Below, one piece after another: positions 1 through 37,110 of a DNA stretch of 37,110 bases; the first letter of the stretch is position 1, and every line of letters begins with the position of its first letter. The notes under the pieces were generated by a model that saw nothing but the letters and a program-made list of their open reading frames with translations, did not search any database and was not told the origin of the DNA. Position numbers and translations under genes: made by a program. Location: contig JAJPJQ010000022.1 in assembly GCA_021324155.1 (NCBI GenBank), forward strand, positions 94,450-131,559, given 5' to 3'. Origin of the DNA: Pseudomonadota bacterium (lineage in GTDB: Bacteria; Desulfobacterota; Binatia; UBA9968).

Positions 1-1819
1 GCGCGAGCGTTTTGACCAGATCGAAGTTCACCGGCAGACGGTACGCGGCGGCAAGGTCGACGCGGCCGTACGCGGGCATATGAATGTTGGTGAACTTCGA
101 CGCGTGGAAATCGTCGCGCCCGCCGACAATGAGCGACGTGAGATTCGCCTCGAACGCCTCGTAGTTATAGTCGAAGCCCACGCTGCCACGATGGCGCGGG
201 CGGCGCGCCAGCGTGCCGGTCTCCGTGTCCCAGTCGAGGTAGGTATAGTTCGCGTTAAAACCGAGGAACGAGAGAATCTTCCACGCGAGGCTCCACTCGA
301 CGCCGTCGAAGCGCGCGGTACCGACGTTGAAGGCGCGGAAGCAGCCGAACGGATCGCCGGGGATCGGCCTGCCTTCGATCATATCCTTCACTTCGCGATG
401 AAAGTAAGTGCCCGAGATTTTCATCCGGTCGCCGAACAGCGGTTGGTCGAAGCCCGCGTTTATCTCCCAGCTTCGCTCCGGCTTGAGATCGGGATTGCCG
501 AAGGCGGGGCAGCCGAACCCCGGCGGAAAAAAGAGCTCGTTCAGCGTAGGCGCCTTGAACCCTTTGGCGTAGCTCGCCCGCACTTTCGTTCCGGTGTCTT
601 TGAATAGATAAGCCGACGCGAACGACGGCGTCCACGCCCGCCCGAAGCTCTGGTTATCGTCGAGGCGAAGGCCGGGAATAAGCGTCAGGCGCTTGTCGAA
701 GAGCTGGAACTGCTCCTGAAGATAATAGGCGATGTTGCGGATCGCTTTGTCGATGCCGCCGCTCGTGGACGCGCTGCGGAGCTTGTACTCGATGCCGAAC
801 GTCGTGGTGTTCCAATCCCACGGTCGATAGTTGGTCTGGAACTCTCCGGTCAAGATCCGCGGGCGGAAGCGATCGCGGCTCTTGCCGAAGTCGCAGGGTA
901 CCGGCCCGCCACCAAAATCGACCGTGCAGCCGTCGGTATTGTCGCTGTCGAGGATCAACTCCTTGAAGATCGATCCCGCGATGCGGTAGTCCCAGTTGGG
1001 GAAAATCTTCTGCTCCCATTCCAGCTTGCCGAGATACTCGGTCCGCGCTTCGCGCGCGTTGGGATCGCCTGGATTGCCGTGGACGAAGTTGTTGCTGTTG
1101 AAAAGACCGACGTCGGTCTGCGTGAAGTGAAAAATGCCGCGCAGCGTCGCATCGTCCAGCATTCGGTAGTCGAGCCGTGCGGAGGCCGCGAGATTCTTAT
1201 AGTCGTCGTTGAATTTGCGGAAGCCGTCGCTCTGAAGGTGCGCGACGCTGAGCGAGTAGTCGAGCCGGTTCTGCGTACCGCGCAACGCCGCCGTCTGTCG
1301 TTGGGTATAGCCGTTGCCGCCGGCCGCCGAGACTGTGAGCGACGGCGGCCCGTCGCCCTTCTTTGTGATGATGTTGATGACGCCGCCGATCGCCTGCGAG
1401 CCGTAAAGCGTTCCGCCGGCGCCGCGCAGCACTTCGATGCGCTCGATGTTCTCGGTCGTCAAATGGGCGAAATCGAATTCTCCGAGCGTCGTGCTGTTGA
1501 CCTCGATGCCGTCGACCAGGACCAGGACCTGATCCGACTCCGCCCCGCGGATAAACACAGACGCGGTGTTGCCGCGCGACCCGTTCTGCACGACGTCGAC
1601 GCCCGGCACGTCGCGCAGCATCTCCAGGACGCTATCGACGCGGCGCGCCTCGATTTTTTTATCGTCGATCACGGTGACGGAATTGGCGACGTTCGCCTCC
1701 GGCGTGTCCACGCGCGTCGAGATCGTCACCAGCGGCGGCAGAGTTTCCACCTCGACGGCGCTTGCCGCCGCCGCGAAAGCGGATATCAGAACGGAAACTA
1801 CAAAGACCAGGAAAAACAT
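1..1819 (-). CDS. btuB: BtuB-like TonB-dependent outer-membrane receptor (3' end outside window)
   Basis: The minus-strand frame stays open from an ATG at 1819 to the window edge, giving 606 residues and lacking only the last part of the barrel. Residues 1-21 form a signal peptide ending in an Ala-rich stretch (cleavage near ASA-VE). A TonB-box-like segment (ETLPPLVTI) follows, then a plug domain with FIRGAESDQVLVLVDGIEVN and GGTLYGSQAIGGVINIITKK, then alternating beta strands. The plug wording resembles E. coli BtuB. AAGGAGG at 1822-1828 sets the start. A cobalamin riboswitch at 1860-2029 precedes it and tonB lies just upstream, so cobalamin or another corrinoid is the probable substrate. 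The symbol rests on the riboswitch and plug similarity; a different corrinoid specificity is possible. Confidence 0.9.
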   Translation of the reverse strand, partial: MFFLVFVVSVLISAFAAAASAVEVETLPPLVTISTRVDTPEANVANSVTVIDDKKIEARRVDSVLEMLRDVPGVDVVQNGSRGNTASVFIRGAESDQVLVLVDGIEVNSTTLGEFDFAHLTTENIERIEVLRGAGGTLYGSQAIGGVINIITKKGDGPPSLTVSAAGGNGYTQRQTAALRGTQNRLDYSLSVAHLQSDGFRKFNDDYKNLAASARLDYRMLDDATLRGIFHFTQTDVGLFNSNNFVHGNPGDPNAREARTEYLGKLEWEQKIFPNWDYRIAGSIFKELILDSDNTDGCTVDFGGGPVPCDFGKSRDRFRPRILTGEFQTNYRPWDWNTTTFGIEYKLRSASTSGGIDKAIRNIAYYLQEQFQLFDKRLTLIPGLRLDDNQSFGRAWTPSFASAYLFKDTGTKVRASYAKGFKAPTLNELFFPPGFGCPAFGNPDLKPERSWEINAGFDQPLFGDRMKISGTYFHREVKDMIEGRPIPGDPFGCFRAFNVGTARFDGVEWSLAWKILSFLGFNANYTYLDWDTETGTLARRPRHRGSVGFDYNYEAFEANLTSLIVGGRDDFHASKFTNIHMPAYGRVDLAAAYRLPVNFDLVKTLA

Positions 1820-1859
1820 GACGCCTCCTTCTCTCCCACGAGAGGGAATGGTTTGAGCG

Positions 1860-2029
1860 GGCGGATAGGTCTCCTGGCTCGGGCTTCGCTCTACTCGCCG
1901 CGCCTTCCCGTCAATGCGACAGTGGCATTCTGCGGCTTTCGTGACCCTTACAGTTGCGGGGCAGCAGGGGCTTTTCACCCCCTTTCCTTGCTTCCGTCCG
2001 CGGGTTGATAGACGCTTTTTCTATTCGCC
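1860..2029 (-). promoter_or_regulatory. Cobalamin (B12) riboswitch 1, upstream of the btuB-like gene
   Basis: Read on the minus strand, the RNA has all the hallmarks of the family. P1 pairs GGCGAATAG (2029-2021) with CTATCCGCC (1868-1860), 8 of 9 paired. Then come GGTGAAAAGCC, GCCCCGCAACTGTAA, GCCACTG, GGGAAGGCGCGGCGAG and the B12 box AGCCAGGAGACC (1879-1868). It starts 5 nt after the tonB stop codon. Between the aptamer and the receptor, CTCTC/GAGAG can form a small hairpin whose 3' extension reaches the AAGGAGG ribosome site at 1822-1828, which suggests control of translation initiation. A GATAAT hexamer on the minus strand (2046-2041) could be an internal -10 box, but its -35 is poor. Confidence 0.95.
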
Positions 2030-2034
2030 TCCTG

Positions 2035-2892
2035 TTATCGATTATCTGCCAGACGAAACACGACTGGAATTTTGATCGACATCGCGACGCGCGTCGCGCC
2101 GCGCCGCGCCGGATGGAACCGACAGCGCCGCTGGATGTTGTCGAGCGCCGCGCGATCGAGGACGGCGAAGCCGGAGCTTTGCTGGACGCGCGACGACCTC
2201 GGGCGGCCCTCCTCGTCGACCGCGACTTCGATCATGACCGTTCCTTCCCATCCCTCACGCCGAGCGGCTTCGGGATAATCCGCCTTCGGACATGACGCAT
2301 AACTAACCGGTACGAAGCGCGCATCGCCGTCGCCGGAACCGCTACCTTGACCGGCTCCGAAGCTTCCGCCCGAACCGTTTCCGGTGCCAGCACCGCTGCC
2401 GGAGCCGCGTTCGCTGCCCACGCCGGTCGAGCCGGGCCCGCCAGAAGAAGAACCGATCTCGGCGATGGTGCGCGGTAACGCGGCGCCACCTTCGAGCGCG
2501 ACGGTAACGGTGCTCTCGCGGACTGGAATGGCGATCGCGCTCTGCGTTTGCGTCTCGACCGACGGCAGCGCGACGGGCTCGGCGGGAGCGGCAATGGGCG
2601 CAGGCTCCGCCGCCCGCGCCGTTTCCACGGGCGCAGCAGGGACGGCATCGCGCGGCGGCGTCGCATTTGATGAAGCCGCATGTTTAATCGGCTTGTGTGG
2701 CGGCGCATCGGTTGCACGACCGCCTCCGGGTTTTTCCGCCGAAGAATTTTCTCCGTTTCCGCCGCCGCCCTCCGCTTCGACGATCGTGACGAGCAGTGGC
2801 GGCACCTTCTCCGGCGCGTTATGAAACGCCGGATAGGCGAGCGCTGCCGCGTGCAATGCCACCGATATGCACAAAAAAGAAGCCGTTCTCAT
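2035..2892 (-). CDS. tonB: TonB-family energy transducer
   Basis: The 285-residue protein is anchored by an N-terminal hydrophobic helix (about residues 4-20). The middle is Pro/Ala-rich (about 75-110) and then Gly/Ser-rich with many GSG-type units (about 150-185), fitting a periplasm-spanning linker. The C-terminal TonB domain (about 195-283) contains YPEAARREGWEGTVMIEVAV and FAVLDRAALDNIQRRCRFHPA. It couples inner-membrane ExbB/ExbD energy to outer-membrane receptors; no exbB/exbD is present here. I chose ATG at 2892; a TTG two codons upstream (2898) keeps the frame open but has no better ribosome site. A B12 riboswitch precedes it and the btuB-like gene follows, so this TonB is probably dedicated to cobalamin uptake. 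Confidence 0.88.
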   Translation of the reverse strand: MRTASFLCISVALHAAALAYPAFHNAPEKVPPLLVTIVEAEGGGGNGENSSAEKPGGGRATDAPPHKPIKHAASSNATPPRDAVPAAPVETARAAEPAPIAAPAEPVALPSVETQTQSAIAIPVRESTVTVALEGGAALPRTIAEIGSSSGGPGSTGVGSERGSGSGAGTGNGSGGSFGAGQGSGSGDGDARFVPVSYASCPKADYPEAARREGWEGTVMIEVAVDEEGRPRSSRVQQSSGFAVLDRAALDNIQRRCRFHPARRGATRVAMSIKIPVVFRLADNR

Positions 2893-2980
2893 CGACAACC
2901 ACGGCGGCCTCGCGAAAAAACGGAACGAAGAGAAAAAATGATGGAACCTTTCTCTCTCTCCCGGAGAGGCCGGTTGAAAA

Positions 2981-3136
2981 GCCTTAGGCAGGTCTCCTGG
3001 CTTGGACTTTGTCTACTCGCCGCGCCTTCCCATCCCTCGACTACGCTCGGGACAGTGGCTTGAGCTTGCGGCTTTCGGCGCCCTTACAGTGGCGGGACCG
3101 CGCCGGATTCGCACCGGCTTCCCTGAAGCCTAAAGC
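2981..3136 (-). promoter_or_regulatory. Cobalamin (B12) riboswitch 2, upstream of tonB
   Basis: On the minus strand, P1 pairs GCTTTAGGC (3136-3128) with GCCTAAGGC (2989-2981), nine pairs with one G-U. Core elements follow in order: GAAGCCGGTGCGAATCCGGC, GGTCCCGCCACTGTAA, AAGCCACTG, GGGAAGGCGCGGCGAG and the B12 box AGCCAGGAGACC (3002-2991). The aptamer ends about 90 nt before the tonB start. The leader between them can form a CTCTC/GAGAG hairpin and then contains two T-rich runs, so either premature termination or translational control is possible. The variable arm between GCCACTG and GGGAAGG is lengthened by a 20-nt segment around 3033-3054 that resembles a dispersed intergenic repeat. Confidence 0.95.
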
Positions 3137-3145
3137 GAAAGGAGA

Positions 3146-3172
3146 AATATATCGCCGATAGAAAGTTGTCAA
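3146..3172 (-). promoter_or_regulatory. Probable promoter of the tonB riboswitch transcript
   Basis: Minus strand: TTGACA (3172-3167, perfect -35) and TATATT (3151-3146, 5 of 6) separated by a short 15-nt spacer. The predicted start site near 3139 lies just 3 nt before the first paired base of riboswitch 2. The -35 overlaps the stop codon of the upstream AEC gene. Confidence 0.55.
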
Positions 3173-4053
3173 GATGTTTTCAAAAACCAGATGACGAACG
3201 GAACGCTGGCGAGGCACAGCAGGGTCGAGAAAAAAATAATCGACGCCGCGAGCTCGGGATCGCGGCCGTATTTTTCCGTCAGCATGAAGTTGATCACCGC
3301 CGAAGGCAGCGAGCCGTAGAGGATCACCACCTGCCGGTTGACGCCGTCGACGCCGACGAGCGCACAGAAGAGATACGCGGTGGCGAAGCCGCCGCCCACG
3401 CGGATCGCCGCGCCGGCGAGCGAATGGCCGAGCGTGAGCGACTGGATGGAACGCAAGCGGTAGCCGAGGCTCACGAGCATCAGCGGGATAACCGACAGGC
3501 CGAGCGCGGAAAGCGACTGGAAAACAGGCTCAGGCATTTTTAGCTGAAAGATATTGCATAACAATCCAGCGACCGCCGCGTAGATGAGCGGCAGCCGGAA
3601 AATTTCGCCGGCGCCGCTGCCTCCGCCGAGCAGGTAGATGCCGAGCGAATTGTGCACGAGCGTGATCACGACGTAGAACAGCGTGCCGCGCTGGAGTCCG
3701 GCCTCGCCGAAGGCGAACAGCGTCAGCGGAATACCCATGTTGCCCGCGTTCATGAAGAGGACCGGCAGCGTAAAGCCCGGCGATGCGAAGCCGGTCGCGA
3801 GCGAATAAAAAAAGATCAGCAGGCCGACGCATGCCAGGATCGCGAGCGCCGCGGCGGTGACGACGGCGATGTCTGCGGCGTAGAGCGGCTTCGTCGCGAG
3901 CGAAGTAAAGACGAGCGCCGGCGCGCCGAGGTAAACGACGTACTCGGTGATCGCTTCAAGGCTGATCTTCCGGTAATGCGCGAAGACGTAGCCGAGCGCG
4001 GTCAGCACGAAGACCGGAACGACCGGCGAGAGCGCCAGCATGACTGAGAACAT
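3169..4053 (-). CDS. AEC-family (auxin efflux carrier type) transporter
   Basis: The 294-residue protein is almost entirely hydrophobic, with about ten predicted membrane segments. It opens with a typical AEC start (LSPVVPVFVLTALGYVFAHY) and has FMNAGNMGIPLTLFAFGE in the middle, the conserved Asn/Gly/Pro crossover region of the family. AEC carriers move small organic anions such as malate or malonate; the substrate cannot be read here. The gene is divergent from the radical SAM gene and ends at the -35 box of the tonB promoter. It is probably a single-gene transcript and not under the B12 riboswitch, which lies downstream of it. Confidence 0.85.
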   Translation of the reverse strand: MFSVMLALSPVVPVFVLTALGYVFAHYRKISLEAITEYVVYLGAPALVFTSLATKPLYAADIAVVTAAALAILACVGLLIFFYSLATGFASPGFTLPVLFMNAGNMGIPLTLFAFGEAGLQRGTLFYVVITLVHNSLGIYLLGGGSGAGEIFRLPLIYAAVAGLLCNIFQLKMPEPVFQSLSALGLSVIPLMLVSLGYRLRSIQSLTLGHSLAGAAIRVGGGFATAYLFCALVGVDGVNRQVVILYGSLPSAVINFMLTEKYGRDPELAASIIFFSTLLCLASVPFVIWFLKTS

Positions 4054-4101
4054 TTGCCGAATTTCCCCTAGCCATCGGCCGCTGTCAACCGACTCTCAGT
4101 C

Positions 4102-4130
4102 TTGACAATCGTTAAGGCATTAAATATTTT
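4102..4130 (+). promoter_or_regulatory. Sigma-70-type promoter of the radical SAM gene
   Basis: TTGACA (4102-4107) and TATTTT (4125-4130) are separated by exactly 17 nt in a locally AT-rich stretch within GC-rich surroundings. The start codon at 4168, with AGGAG at 4155-4159, follows about 38 nt after the -10. The TTG that would extend the reading frame upstream is the -35 box itself, which argues for the ATG start. Confidence 0.65.
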
Positions 4131-4167
4131 ATTATTGAATAATTCCTTCTATTTAGGAGCGTCGCAC

Positions 4168-5646
4168 ATGAATGTCCTCTTTATTACGCCGCCGATGGGA
4201 AACTGGGCGCCTTGGGGCGATCGCCACCTCGCGGCGAACCCGCTGCACGCGCAGCTTGCGGCGTTCATCCGGGAGAAGAAAACCGCCGACGTCGCGGTGC
4301 TCGACTGCCGCGCGCTGGGGCTCAACGACGACCAGATGATGGACGAGGTCAAGCGCCGCCGGCCCGATGCGGTCTTTTTCGGCGGCATGATCGCCGCCGG
4401 CGGCGGAGCCGCACAGCTCAACCGCTTTCACGCGGCAATGAAGCGCATCAAGGAATTCGATTCCAAGATCGTCACGGTCGGCGGCGGGCTTATGTACACC
4501 GCCGTGCCCGAGAAGATCATGCGCGAGAACCCGCAGCTCGATTACGCGCTGGTAAGCGTCTTCGGCGACTGCGAGTACACGATGTGGGAGCTGCTGGAGC
4601 AATTGAAGACATCGTCGCCGAAGCCCGCCGATGTGGCGGGCCTCTGCTATCGCAACGGCGACGTCAAGCTCACGCCGCGCCGGCCGCTCATTGCGAACCT
4701 CGATGAACTGCCGATGCCGGCTTACGATCTGTTTCCGATGGAAAAGTACTGCGGCTACTCCGTGCTGCCCAACTACAACGAGGCCGTCACCTCGCGCGGC
4801 TGCGAGGGCGCCTGCCATTTCTGCTACGAATGGTGGCTCGTCGACCCCCGGAGCCCGCGCGACTTCAGCTCGCACCGCACGCGCAGCGGGAAGAAAGTCG
4901 CGGAAGAGATGGAGCTGCTGAACAAGCAATACGGCGTTAAGGCCCTCACCTTCATGGACGACGACTTCAACTCCGACCGCAGCAAAATGGTCGAGCTGGT
5001 GGAGGAGTTGGAAAAGAAAAAGCTCGACATGAGCTGGTTCATTCTGAGCCGGGCGCAGAACTTCATCCGCGACGCCGATCTTATTCCGCGGCTGCGCAAG
5101 GTCGGGCTGTACCAGACGCTGATCGGCGTGGACGGCGGCACCGATGAGGAGATCGCCGAGGCGCACAAAGGACCGATGAAGGTCGGCGTTAAGGAATTGA
5201 AGGAGCTTATCGCGCTTCTGCGCAAGAACGACATCTCGACCGACTGCACTTATCTCAACGGCTTCTGGGACGACGACGAGGCGAAGATCCGCCAGCGCTT
5301 CAAGGCGGTCGACGAGATCGATCCCGATATCGTGATGATCCAGCTTTTGAACCCGATCCCCGGCTCGCCAATCTACAAGCGCGCGACCAAGGAGGCGATG
5401 ATCGAGATCGAGGATTTGAGCCTCTACGATCTCGAGCACTGCGTCATGCCGACCAAGCACCTGACGCGCCAGCAATTGGGCGAGCTGACCGGATGGGCGT
5501 TCCAGGCGTTTTACAGCAAGCCCGGCAGGATCGAGCGCATTCTCAACGGCTACAGCTCTCCTTTCGTGCGCCAGAAGTTCCTCTCGTTCAAGGAGAACGC
5601 CGCGAAATACGAAAAGGGAGCGGCGGAAGACGCGGTCGCGATCTGA
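4168..5646 (+). CDS. B12-binding-domain radical SAM protein
   Basis: The 492-residue protein has a Rossmann-like cobalamin-binding-type domain at about 1-150 (MNVLFITPPMGNW, then FFGGMIAAGGG and TVGGGLMYTAVPEKIM). A radical SAM core follows, whose cluster motif is C212-x3-C216-x2-C219 (GCEGACHFC). Later segments LTFMDDDFNSDRSKMVELVEEL and YQTLIGVDGGTDEEIAEAHKG fit the barrel. This is the BchE/class B layout, whose members catalyse methylations, cyclisations and rearrangements. The product cannot be predicted. ATG 4168 is chosen because AGGAG lies 8 nt upstream and the only earlier in-frame start overlaps the promoter. The gene sits beside the B12 uptake locus, which suits a corrinoid-dependent enzyme, though no classic DxHxxG motif is visible. 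Confidence 0.88.
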   Translation: MNVLFITPPMGNWAPWGDRHLAANPLHAQLAAFIREKKTADVAVLDCRALGLNDDQMMDEVKRRRPDAVFFGGMIAAGGGAAQLNRFHAAMKRIKEFDSKIVTVGGGLMYTAVPEKIMRENPQLDYALVSVFGDCEYTMWELLEQLKTSSPKPADVAGLCYRNGDVKLTPRRPLIANLDELPMPAYDLFPMEKYCGYSVLPNYNEAVTSRGCEGACHFCYEWWLVDPRSPRDFSSHRTRSGKKVAEEMELLNKQYGVKALTFMDDDFNSDRSKMVELVEELEKKKLDMSWFILSRAQNFIRDADLIPRLRKVGLYQTLIGVDGGTDEEIAEAHKGPMKVGVKELKELIALLRKNDISTDCTYLNGFWDDDEAKIRQRFKAVDEIDPDIVMIQLLNPIPGSPIYKRATKEAMIEIEDLSLYDLEHCVMPTKHLTRQQLGELTGWAFQAFYSKPGRIERILNGYSSPFVRQKFLSFKENAAKYEKGAAEDAVAI

Positions 5647-5663
5647 ATCAGTTTCAAGTTTCT

Positions 5664-5709
5664 GGTTTCAGGTTTCAGAATCGGCATTCCGTTCCTGAAA
5701 CCTGGAACC
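5664..5709. repeat. Intergenic imperfect palindrome
   Basis: The arms GGTTTCAGGTTTCAG (5664-5678) and its near-complement in 5692-5709 form a hairpin with a loop of about 13 nt. There is no T-run behind it, so it looks more like a degenerate dispersed repeat than a terminator. It lies between the radical SAM and SDR genes. Confidence 0.6.
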
Positions 5710-5751
5710 TGTTAGCGCATTAATCGACATTCCCATCCAGTGAACTAATCC

Positions 5752-6522
5752 ATGGAACAAGGCTCGCGCCGTCCGCTTGAGGGCAAAGTCGTTTTGATCA
5801 CGGGCGCGAGCCGCGGCATCGGGGCGGCGGCGGCGCGGCGCCTCGCGCAGAGCGGCGCTTCGGTCGTCATCAACTATTTGAAGAGCCGCGATCAGGCGCT
5901 CGAGGTGCTGAAGACGGTCGAGAACGAGCATTCGAGCGGCATGGTTTGGCAGGCGGACGTCACCGACCGCGGCCAGGTCGAGCGCATGGCGAAAGCCATC
6001 GCCGAGAACTTCGGCGCCGTCGACATCCTCATCAACAACGCCTTCTTTCCCTTCGAGATCGCGCCGATGCTCCAACTATCGTGGAAAGGGCTCGAAGAAG
6101 CGCTCACCAAAGAGCTCGCGGCGCTGCATCATTGCGTGCAGGTCTTCGTCCCCGGCATGATCGAAAAGAAACACGGCAAGATCATCGTCGTCAGCACGCG
6201 CCTGGCGCAGCAGCCGCTGCCGCGCATGGGCGCCTACGCATCCGCGAAAGCGGCGCTAGAAGTCATGGCCAACACGCTCGCTCTCGAGCTGGGTCCCTCG
6301 GGCGTCGCCGTCAACGTCGTCACGCCGGCATTCACGTTGACCGACGCTTCGACCGTCATGCCCGAGGGCTTCAAAGAAAAAGTCCGCATGAGCCGGCCGC
6401 TGCAGAAGCACCTCTATCCGGAAGACATCGCTGGAACGATCGCCTTTCTCGCGAGCGACGAAAGCGCTATGCTCACCGGCACACATATTCTGATCACCGG
6501 AGGCAGCCACTTACAGCTTTGA
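5752..6522 (+). CDS. SDR-family NAD(P)-dependent oxidoreductase
   Basis: The 256-residue protein is a classical short-chain dehydrogenase. It has the nucleotide-binding TGASRGIG at 17-24, NNA at 95-97, Ser148 before the active site, Tyr162 and Lys166 in YASAK, and a C-terminal GGSH. The length and motifs match 3-oxoacyl-ACP-reductase-like (FabG-like) members, which reduce ketones or oxidise alcohols; the substrate is not evident. It lies between two repeat-containing gaps, 105 nt after the radical SAM gene and 85 nt before the FAD oxidase, so co-transcription is possible but not shown. Confidence 0.9.
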   Translation: MEQGSRRPLEGKVVLITGASRGIGAAAARRLAQSGASVVINYLKSRDQALEVLKTVENEHSSGMVWQADVTDRGQVERMAKAIAENFGAVDILINNAFFPFEIAPMLQLSWKGLEEALTKELAALHHCVQVFVPGMIEKKHGKIIVVSTRLAQQPLPRMGAYASAKAALEVMANTLALELGPSGVAVNVVTPAFTLTDASTVMPEGFKEKVRMSRPLQKHLYPEDIAGTIAFLASDESAMLTGTHILITGGSHLQL

Positions 6523-6524
6523 GA

Positions 6525-6599
6525 ATTCAGGAGCCAGGAGTCGGAATCCAGAATAAAAAGACCTCTTCCATTCCGGCTCCTGGATTCTGGCTCCTGAAT
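6525..6599. repeat. Intergenic palindromic repeat
   Basis: The 13-nt arm ATTCAGGAGCCAG (6525-6537) is perfectly complementary to CTGGCTCCTGAAT (6587-6599). The inner parts are degenerate reiterations of GGAGCC/GGAATCC-like words around an A-rich centre. It fills nearly the whole gap between the SDR and the FAD oxidase. Its form is that of a dispersed palindromic element, not of a strict terminator. Confidence 0.7.
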
Positions 6600-6607
6600 G
6601 CTTTGCC

Positions 6608-8095
6608 ATGCTGACCCTCGACCAGATCGTCGCGAAGCTCCAGGAGATCGTCGGGCCGCGCTTCGTCTCGACCAACCCGATCGACAAGATCAACTACCAG
6701 CATACGCTCGCTTACGGCGCGTATAAATTCCTGCCCGACGTCGTCGTGCGCGTCGAGTCGGATAGCGCCGGCAACAACCCGCTCGCGAAGCTGCTCGCCT
6801 TCGCGAATGAAAATAAAATTCCCATCGTCGCCAAGGGCGGCGTCGGCATGGGGATCAGCTCGCCGCTCAAGGGCGGCCTGTTGTTGGACATGCTGGGGAT
6901 GGACAAGATCGTCGAAGTGAATCCCAAACAGCAGTACGTAATCGCCGAGGGCGGCGCGAGCGTCTACGCGATCCATCACGCGCTCAGACAGCACGGCCTC
7001 ATGCTGCCGAACTACGGCACCTACGGCCCCGCGGTCGTGATCGGCGCGATGATCAACAAGGGCGGCATCGGCTACGGCATGACGCGCTACGGCTGGATCG
7101 CCGACATGGTGCTGGGGCTCGAGGTCGTCCTGGCGAACGGCGAGACGCTGCGCCTCGGCGCGCTCGCCAATCAGGGGACGACGTTCGGCCCGTTTCAGAA
7201 ATGGATTCACCTGCCGGACCTGCTCGGCATGTTCACGCTCGCGGCCGGCTCGCTCGGCATCATCAGCAAGGTCTGCCTGCGCGCCATCGAGGGCAAGCGC
7301 GAGTGGCTGCACGACTACTGCTACACGTTCCGCCGCGACCAGATGGACGGCGTGATGGAATCGATGGCCGATCTCGTCAAGGGCGAGGTCGTCTACGACA
7401 TCCACTTCGTCGACCGCTGGCAATACCACTGGCCGATGGAAGAAGGACTGGTCGACAAAAAAAACATCCCCGACGACGCGTGGTTCTTCTTAAAGACGAT
7501 GCTCTTCGCGCGCGACGCCGAAGAGCTCGCGTACAAAGAAAAGCGCATGCGGCGCATCTACGAAGCGCACGGCGGCGTCGAGGTGAAGGAAATCGCCGAG
7601 AAAGCGATGGGCGCGAAAGCGCAGGAATACGGACTGCACGGCTGGCCCGACTGGCACGTGATGGGCCCCGACGGCTGGTGCAGCTCGGTCGTGCGCCACA
7701 GCGGCATGTTCGCCGTGACGTCGAAGATGTATCCCATCGCATTTCTCAAAGAGATGTACGACCTCGACGAGGCGGCCAAGCGCGACGCCGGCCTGTGGAA
7801 TGCCGAGCATTCGCCGCAACACGACAGCTACGTCACGCGCGACCTCGCGATGAAAGAGGAATACTTCGTCTTCTACAATCCGTACGACGACGAAGACGTC
7901 GGCAGGCTGCGCAAGTGGATGGGCAAGGTGATGGAGTTCAGCAATCAGCGCGGCGTCGTCTGGACCGCGCCGACGCTGAGCACCAAAGGACCGTATCCCT
8001 ACGAGCGGTTGAAGAATCTCTACGATGTTGTCAAAGAGATCAAGCAGACGATCGATCCGAACAATATTCTAAATCCCGGCGCGCTCGCGCCGTAA
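6608..8095 (+). CDS. FAD-binding oxidoreductase (GlcD / FAD-linked oxidase type)
   Basis: The 495-residue protein has an FAD-binding PCMH-type domain at about 40-220: IVAKGGVGMGISSPLKGGLLLDM, VIAEGGASVYAIHHAL, YGTYGPAVVIGAMINKGGIG, then AAGSLGIISKVCLR. It ends in the hallmark IKQTIDPNNILNPG of the lactate/glycolate/cresol oxidase superfamily. Such flavoenzymes oxidise hydroxy acids or phenolic alcohols; the substrate is unknown. The ATG at 6608 has no strong ribosome site but gives the usual family N-terminus. It is followed after 12 nt by the PqqC/TenA-like gene, with an AAGGAG site in the gap, so the two are likely co-transcribed. Confidence 0.88.
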   Translation: MLTLDQIVAKLQEIVGPRFVSTNPIDKINYQHTLAYGAYKFLPDVVVRVESDSAGNNPLAKLLAFANENKIPIVAKGGVGMGISSPLKGGLLLDMLGMDKIVEVNPKQQYVIAEGGASVYAIHHALRQHGLMLPNYGTYGPAVVIGAMINKGGIGYGMTRYGWIADMVLGLEVVLANGETLRLGALANQGTTFGPFQKWIHLPDLLGMFTLAAGSLGIISKVCLRAIEGKREWLHDYCYTFRRDQMDGVMESMADLVKGEVVYDIHFVDRWQYHWPMEEGLVDKKNIPDDAWFFLKTMLFARDAEELAYKEKRMRRIYEAHGGVEVKEIAEKAMGAKAQEYGLHGWPDWHVMGPDGWCSSVVRHSGMFAVTSKMYPIAFLKEMYDLDEAAKRDAGLWNAEHSPQHDSYVTRDLAMKEEYFVFYNPYDDEDVGRLRKWMGKVMEFSNQRGVVWTAPTLSTKGPYPYERLKNLYDVVKEIKQTIDPNNILNPGALAP

Positions 8096-8107
8096 AAAGG
8101 AGCACTC

Positions 8108-8905
8108 ATGTCGGCAAGCAAGGGAAAAGATTACACGGGGAAGAAACTGAGCCAGAAAGAAGCGGAGGCGGTGGTCGCGGAGCTTAAGGAATTTCTCATG
8201 GGCATCTCGGACAAATGGCTCTTCAAAGGCCGCTACCACACCGAGCTCGCCAAAGGCACGCTGCCGATGGAGGCGATCAAGGTCTTCTGGCAGAACTGGT
8301 ACGGCTTTGTCGCCGAGATCAACAACTTCCACGGCGTCGCCTACCAGCGTCACCTGCCGTTCTTCAAGCGCCACCCGGAATTGCAGAAGCATTTCGCCAA
8401 CCATGTGGCCGACGAGATGATCCATCCGACGCCGCCCGGCCATATCCGCATCGTGCTCGAGCAGGGGCGGAACTTCGGCCTGACCGACGACGAGATGATC
8501 GAGTACGAGATGCTGCCGGAGTGCCGCGCTTTTCTCGAATACTACCGCGGCGTGCTCTACGAGGGCACGATGGTCGAGTGGTGGGCGTCGTTCTGCGTCG
8601 AAGAGGCGGTCGGACACTGGGCGAAATTCTTCGGCAAGGCGCTGCGGCAAGCTTATAAGATCCCCGAGGAGAAGATCGTCTATTTCCGCGTCCACGCGCA
8701 AGCCGATCTCGAAGAACACGACGGCGTGATGGCGCACGCGGGACTGGATTGGATGGTTTTGCAGAAGCTGCTCGAGGAAGGCAAAGCCGAGACGCGCCCG
8801 GGCTTCAGCCTGGAATATTGTCTTCGCGCCGGCACGGCCTATTTCGCGTGGTTCTTCGAGGGCGTCTACCAGGCCGTCAAAAAAGAAGGGCTCTACAAAG
8901 CCTGA
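8108..8905 (+). CDS. PqqC/TenA-like (heme-oxygenase-fold, putative diiron) protein, copy 1
   Basis: The 265-residue all-helical protein belongs to the TENA/THI-4/PqqC superfamily, annotated elsewhere as iron-containing redox enzyme family. Candidate metal ligands follow the family pattern: E103 in ADEMIHPTPPGH with H106 or H112, E165/E166 in CVEEAVGHW, and H196, D200 and H204 in HAQADLEEH. Members include PqqC (cofactor-free oxidase) and heme-oxygenase-like diiron oxidases. AAGGAG precedes the start, and its stop overlaps the next start (TGATG). Neighbours are an FAD oxidase and a methyltransferase, suggesting a small-molecule tailoring pathway. A paralogue lies at 36009-36791. The family is sure; the reaction is unknown, and a TenA thiaminase role is unlikely without thiamine genes nearby. 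Confidence 0.82.
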   Translation: MSASKGKDYTGKKLSQKEAEAVVAELKEFLMGISDKWLFKGRYHTELAKGTLPMEAIKVFWQNWYGFVAEINNFHGVAYQRHLPFFKRHPELQKHFANHVADEMIHPTPPGHIRIVLEQGRNFGLTDDEMIEYEMLPECRAFLEYYRGVLYEGTMVEWWASFCVEEAVGHWAKFFGKALRQAYKIPEEKIVYFRVHAQADLEEHDGVMAHAGLDWMVLQKLLEEGKAETRPGFSLEYCLRAGTAYFAWFFEGVYQAVKKEGLYKA

Positions 8906-9933
8906 TGAGCCAGCCGGAAGCGAAAGAAGGCCTGTCGCCGCGCCCGCTGATGCGCATGCTGGGCGATTTCGGCAACAGCCAAATTCTCAACGCCTCGCTC
9001 GAATACGACTTCTTCACGCATATTCACAACGGACTGCATACGTCCGAAGAAATCGCCCGCACGGCGGCGACCGACCCGCGCGCGACGCGCATCGTGCTCG
9101 ACGGGCTGATCGCGCTCGCGCTCCTCGAAAAGCGCCAGGGAAAATATTTCCTGACGCCGACGAGCGAGGCGTTTCTCGTGCGCGGAAAGCCCGGCTATAT
9201 GGGCGACTTTCGCCACGTCGCGCTCGCGCTCTGGGACGGCATGGGACAACTCAAGCAAACGCTCAAGACCGGCAAGCCGCTGAGCCGTATGGATACAGTG
9301 ACCGAGCTCGAAGTATGGGAGAAGCTCGTGCTCGGCATCATCCCGGTCGCGCAGCCGGTCGCGAAGGCGCTGTGCGATGTTCTGGGAATCGGCACGCAGC
9401 GCAAAGGCATGCGCGTGCTCGACATCGCCGGCGGGTCGAGCATCTTCGGCATGACGATTGTCGCGCGCGACCCGAGCGCGCAGGTGACACAGCTCGACTG
9501 GCCGAACGTCAACGAGGTCGCGAAGAAGCTCAACCGCGAGCGCGGCCTCGAAGGAAAAATTCGCTTCCTCGACGGCGAGTTCCGCACGGCGAAGATCGAA
9601 GAGAATTTTTACGATCTCGCGATCGCGAGCAACTTCTGCCGCTTCGAGTCGCAGGAGGGAAATCAGGAATTATTCCAAGCCGCTTTCAAGGCGTTGCGAT
9701 CGGGCGGTTTCCTGGCGATCAACGATTTTCTCCCCGACGAGGAGCGCACCGGCCCGACCTTTCCGCTGCGCTTCTCCGTCTATACGCTCACGCACACGCC
9801 CGGCGGCGAGTGCTGGACGCTCTCGCAATACACCGACTGGCTCAAAAAAACCGGCTTCGCCACGGTCGAAAGCCATGCAGATTTCCCGAGCACGATGCCC
9901 GGAACGCATCTGATTCTCGCGGGAAAAAAGTGA
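8905..9933 (+). CDS. SAM-dependent O-methyltransferase-like protein (winged-helix dimerisation type)
   Basis: The 342-residue protein has an N-terminal winged-helix dimerisation domain (about 10-90, with TSEEIARTAATDPRATRIVLDGL) and a Rossmann methyltransferase domain. Motif I is VLDIAGGSS at 171-179 with an acidic residue at the next strand end (QLDWPNV, D198). This is the plant-caffeate-OMT/BchU/acetylserotonin-type family, which methylates oxygens of aromatic or polyketide-like substrates. The start ATG shares its A with the stop of the upstream gene; the frame is open further upstream, but that part translates the PqqC-like gene in a wrong frame. Its 3' end overlaps the next GTG start. 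The context suggests tailoring of the product of the preceding oxidases. Confidence 0.85.
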   Translation: MSQPEAKEGLSPRPLMRMLGDFGNSQILNASLEYDFFTHIHNGLHTSEEIARTAATDPRATRIVLDGLIALALLEKRQGKYFLTPTSEAFLVRGKPGYMGDFRHVALALWDGMGQLKQTLKTGKPLSRMDTVTELEVWEKLVLGIIPVAQPVAKALCDVLGIGTQRKGMRVLDIAGGSSIFGMTIVARDPSAQVTQLDWPNVNEVAKKLNRERGLEGKIRFLDGEFRTAKIEENFYDLAIASNFCRFESQEGNQELFQAAFKALRSGGFLAINDFLPDEERTGPTFPLRFSVYTLTHTPGGECWTLSQYTDWLKKTGFATVESHADFPSTMPGTHLILAGKK

Positions 9934-10388
9934 AGCGCATCTCCTCCCGAGGGACATTCCTTTATAAACGCGTCGGCCCGGTTATCTGGTTCAGTACTTT
10001 AGCAGCGACAATCTTCGGTTTACTTGTGACGCGAGGCGCCGATGCAAACGATAAGACCATCGTCGCGCCGCTTTTCATGGCAGTTATCGGCTATGTGCTC
10101 ATGAGGTTCTTCGTTTTCGATCTCGTTGATGAAGTATGGGATGCTGGAGATTATCTTATCTTCAAAGACAAGGGAGTAGAGGAGATGGTGCGGCTCGACA
10201 ATATAATGAATGTCAGCTCGTCGACGTTCATCAATCCGCCGCGCGTTACTCTCTCGCTACGGACACCGAGCAGGCTTGGCAAGAAGATTACCTTTACCCC
10301 TCCGGGGTGGATGACTCCTTTCAATGCGTTCAAGAACCCGATCGTCGACGAGCTGATACGAAGAGTGGACAGGGCGAGAAATCTTTGA
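9930..10388 (+). CDS. Small two-helix membrane protein, unknown
   Basis: The 152-residue reading starts at GTG 9930, overlapping the methyltransferase stop (GTGA). The frame is also open upstream of this, but that part is a shadow of the methyltransferase. Two membrane segments are visible at about 15-33 (VGPVIWFSTLAATIFGLLV) and 44-64, followed by a soluble beta-rich region of about 80 residues (DYLIFKDKGVEEMVRLDNIMNVSS, then PRVTLSLRTPSRLGKKITF). This layout resembles small PH-like membrane proteins, but I do not recognise the family. Its base composition and codon use (TTA, ATA, AAT codons) are less GC-rich than those of its neighbours, which may indicate separate ancestry. It ends tail-to-tail with the 86-residue gene, one base apart. 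Confidence 0.65.
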   Translation: MKRISSRGTFLYKRVGPVIWFSTLAATIFGLLVTRGADANDKTIVAPLFMAVIGYVLMRFFVFDLVDEVWDAGDYLIFKDKGVEEMVRLDNIMNVSSSTFINPPRVTLSLRTPSRLGKKITFTPPGWMTPFNAFKNPIVDELIRRVDRARNL

Positions 10389-10389
10389 C

Positions 10390-10650
10390 CTACTCCCCTC
10401 CCCTCCTCGCGCTTCGCGACATCGCCTGAGCAAACTGCTCGACGCTCAGCTTTCCCGCGACAAGCCGCTCCATGTCGGAAGTGCTCGTCGGATACTTCAC
10501 TCCGTCGAGCGCAAGCTCCCAATGAAGAACGTCCTTAAGCGATTCCGCCGGCGCTTTGTCGCCGCCGGCGGTGAATTCGCGGCCGCGGACGAAGCCGCGC
10601 GCCGTCGCGCGATGCGCGCGGCACCATGCGTGGATATCGTCGATCGTCAC
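10390..10650 (-). CDS. Conserved-looking 86-residue protein, unknown
   Basis: The frame starts at GTG 10650, two bases after the TAG of the cupin gene, a spacing typical of translational coupling. The sequence (start VTIDDIHAWCRAHRATARGF, later SLKDVLHWELALDGVKYPTS and MERLVAGKLSVEQFAQAMS) is soluble, helical and evenly composed, with no signal peptide or metal motif. I do not recognise a family. Its place as third gene after an M24-type protein and a cupin suggests a role in the same small pathway. Confidence 0.6.
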   Translation of the reverse strand: MTIDDIHAWCRAHRATARGFVRGREFTAGGDKAPAESLKDVLHWELALDGVKYPTSTSDMERLVAGKLSVEQFAQAMSRSARRGGE

Positions 10651-10652
10651 GA

Positions 10653-11075
10653 CTATTCGCTCAAGCGGCCGAGGAGATGTTCCTTTAGGCCGGTATCGAT
10701 GCCGTAGACGACTTTGCCCTTCTTCGGCTTCGGGTTCGCCTCGGTGCTCACCTGGTACAGAATCAGCCGGCCGCTGCCGGTGTTGTTGAGCTGGTAAAAA
10801 TATCCGGCGGGAATGTGCACGCCCTGGTGCTGCGTCAGCGTGTGCTCTTCGCCGTCCTTGAGCCCCTTGATCGTCGCCTCGCCTTCGACGACGAAAAAGG
10901 TGTGGTCCGAGCCCGGATGGCAGTGCATCTCGTCGTTCACGCCCGGCTCGTAACAGTTGAGCGCGATGTGGCAGCGCTCCGTGCCCGAGACGCGGACGTA
11001 GTTCCGCCCGTTGGGCTTATCCCAACGCGCCTCTTCGACGGCATCGAGGGTTCGGATGGCGGTTAACTTGTCCAT
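10653..11075 (-). CDS. Single-domain cupin protein
   Basis: The 140-residue protein has one beta-barrel. Motif 1 is H51-x-H53-x4-H58 (MHCHPGSDHTFFVVEGEA). Motif 2, around 86-100 (GVHIPAGYFYQLNNTG), has Tyr where many cupins have the last His. Metal binding is therefore plausible but the set is not fully canonical. ATG 11075 is chosen because GGGAGGAA lies 5 nt upstream; a TTG seven codons earlier overlaps that site. It is the middle gene of the M24 - cupin - 86-residue operon. Such cupins often act as small dioxygenases, isomerases or ligand sensors; nothing here decides between these. Confidence 0.82.
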   Translation of the reverse strand: MDKLTAIRTLDAVEEARWDKPNGRNYVRVSGTERCHIALNCYEPGVNDEMHCHPGSDHTFFVVEGEATIKGLKDGEEHTLTQHQGVHIPAGYFYQLNNTGSGRLILYQVSTEANPKPKKGKVVYGIDTGLKEHLLGRLSE

Positions 11076-11100
11076 GGTCGTTCCTCCCGTCCTCAATATC

Positions 11101-12327
11101 TTACATAATCTCCGGAAACGTAAACTTCCGCTTCCCCAGCCGCCGCGCGCCTTTCGCCTCGATCACGACGGTGTCGCCGCAGCGGATGGAATCCGGCGCG
11201 TCGGAAACCATTGCGCCGGGCTTCAAGACCATCACATTGCCCTCGACCAGCGGGATGTCGAGATGCATTGTGTACTGCGCCGTCGTGTAGCCGACGTCCG
11301 CCTCGCCGGTCACCTGCGGGCGGTCTTCGCCGATGCCGCGGCCGTGGAGCAGCATACCCTTTGGGATGCAGCCGGCTTCGCGCACGCGCTGCTGATAATG
11401 CGCGATCACCTGGCGGTACGTAACGCCCGGCTTCATGTAGGCGACCAGGTCTTCGAATATTTGAACGCTCACGTCGAAGGCGCGCTTCAAGTCGGGCGCG
11501 ATTTTTCCCAGGCATGCCGCCTGGATCGTCTGCGCGATATACCCGCCGTACTTCGCCTCGAGCTCGGTATTAATCATGTCGCCGGCCTCTAACTTACGAT
11601 GCGGCGAGATGCGGCACGCCCACGGGACGCCCTTCCCGGCGCCCCAGTGCGTCATCGACGGGTAGTCGCCGCCGTTGGCGATGATCGTGCGCCAGATCTC
11701 CGCGACGACTTCGTTCTCCATGACGCCGACGCGCGCCTTGCCGAGGATCGCCTCGACGACTTTGTCGAGAATGCCGGCGGCGCGCTCGATCCAGGCAACC
11801 TCCTCCTTGCCTTTAACCGAGCGCGCGTCCTGCAATAGCTCGGTCGCGTTCTCGAACGAAGCCGCGGGAAAAGCTTTTTTCGCTTTCTCCAGCATGCCGG
11901 TGACGACCGTGCCCTCCGGCGCGCGCAGGAGACCCGAAAGGCCGCTCACGCCGATGCGCGCGCGGTCTAGTTTGAGTTCCTTCATGCGCTCGATCACTGG
12001 GTCGGCCCAAGTGCGGCGCGTCTGGCGGATGTCTTTGACCCAATCCTGCGCGATGGACCACCATTCGACCTCGTTGCCGCCGCGAACGAATGCCGTGACA
12101 TCGCCCGACATTGGAAAGACGACGGCGACCTCGGTCTGATGGCCACCGATGTGCGTGAGATACCGGATATCGGCCTGAAATTGGTCCCAGTGGCTCTGAT
12201 TGGGAAATCCGATAATGGCGTCGAGACCGGCGGCTTGCATGAATTCCCGCACGCGACCCCACCGCCGCTCGCGCTCCGCCGCGCTGAATTTGGGCAGGCC
12301 GAAGCCTCGCTCACCGCTGTTGATCAT
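11101..12327 (-). CDS. M24-family (creatinase/aminopeptidase P fold) protein lacking metal ligands
   Basis: The 408-residue protein has the creatinase N-domain (about 15-165) and the pita-bread M24 domain (about 175-390). Aligned with the intact paralogue at 19156-20292, the two metal Asp are Glu255 and Gln266 (GDMINTELEAKYGGYIAQT), the His is kept (LLHGRGIG), and the two C-terminal Glu positions are Lys (VMVLKPGAM) and Gly. Four of five ligands are thus gone. It is probably not a metallopeptidase and may act like metal-free creatinase or be a binding protein. ATG 12327 has an AAGGGGG site. It leads a three-gene operon with a cupin and an 86-residue protein. Confidence 0.85.
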   Translation of the reverse strand: MINSGERGFGLPKFSAAERERRWGRVREFMQAAGLDAIIGFPNQSHWDQFQADIRYLTHIGGHQTEVAVVFPMSGDVTAFVRGGNEVEWWSIAQDWVKDIRQTRRTWADPVIERMKELKLDRARIGVSGLSGLLRAPEGTVVTGMLEKAKKAFPAASFENATELLQDARSVKGKEEVAWIERAAGILDKVVEAILGKARVGVMENEVVAEIWRTIIANGGDYPSMTHWGAGKGVPWACRISPHRKLEAGDMINTELEAKYGGYIAQTIQAACLGKIAPDLKRAFDVSVQIFEDLVAYMKPGVTYRQVIAHYQQRVREAGCIPKGMLLHGRGIGEDRPQVTGEADVGYTTAQYTMHLDIPLVEGNVMVLKPGAMVSDAPDSIRCGDTVVIEAKGARRLGKRKFTFPEIM

Positions 12328-12498
12328 GGATTACCCCCTTGAATCCTCCGCTACCCTTTATAAGCTTGCTCAGCGGCGGCGTTCAAGGCCGGTGGAAAAA
12401 TCGGCGGTGGAATGATAAGGAGAGTCTAACGCCTTGTTGAGTCCTTCGCAGACTTTCCCGTCAGCGCGTTTCCGGTCCTGCCGAATAGGGATAACGTC

Positions 12499-13893
12499 GT
12501 GAAATATCTCGCGATTTGTGAGGACGACCTGCTTTTTCAGTTTATGCGGAAGCTTGCGACGAAGCGCAGCGAGGTCCTCTTCATCGTAGAGGATCTCGAC
12601 GCGGCGAGGCGTATCCGCCGCCGGGGCGGCAGCAGCCAGGCCGGCCCCCTCGACAGCGAAACCACCTACCAGAAGGCGCACCTGGAGCGGGCCGATCAGG
12701 TGATTCTCTTCGTCCGCGATACCGAGCTTTGGGAGCGGGTCTACACTCAAATCCGCAGCCTGCGACCGGATACGTCCATCCTGTCGCTCGCCTCGGGCAA
12801 AAAATCCATCGGCGGCCATAAAGACAAGCTCCTGAGCCAGCTTCCGCTGGAGGACATTTTCGAAGAATTCTGCGCGCCGCAGCTCCTCGATACCGTCAAC
12901 CGGCGGCGCGTCGAAATGATCCGCGGGCTGTTTCGCGAGAAGGATAAAATTAACATTTTGCTGCAGCACGATCCCGATCCGGACGCGATCGGCAGCGCGC
13001 TCGCGCTGCGCGAGCTTCTGGGACGAAACCGCGCGACCACGCCGATCGTCACCTTCGGCGAGGTCACCCGGCCGGAGAATCTCGCGATGATCCGCCTGCT
13101 CGAAATCCAGATCGAGCGGGTGAACCCCGCCGATCTCCACGGCGACGGCGCCAAGCTCGCGCTCGTCGACGTGCAGCCGCCGTACTTCGAGCAGCCGCTC
13201 GGGCGCGTCGATCTCGTCGTCGACCATCATCCCAAGCGGGCGCCGTTCACCGCGCGCTTCGCCGACCTCCGCACCGATTACGGCGCGACGTCGACCATCT
13301 TCACCGACTATCTCCGCGCCGCCGGCATGGAGCCTTCGCAGCGCCTCGCCACGGCGCTGCTCTACGGGATCAAGACCGACACGCTTTTTCTCGAGCGCGG
13401 CAGCCATATGATCGACGTCGAGGCGTTCAGCTTTCTTTACCCCTTCGCCAACCGCGCGCTTATCGCCAAGATGGAGCGGCCGGCGCTGCCGCGCGAGGAC
13501 CTGGAGGCGCTCGGCCGCGCGCTCAGCCGCCTGCAGCTCGAGGACGGCGTCGCTGTGATTCACATGGGCGAGGTCAAGCGCGAAGATGTTATCCCGCAGA
13601 TGGCGGAGTTCTCGCTTCAGATCGAAGGCGTCGAGTGGGGCATCGTCTCCGGGCTTTCGGACAATCGCGTCGTCATCTCGGCGCGCAATGTCGGATACGT
13701 AAAGAGCGCCGGCGATATCATGAAACGCCTCTACGACGACATCGGCAGCGCCGGCGGCCACCGCGCAATGGCGAAGGCGGTCATTCCGGTCGCCCGCTTC
13801 AAGGAGAAATTCGGCGAGGTCAGCGAGAAGGCGATCCGCGACGCGATCGTGCCGCTGATCACGCAGCGCGAAGACGAGAACGGCCGTGGCTGA
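12499..13893 (+). CDS. DHH-family phosphoesterase with N-terminal RCK/TrkA-N-like domain
   Basis: The 464-residue protein joins two modules. Residues 1-125 look like a TrkA-N/RCK nucleotide-binding domain (MKYLAICEDDLLFQFMRKL, DQVILFVRDTELWERVYTQIR). Residues 150-430 are a DHH/DHHA1 phosphoesterase: HDPDPDAIGSAL (157-168), D224, VDHH (241-244), YGATSTIFTDYL, GIKTDT with D294, and GGH (419-421). All Mn-binding and DHHA1 substrate positions appear intact, as in NrnA-type nanoRNase/pAp phosphatases or c-di-AMP phosphodiesterases. It starts at GTG 12499 and overlaps archease by 8 nt. The link with archease and RtcB suggests a job in RNA-end or nucleotide metabolism; the substrate is open. Confidence 0.88.
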   Translation: MKYLAICEDDLLFQFMRKLATKRSEVLFIVEDLDAARRIRRRGGSSQAGPLDSETTYQKAHLERADQVILFVRDTELWERVYTQIRSLRPDTSILSLASGKKSIGGHKDKLLSQLPLEDIFEEFCAPQLLDTVNRRRVEMIRGLFREKDKINILLQHDPDPDAIGSALALRELLGRNRATTPIVTFGEVTRPENLAMIRLLEIQIERVNPADLHGDGAKLALVDVQPPYFEQPLGRVDLVVDHHPKRAPFTARFADLRTDYGATSTIFTDYLRAAGMEPSQRLATALLYGIKTDTLFLERGSHMIDVEAFSFLYPFANRALIAKMERPALPREDLEALGRALSRLQLEDGVAVIHMGEVKREDVIPQMAEFSLQIEGVEWGIVSGLSDNRVVISARNVGYVKSAGDIMKRLYDDIGSAGGHRAMAKAVIPVARFKEKFGEVSEKAIRDAIVPLITQREDENGRG

Positions 13894-14314
13894 GCCGCGA
13901 CGCGGCTTCCGCGAGATCGATCATACCGCCGACGTCGGCATCGAAGCCGAGGGCGCGACGCCCGCGGAGCTCTTCGCCGCCGCTGCGCAAGGATTTTATT
14001 CATTGATCGCCGATCCTGCCGGCGTCGCGGCGAAGGAAGAAATTTCCGTCGCCGCGTCCGCTTCCGGCTGGGATGAGCTGCTTCAGGCGTGGCTCTCCGA
14101 ACTGCTCGCGGAGTTCAATCTGCGCGGCTTTGTCGGAAAAGACTGCGCCATCACCCGCATTGAAGCCGCGCGCGTGCATGGTACAGTCAAAGGAGAGCCG
14201 CTCGATCTAACGCGCCATCGCTTTCATACCGAGATCAAGGCCGTCACCTATCACGAGTTGAAGGTCTGGCAGGAAGGCGGCGCCTGGCGCGCGCGCGTGA
14301 TCTTTGACGTATAG
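13886..14314 (+). CDS. Archease, RtcB activator
   Basis: The 142-residue protein carries the archease signatures: FREIDHTADVGIEAEG at the N-terminus (metal-site His/Asp), an aromatic helix (AELFAAAAQGFYSLIAD), and EIKAVTYHELKVWQEG near the C-terminus ending in FDV. Archease helps RtcB form the ligase-guanylate intermediate and turn over. Start GTG 13886 overlaps the DHH gene (GTGGCTGA). rtcB follows after a 108-nt gap filled by a palindromic repeat. The pairing agrees with the known functional partnership. Confidence 0.93.
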   Translation: MAEPRRGFREIDHTADVGIEAEGATPAELFAAAAQGFYSLIADPAGVAAKEEISVAASASGWDELLQAWLSELLAEFNLRGFVGKDCAITRIEAARVHGTVKGEPLDLTRHRFHTEIKAVTYHELKVWQEGGAWRARVIFDV

Positions 14315-14331
14315 ATTCAAATGCATGCGGA

Positions 14332-14404
14332 GCCTTCGACAGCCCCAGGGCGAACGGGATAAGAACTCGATCCTCTATGTGTTCGTGCTGAGCTTGTCGA
14401 AGCA
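14332..14404. repeat. Palindromic dispersed-type repeat between archease and rtcB
   Basis: The left arm at 14333-14356 (CCTTCGACAGCCCCAGG, then GCGAACG) and right arm at 14381-14404 (GTTCGTGCTGAGCTTGTCG, then AAGCA) are imperfect inverse complements. The words CTTCGACAAGCTCAG and GAACG are typical of short palindromes scattered between genes in many bacterial genomes. It separates two functionally linked genes and may have been inserted into a former tight operon. Confidence 0.75.
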
Positions 14405-14422
14405 GTCTTTGACTTAACTGAC

Positions 14423-15874
14423 ATGTCGGCCGACGAGATCAACATCACACGCATCAGCGATTATCTCTGGGAGATTCCCCGCACCGGCGGCATGCGAGTG
14501 CCGGGGCGCGTTTATGCGACGGAGAAGCTTTTTTCCGTGCTAAAGGAAGACAACAGCCTCAAGCAGGTAATGAACGTGGCTCATCTGCCCGGTATCGTCG
14601 GCTATTCGCTCGCAATGCCCGACATCCATTGGGGCTACGGCTTTCCGATCGGCGGCGTCGCCGCGATGGACGCGAGCGACGGCGTCGTCTCGCCGGGCGG
14701 CGTCGGCTACGACATCAATTGAGGCGTCCGTCTGGTGAAGACCGGTCTGGTCTTCGAGGATCTCCGAAAGCTGATTCCTCACATCGTCGAGGCGCTCTTC
14801 GCCGTGATCCCCTCCGGCGTCGGCGGCGAGGGCGCGATTCCAAAGCTAACGAAAGACGCAGAAAAGCGCCTATTGCGCGACGGCGCGAAGTGGGCGGTCG
14901 CAAACGGCTACGGCCGCGCGGAAGATCTGGAGCACACCGAGGAGGGCGGCTGCCTCCGTGGGGCCGATGCCGAATTGATCAGCGAGCGCGCGCTCGAGCG
15001 CGGCCTCAAGCAGGTCGGCACGCTGGGCTCCGGCAATCATTTTCTTGAGATCGGGCGCGTCGATGAAATCTACACGCCGCAGATCGCGAACGCGCTCGGC
15101 GTCTTCGAAGGCCAGGTCGTCGTTCTGATCCACAGCGGCTCGCGCGGTCTGGGTTATCAAACGTGCGAGGACTTTCTCCGCGTGATGAACAATGCCATGA
15201 CGAAATACGACATCCGTCTTCCCGACCGTCAGCTCGCCGCGACGCCGATCCGCTCAGCCGAAGGGCAGGATTATCTCGCCGCGATGGCGGCGGCGGCGAA
15301 TTACGCCTGGGTCAACCGCCAGGTGATCATGAGCCTCGCCGAAAAAGCATTCTTGAAAGCGCTCGACATCTCTCCCGCGGCGCTCGGCTTCTCGCTCGTC
15401 TACGACGTCTGCCACAACATCGCCAAGATGGAGGATCACGTCGTCGACGGCAAAAAGCGCCGCGTCTGCGTGCACCGCAAGGGCGCGACGCGCGCGTTTC
15501 CGCCGCATCATCCGCAGATCCCGAGCGATTACCGCGAGATCGGTCAGCCGATTCTCATTCCCGGCGACATGGCGCGCTATTCGTATCTGCTGGTCGGGGC
15601 CGAGGCCGCAATGGAGCAGACTTTCGGCAGCACCTGCCACGGCGCGGGGCGCGTCATGAGCCGCGCGCAATCGAAGAAGCATAGCCAGGCGATCAACATC
15701 GACCGCGAGATGGAGCGGCGCGGCGTCGTCGCGCGCTACCAGGGCCGCGCGACGATGGCCGAGGAGATGCCGCACGCCTACAAAGACGTCGCCGACGTGG
15801 TCGAGACGATGGATCTCGCCGGCGTCTCGAAGCGCGTCGCGCGCCTGCGGCCGGTCGGCGTCGTAAAAGGCTGA
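14423..15874 (+). CDS. rtcB: RtcB RNA ligase, selenocysteine-containing (TGA100 = Sec)
   Basis: One frame of 484 codons is interrupted only by TGA at codon 100. Read through, it gives a 483-residue RtcB, the usual length. The start ([21 protein letters not shown]) is canonical. The TGA falls in [15 protein letters not shown], exactly where RtcB has the metal-binding Cys (DINCGVR). Ligands are D97, Sec100, H206 (GSGNHF), H237 (IHSGSRGLG), H331 (YDVCHN) and H406 (CHGAGR, the guanylylated His). Their spacing equals that of Pyrococcus D95/C98/H203/H234/H329/H404. A SECIS-like hairpin follows the TGA. RtcB joins 2',3'-cyclic phosphate and 5'-OH RNA ends using GTP and Mn. Ordinary gene calling would split it into a 99-residue protein and a start at GTG 14735, or call it a pseudogene. 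Confidence 0.9.
14720..14722 (+). other. In-frame UGA, predicted selenocysteine codon of rtcB
   Basis: TGA stands between AAT (Asn99) and GGC (Gly101) of rtcB; the conserved residue at this position in RtcB is the metal-ligand Cys. No other in-frame stop occurs in the 484 codons, and protein-level conservation continues without loss on both sides. This argues against decay or a frameshift. Confidence 0.85.
14726..14761 (+). promoter_or_regulatory. Predicted bacterial SECIS element inside rtcB
   Basis: GAAGACC (14737-14743) and GGTCTTC (14749-14755) pair perfectly around the 5-nt loop GGTCT (14744-14748), with one further U-G pair below. GTCC (14726-14729) with GGAT (14758-14761) can form a lower stem. 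The loop GG starts 21 nt after the TGA, in the range known for bacterial SECIS elements, and GGUCU matches the apical loop sequence of E. coli fdhF bound by SelB. The hairpin lies in coding sequence, as bacterial SECIS elements do. Confidence 0.82.
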
Positions 15875-15889
15875 TTCGGTGACGAATAT

Positions 15890-15918
15890 TTGACTTCGAT
15901 GATCCTATTTGATAGAGA
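15890..15918 (+). promoter_or_regulatory. Possible promoter of the ferredoxin gene
   Basis: TTGACT (15890-15895, 5 of 6) and TAGAGA (15913-15918, 3 of 6) are 17 nt apart in an AT-rich gap after rtcB. The ferredoxin ATG lies 27 nt further on. The -10 is weak. Confidence 0.4.
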
Positions 15919-15945
15919 GAAAATCTTAATTACTGGGAGGATTCG

Positions 15946-16215
15946 ATGACTTACGTAATCGCTGAACCGTGCATCAACACGAAAGACACCGCTTGCGTCG
16001 ATGTCTGTCCGGTCGACTGCATCCACCCCACGAAAAACGAGCCCGATTTCGAGAAAGAAACCAAGCTGTACATCGATCCGGACGAATGCATCGATTGCGG
16101 CGCGTGCGAGCCGGTGTGCCCCGTCGAGGCGATCTTCGAGGAGGCGGCGACGCCGGACAAATGGAAGAACTTCATTCAGGTCGACGCCGACTGGTATAAA
16201 AACCGCAAGAAATAA
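15946..16215 (+). CDS. 7Fe/8Fe-type ferredoxin
   Basis: The 89-residue protein has two cluster motifs. The first has C9, C17, C21 and C25, with the long 9-to-17 spacing and missing middle Cys of 7Fe ferredoxins ([3Fe-4S]). The second is C48-x2-C51-x2-C54-x3-C58-Pro for [4Fe-4S]. It acts as a cytoplasmic low-potential electron carrier; possible partners in the window are the radical SAM enzyme and flavoproteins, but none is linked to it. GGGAGG precedes the ATG. It stands alone, with its own upstream AT-rich region and a strong terminator, so it is likely a monocistronic, well expressed gene. Confidence 0.93.
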   Translation: MTYVIAEPCINTKDTACVDVCPVDCIHPTKNEPDFEKETKLYIDPDECIDCGACEPVCPVEAIFEEAATPDKWKNFIQVDADWYKNRKK

Positions 16216-16238
16216 CTTATACCTTCACTTCGCACGAA

Positions 16239-16269
16239 GGCGTCGCCGTGAAACGGCGGCGCCTTTTTT
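16239..16269 (+). terminator. Rho-independent terminator after the ferredoxin gene
   Basis: GGCGTCGCCGT (16239-16249) pairs with ACGGCGGCGCC (16253-16263) over 11 bp with one G-U, closing a GAA loop, followed directly by six T (16264-16269). It is the clearest intrinsic terminator in the window. Confidence 0.93.
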
Positions 16270-16320
16270 GTTTCACGTCGATTGTTGCACAGGCGATAAC
16301 CATCGACTAAGGTAACGGCC

Positions 16321-17388
16321 ATGGTACTCGTCTTAAAAAATCCGCAAATCGAAGGCCTCGTCCCGATGGACGAGGAGATCGTCGCGATCGAGCAGGCGTA
16401 TCGCGAGTTCGGCGAAGACAAGGCGAAAATCGTTCCCCGCTCGCGCATTCGCGTCCCCTGGAAGGAGGAAGGCGGCCAGTACTACTTCAACAACATTATG
16501 GGGCTCGTGCCGGGTATGAAAGCGATGGCGCTGCGCATCGATTCGAGCTTCTCCAGGCAGGAGCGCGTCGACGGCGCGCTGCGCACGGTCTATCCCGGCG
16601 ACTTCGTCGGCCTCGTCTTTCTTTTCGACATGGACACCTGCAATCTGCTCGCGATCATGGACGATCACGCGATCTCGACGCTGCGCGTCGGCGCGACGAG
16701 CGGCGTCGCGGCGAAATACCTCGCGCGCAAGAACGCCGCCGTCATGGGCCTCATCGGCTCGGGCGAGCAGGCCAAGACGCAAGTGACCGCGGCGATGGCC
16801 GTCAGGCCGATCAAAAAAGTGAAGGTCTACAGTCCGACGCGCACGAACCGTGAGCGCTTCGCGCGCGAGATGAGCGAGGAGTGCGGCATAGAAGTCGTCG
16901 CCGTCGACTCGGCGGAGGCGGCGGTGCGCGACAGCGACCTCGTCACCGCGGCTACGAACACCGTCGATCCGGTGATCGATGGGCACTGGCTCGCCGAAGG
17001 CGCGCACGTCAACAGCATCGTCGGCGGCGACGGCTACATGAAGCGCCGCGAGCTCGACGACGAAACCATCCGCCGCGCCGGGCTCATCATCGTCGGCTAC
17101 AAAAACCAGATCGTGGTCGACAAGCAGGCGGAGTTTCACGACCGCATCGAGCGCGGCCTGGTGAAGCTCGAAGACCTGCACGAACTGGGCGAGCTGTTAA
17201 CGGGTAAATGCCGCGGCCGCAAAGACGACAAGGAAATCACGCTGTTCAAGAACAACACCGGCATGGGCATCCAATTCGCGGCCACCGCGCGGCTCATCTA
17301 CGAGAAAGCGAAACAAAAGGGCATCGGCGCGGAGCTGCCGCTCGATCTCTTCATGACCAAAAGAGGCGACAAGCTCTTTTCGCCCTGA
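16321..17388 (+). CDS. Ornithine cyclodeaminase / mu-crystallin family protein, copy 1
   Basis: The 355-residue protein has the OCD fold. The dimerisation/substrate half contains DDHAISTLRVGATSGVAAKYLAR, and the NAD-binding half contains MGLIGSGEQAKTQ (about 142-154) and VNSIVGGDGYMKRRELDD, the latter with the conserved Asp region of the family. OCD-family enzymes include ornithine cyclodeaminase, ketimine reductase and several amino-acid or opine dehydrogenases; proline formation is not assured. It is first in a five-gene operon (gaps 24, 14, 25 and 1 nt). A second OCD-family gene closes the same operon, and the two are clearly divergent from each other. Confidence 0.87.
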   Translation: MVLVLKNPQIEGLVPMDEEIVAIEQAYREFGEDKAKIVPRSRIRVPWKEEGGQYYFNNIMGLVPGMKAMALRIDSSFSRQERVDGALRTVYPGDFVGLVFLFDMDTCNLLAIMDDHAISTLRVGATSGVAAKYLARKNAAVMGLIGSGEQAKTQVTAAMAVRPIKKVKVYSPTRTNRERFAREMSEECGIEVVAVDSAEAAVRDSDLVTAATNTVDPVIDGHWLAEGAHVNSIVGGDGYMKRRELDDETIRRAGLIIVGYKNQIVVDKQAEFHDRIERGLVKLEDLHELGELLTGKCRGRKDDKEITLFKNNTGMGIQFAATARLIYEKAKQKGIGAELPLDLFMTKRGDKLFSP

Positions 17389-17412
17389 TCGCATCGTCCA
17401 CAGGATTCATAC

Positions 17413-18411
17413 ATGAAAATTCTGCTTCTCATCGCATCGTGCGTTTGTTTGCTCGCCGCTTCCGCGGCGGCCGCGGCCGAGCCGTCTATCGTCGAAGGCG
17501 CGAAGAAAGAAGGCGCGCTCGTCTTCTACACGACGATGGACATCCAGAACAGCAAGCCGCTGCTCGACGCCTTCATGGCGAAATATCCGTTCGTCAAAGG
17601 CGACCTCGTGCGCCTCGGCGGCACGGCGATGGTGAGCCGCATCCTCACCGAGGCGCAGGCGGGCGCGAACCGCTTCGACGTCGCCGTCGGCATCTCACCG
17701 TCGTACATGCCGATGCGCGAGCGCAACCTGATCGCGCCGTACAAGTCGCCGGAGTTCGCGAACCTCTACGACGACACGCACGACCCGCAGGGCTATTGGT
17801 CGACGGTCTATCTCAACACGCTCGTGCTCGGCTACAATACGAAGGCGATCGCGAAAAACGACCTGCCGAAAGTTTATGATGACTTGCTCAAGCCGCAGTT
17901 CAAGCAGAAGTTCATCATCGACATCGAGAACCATGACGTCTTCGTCGCGCTCAGCCAGGAATGGGGACAGGAAAAAGCCGTCGCATATTTCCGGGGCATC
18001 GCGAAGCAGGAGCCGGTGTTTCTCCGCGGCAACACCAACCGCGCCAATATGGTGAGCGCCGGCGAGCGCGCGCTGACGTTCGTTTATTCGCAGGTGATCG
18101 AGCGCATGAAGCAGACCGGCGCGCCGGTCGACTGGATTCCGCTCGAGCCCGTCGCCGTCGAGGTTAACCCGGCGATGATCTCGGCCAAGGCGGCGCATCC
18201 GAACGCGGCACGGCTGTTCGTCGATTATCTGCTTTCGAAAGACGGGCAGGAATTCTTGAAGACTTTCAGACGCATCGGGCCGCGCAAAGACGTCAAGCCC
18301 GATCCGCCGAAGCTCTTCGAAGGCTTCCGCCGCCGCGTCGTCGCGCCGGAGAATTACAAAAACCTCCGCGAGCTGACGAAGATTCACAACGACGCGCTGG
18401 GTATCCGCTAA
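17413..18411 (+). CDS. Extracellular solute-binding protein (Fbp/AfuA-type, family 1-like)
   Basis: The 332-residue protein starts with a signal peptide (MKILLLIASCVCLLAASAAAA, cleaved before or near AEPS). The mature part has the COG1840-type opening IVEGAKKEGALVFYTTMDIQNSK, then FDVAVGISPSYMPM, GYWSTVYLNTLVLGYNTKAI and a C-terminal AARLFVDYLLSKDGQEFL. Family members bind ferric iron, phosphonates, thiamine or small organics for ABC import. No permease or ATPase gene is present, so it is an orphan binding protein. Its place between an OCD-family gene and an amidase suggests the ligand is the compound those enzymes process. An AGGA site precedes the ATG. Confidence 0.88.
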   Translation: MKILLLIASCVCLLAASAAAAAEPSIVEGAKKEGALVFYTTMDIQNSKPLLDAFMAKYPFVKGDLVRLGGTAMVSRILTEAQAGANRFDVAVGISPSYMPMRERNLIAPYKSPEFANLYDDTHDPQGYWSTVYLNTLVLGYNTKAIAKNDLPKVYDDLLKPQFKQKFIIDIENHDVFVALSQEWGQEKAVAYFRGIAKQEPVFLRGNTNRANMVSAGERALTFVYSQVIERMKQTGAPVDWIPLEPVAVEVNPAMISAKAAHPNAARLFVDYLLSKDGQEFLKTFRRIGPRKDVKPDPPKLFEGFRRRVVAPENYKNLRELTKIHNDALGIR

Positions 18412-18425
18412 TTAAGGAGACTGAC

Positions 18426-19130
18426 ATGAGAGAATGGGAAAGTTTTTTTCCGGAAGAAGAACGCAAGATTTACGAGAAGGCCGGGTATAAAGGCAAGCAG
18501 CCCTTCGGGCGCAATCCGGCGCTGCTCGTCATCGACATGCAGCTCGCCTTCACCGGCACCAAGCCGCTGGAGATCATGGAGGCGATCGACGAGTTTCCGA
18601 CGAGCTGCGGCAAGGCGGCGTGGGAGGCGATCCCCAAAATCCAGCAGTTGATTCACGCATGCCGCGACGCCTCGGTGCCGGTCGTCTATTCGACCGGCGA
18701 TCCGGAGTTCAAAGCCGTGATGGGCAACGCGACCAAGCGCAAGGTCGAAGACAAAGACTTCGTCGATATCGGCACGCAATTTCCCGAAGCGATCAAGCCG
18801 CGCCAAGGCGAGTTCGTCGTGCACAAAGCGCGCGCGAGCGCGTTCTTCGGCACGCACTTGATCACGTATCTCGCGAGCAAGGGCATCGACTCGCTGCTCG
18901 TCACCGGCACGACCACCTGCGGCTGCGTGCGCGGCACCGTGCTCGACGGCTACTCCTACGGCTTTCCGGTCTTCGTCGTCGAGGAATGCGTCTTCGACCG
19001 CTCGCGCACTTCACATCTCGTCAATCTCTACGAGATGAACAGCAAGTACGCCACGGTGATCCCGGTCGACGAGGCGCTCGGTTACGTAAACCAGCTGAAG
19101 CGCGTGGAAGGCCGCAGCGTCAAGCGATAA
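18426..19130 (+). CDS. Isochorismatase-family cysteine hydrolase (amidase)
   Basis: The 234-residue protein has the Asp-Lys-Cys triad: D37 (LLVIDMQ), K134 (VVHKARASAF) and C165 (GTTTCGCVRGT). Its 25-30-residue extra N-terminus and overall length resemble N-carbamoylsarcosine amidases and maleamate amidohydrolases, which cleave amide or carbamoyl bonds. The true isochorismatase reaction is unlikely in this context. AAGGAG lies 8 nt before the ATG. It sits between the solute-binding protein and an intact M24 peptidase, consistent with uptake and breakdown of an amidated compound. Confidence 0.88.
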   Translation: MREWESFFPEEERKIYEKAGYKGKQPFGRNPALLVIDMQLAFTGTKPLEIMEAIDEFPTSCGKAAWEAIPKIQQLIHACRDASVPVVYSTGDPEFKAVMGNATKRKVEDKDFVDIGTQFPEAIKPRQGEFVVHKARASAFFGTHLITYLASKGIDSLLVTGTTTCGCVRGTVLDGYSYGFPVFVVEECVFDRSRTSHLVNLYEMNSKYATVIPVDEALGYVNQLKRVEGRSVKR

Positions 19131-19155
19131 ATCGCCGCGCCGACCGGAGGACGTT

Positions 19156-20292
19156 ATGGCAACCGAGTCTCCGTTCCCGGATAAAGAATACACCGAGCGC
19201 CACGAGCGCGCGCAAAAGCTGATGCAGCGCGACGGCCTCGACGCGCTCATCGTCTCGGAAAAAAACAACTACTGGTACTTCACCGGCCTCATCAGCTATC
19301 AGCTCGATCACATCCAGCGCCCGCAGATCTGCATTCTGCCTAAAAGCGGCAAGCCGCTGCTGCTCATCTATGGCAACGACAAGCCGAAGGCGAAAGCGCT
19401 GCCGTGGGTCGGCGAGGTGCGCGACTACGTCGACGTGCCGTTTCCGCGCGAGATGATCGCCGGCTGCATCAAGGAGATGGGGCTCGGCGAGGCGAAGCTC
19501 GGCTTCGAGCTGGGCGAAGATCAGCGCCTCGGCTTTCCGGTCAACTATCTTTCGGCGCTCACCGAGGCGCTGCCGAAGGCGGAGATCCGCGACGGCACCG
19601 CGGCGCTGACCGAGATGCGGATTTTGAAGAGCCCGCGCGAGATCGACTTCATGCGCAAGGCTTGCGATATCTCGGTCAAAGCCTACGACCGCTGCCTGCC
19701 GCAGCTTAGGCCCGGCATGACGCGGCGCGAGGTCGCCGACCGATTGTTTATCTCGATGATCGAGGAAGGCGCGCATCCGCGCCATCCCGGCTTTCTCATG
19801 CTCAACGCTTCGACGCGCTACGACGACCGGCGCTACGAGAAAGGCGATCGCATGGTCGCCGACCTCGGCGCCTGCTACGAGGGCTACTACGGCGACATCA
19901 CGCGCCAGTCGGTTTTCGGCAAACCGACCGACGAGCATAAGCGAGACCATGAGACCAACTGCGACGTGATCGACCGCTGCTTCGAGTCGATGAAGGTGGG
20001 CGGCGCGATCGCCGAGGTCGCGCGCGTCGCGAACCGCGAGCTGGTCAAACGCGGCTACCAGGCGGTCGAGAGCCCCAAGCGCATCGGCCACGGCATCGGG
20101 ATGTCGCGCGCTGAGCCGCCGTCACTGAACGAAGTCGAGACGGAAGTCTACCGTCCCGGCATGGTGCTAGCGCTCGAGCCTAAGGTGCGCTCGGCGACGA
20201 GCGCCGTGCACATGGAAGAAGATCTTCTCATCACCGAGCGCGGCGCCGAATTTCTCACGACGGGCCGACGCGAGCTGCGCGTTATCGATTAA
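19156..20292 (+). CDS. M24-family Xaa-Pro aminopeptidase-like protein, metal site intact
   Basis: The 378-residue protein has a creatinase-type N-domain (about 12-145) and an M24 domain with all five metal ligands: D236 and D247 (VADLGACYEGYYGDIT), H312 (RIGHGIGM), E341 (LALEP) and E355 (HMEEDLLIT). It should be a two-metal peptidase or amidase acting on short X-Pro-like or related substrates in the cytoplasm. GGAGG precedes the ATG. It is fourth in the OCD operon. It contrasts with the ligand-depleted homologue at 11101-12327, and together they allow a direct within-genome comparison. Confidence 0.9.
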   Translation: MATESPFPDKEYTERHERAQKLMQRDGLDALIVSEKNNYWYFTGLISYQLDHIQRPQICILPKSGKPLLLIYGNDKPKAKALPWVGEVRDYVDVPFPREMIAGCIKEMGLGEAKLGFELGEDQRLGFPVNYLSALTEALPKAEIRDGTAALTEMRILKSPREIDFMRKACDISVKAYDRCLPQLRPGMTRREVADRLFISMIEEGAHPRHPGFLMLNASTRYDDRRYEKGDRMVADLGACYEGYYGDITRQSVFGKPTDEHKRDHETNCDVIDRCFESMKVGGAIAEVARVANRELVKRGYQAVESPKRIGHGIGMSRAEPPSLNEVETEVYRPGMVLALEPKVRSATSAVHMEEDLLITERGAEFLTTGRRELRVID

Positions 20293-20293
20293 T

Positions 20294-21280
20294 ATGAAGA
20301 GCGGCATTCTTTATCTCTCGAACGGGGACGTGAAAAAGATCGTCGACCTGAGCGAGGCCGTGGCGATCACCGAGCGCGCGCTCGGCGACCACGGCGCCGG
20401 GCGTGTGACCTGGTCGGCGCCGGAAGACCTCGCGATCAAGCCGCAAACCGGCTGGCAGTCGTGGGTCACCGGCTGCGCGCTGGAAAACGTCGCCGGCTTT
20501 CGCATCCGCTCGATCAAGGCCGCCGGCGGCAGCCGCGATGCGTCGCGAGCGCCGCGCGGGCCGCGCCGCGTATTGATGTTGAGCGACCGCGAAGGCGGCG
20601 AGATCGTCGCGATGATGGACGAGGACTGGGCGCACGCTGTGCGTACCGCCGCCGCGGCGACGGTGGCGCTCAAGACGCTCGCGCGCAAAGGCGCGCCGAC
20701 GCTCGCGATGCTGGGCGCCGGCGATACCGCGGGCGCGGCGGTCCCGGTGATGGCGACGGCGTTCAATTTGAAAGAAGTGCGCGTTACCTCGCGCACGCCC
20801 GAATCGCGGCAGCGCTTCGCCGAAGAGATAGGCAAACAATATCGCCTCAATGTCAAACCCGTCGATTCGACCGAAGCGGCGCTCGACGGCGCCGATATCG
20901 TCATCTCCGCCACGACGACCGCGACGCCGTTCGTCAAAGACGAATGGATCGCACCGGGCGCGACCGTCTATTCGATCGGCAAGAACCAGGAATTCGACAA
21001 CGACTTTTACAAGAATTGCGACAAGTTCGTCGTCGACAGCTGGCTCCACTGCAAGAAAAAATCCGATCTCGATCGCATGCTGAAGGAAGGCTTTCTGTGC
21101 GAGACGGATTTATACGCCGAGCTGCCCGACCTTCTCACCGGCAAAAAACCCGCGCGCCAGTCCGATCGCGAGCGGATCTTCGTCCGCGCGATCGGACTAG
21201 TCAATCAGGACATCGCGCTGGCGGAATGGATTTACCGGCGGGCCGTCGAAAAGAGCATCGGAACGACCCTCCCATTTTAA
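20294..21280 (+). CDS. Ornithine cyclodeaminase / mu-crystallin family protein, copy 2
   Basis: The 328-residue protein has HAVRTAAAATVALKTLARKG and the NAD-binding LAMLGAGDTAGAAVPVMA (about 137-154), followed by ATVYSIGKNQEFDNDFYKNC where copy 1 has the usual GGD-KRREL motif. That divergence near the catalytic Asp suggests a different substrate or reaction. It starts one base after the M24 stop and ends the five-gene operon. OCD-family assignment is firm; an imine- or amino-acid-handling role is inferred from the family. Confidence 0.85.
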   Translation: MKSGILYLSNGDVKKIVDLSEAVAITERALGDHGAGRVTWSAPEDLAIKPQTGWQSWVTGCALENVAGFRIRSIKAAGGSRDASRAPRGPRRVLMLSDREGGEIVAMMDEDWAHAVRTAAAATVALKTLARKGAPTLAMLGAGDTAGAAVPVMATAFNLKEVRVTSRTPESRQRFAEEIGKQYRLNVKPVDSTEAALDGADIVISATTTATPFVKDEWIAPGATVYSIGKNQEFDNDFYKNCDKFVVDSWLHCKKKSDLDRMLKEGFLCETDLYAELPDLLTGKKPARQSDRERIFVRAIGLVNQDIALAEWIYRRAVEKSIGTTLPF

Positions 21281-21663
21281 TCCGTCGAAGCGTTTTCGCT
21301 ACCACGCATAGCAATAACGCTATTTCCCCCTTCCCCGCGTGGCGCGACGGCCAAGGCCATCTCGCCAGATTCCCTTGCAAATTCCGCTCGCTCGATCTGC
21401 TGCGGTAGACTCCGCTTGTGGCATCGCTATTGCTCGTACTATTGTCCGGAGCCTGACTGCGTTATCGAGAGCCCCTGGAAGACGAATCGCGGAGGTGACG
21501 TTATCCAAGGCCGCCGATGCTCAAATGGTTAGTGAGTCTGGTGGCCACAAGCAGAAAAATAAAAACTCTTCCGGATGACTCTGCTCTGGCAGCACGTTCG
21601 ACGCGTTATGCTTCGGCCCAATCGGTTTCTTCCGGTTGGGCTTGTATTTTTTGGGGGAAAACG
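21281..21663 (+). other. Intergenic region of 383 bp with a hairpin near its end
   Basis: No convincing gene is seen in either strand; open frames here lack recognisable composition. The region is less GC-rich than its neighbours. At 21617-21640, CCCAATCGG and CCGGTTGGG form a 9-bp stem (one U-G) with loop TTTCTT, followed by CTTGTATTTTTT. It could be a terminator for the OCD operon or a leader hairpin of the next gene, whose ATG is at 21664 behind a GGGGG stretch. Confidence 0.5.
21617..21652 (+). terminator. Terminator-like or leader hairpin
   Basis: The stem is CCCAATCGG/CCGGTTGGG with a TTTCTT loop and an interrupted T-run (TTGTATTTTTT). It lies only 12 nt before the downstream start codon. 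Function as an attenuator is possible. Confidence 0.45.
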
Positions 21664-22650
21664 ATGCGGAAAATAATTTTCATTGTTTTGACGCTGCCTC
21701 TGGCTTTCATCCATCCCGCCAACGCGCAGCAGCCGGGAAAAATCTACCGCATCGGTTTTCTCGATCCGAGCACGGTTTCCGGCAGCGCGGCTCTCGTCGA
21801 CGCGTTCCGCCAAGAGCTGGGCAAGCTCGGCTGGATTGAGGGAAAGAATATCGCCATCGAGTACCGGTTTGCAGAGGGCAAGGGCGATGAGCGCCAAAGA
21901 GAGCTCGCGGCGGAGTTGGTTCGTTTAAACGTCGATCTGATCGTGGTCTCAGGGCAATCGTCGGCGGTCGCAGCCAAGAAAGCGACCGCTACCATCCCCA
22001 TCGTGACGGCGACGTCTATCGACCCTGCGGCTTCAGGCCTGATTGCCAGCCTGGCGCGACCGGGCGGTAACGTCACCGGACTCACCGGTTTAGGGTCCGA
22101 GCTAGGTACTAAAAGGCTAGAGATACTGAAGGAGGCGGTTCCCAAGCTTGCCCGAGTTGGAATTTTGTGGCTGTCAGGAAGCGTCGTTGTATCAGAGCCC
22201 CAACTGAAAGAGCTTAGGCCTGCGGGCTTGGCGCTGAAGCTCAAATTGGAGGAGATAGAGACAGAACGCAACGCCAAAGGTTTAGAGAACGCCTTTCAAA
22301 CCGCAAAGCAGAAGCAGGTGGGCGCGATTACGACGACCGCCACTCGCGGCTTTTTCGCCGATCGAAGGCGGATCGTTGAGCTTGCAGGCAAACATCAATT
22401 ACCGGCGATTTACTTTTCGAGGGAGTTCGCCGATGAGGGCGGTCTCATGTCCTACGGGGCGGACAACGTCGACCTCTACCAGCGCGCCGCGCATTACGTC
22501 GACAAGATTCTCAAGGGCGCCAAGCCCGCCGATCTTCCCGTGCAACAGGCGACGAAATTCGAGTTTGTCGTCAATCTGAAAGCGGCGAAGCAAATCAATC
22601 TCACGATTCCCGTCCGCGTGCTGGAGCGCGCGAATCGGGTGATCAAGTGA
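21664..22650 (+). CDS. ABC transporter substrate-binding protein (ABC_sub_bind type), tandem copy 1
   Basis: The 328-residue protein has a signal peptide (MRKIIFIVLTLPLAFIHPANA, then QQPG) and the ABC_sub_bind pattern: YRIGFLDP, AFRQELGKLGWIEGKNIAIE, ELVRLNVDLIVV, KKATATIPIV, GLIASLARPGGNVTGLT, EILKEAVPKLARVGIL, and a C-terminal LPVQQATKFEFVVNLKAA. The family (COG2984) is abundant in soil bacteria; ligands are mostly unknown and may include aromatic or amino-acid-like compounds. The frame is open upstream of ATG 21664, but the signal peptide fixes the start. No permease is nearby. The next gene is a close tandem duplicate. Confidence 0.9.
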   Translation: MRKIIFIVLTLPLAFIHPANAQQPGKIYRIGFLDPSTVSGSAALVDAFRQELGKLGWIEGKNIAIEYRFAEGKGDERQRELAAELVRLNVDLIVVSGQSSAVAAKKATATIPIVTATSIDPAASGLIASLARPGGNVTGLTGLGSELGTKRLEILKEAVPKLARVGILWLSGSVVVSEPQLKELRPAGLALKLKLEEIETERNAKGLENAFQTAKQKQVGAITTTATRGFFADRRRIVELAGKHQLPAIYFSREFADEGGLMSYGADNVDLYQRAAHYVDKILKGAKPADLPVQQATKFEFVVNLKAAKQINLTIPVRVLERANRVIK

Positions 22651-22768
22651 TTCAATTTTCGATTGCCGATTTTCGATTGGTGGAAAGACGTATGAAAACA
22701 TTTTGGTCAAAGCGTGTCGCCAATTCTTGTTCCGACGATCGGAAATCTAAAATCAAAAATCGAAAATG
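22651..22768. repeat. AT-rich inverted/direct repeat spanning the second SBP start
   Basis: ATTTTCGATT occurs twice directly in 22651-22680, and its complement AATCGAAAAT lies at 22759-22768. The left half is the intergenic gap. The right half runs into the coding sequence of the next gene, where it encodes the basic stretch DRKSKIKNRKW. The same TGATTCAATTTT start follows the stop of both tandem SBP genes. Confidence 0.6.
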
Positions 22769-23756
22769 GGTGGGGCTTTCGATTATCGCTTTCGTGCTCG
22801 CGGTGGTTGGGCCGTTGGCCCAGGCGCAGCAATCAGGAAAAATTGCCCGCATCGGTTATCTCGAATCGGGTACCGCTTCCGGGAGCTCAGTACTCGTCGA
22901 GGCGTTCCGGCAGGAGCTGCGCAAGCTTGGCTGGATTGAGGGGAAAAACATCACCATCGAGTACCGGTTTGGAGAGAACAAACCCGGACCTGGCGGCCTG
23001 CAGGAACTCGCGGCAAACTTGGTTCGCCTCAAGGTCGATCTGATTCTGGTGTCAGGGGCAGGGCCAGCGTCGGCGGCTAAGAGCGCGACCACTACTATCC
23101 CGATCGTCGCGACTGCTACGGATCCCCTGGCTGGCGGTTTGGTCGCCAGCCTGGCGCGGCCGGGAGGAAATCTCACCGGCGTCTCAAGCTTAGCGCCTGA
23201 GTTAATCACCAAAAGACTAGAGGTACTCAAGGATACACTTCCCAAGCTCGACCGAGTTGCAGTACTACGACCGCGGGGAGCTAACATAGCAGGAGACCAT
23301 CAACTTAAAGCGCTCAGACCTGCGGCACTGGCATTAAAGCTAAAATTGGAAGAGATCGAGATCGAGACTCAGCCCGATCCCGAGGGTTTAGAGAGCGCGT
23401 TTCAAACTGCGAAGCAAAAGCAGGTTGGCGCTATGATGACGATTGCTCTTCGCCCTTTTTTCGCTGAACGAAAACGGATCGTCGAGCTTGCCGGCAAATA
23501 CCGATTACCGGCTATTTACCCCGAGAAAGGCTTTGTCGATGAAGGCGGACTAATGTCCTACGGCGTGGACTACGTCGACCTGTTTCGTCAATCGGCGCAT
23601 TACGTCGATAAAATCTTGAAAGGCGCCAAGCCCGCCGACCTGCCCGTGCAGCAGGCAACGAAGTTTGAATTCATCATCAATCTTAAAGCGGCGAAGCAGA
23701 TCGGTCTCACGATTCCCGTGCTCGTCCTGGAACGGGCAAATCAGGTGATTAAATGA
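22692..23756 (+). CDS. ABC transporter substrate-binding protein (ABC_sub_bind type), tandem copy 2
   Basis: The 354-residue reading from ATG 22692 has an unusually long basic N-region (KRVANSCSDDRKSKIKNRKW) before the hydrophobic core VGLSIIAFVLAVVGPLAQA and QQSG. The mature part follows copy 1 nearly throughout (AFRQELRKLGWIEGKNITIE, LVASLARPGGNLTGVSSL, LPVQQATKFEFIINLKAA). GTG 22770 is an alternative start that would give a short signal peptide without the basic region. The extra N-region is encoded by repeat DNA. It is an orphan binding protein with an unknown ligand and arose by tandem duplication with 21664-22650. Confidence 0.85.
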   Translation: MKTFWSKRVANSCSDDRKSKIKNRKWVGLSIIAFVLAVVGPLAQAQQSGKIARIGYLESGTASGSSVLVEAFRQELRKLGWIEGKNITIEYRFGENKPGPGGLQELAANLVRLKVDLILVSGAGPASAAKSATTTIPIVATATDPLAGGLVASLARPGGNLTGVSSLAPELITKRLEVLKDTLPKLDRVAVLRPRGANIAGDHQLKALRPAALALKLKLEEIEIETQPDPEGLESAFQTAKQKQVGAMMTIALRPFFAERKRIVELAGKYRLPAIYPEKGFVDEGGLMSYGVDYVDLFRQSAHYVDKILKGAKPADLPVQQATKFEFIINLKAAKQIGLTIPVLVLERANQVIK

Positions 23757-23790
23757 TTCAATTTTGGATTTTGGAAACGCGATTTCCGGA

Positions 23791-23894
23791 GAGATTCTTT
23801 CACTTCGCTCAGAATGCCAGAAACCACGCAAGTGGCGTGATCGACACGTCGCGCGTCTTCCGTCATTCTGAGGAGCGCAGCGGCAAAGAGTCTC
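23791..23894. repeat. Dispersed-type palindromic repeat
   Basis: The left arm at 23791-23816 (GAGATTCTTT, then CTTCGCTCAGAATG) is inversely complementary to the right arm at 23864-23894 (CATTCTGAGGAGCGCAGCGG, then AAAGAGTCTC). A smaller palindrome (CACGC/GCGTG, 23825-23839) lies between them. The words TTCGCTCAGAATG and CATTCTGAGGAGCG are those of short palindromes common between genes in soil bacteria. Confidence 0.72.
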
Positions 23895-24038
23895 GCCGAA
23901 TAACGGACGAAATTTCCGCTACAAACTCACCGAGGCCGCGCGCGCAGGAGCGCTAAGCAACAATAACTTTGATGGTGCTTGGAAGGCTGGTTATGACTAA
24001 AACGAAGCGTTCACAGACCGCCATAACGTGAGAAACTC

Positions 24039-24085
24039 CCTCGGGGCGGAGGCCCATCGCGCGCGGCGAGAGCCTCGCCCCGAGG
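24039..24085 (-). terminator. GC-rich hairpin downstream of the bicupin gene
   Basis: CCTCGGGGCG (24039-24048) and CGCCCCGAGG (24076-24085) are perfect 10-bp complements, extended inside by AGG/CCT. It begins 13 bp after the bicupin stop on the minus strand. Only a short, interrupted T-stretch (AGTTTCT) follows, so terminator function is likely but not clear-cut. Confidence 0.5.
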
Positions 24086-24098
24086 AACCGATCCGTCT

Positions 24099-25163
24099 TT
24101 ATTGGTCGCCCATGTCCGGTGTGACGCCGTTCTTCTTGCATTCCTCCTCGTACATCTTCCGGAGCGAAGCGTCTTCGTTGTCGAAGTCGATCTGATCGAT
24201 GCCGCCCTCTTCGCGCTGGACCGCCGTGTTGGCGTGGAGCGCGACGAACTTACATGGCACATTGCCGGTATTGTAGTGCTGGTGCCAGGTGCCGGCCGGC
24301 GGGCAGACGATGCTGCCCTCGTGCCAGTCGTAGCGCTTCGGCTCCTGCCCCTCGTCCCACATGAGCGTATAGCCGGTGGAGTCGAGCAGGCAGACGTGCG
24401 CGCCCGGACCGTGCTTGTGCGCCTTCTTGTAGCGGCCGACCGGGAACTGCGAGACGTGCGCGAGCATCGCGCTGCCCGCCATGTGGATGTACATGTTGCG
24501 CGTGCCCTTGCCGCGCTTCTCGCGGGGCACGAGATTGATCTTGCGGATGTCGGCGATGAAATTCGTGTGCAGGATGCCGCCGTAATATTCGGTATGATAT
24601 TTCCCCTCGCGGCTGAAGAAGTCCTCGGCCTTTGGGTCGAAGCGGTCCTTGAACATATAGTTCGTGTTGAAGATGAATTCCGGATCGCGGAAGAGCTCGA
24701 AGGCGACCGGCTGGCTCGTCAGCGCGACGTAGCGCGCCGGCTCGCTGCCGGTCGCGTTGAAATGCTGGTGATAGGCGTTGAGCGGAATCGCGAAGACGCT
24801 GCCGCGCTCCCACTCGAAGGTGCGCTTCGGCGTGCCGTCGTACCATATCGTGGTCGCGCCGCGCCCCGAGGCGACCAGCACGATCTCTTCGAAGAGCTGG
24901 CGCTGCGGCTTGGTGTTGCCGCCCGGCGGGATCTCGCAGATATAGGCGTCGGCGACCATCTGGTCGGAGAAGCTCAGATACGCGCCCTTCACGCCGCGCC
25001 GCTTCCAGTCGCCGAGCTTCGTATCGCGCACGTCGGGAACGTATGAGCCGCTGATGATCGGAATGCCTTCGGACTCGACCCATTTCTTGTACGGGCTATA
25101 GTGGTCCATCATATACTGCACGTACGGATGGACGGGAAATTCCTTGGTCATCTTGGTCGCCAT
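24099..25163 (-). CDS. Bicupin protein
   Basis: The 354-residue protein has two cupin domains. Domain 1 (about 70-150) keeps E92/E93 and H132-x-H134 (NAYHQHFNATG) but has Gln-rich PQRQLFEE in place of the usual HxH. Domain 2 (about 225-315) has H249, H251 and H256 (KKAHKHGPGAHVCLL) and H294-x-H296 (GTWHQHYNTG), a full metal site. Bicupins of this build include dioxygenases and decarboxylases; the reaction is unknown. GGAGGAA precedes ATG 25163. It is divergent from the RpiR regulator across a 126-bp region with GAAAC/GTTTC palindromes, so it is probably controlled by that regulator with the operon on the other strand. Confidence 0.87.
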   Translation of the reverse strand: MATKMTKEFPVHPYVQYMMDHYSPYKKWVESEGIPIISGSYVPDVRDTKLGDWKRRGVKGAYLSFSDQMVADAYICEIPPGGNTKPQRQLFEEIVLVASGRGATTIWYDGTPKRTFEWERGSVFAIPLNAYHQHFNATGSEPARYVALTSQPVAFELFRDPEFIFNTNYMFKDRFDPKAEDFFSREGKYHTEYYGGILHTNFIADIRKINLVPREKRGKGTRNMYIHMAGSAMLAHVSQFPVGRYKKAHKHGPGAHVCLLDSTGYTLMWDEGQEPKRYDWHEGSIVCPPAGTWHQHYNTGNVPCKFVALHANTAVQREEGGIDQIDFDNEDASLRKMYEEECKKNGVTPDMGDQ

Positions 25164-25184
25164 GAGCGCTTCCTCCTGATTTTT

Positions 25185-25290
25185 GAAACGAGTTTCTCTA
25201 GCGGGAAGTAATCTCTTTAACCCGCGGAAAATATTCTGTCAACAGCATTGACAAGAAAGTTTCCGTGGGATAATTGAAACAAAAGTTTCA
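25185..25290 (+). promoter_or_regulatory. Divergent control region with three GAAA(C)/(G)TTTC palindromes and a promoter
   Basis: The palindromes are GAAACgaGTTTC (25185-25196), GAAAgTTTC (25255-25263) and TGAAACaaaaGTTTCA (25275-25290). The plus-strand promoter is TTGACA (25248-25253) with GATAAT (25269-25274), spacer 15. The middle palindrome falls between -35 and -10, and the third covers the predicted start site and the A of the regulator's ATG. The first lies next to the ribosome site of the bicupin gene. This arrangement fits autoregulation by the RpiR protein and repression of both divergent units; binding is inferred. Confidence 0.65.
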
Positions 25291-26132
25291 TGCCGCCCAT
25301 CAAGCAGATTTTCGCCCGCACCGACCGGCTGAACGGGGCGCAGAAGCGGCTCGGCCGCTATCTGCAGAACGACAGCTCGGCGCTGCTCGTCTCCAACGTA
25401 AGCGACCTCGCCAACGCCGTCGGCGTGAGCAAGGCGACCGTCGTGCGCTTCGCGAAAAGCCTCGGCTACAAGGGCTTCCCGGAGTTCAAGCGCGACATCC
25501 AGAAAGAGATGCGCCGCCAGCTCCGCGCCGCCTCGCGCATGGAGGAGACCTTCGCCGAGCTCGGCAACGACGAGAACATATTCGCCAAGCTCATCAAGCG
25601 CGATATCGAGCTGCTGCAGGAGACGCTGCAGGCCGTGGCGCTGCCGGATTTTCACAAGGCGGTCGAGATCATCTGGCGCGCGCGCAAGGTCTACATCATC
25701 GGGCTGAATGCCTCGATGGCGCTCGCCTACCTGCTGCACTTCCGGCTCGTGCGCGTGAAGAAAGAGGCGCACTGGGTCTTCTTGACCGGCGGCACGTCGC
25801 TGCTCGAGCAGCTCGCGTTCATGGAACGCGATGACGCGCTCATCGCGATCGACTTCGTCAACGTCCCGCGCGAGGTCCAGACCGCGCTTCAATATGCGAA
25901 GAAAGTCGGGGCGCCGATTCTCGGCATCACCGATTTTCCGAGCTCGCCGATCGCCAAGGCCGCCGACGTCTGTCTCTACGCCAAGCGCGGTCTGCACAGC
26001 ACGGTGAATTCCCTCACGCCGGCGTTCTCGCTCGTCAACGCGCTCGCGATCGCGGTGGCATGGACTAAGAAAGGCGATTCGATTAAAGCATTAAATGATC
26101 TCGACCAGCTGTTGGAAGGCTACGGGACATAA
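25290..26132 (+). CDS. MurR/RpiR-family transcriptional regulator
   Basis: The 280-residue protein has an N-terminal HTH_6 domain (about 1-77) with recognition region SNVSDLANAVGVSKATVVRFAK and LGYKGFPEFKRD. A SIS domain (about 115-250) follows, with KVYIIGLNASMALAYLLHFRL, DDALIAIDF and GAPILGITDFPSSPIAKAAD. Family members sense phosphorylated sugars or related metabolites. ATG 25290 lies within a palindrome and has no visible ribosome site; with the -10 at 25269-25274 the mRNA leader would be only about 9 nt. It is first in a seven-gene operon with two LLM oxidoreductases and a molybdenum hydroxylase, an unusual set for this regulator family. Confidence 0.9.
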   Translation: MPPIKQIFARTDRLNGAQKRLGRYLQNDSSALLVSNVSDLANAVGVSKATVVRFAKSLGYKGFPEFKRDIQKEMRRQLRAASRMEETFAELGNDENIFAKLIKRDIELLQETLQAVALPDFHKAVEIIWRARKVYIIGLNASMALAYLLHFRLVRVKKEAHWVFLTGGTSLLEQLAFMERDDALIAIDFVNVPREVQTALQYAKKVGAPILGITDFPSSPIAKAADVCLYAKRGLHSTVNSLTPAFSLVNALAIAVAWTKKGDSIKALNDLDQLLEGYGT

Positions 26133-26149
26133 TTCAAAGGAGAACAATC

Positions 26150-27142
26150 ATGGCGACTAATTTGAAATTCGGCCTCCTGCTGCCGCACTTCGGCGAATAC
26201 GCGTCGATCGAGCGCGTCCTCGAGGGATCCAAGAAGGCCGAGGCATACGGCTTCGACTCGGTATGGGTGCGCGACCATCTCGTCTTCGAGCCGCACGGCA
26301 TGGAGGGCGAGGACAACAGCCACATCGAGGGTCTGCTCACGCTTTCCGCCATCGCTGCGACCTGCAAGAAGCTCACGCTCGGCACCGGCACGGTGATCCC
26401 GCACCGGAACCCGATTCATCTCGCGCAGTCGATGGCCGCGCTCAGCGTCATCTCGGGCGGCAAGGTCATCATGGGCATGGGCCTCGGGACCTTCCCGCAC
26501 GAGTTCGAGTCCGCCGGCTTCAAGGGCAACACGCTCCAGGACCGCGGCGAACTGGCGCGTATCAACGCCGAGATCTGCCGCAGGCTGTGGAAAGGCGAGA
26601 AGGTCACATATAAGGATCGTTTCTTCGATTTCCACGACGTGGCGTTGAAGCCCACGCCGGTGAAGCCGATCCCGATCTGGTACGGCGGCGGCACGCCGGC
26701 CTCGGCACGCCGCGCGGCGGAGTACTGCGACGGCTGGATGCCCGGCCGAATCCCGATGCTCACCTTCATCAAAATGGTGAACTACCTGCGCGAGCAGTAT
26801 AAAGAGAAAGGACGCCCGATGGGCACCGTCGGCGCGATTCCGATCGTCTCGATCGACAAGGACCTCGACACCGCGCTCAGCAAGGTCAACACGCCCGGCC
26901 TCATTAAGGAAGGCAACAATCCGAGCAAGAAGACCTGGGTCAACTACGGCAACTTCAAAACGTACGAAGATATCCGCGGTCTGTTGCTCGCCGGCAAGCC
27001 CGAGGATATCGTGAAGGACACGAAGGAATACGAGAAGAACGGTCTCAACCACATCGTTTACGACCTTCGCTTCCGCTACAAGGATTGGTACGAGCAGGTC
27101 GATTATCTCGGCAAGGAAGTGTTGCCGGCGCTGCGCGCCTAG
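26150..27142 (+). CDS. LLM-class flavin-dependent oxidoreductase, copy 1
   Basis: The 330-residue protein has the luciferase-like TIM-barrel pattern: KFGLLLPHFGEYA, AEAYGFDSVWVRDHLVF, KLTLGTGTVIPHRNPIHLAQSMAAL split across strands 3-4, GGKVIMGMGLGTFPHEFESAG, and PIPIWYGGGTPASARRAAEYCDGWMPG. Members use FMN or F420 in monooxygenation or hydride transfer. A deazaflavin-type gene at the window end makes F420 conceivable. AAAGGAGAA precedes the ATG, 17 nt after the regulator. It is separated from a second LLM gene by an alpha/beta-hydrolase-fold gene. Confidence 0.9.
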   Translation: MATNLKFGLLLPHFGEYASIERVLEGSKKAEAYGFDSVWVRDHLVFEPHGMEGEDNSHIEGLLTLSAIAATCKKLTLGTGTVIPHRNPIHLAQSMAALSVISGGKVIMGMGLGTFPHEFESAGFKGNTLQDRGELARINAEICRRLWKGEKVTYKDRFFDFHDVALKPTPVKPIPIWYGGGTPASARRAAEYCDGWMPGRIPMLTFIKMVNYLREQYKEKGRPMGTVGAIPIVSIDKDLDTALSKVNTPGLIKEGNNPSKKTWVNYGNFKTYEDIRGLLLAGKPEDIVKDTKEYEKNGLNHIVYDLRFRYKDWYEQVDYLGKEVLPALRA

Positions 27143-27151
27143 GAGCCAAAG

Positions 27152-28069
27152 ATGCGCACGGAAAAAGTCACTTTCTACAGCGAAGGCGTGAAAATCGCCG
27201 GCGATATCTATCTGCCGGACCGCGACGACGGCAAGCCGCTGCCCGGCATCGTCCAGGGCCCGGGCTTTCTCGGCCTCAAGGACGCGAAGCATTACGCGAT
27301 GATGTTCGAGAAGCTATGCGCCGCCGGCTACGCTTGCCTCTGCTTCGATTATCGCGGCTGGGGCGCGAGCGAGGGCGACAAGCGCGGCTGGGTCATGCCG
27401 CAGTGGCAAGTCGAAGACATCCGCAACGCGATCAGCTACATGCAGACGCGCAAGGACATCGACCCGAACCGCATCGCGACCTACGGCTCCGGCGGCACCG
27501 GCGGCGGCAACGCAGCATACGTGGCGGCGATCGACGAGCGCGTCAAATGCACCGTCTGCTATCTCGGCGTCAGCAACGGCCGCGACTGGCTCCATTCCAT
27601 GCGCCGCGAGTACGAATGGGTCGATTATCTCAAACGCATTCAGGAAGACCGGAAGAAGCGCGCGGTCGAGGGCGCGGGCGAGATGGTGAGCGCGCGCGAG
27701 GAGATCATGGTCGCCACGCCCGAGCGCAAAACGACGAACATCAAGAAAGAGGTCGCGGACAAAATTCCCGACATGATGCCGCTCCAGTGCGCGGAGGCGA
27801 TCATTGAATACAGCCCCGAGTCGGTGGTGCATCGCATCGCGCCGCGCGGCGCGCTCTTCGTCGCCGTCGAGGGCGACGCGGTCACGCCCGAAGAGCAGTC
27901 GATGCGGCTCTACGAGCTCGCCGGCGAGCCGAAAAAGCTCGTGATCTTCCGCCAGACGACGCACTACGGCATCTATAACGATTACTTCGACGAGGTCGCA
28001 GCGAACGTCGTCGACTGGTACAATAAACATCTCAAGTACGAGAAGATCGCAATCACGCAGCAGGGCTAG
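27152..28069 (+). CDS. Alpha/beta-hydrolase-fold protein with altered nucleophile motif
   Basis: The 305-residue protein has the dienelactone-hydrolase/xylan-esterase-like build: VKIAGDIYLPDRDDGKPLPGIVQGPGFLG, YACLCFDYRGWGASEGDKRG, ISYMQTRKDIDPNRIATYG, then GDAVTPEEQSMRLYELAGEPKKLV in two strands and THYGIY. The acid (GDAVTP) and His (THYGIY) are kept, but the expected GxSxGG elbow reads GSGGTGGG (112-119), with Gly or Thr where the Ser should be and a Ser two places off. It may be inactive as a hydrolase or use Ser113. AGGAG precedes the ATG; it lies between the two LLM genes in one operon. Confidence 0.83.
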   Translation: MRTEKVTFYSEGVKIAGDIYLPDRDDGKPLPGIVQGPGFLGLKDAKHYAMMFEKLCAAGYACLCFDYRGWGASEGDKRGWVMPQWQVEDIRNAISYMQTRKDIDPNRIATYGSGGTGGGNAAYVAAIDERVKCTVCYLGVSNGRDWLHSMRREYEWVDYLKRIQEDRKKRAVEGAGEMVSAREEIMVATPERKTTNIKKEVADKIPDMMPLQCAEAIIEYSPESVVHRIAPRGALFVAVEGDAVTPEEQSMRLYELAGEPKKLVIFRQTTHYGIYNDYFDEVAANVVDWYNKHLKYEKIAITQQG

Positions 28070-28079
28070 GAGTTTTCCC

Positions 28080-29102
28080 ATGAATAAGATCCAATTCGGT
28101 GTGCGCGTGCCCAACTCCGGGCCGCTCTCCAGCGTCGAGAACATCGTTAAGACGGCGAAGCAAGCCGAGGAACTGGGCTTCGACTCCATGTGGGTGCACG
28201 ACCACGTCGTCTGGAGCTCGGAGATGCACAAGCACCACATCTCGTCCGGCTCGTTCGAGGCGCTCGCCGAGGATCAGGAGGCGAACTTCTTCGAGGCGAC
28301 GACGATGCTCTCGTATCTCGCCGCCGAGACGAAGAAGATCACGCTCGGCGTCGCCTGCCTCGTCATGCCCTGCCGCAATCCGATCTACGCCGCGAAGCAG
28401 TACGCAACGCTCGACTGGCTCGCCAAGGGGCGGCTCCTCGTCGGCGTCGGCCTGGGGTCCAAGGCGACGCGCGAGTCGGACGAGTTCGGCGTCTTCGGCG
28501 TGCCGTACGACCGGCGCGGCGACCGCACCGACGAATATATCGAGGCGATGAAGGCGGTCTGGACGCAGCCGGTCGCCTCTTACAAAGGCGAATTCATCCA
28601 GTTCAAGAACGCCGAGATTTTTCCCAAGCCGTATCAAAAACCGCACCCGCCCGTTTGGGTCGGCGGCTGGATGAAGCTCGCGGCCAAGCGCGCCGGCCGC
28701 TACGGCGAAGGCTGGATTCCCGGCTGGCTCTCGCCGGCGGAAATGAAGGTCGGCTGCGGCATCTTAGCCGACGCGGCGCGTGAGAAGGGCCGCGATCCCA
28801 AGAAGATCACGATCGCGGTCGAGAAGCTCGCCACGATCGCCAAGACGCGCGACGAAGGGCTCAATCTCGCGATGCCGACGCTCAAGACCTCGAGCGAGAG
28901 CTACGAGCGCGACATCAACAGCATGCAGTTCGCGCTCGACCGCCATATCTTCGGCTCGGTCGACGATGTGAGAAGAAGAGTCGACGAATTCGTCGAGGCG
29001 GGCGTGCAGCACTTCGAGCTCAAGATTATTTATCCGACGATCGACAGTTTGATCCGGCAGATGACTCTCTGGTCAGAGGAGATCTTACCCCACTATGACT
29101 GA
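28080..29102 (+). CDS. LLM-class flavin-dependent oxidoreductase, copy 2
   Basis: The 340-residue protein has QFGVRVPNSGPLSSVENIV, AEELGFDSMWVHDHVVW, KITLGVACLVMPCRNPIYAA, GRLLVGVGLGSKATRESDEFG and KPHPPVWVGGWMKLAAKRAGR, all typical of the bacterial luciferase-like family. It has a His-rich insert (EMHKHHISSG) after strand 2 not found in copy 1. AGGAG precedes the ATG. Its last codons overlap the start of the [2Fe-2S] subunit gene by 8 nt, so it is made together with the molybdenum hydroxylase. The two LLM proteins may act on the same compound at successive steps. Confidence 0.9.
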   Translation: MNKIQFGVRVPNSGPLSSVENIVKTAKQAEELGFDSMWVHDHVVWSSEMHKHHISSGSFEALAEDQEANFFEATTMLSYLAAETKKITLGVACLVMPCRNPIYAAKQYATLDWLAKGRLLVGVGLGSKATRESDEFGVFGVPYDRRGDRTDEYIEAMKAVWTQPVASYKGEFIQFKNAEIFPKPYQKPHPPVWVGGWMKLAAKRAGRYGEGWIPGWLSPAEMKVGCGILADAAREKGRDPKKITIAVEKLATIAKTRDEGLNLAMPTLKTSSESYERDINSMQFALDRHIFGSVDDVRRRVDEFVEAGVQHFELKIIYPTIDSLIRQMTLWSEEILPHYD

Positions 29103-29595
29103 CGTCAAGCAGATTGTAAATTTGAAGTTCACCTTGAACGGCAAGGCCGTCGAGGTCGATTGCGAGGCGGAGGAGACGCTCGCCGAGGTGCTGCGCGACC
29201 GGCTGAACCTGACGGGCACGAAGATTTCGTGCGAGGTCCAGGTCTGCGGCGCGTGCACCGTGCTGGTCGACGGGCTGCCCGTGAGTTCGTGCACGCTGCT
29301 CGCGTACGAGGCGCGCGGCAAAAACGTCACTTCCATCGAGGGGTTGGCGAAGCCCGACGGCACGCTGCATCCGATCCAGCAGGCGTTCATCGACGAGTTC
29401 GCGTTCCAGTGCGGCTTTTGCACGCCGGGGATGATCCTCGCCGCCAAGGCGCTGCTCGACGAGAACCCCAAACCGTCGCGCGACGAGATCGTGCACTTCA
29501 TGGACGGCAACATCTGCCGCTGCACCGGCTATGTGCCGATCGTGCGCGCGATCCAGAAAGTCGCCGGCACGCTCGAGAGCAAACACCACAAGTAA
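29095..29595 (+). CDS. Molybdenum hydroxylase, [2Fe-2S] small subunit (CoxS/IorA-like)
   Basis: The 166-residue protein has the plant-type ferredoxin cluster ligands C46, C51, C54 and C66 (SCEVQVCGACTVLVDG ... C66) and the second cluster ligands C106, C109, C141 and C143 (QCGFCTPGM; ICRCTGY). It passes electrons from the Mo-pterin subunit to FAD. Start ATG 29095 overlaps the LLM stop (ATGACTGA), indicating translational coupling. Subunit order S-L-M here differs from coxMSL. Confidence 0.95.
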   Translation: MTDVKQIVNLKFTLNGKAVEVDCEAEETLAEVLRDRLNLTGTKISCEVQVCGACTVLVDGLPVSSCTLLAYEARGKNVTSIEGLAKPDGTLHPIQQAFIDEFAFQCGFCTPGMILAAKALLDENPKPSRDEIVHFMDGNICRCTGYVPIVRAIQKVAGTLESKHHK

Positions 29596-29605
29596 AAGCG
29601 CAGCC

Positions 29606-31891
29606 ATGCAGCAAGAAAAAAAGAAGGGCGACTTTAGGGTCGTCAATCATGCCATTCCGCGGCGCGACGGCCGCGCCAAGGTAACCGGCCGGGCCACCTA
29701 TGTCAGCGACGTCAAACTCGTCGGCATGGCGTGGGCGAAGGTGCTCCGGAGCCCGTATCCGCACGCGAAGATCATCTCGATCGACACATCGAAGGCCGCC
29801 GCGCGCCCCGGCGTGTACGGCGTGCTCACCGGCAACGATCTCGAAGGCATCAATCCCTATTACGGCCACGCGGTCAAAGATCATCCGCTGCTGGCGATCG
29901 GCAAAGTCCGCTACGTCGGCGAGCCGGTCGCCGCCGTCGTTGCCGTCGACGAGCGCACGGCGTTCGAGGCGCTGGAATTCATCGAGGTCAAATACGAAGA
30001 GCTCAAGCCGGTCCTGACGCACGACGAAGCGATGGCGAAGGACGCCCCGCTGCTCCACGACCGGGTTTTCGAAGCCGGCGCGCTGCGCGGCTTCGAGGGC
30101 GACACGACGGCCGGCAAGGGCAGCAACATCTGCCAGGCGCACCACATCCAGTGGGGCAACGTCGAAGAGGCGTTCAAGAACGCCGCCGCGGTGGTCGAGG
30201 GCGAGTACTATTTTCCCATGACGTACGCCTACGCGATGGAGGCCTACGTCGCGATCGCCGATGTCAACGACAACGGCGTCACGGTCTATTCCTCGGCGCA
30301 GCATCCATTCATGGTGCGCCACGACTTGAAGGCGATCTTCAATCTGCCGGTGAGCCAGGTGCGGCTGGTCGTGCCGTTCGTCGGCGGCGGCTACGGCAGC
30401 AAGTCCTACACCAAGATCGAGCCGCTCGCCGCCGCCTGCTCGTGGAAGTTCAAACGCCCCGTAAAGCTCCAACTCACGATCGAAGAGGCGATGCTGACGA
30501 CGCGGAGCGACGACGCCCTCACCTGGATGCGCACGGCGGTCGACGCCAACGGCAAGATCATCGCGCGCCAGGCTAAGATTCTCATGAACACCGGCGCCTA
30601 CGCGGAGAACAGTCCGCTCGTCGTCGAAAAATCGACCAATCGCTGCGTCGGCCCGTACTCGATTCCCAACGTGCAGATTGATAACTATTCATTTTATACG
30701 AACACCGTGCCGGCGAGCTCCTACCGGGGCTTCGGCTGCGCGCAGGTGACGCTGCCGGGAGAGTCGCAGATCGACGAGCTCGCGGCGAAGATCGGCAAGG
30801 ACTCCTACGAGTTCCGCGTGATGAACGCGGCCAAGAACGGGGAGGAGTTTTTCCCCAAGATGCGGCCGTTCGAGGGCTCGCTCAAACAAGACCTCGATAT
30901 CGCGGCCAAGGCGCTGCGCTGGAACGAGCCGGCCCCCAAGGGCCGCGCGAAAAGCATCGCCTGCTCGACCAGCGATGCCGGCGCGTATCCGCTCACGTCG
31001 ACGGCGATCCGCGTCCACGCCGACGGCTCGGTGACGATTTTGACCGGCAGCACCGAGCTGGGCCAGGGCAGTCACACGGTCCTGCCGCAGATCGCCGCCG
31101 AAGAGCTCGGCATCCCGTTCGATAAAGTCCACGTGATGTCGTCGGACACGGCGATCACGCCGTACGACCGCTCGACCGGCGCGAGCCGCACGACGACGCT
31201 CATGGGCAGCGCGATGATCGACGCCTGCCGCGAGGCGATCCAGCAGATGGTCGCGATGGCGGCCGACGTGCTGAAGGTTAAAACCGAACAGATTCAGGTG
31301 ATACCTGGCGGCATCCGCGCCGGCGAGATCCAGCTCAACTGGTCGCAGATCATCAGCAAATATTACGCGCTGCCCGACGGTGAAGTGATCGGCCGCGCGT
31401 ACATTCGCAAGGCCGGCCGCTTCGCGCAAATCCCGGTGTTCTGGGAGACCGTCAGCACCGGCGTTGAGGTCGCGATCGATGAGGAGACCGGCAAGATCGA
31501 CGTCGAGAAGCTCGTCACCGTCGGCGACGTCGGCCTCGCGATCAACCCCGCGCTCGCCGAAGGACAGGACATCGGAGCGGCGACGATGGGCCTCGGCACA
31601 GGACTCTACGAAGAGCTCGTGTATGAAGGCTCGCAGCTCATGAACGGTTCGATTCTGGAATACCGCCTGCCGCGTTTCAAAGACACGGCGAAAGAGATCG
31701 AGCTCAATTTAGTCGAGAATCAGGACGGCGCCGGGCCGTACGGCGCGAAAGGCGGCGGAGAGGGATCGCTTAATTCCATGGCCGCGAATATCGCCAACGC
31801 GGTCGCGCGCGCGACCGGCGTGCGCATTCGCCACGCTCCGCTCACGCCCGAGCGGGTCTGGCGCGCACTCAAAGAGCAGAAAGCGAAATAA
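29606..31891 (+). CDS. Molybdenum hydroxylase, molybdopterin-binding large subunit
   Basis: The 761-residue protein has the xanthine-dehydrogenase-family pattern: RDGRAKVTGRATYVSDVKL, LRSPYPHAKI, VRYVGEPVAAVVA, FVGGGYGSK, SSYRGFGCAQ, GSTELGQGSHTVLPQIAAEE split over the Q-loop, and GAKGGGEGS with the catalytic Glu at about 719. The active-site loop lacks the Cys of true CO dehydrogenase (AYRCSFR type), so aromatic N-heterocycle or aldehyde hydroxylation is more likely than CO oxidation. ATG 29606 follows the small subunit by 10 nt; upstream in-frame starts lie within that gene and are rejected. The substrate is unknown. Confidence 0.93.
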   Translation: MQQEKKKGDFRVVNHAIPRRDGRAKVTGRATYVSDVKLVGMAWAKVLRSPYPHAKIISIDTSKAAARPGVYGVLTGNDLEGINPYYGHAVKDHPLLAIGKVRYVGEPVAAVVAVDERTAFEALEFIEVKYEELKPVLTHDEAMAKDAPLLHDRVFEAGALRGFEGDTTAGKGSNICQAHHIQWGNVEEAFKNAAAVVEGEYYFPMTYAYAMEAYVAIADVNDNGVTVYSSAQHPFMVRHDLKAIFNLPVSQVRLVVPFVGGGYGSKSYTKIEPLAAACSWKFKRPVKLQLTIEEAMLTTRSDDALTWMRTAVDANGKIIARQAKILMNTGAYAENSPLVVEKSTNRCVGPYSIPNVQIDNYSFYTNTVPASSYRGFGCAQVTLPGESQIDELAAKIGKDSYEFRVMNAAKNGEEFFPKMRPFEGSLKQDLDIAAKALRWNEPAPKGRAKSIACSTSDAGAYPLTSTAIRVHADGSVTILTGSTELGQGSHTVLPQIAAEELGIPFDKVHVMSSDTAITPYDRSTGASRTTTLMGSAMIDACREAIQQMVAMAADVLKVKTEQIQVIPGGIRAGEIQLNWSQIISKYYALPDGEVIGRAYIRKAGRFAQIPVFWETVSTGVEVAIDEETGKIDVEKLVTVGDVGLAINPALAEGQDIGAATMGLGTGLYEELVYEGSQLMNGSILEYRLPRFKDTAKEIELNLVENQDGAGPYGAKGGGEGSLNSMAANIANAVARATGVRIRHAPLTPERVWRALKEQKAK

Positions 31892-31894
31892 ATT

Positions 31895-32749
31895 ATGATG
31901 CCACTCAGACGTTTCACCATCGATCAGCCGAAGAGCGTCAAGGAAGCCGCGGAGATGCTCGCGCACCACGGCGAGAACGGGCGGCTCTACGCCGGCGGTA
32001 CCGAGCTGCTCCTCGCGATGAAGCACGACCTGCTCCGCTACGAGCATCTTGTTGACGTGAAGACGGTGCCGGATTTGAACACGATCAGCGTCGGCAACAA
32101 CAACCTCCACATCGGGGCGACGGTTACGCACCGCGCGGTTGAGCGCTCGGCCGAAGCGCGCGAGCACTGCCCGGTGCTGGTCGATATGGAGCACAACGTC
32201 GCCAACGTGCGCGTGCGCGCGACCGGCACGCTCGGCGGCAATCTCTGCTTCGCCGAGCCGCACTCCGATCCCGCGGCGCTCTTGCTCGCGCTTGGAGCGC
32301 ACGTGCACGTCGCCGGAAAAAACGGCGAGCGCAAGCTCAATATCGACGAGCTGATCCAGGGCGCTTACGAGACCGCGATCGCGCCCGACGAGCTCATGAC
32401 CGGCGTCGACATACCGCTTGCGGCGAAAAGTCGGCGGGCGGCTTATATGAAATTCCAGATCAAAGAGCGGCCGACGCTCGGCCTCGCGCTGGTGCTCGAC
32501 GTGGACGGCGGCAATATCAAAAGCGCGCGCGCCGTGGTCGGCAGCATCAGCCCGAAGCCGGCGCGCTCCGATCAGGTCGACAAGATACTCGCGGGCTCGC
32601 GCGCCGATGTCGAGAAGCGCTTGGCCGACGCGGCGCAGGAGCTCGCCAAAGTCGCCGATCCGGTCGACGACCTCGAAGGCAGCGCCGAGTACAAACGGCA
32701 TCTGGTCGGCGTTTTCCTGAAGCGCGCGTTTATCAAAGCACTGTCGTAA
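31895..32749 (+). CDS. Molybdenum hydroxylase, FAD-binding medium subunit
   Basis: The 284-residue protein has the CoxM pattern: FTIDQPKSVKEAAEMLA, RLYAGGTELLLAMK (FAD loop 1), NVANVRVRATGTLGGNL with CFAEPHSDPAALLLALGA (FAD loop 2), and a C-terminal dimerisation domain ending in HLVGVFLKRAFIKAL. It receives electrons from the [2Fe-2S] subunit and passes them on. It starts 3 nt after the large subunit (ATGATG, either codon possible). It closes the operon and ends 3 bp from the convergent DNA glycosylase gene. Confidence 0.93.
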   Translation: MMPLRRFTIDQPKSVKEAAEMLAHHGENGRLYAGGTELLLAMKHDLLRYEHLVDVKTVPDLNTISVGNNNLHIGATVTHRAVERSAEAREHCPVLVDMEHNVANVRVRATGTLGGNLCFAEPHSDPAALLLALGAHVHVAGKNGERKLNIDELIQGAYETAIAPDELMTGVDIPLAAKSRRAAYMKFQIKERPTLGLALVLDVDGGNIKSARAVVGSISPKPARSDQVDKILAGSRADVEKRLADAAQELAKVADPVDDLEGSAEYKRHLVGVFLKRAFIKALS

Positions 32750-32752
32750 AAC

Positions 32753-33337
32753 TCACTTCTTCGAGACGAACTCGCTGCCGCGGATCAAAAACCGCCACGG
32801 CTTGTCTTTCCATGTGCCCGCATAGTCGACGCCGATCCGCGGCGTCGCGCGGATTTTGAGCGGCGGCTCGCCGCGGTCTTCCACGTAAAGAACCTTGCCG
32901 CGCGCCATATCGGCGGCGTTCAGCCCCTTGTCGATCGCCATCGCGAGGCAGAGCTTTCCCGGACCGCTGGCGAGGTTATGGATTTTTTCCGTACCGCGCC
33001 TTTTCTCCATCAACTCGATGCCCTCGATCGGCTCGAGCGCGCGGATCAGGACCGCTGAGGCGTGGCCGACTTCTTCGGTGACGATGTTTAGGCACCAGTA
33101 GACGCCGTAGATGAAATAGACGTAGGCGTGCCCCGGCGCCCCGAACATGACCTCGGTCCGTGCCGTGCGCCCTTTCGACGCGTGGCAGGCGAGATCGTGC
33201 GGCCCGACGTAGGCCTCGGTCTCGACGATCTTTCCGACGGTCGTGCCGTCGGGATGCTTGCGCACGAGATATTTTCCGAGCAATTGCCGCGCGACTTTGA
33301 TTGTGTCCTGCGCGTAAAAAGAGCGAGGGATTTTCAA
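32753..33337 (-). CDS. 3-methyladenine DNA glycosylase (AAG/MPG family)
   Basis: The 194-residue protein is of AAG type: FYAQDTIKVARQLLGKYLVR, IVETEAYVGPHDLACHA with the general base E41 and the intercalating Y43, FGAPGHAYVYFIYGVYWCLN, and LASGPGKLCLAMAID. It removes alkylated and deaminated purines in base-excision repair. The start is TTG 33337, since the family N-terminus begins here and no ATG is available before the active site; the ribosome site is weak. It follows the solute-binding protein by 9 nt on the same strand, without functional relation. Confidence 0.93.
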   Translation of the reverse strand: MKIPRSFYAQDTIKVARQLLGKYLVRKHPDGTTVGKIVETEAYVGPHDLACHASKGRTARTEVMFGAPGHAYVYFIYGVYWCLNIVTEEVGHASAVLIRALEPIEGIELMEKRRGTEKIHNLASGPGKLCLAMAIDKGLNAADMARGKVLYVEDRGEPPLKIRATPRIGVDYAGTWKDKPWRFLIRGSEFVSKK

Positions 33338-33346
33338 GGTGAGGAG

Positions 33347-34312
33347 TTATCTCGCGCCGGCCTTGATTTCTTTAAGCAGACTCCAGTCCACGACCTGCGA
33401 CAGCGGAATGTCTTTCATTATCTTGAGCCGCTCTTTGGTGAGCTGCATATCGAGCAAGACGCCTTTGTCGGAGATGTAGCCGTCGTCGGTGAACGAGGCG
33501 ATCGCCGCGTCGTACGCCTTGCCGGCCTGGGTAGGAGTGATGTGGAGATAATCCGTCATCATCACGATCGTCTCTGCGCGGTTCTCTTTCATGAACCGCG
33601 TGCCGCGAAGCGTCGCGCGCACGACTTTTTTCACCTGCTCGCGCTCGGTGTGGAGCTTTTTATCGGTGAGTCCGATGCCGGAGAGCGGCAGATCGGTGAT
33701 ATCGGACATGTTGAGCAGCCGGCGCATGCCCTCCTCCTCGGCTTTGACGGCGAAGGCAACGTCGATCGCGGTCGCGTCGATCGAGCCGGCGCGCACGGCC
33801 GCGAGCCGCAGCGGGCTCTCGCCGCTGACGATGATTTTCACGTCCTTGTCCGGGTCGAGGCCGAAATGGCGCACGGTCGCGCGCGCGAGATAATCCACCG
33901 TGCCGGCGAACGAATCGACACCGATAGTTTTTCCTTTCAGATCCTTGCCGCTCTTGATGTCGCCCCGCACGATGAAGACGTGCAGCGGCCGCGCCGCCAT
34001 GCCTGCGACCACTTTCAGCGGCACGCCCGTCACGGCCGCGCGGAGCGTCGAGCCCCAGGCGAGCAGATAATCGATATCGCCGGACACCAGCGCCTTGACG
34101 CCGATCGCCGGCTGCATCTGGACCTTGTCCGCGTTCAATCCCTCGTCGCGGAAAAAGCCTTTCTTCAGCGCGACCACGACCGGAAACTCGAACAGCCCGT
34201 GACTCGGCGTGCCGATCATCGCGCGCTCCGCGGCGAAACCATCCGGCTGAATCGCCAAGCCTGCGGCGAACGCGATCAAAGCGGCGGCGATCTTACGAGC
34301 GCGCGATTTCAC
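33347..34312 (-). CDS. NMT1/SsuA-type ABC transporter substrate-binding protein
   Basis: The 321-residue protein starts at GTG 34312 and overlaps the upstream stop (GTGA). Residues 1-28 are a signal peptide (VKSRARKIAAALIAFAAGLA, cleaved near GFAAERA). The mature part has FEFPVVVALKKGFFRDEGLN, GVKALVSGDIDYLLAWGSTL, LKGKTIGVDSFAGTVDYLAR and SPLRLAAVRAGSIDATAID, the NitT/TauT (NMT1/THI5-like) pattern. Ligands in this family include sulfonates, nitrate and pyrimidines. No permease or ATPase is nearby. The overlap with the Asp/Glu-racemase-fold gene suggests that both handle one ligand. Confidence 0.87.
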   Translation of the reverse strand: MKSRARKIAAALIAFAAGLAIQPDGFAAERAMIGTPSHGLFEFPVVVALKKGFFRDEGLNADKVQMQPAIGVKALVSGDIDYLLAWGSTLRAAVTGVPLKVVAGMAARPLHVFIVRGDIKSGKDLKGKTIGVDSFAGTVDYLARATVRHFGLDPDKDVKIIVSGESPLRLAAVRAGSIDATAIDVAFAVKAEEEGMRRLLNMSDITDLPLSGIGLTDKKLHTEREQVKKVVRATLRGTRFMKENRAETIVMMTDYLHITPTQAGKAYDAAIASFTDDGYISDKGVLLDMQLTKERLKIMKDIPLSQVVDWSLLKEIKAGAR

Positions 34313-35025
34313 AACAGTCCCATCAGCCTGCCGCATCCCGGCCGCGAGTCTTTGACGTGGATCGCTTTCAGACACCACCATGCGGAAGACTGCGTCGTCG
34401 TTACGACGGGAATCCCAAATTCTTTTTCCAGCGGCTCGATGATGTCGATGGTCTGCCACTTGGGATTGGGGATGTAGAAGCCGTCTGCCTTTGGCGCTTC
34501 GCGATACGCCGCGCGCGCGAGGCCGAGCGGCACTTCGGGAGAGAGCCGCGCCATATCGTCCGGACCGGGGCAGCGCGCGGTTTTCAGAGCCAACACTTGG
34601 AAGCCGCGCGCGCCGAGGCGCCGCTGCATACCGTCGTTCAAGCTGTCTTTATACGGCGTCACGAGCAGGAGCTTCTTGATCCCGAGCGCGTTCAGCGCCA
34701 TCTCCGCGGCGTCCTGCCCCGTTGTAACCGGCACGCCGCTTTGTTTCTCGAGCGCGGGCGCGAGCTCGGCGGGGCCACCTCCTGCTTGCAAGGTTACCAG
34801 CGGCGAGCCGCCGAGGAGCACTGCGCCGACGCCCATCTTGATCAGGCCGCGTGCCGTCCGCTCGACGACGGCGCGCGCCTTGTCGAACTCATTCGGCGTA
34901 TGGTCTTCGACGCCGAGCGTCGCAAACACGACATTGACGCCGTCGGGGACGATCTGAAACCAGTCCTCGGCGCTGTCGAGATAGGTCGGCGTCACGACGC
35001 CGATGCGTCCCCTCGGCCCGCGCAT
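34309..35025 (-). CDS. Maleate isomerase / arylmalonate decarboxylase-like (Asp/Glu racemase fold) protein
   Basis: The 238-residue protein has the fold pattern RIGVVTPTYLDSAEDWFQIV, ARGLIKMGVGAVLLGGSPL, VPVTTGQDAAEMALNALGIKKLLLVTPY split in two, and a C-terminal IDIIEPLEKEFGIPVVTTTQSSAWWCLKA. Both places that carry catalytic Cys in maleate isomerases lack it: GGSPL in the first half and IPNPKWQT in the second. It may be a decarboxylase-like, binding or inactive member. An AGGA site precedes ATG 35025. The overlap with the solute-binding gene indicates a coupled function. Confidence 0.78.
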   Translation of the reverse strand: MRGPRGRIGVVTPTYLDSAEDWFQIVPDGVNVVFATLGVEDHTPNEFDKARAVVERTARGLIKMGVGAVLLGGSPLVTLQAGGGPAELAPALEKQSGVPVTTGQDAAEMALNALGIKKLLLVTPYKDSLNDGMQRRLGARGFQVLALKTARCPGPDDMARLSPEVPLGLARAAYREAPKADGFYIPNPKWQTIDIIEPLEKEFGIPVVTTTQSSAWWCLKAIHVKDSRPGCGRLMGLL

Positions 35026-35074
35026 ATCGTCCTAAATACGCAATTCGCGAGTCACCTAATCACGAAAGCCCAAT

Positions 35075-35153
35075 CCTGTCTCCGAGCCTGCGCAAATATG
35101 TCGGTGCTCATTTCCATAGACCGGTGATCGGATGCGCAGGCTCTCCGAACAGG
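35075..35153. repeat. Long inverted repeat between two minus-strand genes
   Basis: CCTGT (35075-35079) plus GAGCCTGCGCA (35084-35094) pair with TGCGCAGGCTC (35133-35143) plus ACAGG (35149-35153): 11 and 5 bp perfect, separated by a CTCC/TCCG mismatch, with a 38-nt centre. There is no T-run. It occupies most of the 144-bp gap between the dienelactone hydrolase and the racemase-fold gene. It could be a dispersed repeat, an RNA hairpin or an operator. Confidence 0.65.
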
Positions 35154-35169
35154 AACGGCTTTCATAATC

Positions 35170-36012
35170 TTATTCCATCCGAATGTTTTTCTTGAAATCG
35201 TAATTGCGGGAAAAATCGTTTTCGAACGTCCAGGTGATTCTATCGCTCGGTTTGCCGCTCATCGTTTTCTTCAGAAACGCCATTAGCAGGTTCCACGCGT
35301 CGACTGCCGCCTCTTTACGATAGCGGCCGGGCATAGTGTTGTTGAGCCACCCGTGCGGCGCGTCGGGATAGATGCGGATGTGGTAACTTTTCTTGTTGCG
35401 CTCTAGCGCCGTGCGGAAGCGCAGCACATCGTCGACGGAAATAATATGATCCGCCTCGCCGAACACGCCGAGCAGTGGGCACGAGAGCTTTTCCAGCAGT
35501 GTCTCGATCAGCACCGGCCGGAACTCGTCGGTCGTCCACTCCTTGCCGCCGGCGGCGCCGTAAAACACGACGCACGCTGCGACATCCTGACCGTTGGTCG
35601 CCGGGAGCACCGCCTGGCGGCCGGTCTGGCAGACGCCCATAACGGCGATCCGGCCGGGATCGACGATGCTGAGCTTTTTTAGGTGCCCGATCGACTCGGC
35701 GATGTCGTCGAGCGCCTCGCTGTCGCGGATGTCCGCCCGCGCCTCGCCGCGCTCCAGCGCTTTGCGGTCGCCGGTAAAGCGCCAAAAAAGGTCGGGCGCG
35801 ATGGCGACGTAGCCCGCCTTGGCGAATTTGACGATCAGGTCTTTGGTATGCTGCACGACACCGTAGCGCTCGTGCAGCAGGATCATCCCCGGGCGCTTTC
35901 CTTTCGCTTTCGGCAGCGCGCGGAAAGCCGACATCCCGCTCGGCAGCCGCACGGTCGACGACGCGACGCTCGACTTCGGCGCTTTTTGTTTTTTGACAGC
36001 CCGTTGCGTCAT
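35170..36012 (-). CDS. Dienelactone hydrolase family protein
   Basis: The 280-residue protein has the DLH triad: C128 (GVCQTGRQ), D188 (GEADHI) and H220 (DAPHGW), with the supporting E48 (LLHERYG). It has an unusual basic N-terminal stretch of about 20 residues (TQRAVKKQKAPKSSVASST). DLH cleaves dienelactone in chlorocatechol breakdown, but many homologues act on other esters and lactones. ATG 36012 overlaps the PqqC/TenA-like stop (ATGA) and has GGAGGAG upstream; the longer reading from 36093 lies inside the upstream gene. Coupling with a putative oxidase suggests oxidation followed by hydrolysis. Confidence 0.9.
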   Translation of the reverse strand: MTQRAVKKQKAPKSSVASSTVRLPSGMSAFRALPKAKGKRPGMILLHERYGVVQHTKDLIVKFAKAGYVAIAPDLFWRFTGDRKALERGEARADIRDSEALDDIAESIGHLKKLSIVDPGRIAVMGVCQTGRQAVLPATNGQDVAACVVFYGAAGGKEWTTDEFRPVLIETLLEKLSCPLLGVFGEADHIISVDDVLRFRTALERNKKSYHIRIYPDAPHGWLNNTMPGRYRKEAAVDAWNLLMAFLKKTMSGKPSDRITWTFENDFSRNYDFKKNIRME

Positions 36013-36791
36013 TTCTTTTTCTCCTCCGTAATCCCGTGCTCGTAAATTCCCCGGTGCATAACGCCGTAAAGATCCACGGAAGTGAGCGCGCAATACTCGA
36101 GCGTATACCCTTCGCGCACGTCCGCGTAGCCGTCTTCGAGGATGCGCTGCATCACGGCGCGATTGAAGCTGCCGTGGCCCATGACCCCGTCGTCGTGCTC
36201 CTTGAGATCGGCCTCTTCGTGCGTGGAAAAATAAACCGCCTGCTCGCGGCCGAAGCCGTATTGCGTCGTGAGCGCCCTATACCAGGCGGCGGCCCAGTGG
36301 CCGATCGGCTCTTCGGTGAGCATCGAGAACCACCATTCGGCGACAGTGCCCTCCCACAGGAGCGCGCGCTTGAAATCGAGAACCGTCCGCGCTTCCGGCA
36401 GCATCGGCCGGCGCAGCACGTCGTCTTCCGACAGTCCCAGTGCTTTGGCGGTTTGCAGCATCACCAGGACATGGCCCGGCGGCTTCGGGTGCATGAATTC
36501 GTCGGCGACCTTGGCGCCGAAAGGCGCTAGCAGATCGGTGTGCCGCTTAAAAAAGCCGAGGTGCTTGTGATAAGACGCCGCGATCAGCGTGTTGATCTCG
36601 ATCGTGAAAGCGCCCCAATTTTGGAAGAAAAGCCGAATCACGGAGAGGGGCAGCTTGCCCGCTTTCAATTCCTTCATGAAGGCGCCCTGCGTCACCTTCT
36701 CGTTCCAACGGCGAATGACCCTCGCGTTCACTTCGTCGAGATATTCCTTGGCCTCCGACGACGTCATCTTCACCGCCAGCTTGGGCTGCAT
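36009..36791 (-). CDS. PqqC/TenA-like (heme-oxygenase-fold, putative diiron) protein, copy 2
   Basis: The 260-residue protein is a paralogue of 8108-8905 and shares its candidate ligands in the same spacing: E98 in ADEFMHPKPPGH with H101 or H107, E160/E161 (LTEEPIGHW), and H191, D195 and H199 (HEEADLKEH). It also shares the VIRLFFQNWGAFTIEIN-type first helix and the LEYC segment. The strict conservation of these residues in two diverged copies supports a metal- or cofactor-binding role. It overlaps the DLH gene (ATGA) and faces the nitroreductase gene across about 100 bp. The reaction is unknown. Confidence 0.82.
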   Translation of the reverse strand: MQPKLAVKMTSSEAKEYLDEVNARVIRRWNEKVTQGAFMKELKAGKLPLSVIRLFFQNWGAFTIEINTLIAASYHKHLGFFKRHTDLLAPFGAKVADEFMHPKPPGHVLVMLQTAKALGLSEDDVLRRPMLPEARTVLDFKRALLWEGTVAEWWFSMLTEEPIGHWAAAWYRALTTQYGFGREQAVYFSTHEEADLKEHDDGVMGHGSFNRAVMQRILEDGYADVREGYTLEYCALTSVDLYGVMHRGIYEHGITEEKKK

Positions 36792-36890
36792 CGTTCGCCT
36801 CGCGAATCCGCTCAGAATTATCTTGCGGACCGCAGAGAGTCAAGCACGACGGGTCTTGCGATACAGCCGGACGCTTTTTATATTTCCACC

Positions 36891-37110
36891 ATGGCGAACG
36901 AAGACGCGCGCACGTTCACTGGCGAGCTGACGACCGTGGGCCGCCGCACGGGATTGCCGCGCACGGTCGAGCTCCGCATGGCTCGGCTCGACGGAAGATT
37001 TTACGTCTCTTCGAGCGGCGTCGAAGGCAAGCACTGGTGCCGCAATATGCTGCACAATTCCGAGGTTCAGGTGAGAGCCGGCGGCGAGTCATTCGCCTGC
37101 CGCGCGCGGC
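36891..37110 (+). CDS. Deazaflavin (F420)-type nitroreductase-like protein, 5' part
   Basis: The frame opens at ATG 36891 and runs off the window after 73 codons. The visible sequence has FTGELTTVGRRTGLPRTVEL, LDGRFYVSSSG, and KHWCRNMLHNSEVQVRAGG, matching the small split-barrel DUF385/Ddn-like family (TT.GR.SG..R..P, W..NL..NP.V.V). Members use F420H2 to reduce quinones or nitro groups, but some relatives bind other flavins or heme. The ATG has no clear ribosome site. It is divergent from the PqqC/TenA-like gene. Confidence 0.6.
   Translation, partial: MANEDARTFTGELTTVGRRTGLPRTVELRMARLDGRFYVSSSGVEGKHWCRNMLHNSEVQVRAGGESFACRAR

Follow-up and report, generated by a model that had tools for sequence, protein, structure and literature searches.

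A likely selenocysteine codon at the metal-bridging cysteine position of bacterial RtcB RNA ligase genes

The DNA analyzed here, a stretch of 37,110 nucleotides that we call the window, carries on its + strand an rtcB gene (14423–15874) for a 3'-phosphate/5'-OH RNA ligase of 483 residues. Enzymes of this kind join RNA ends bearing a 2',3'-cyclic phosphate (3'-phosphate) to ends bearing a 5'-OH. The frame holds a single internal stop, the TGA of codon 100 (14720–14722), and the gene's own stop codon is likewise TGA (15872–15874). The next gene upstream on the same strand (13886–14314; PF01951, E = 3.4e-40) encodes archease, a known activation factor of RtcB (PMC3973293), and from this gene order an archease–rtcB operon is predicted. 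The start of the archease gene is overlapped by a + strand gene (12499–13893) for a DHH/DHHA1 protein, which also matches TrkA-N weakly. Elsewhere in the window, two cobalamin riboswitches on the − strand (1846–2013, 90.7 bits; 2970–3148, 102.8 bits) flank a TonB_C gene (2035–2898, − strand) on either side.

We found that the window protein, translated with TGA as selenocysteine (Sec, U), matches the Pfam RtcB family (PF01139) over residues 48–483 (E = 3.7e-170), and that RtcB chains from the PDB align with it in phmmer over residues 8–483, with E values down to 9.8e-171. In these alignments residue 100 falls on Cys98 of Pyrococcus horikoshii RtcB (1uc2/4dwq group), the metal-bridging Cys that corresponds to Cys122 of the human enzyme. 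Likewise, the metal ligands Asp97 (14711–14713), His206 (15038–15040), His237 (15131–15133) and His331 (15413–15415) lie opposite D95, H203, H234 and H329, and His406 (15638–15640), which we take to be the guanylylated His, lies opposite H404. In the P. horikoshii enzyme, Cys98 contacts each of the two Mn ions (PMC10630183). Thus, the initial annotation, which had described an rtcB intact except for a TGA at the codon of the Mn-ligand Cys and had matched the remaining ligands to those of Pyrococcus, is borne out on both points by alignment to the structures. The protein has the sequence of the family, its Asp and three His ligands and its guanylylated His, but not its metal-bridging Cys. If UGA100 is read as Sec, the exchange is a conservative one, and we would class the protein as a Sec variant of RtcB rather than as a standard Cys RtcB.

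A TGA in a single gene could stem from faulty sequencing or assembly, or could be a nonsense mutation in a gene that is decaying, and the window's genome (G000; 4.8 Mb, 98% complete) is indeed a draft in 53 contigs. In 145 genomes, the window's own included, an RtcB match was present in 79, and in seven of the 145, all from one family (G000, G004, G011, G012, G014, G017 and G021), there was a full-length RtcB with a TGA, in each case exactly at codon 100. Six further members of the family (G001, G002, G003, G005, G006 and G013) have a close homolog in which this codon is readable, and there it is TGC or TGT; the match in G010 begins at residue 101, at base 3 of its contig, and so leaves codon 100 outside. 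Lower-ranking RtcB matches in the 145 genomes, for which no locus was fetched, were without a reported stop except in two cases. One, the TGA in the second RtcB of G006 (G006:C686), was rejected because it reflects a broken frame elsewhere in the gene, and that copy has Cys at the site; the other, in G138, lies within a weak match of 80 residues. G004 has, in addition to its TGA copy, a second, stop-free, full-length RtcB that is 50% identical (G004:C46:39243-40655).

The same codon recurred outside the family. In a scan of contigs covering the best 80 of 591 relatives, TGA was present at codon 100 in one (L106) and Cys in the other 79. The genome of L106 (G145) comes, very probably, from a different phylum than the window, since the 395 genomes drawn from its phylum include none of G000–G144; because the 395 include Desulfatibacillum (L083), a Thermodesulfobacteriota bacterium (L047) and a Deltaproteobacteria bacterium (L050), we identify this second phylum as Thermodesulfobacteriota/Desulfobacterota. 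The exact motif with TGA matched 33 of these 395 genomes, a set that includes G145 and was counted whether or not an RtcB is present, while a reversed-pattern control matched none. We fetched loci for 30 of the 33 (G305, G451 and G487 were left out), and all 30 proved to be RtcB. Their identity with the window protein in the matched part is 53–58%, codon 100 is TGA in each, and there is no further stop; one of them, L221, is the site already found as L106. A single pattern match in a viral contig (L247) was rejected because it was not RtcB. Searches that tolerate the stop thus took in relatives of the window and sampled one further phylum; elsewhere, inspection covered the best 80 loci of a single scan.

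Altogether, codon 100 is TGA in 37 distinct loci (seven from the window's family and 30 from the second phylum), which for brevity we call Sec loci, and TGC or TGT in 102 other inspected loci, the Cys loci (L025 and L043 among these are apparently one contig counted twice). None of the 37 Sec loci has another in-frame stop in the matched stretch or an insert at the codon-100 site in the alignments, and all share one stretch of 13 protein letters. Asp97, His206 and His237 are present in 37/37 Sec and 102/102 Cys loci, as is Asn205 in all 139, and His331 and His406 are present in the 137 loci that reach them (35/35 Sec loci, 2 of the 37 being too short, and 102/102 Cys loci). Two marks of a selenoprotein gene are therefore found, a TGA aligned with a Cys conserved in homologs and TGA-containing homologs in other organisms, here in two phyla. 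Constraint extends past the TGA: dN/dS was 0.04–0.22 both before and after it in 11 chosen Sec pairs, although one synonymous distance was saturated and several were high. Since TGA recurs at precisely codon 100 in 37 loci of different genomes, with no other stop, with low dN/dS downstream and with the ligands kept, chance, sequencing error and a dying gene are refuted to the point that we give them practically no weight. The search for a TGA aligned to this Cys in homologs, proposed in the initial annotation, thus had a clear outcome.

We next consider whether the organism could decode UGA as Sec. The initial annotation had called for a search of the same genome for selA, selB, selC and selD, and the whole set was found: SelA (603 bits), SelB (412 bits) and SelD (392 bits), whose genes stand side by side on contig C16, and a tRNA-Sec (74.8 bits) with anticodon UCA. 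The selD gene (L242, G000:C16:68287-69216, − strand) has its own in-frame TGA followed by AAK; UxxK is the SelD motif in the 2026 catalogue of prokaryotic selenoproteins (PMC13188914). Reading the genome's 43 Rfam tRNA matches and the outcome of the tRNA-Sec search with ARAGORN gave 45 distinct tRNA sequences, and tRNA-Sec is the only one with the anticodon UCA; the anticodons of tRNA-Trp and tRNA-Cys are CCA and GCA.

In the 25 genomes of the family, tRNA-Sec was over the cut-off in 16 and SelB in 20. All seven genomes with a Sec RtcB had tRNA-Sec, compared to two of six with a Cys RtcB (one-sided Fisher P = 0.021, for draft genomes of related species; relatedness among the sequences inflates all P values given here). 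SelB over the cut-off did not separate the two groups in the family (5/7 Sec; 4/6 Cys genomes): of the Sec-RtcB genomes without it, G011 had no match and G021 a partial match below the cut-off. Two genomes, G003 and G013, have both tRNA-Sec and SelB, yet their RtcB has Cys. In the second phylum, tRNA-Sec was present in 27 of the 33 pattern-matched genomes, and the other six (G192, G259, G285, G424, G451 and G519) all had SelB (E ≤ 3.4e-110). There tRNA-Sec was not enriched with TGA-containing rtcB (27/33 vs. 311/362, P = 0.60), but co-occurrence is uninformative in this phylum because 338 of the 395 genomes have tRNA-Sec.

These results bear on the idea that UGA100 is read through as Cys, Trp or another residue, by a suppressor tRNA or near-cognate decoding, rather than as Sec. 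UGA-reading tRNAs that insert Cys do exist, but tRNA-Sec is the sole UCA anticodon found in this genome, UGA terminates other genes of the window and rtcB itself, and every family genome found with the TGA form also has tRNA-Sec; as described below, a hairpin goes with this form as well. We thus regard such readthrough as very improbable.

The hairpin lies downstream of the codon, with an 8-bp stem (14736–14743/14749–14756, + strand) and a GGUCU loop (14744–14748) that begins 21 nt after the UGA; numbered from the U of UGA as 1, the stem is 17–24/30–37 and the loop 25–29. In the published model, the core of a bacterial SECIS element (bSECIS) has a loop of 3–9 nt, a stem of 4–16 bp, a G in the first two loop positions, a spacing of 16–37 nt from the UGA and a minimum free energy of at most −7.5 (PMC13188914), and the window's hairpin (14736–14756) has all of these, the energy included. 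In the second phylum the loop is at the same place and the outer stem is the same in most sequences, while the inner stem occurs in two registers, the commoner of which has one bulged base.

To what extent does the hairpin belong to the TGA form? In a fixed register, at least six of the eight pairs formed in 31 of the 35 distinct Sec sequences (the other four, L228, L238, L240 and L241, have five) compared to 15 of 101 distinct Cys sequences. Even among the 25 Cys sequences matched to the Sec form by Ser/Thr and Gly/Ser at the loop codons, at least six pairs formed in only nine (Fisher P = 5e-5). When the partner strand was shifted by 1 to 3 bases, no more than 8 Sec sequences still paired to this extent, and we observed compensating changes of pairs, for instance from A-U to C-G at 19–35 and from A-U to U-A at 22–32. 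The loop, stem, G and spacing of the bSECIS core are present in 35/35 Sec sequences and also in 62/101 Cys sequences; with the energy cut, as computed here, the counts become 32/35 and 17/101 (L106 falls short of the cut). Thus, pairing in a fixed register, compared with Cys copies, separated Sec from Cys, whereas energy compared with shuffled sequences did not: the folding energy was ordinary against dinucleotide shuffles (z = 0.03 for the window), and synonymous codon shuffles gave P < 0.05 in only one of eight Sec sequences, and also in the Cys copy L014 (P = 0.14 for the window). Since synonymous shuffles seldom differ, the coding sequence explains much of the stability of the hairpin. A U at loop position 27 was somewhat more frequent in Sec sequences (23/35) than in the matched Cys sequences (10/25), but not significantly so (P = 0.067). 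Homologs with a TGA elsewhere and no hairpin, which the initial annotation had named as grounds for refutation, did not turn up: in the matched frames TGA occurs only at this Cys, and the hairpin is present in most.

Taken together, a TGA that recurs at a single codon in two phyla, the retained ligands, the constraint on the protein, the decoding genes and the hairpin make it very likely, as judged from sequence, that UGA100 is read as selenocysteine and that a functional RtcB carries Sec there; this judgment does not extend to what benefit Sec may bring. What we infer is Sec insertion itself and the activity of the enzyme and, with less assurance, a gain in tolerance to oxidation. SelB would bring Sec-tRNA to UGA100, guided by the hairpin and served by the organism's own SelA/SelB/SelD/tRNA-Sec system. 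Sec100 would then replace the otherwise invariant Cys and bridge the two active-site metal ions by a selenolate instead of a thiolate. The enzyme would presumably be a normal RtcB ligase, activated by archease and dependent on GTP and Mn.

Sec insertion is also compatible with a different purpose for the codon. Termination competes with UGA decoding in bacterial selenoprotein genes, and UGA100 might act as a switch that frequently stops translation, to give a product of 99 residues, and allows the full-length ligase only when selenium is plentiful; the second, stop-free RtcB of G004 might then work without selenium. The usual archease–rtcB order, however, fits a normal gene. Where at least 600 bases of upstream sequence were available, archease was matched a short way before rtcB, on its strand, in 34 of 36 Sec loci and 72 of 101 Cys loci. 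We consider a switch improbable, and a rival to Sec insertion in an ordinary ligase only as regards the purpose of the codon.

We also examined how the Sec and Cys forms are related. A quick maximum-likelihood tree of 137 rows, which leaves out two short rows, places the 35 Sec rows in two distinct regions where Cys rows also occur, and it requires at least eight changes between Cys and Sec, five of which are forced by starred branches. This history may consist of several gains, or of an early gain with losses. One Cys copy, L014, is sister to a Sec copy, L016 (support 98), and keeps the hairpin with 8/8 pairs, while neither tRNA-Sec nor SelB passes the cut-offs in its genome, G006; L014 seems to have changed from Sec to Cys recently and to have retained the signal. 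The hairpin is also kept in the Cys copies L010 of G002 (8/8 pairs) and L011 of G003 (7/8 pairs). A SECIS-like hairpin was noted in L092 and L102 as well, and these two, together with L014 and L010, are possibly fossils of former Sec copies.

These exchanges raise the question of whether Sec has any special use here, or whether Cys and Sec replace one another with little effect in Sec-rich lineages, which would be a rival on the benefit of Sec and not on its insertion. The interleaving of Sec and Cys copies on the tree, the Cys copies that keep a hairpin beside Sec relatives (such as L014) and the Cys form in G003 and G013 despite their tRNA-Sec and SelB all fit near-neutral exchange. On the other hand, Sec insertion is costly and slow, and Sec has nonetheless been kept over long distances in both groups. 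We regard near-neutral exchange as a real contender, though one that we would not expect to prevail.

Our leading guess, which we still hold short of even confidence, is that Sec confers tolerance to oxidation through reversible redox behavior. Many Desulfobacterota are anaerobes, which disfavors oxygen as the sole reason for Sec. The guess follows from the fact that this Cys is the oxidation-sensitive point of RtcB, together with the statement that selenols resist irreversible oxidation (PMC13188914). Specifically, Cys98 was oxidized in aerobically purified P. horikoshii RtcB (PMC10630183), oxidation of this Cys costs metal binding and activity (PMC13247085, PMC10653391), and animal cells have PYROXD1 and thioredoxin to protect or restore it (PMC12263435, PMC10653391). 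A benefit through metal affinity or metal choice seems to us unlikely. The initial annotation expected altered metal affinity, redox sensitivity and selenium dependence, and these are predicted effects. The fuller picture, in which a selenolate bridges the two-Mn site of a non-redox ligase, Sec is kept for reversible oxidation or for changed metal binding, and RNA repair is tied to the supply of selenium, is a tentative one.

The initial annotation was not aware of RtcB among the standard bacterial selenoprotein families, and this agrees with Table 1 of the 2026 catalogue, in which RtcB is absent from the 119 prokaryotic families (PMC13188914). RtcB is also unmentioned in the main texts of the deep-Sep paper (PMC12013277) and of a 2022 review (PMC9312934), and the NCBIfam matches of the window protein carry no selenoprotein label. 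A literature search for RtcB or RNA-splicing ligase together with selenocysteine gave, among the matches listed and judged partly by title, only an engineered protein, although the groundwater survey of Deng and colleagues may list RtcB. As far as searched, a natural Sec RtcB in two bacterial phyla would thus be a new selenoprotein family; by the family names in the catalogue's table, no RNA ligase or RNA-processing enzyme is among the 119. If our reading is correct, Sec as a ligand in the binuclear site of a non-redox enzyme widens the uses of selenium, RNA repair in these uncultured bacteria depends on selenium, and a change of the residue itself answers an oxidation problem that animals solve with PYROXD1. 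Natural Cys/Sec pairs at RtcB's weak point for oxidation would allow the effects of selenium on metal binding, oxidation and recovery to be compared directly. Moreover, gene callers likely split or lose rtcB genes with a TGA, which would hide RtcB from surveys of RNA repair.

Compared with known systems, the protein resembles Cys RtcB (P. horikoshii, Thermus, human RTCB), with which it shares family, length, metal ligands, the guanylylated His and, by gene order, the archease partner, and from which it differs in having a UGA-coded residue in place of Cys98/Cys122. Sec has been placed at the identical residue before, in an engineered P. horikoshii RtcB made in 2014. The result is a caution: Cys98 is an intein splice junction in this protein, and with Sec in its place a bond close by was cleaved (PMC4150793). 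That protein was man-made, with a UAG codon and an EF-Tu-dependent tRNA (PMC4150793), whereas the form described here is natural, uses UGA with a hairpin and occurs in many genomes. As we propose for RtcB, the active-site metal of formate dehydrogenase FdhA and of [NiFeSe] hydrogenase is coordinated directly by Sec (PMC13188914), but these are redox enzymes with Mo/W or Ni, while RtcB, with its two Mn-type ions, is a phosphotransferase without redox chemistry. Finally, PYROXD1 and thioredoxin deal with the same oxidation-sensitive residue in human RTCB (PMC12263435, PMC10653391); there partner proteins protect or repair the Cys, while here the residue itself appears to have been changed.
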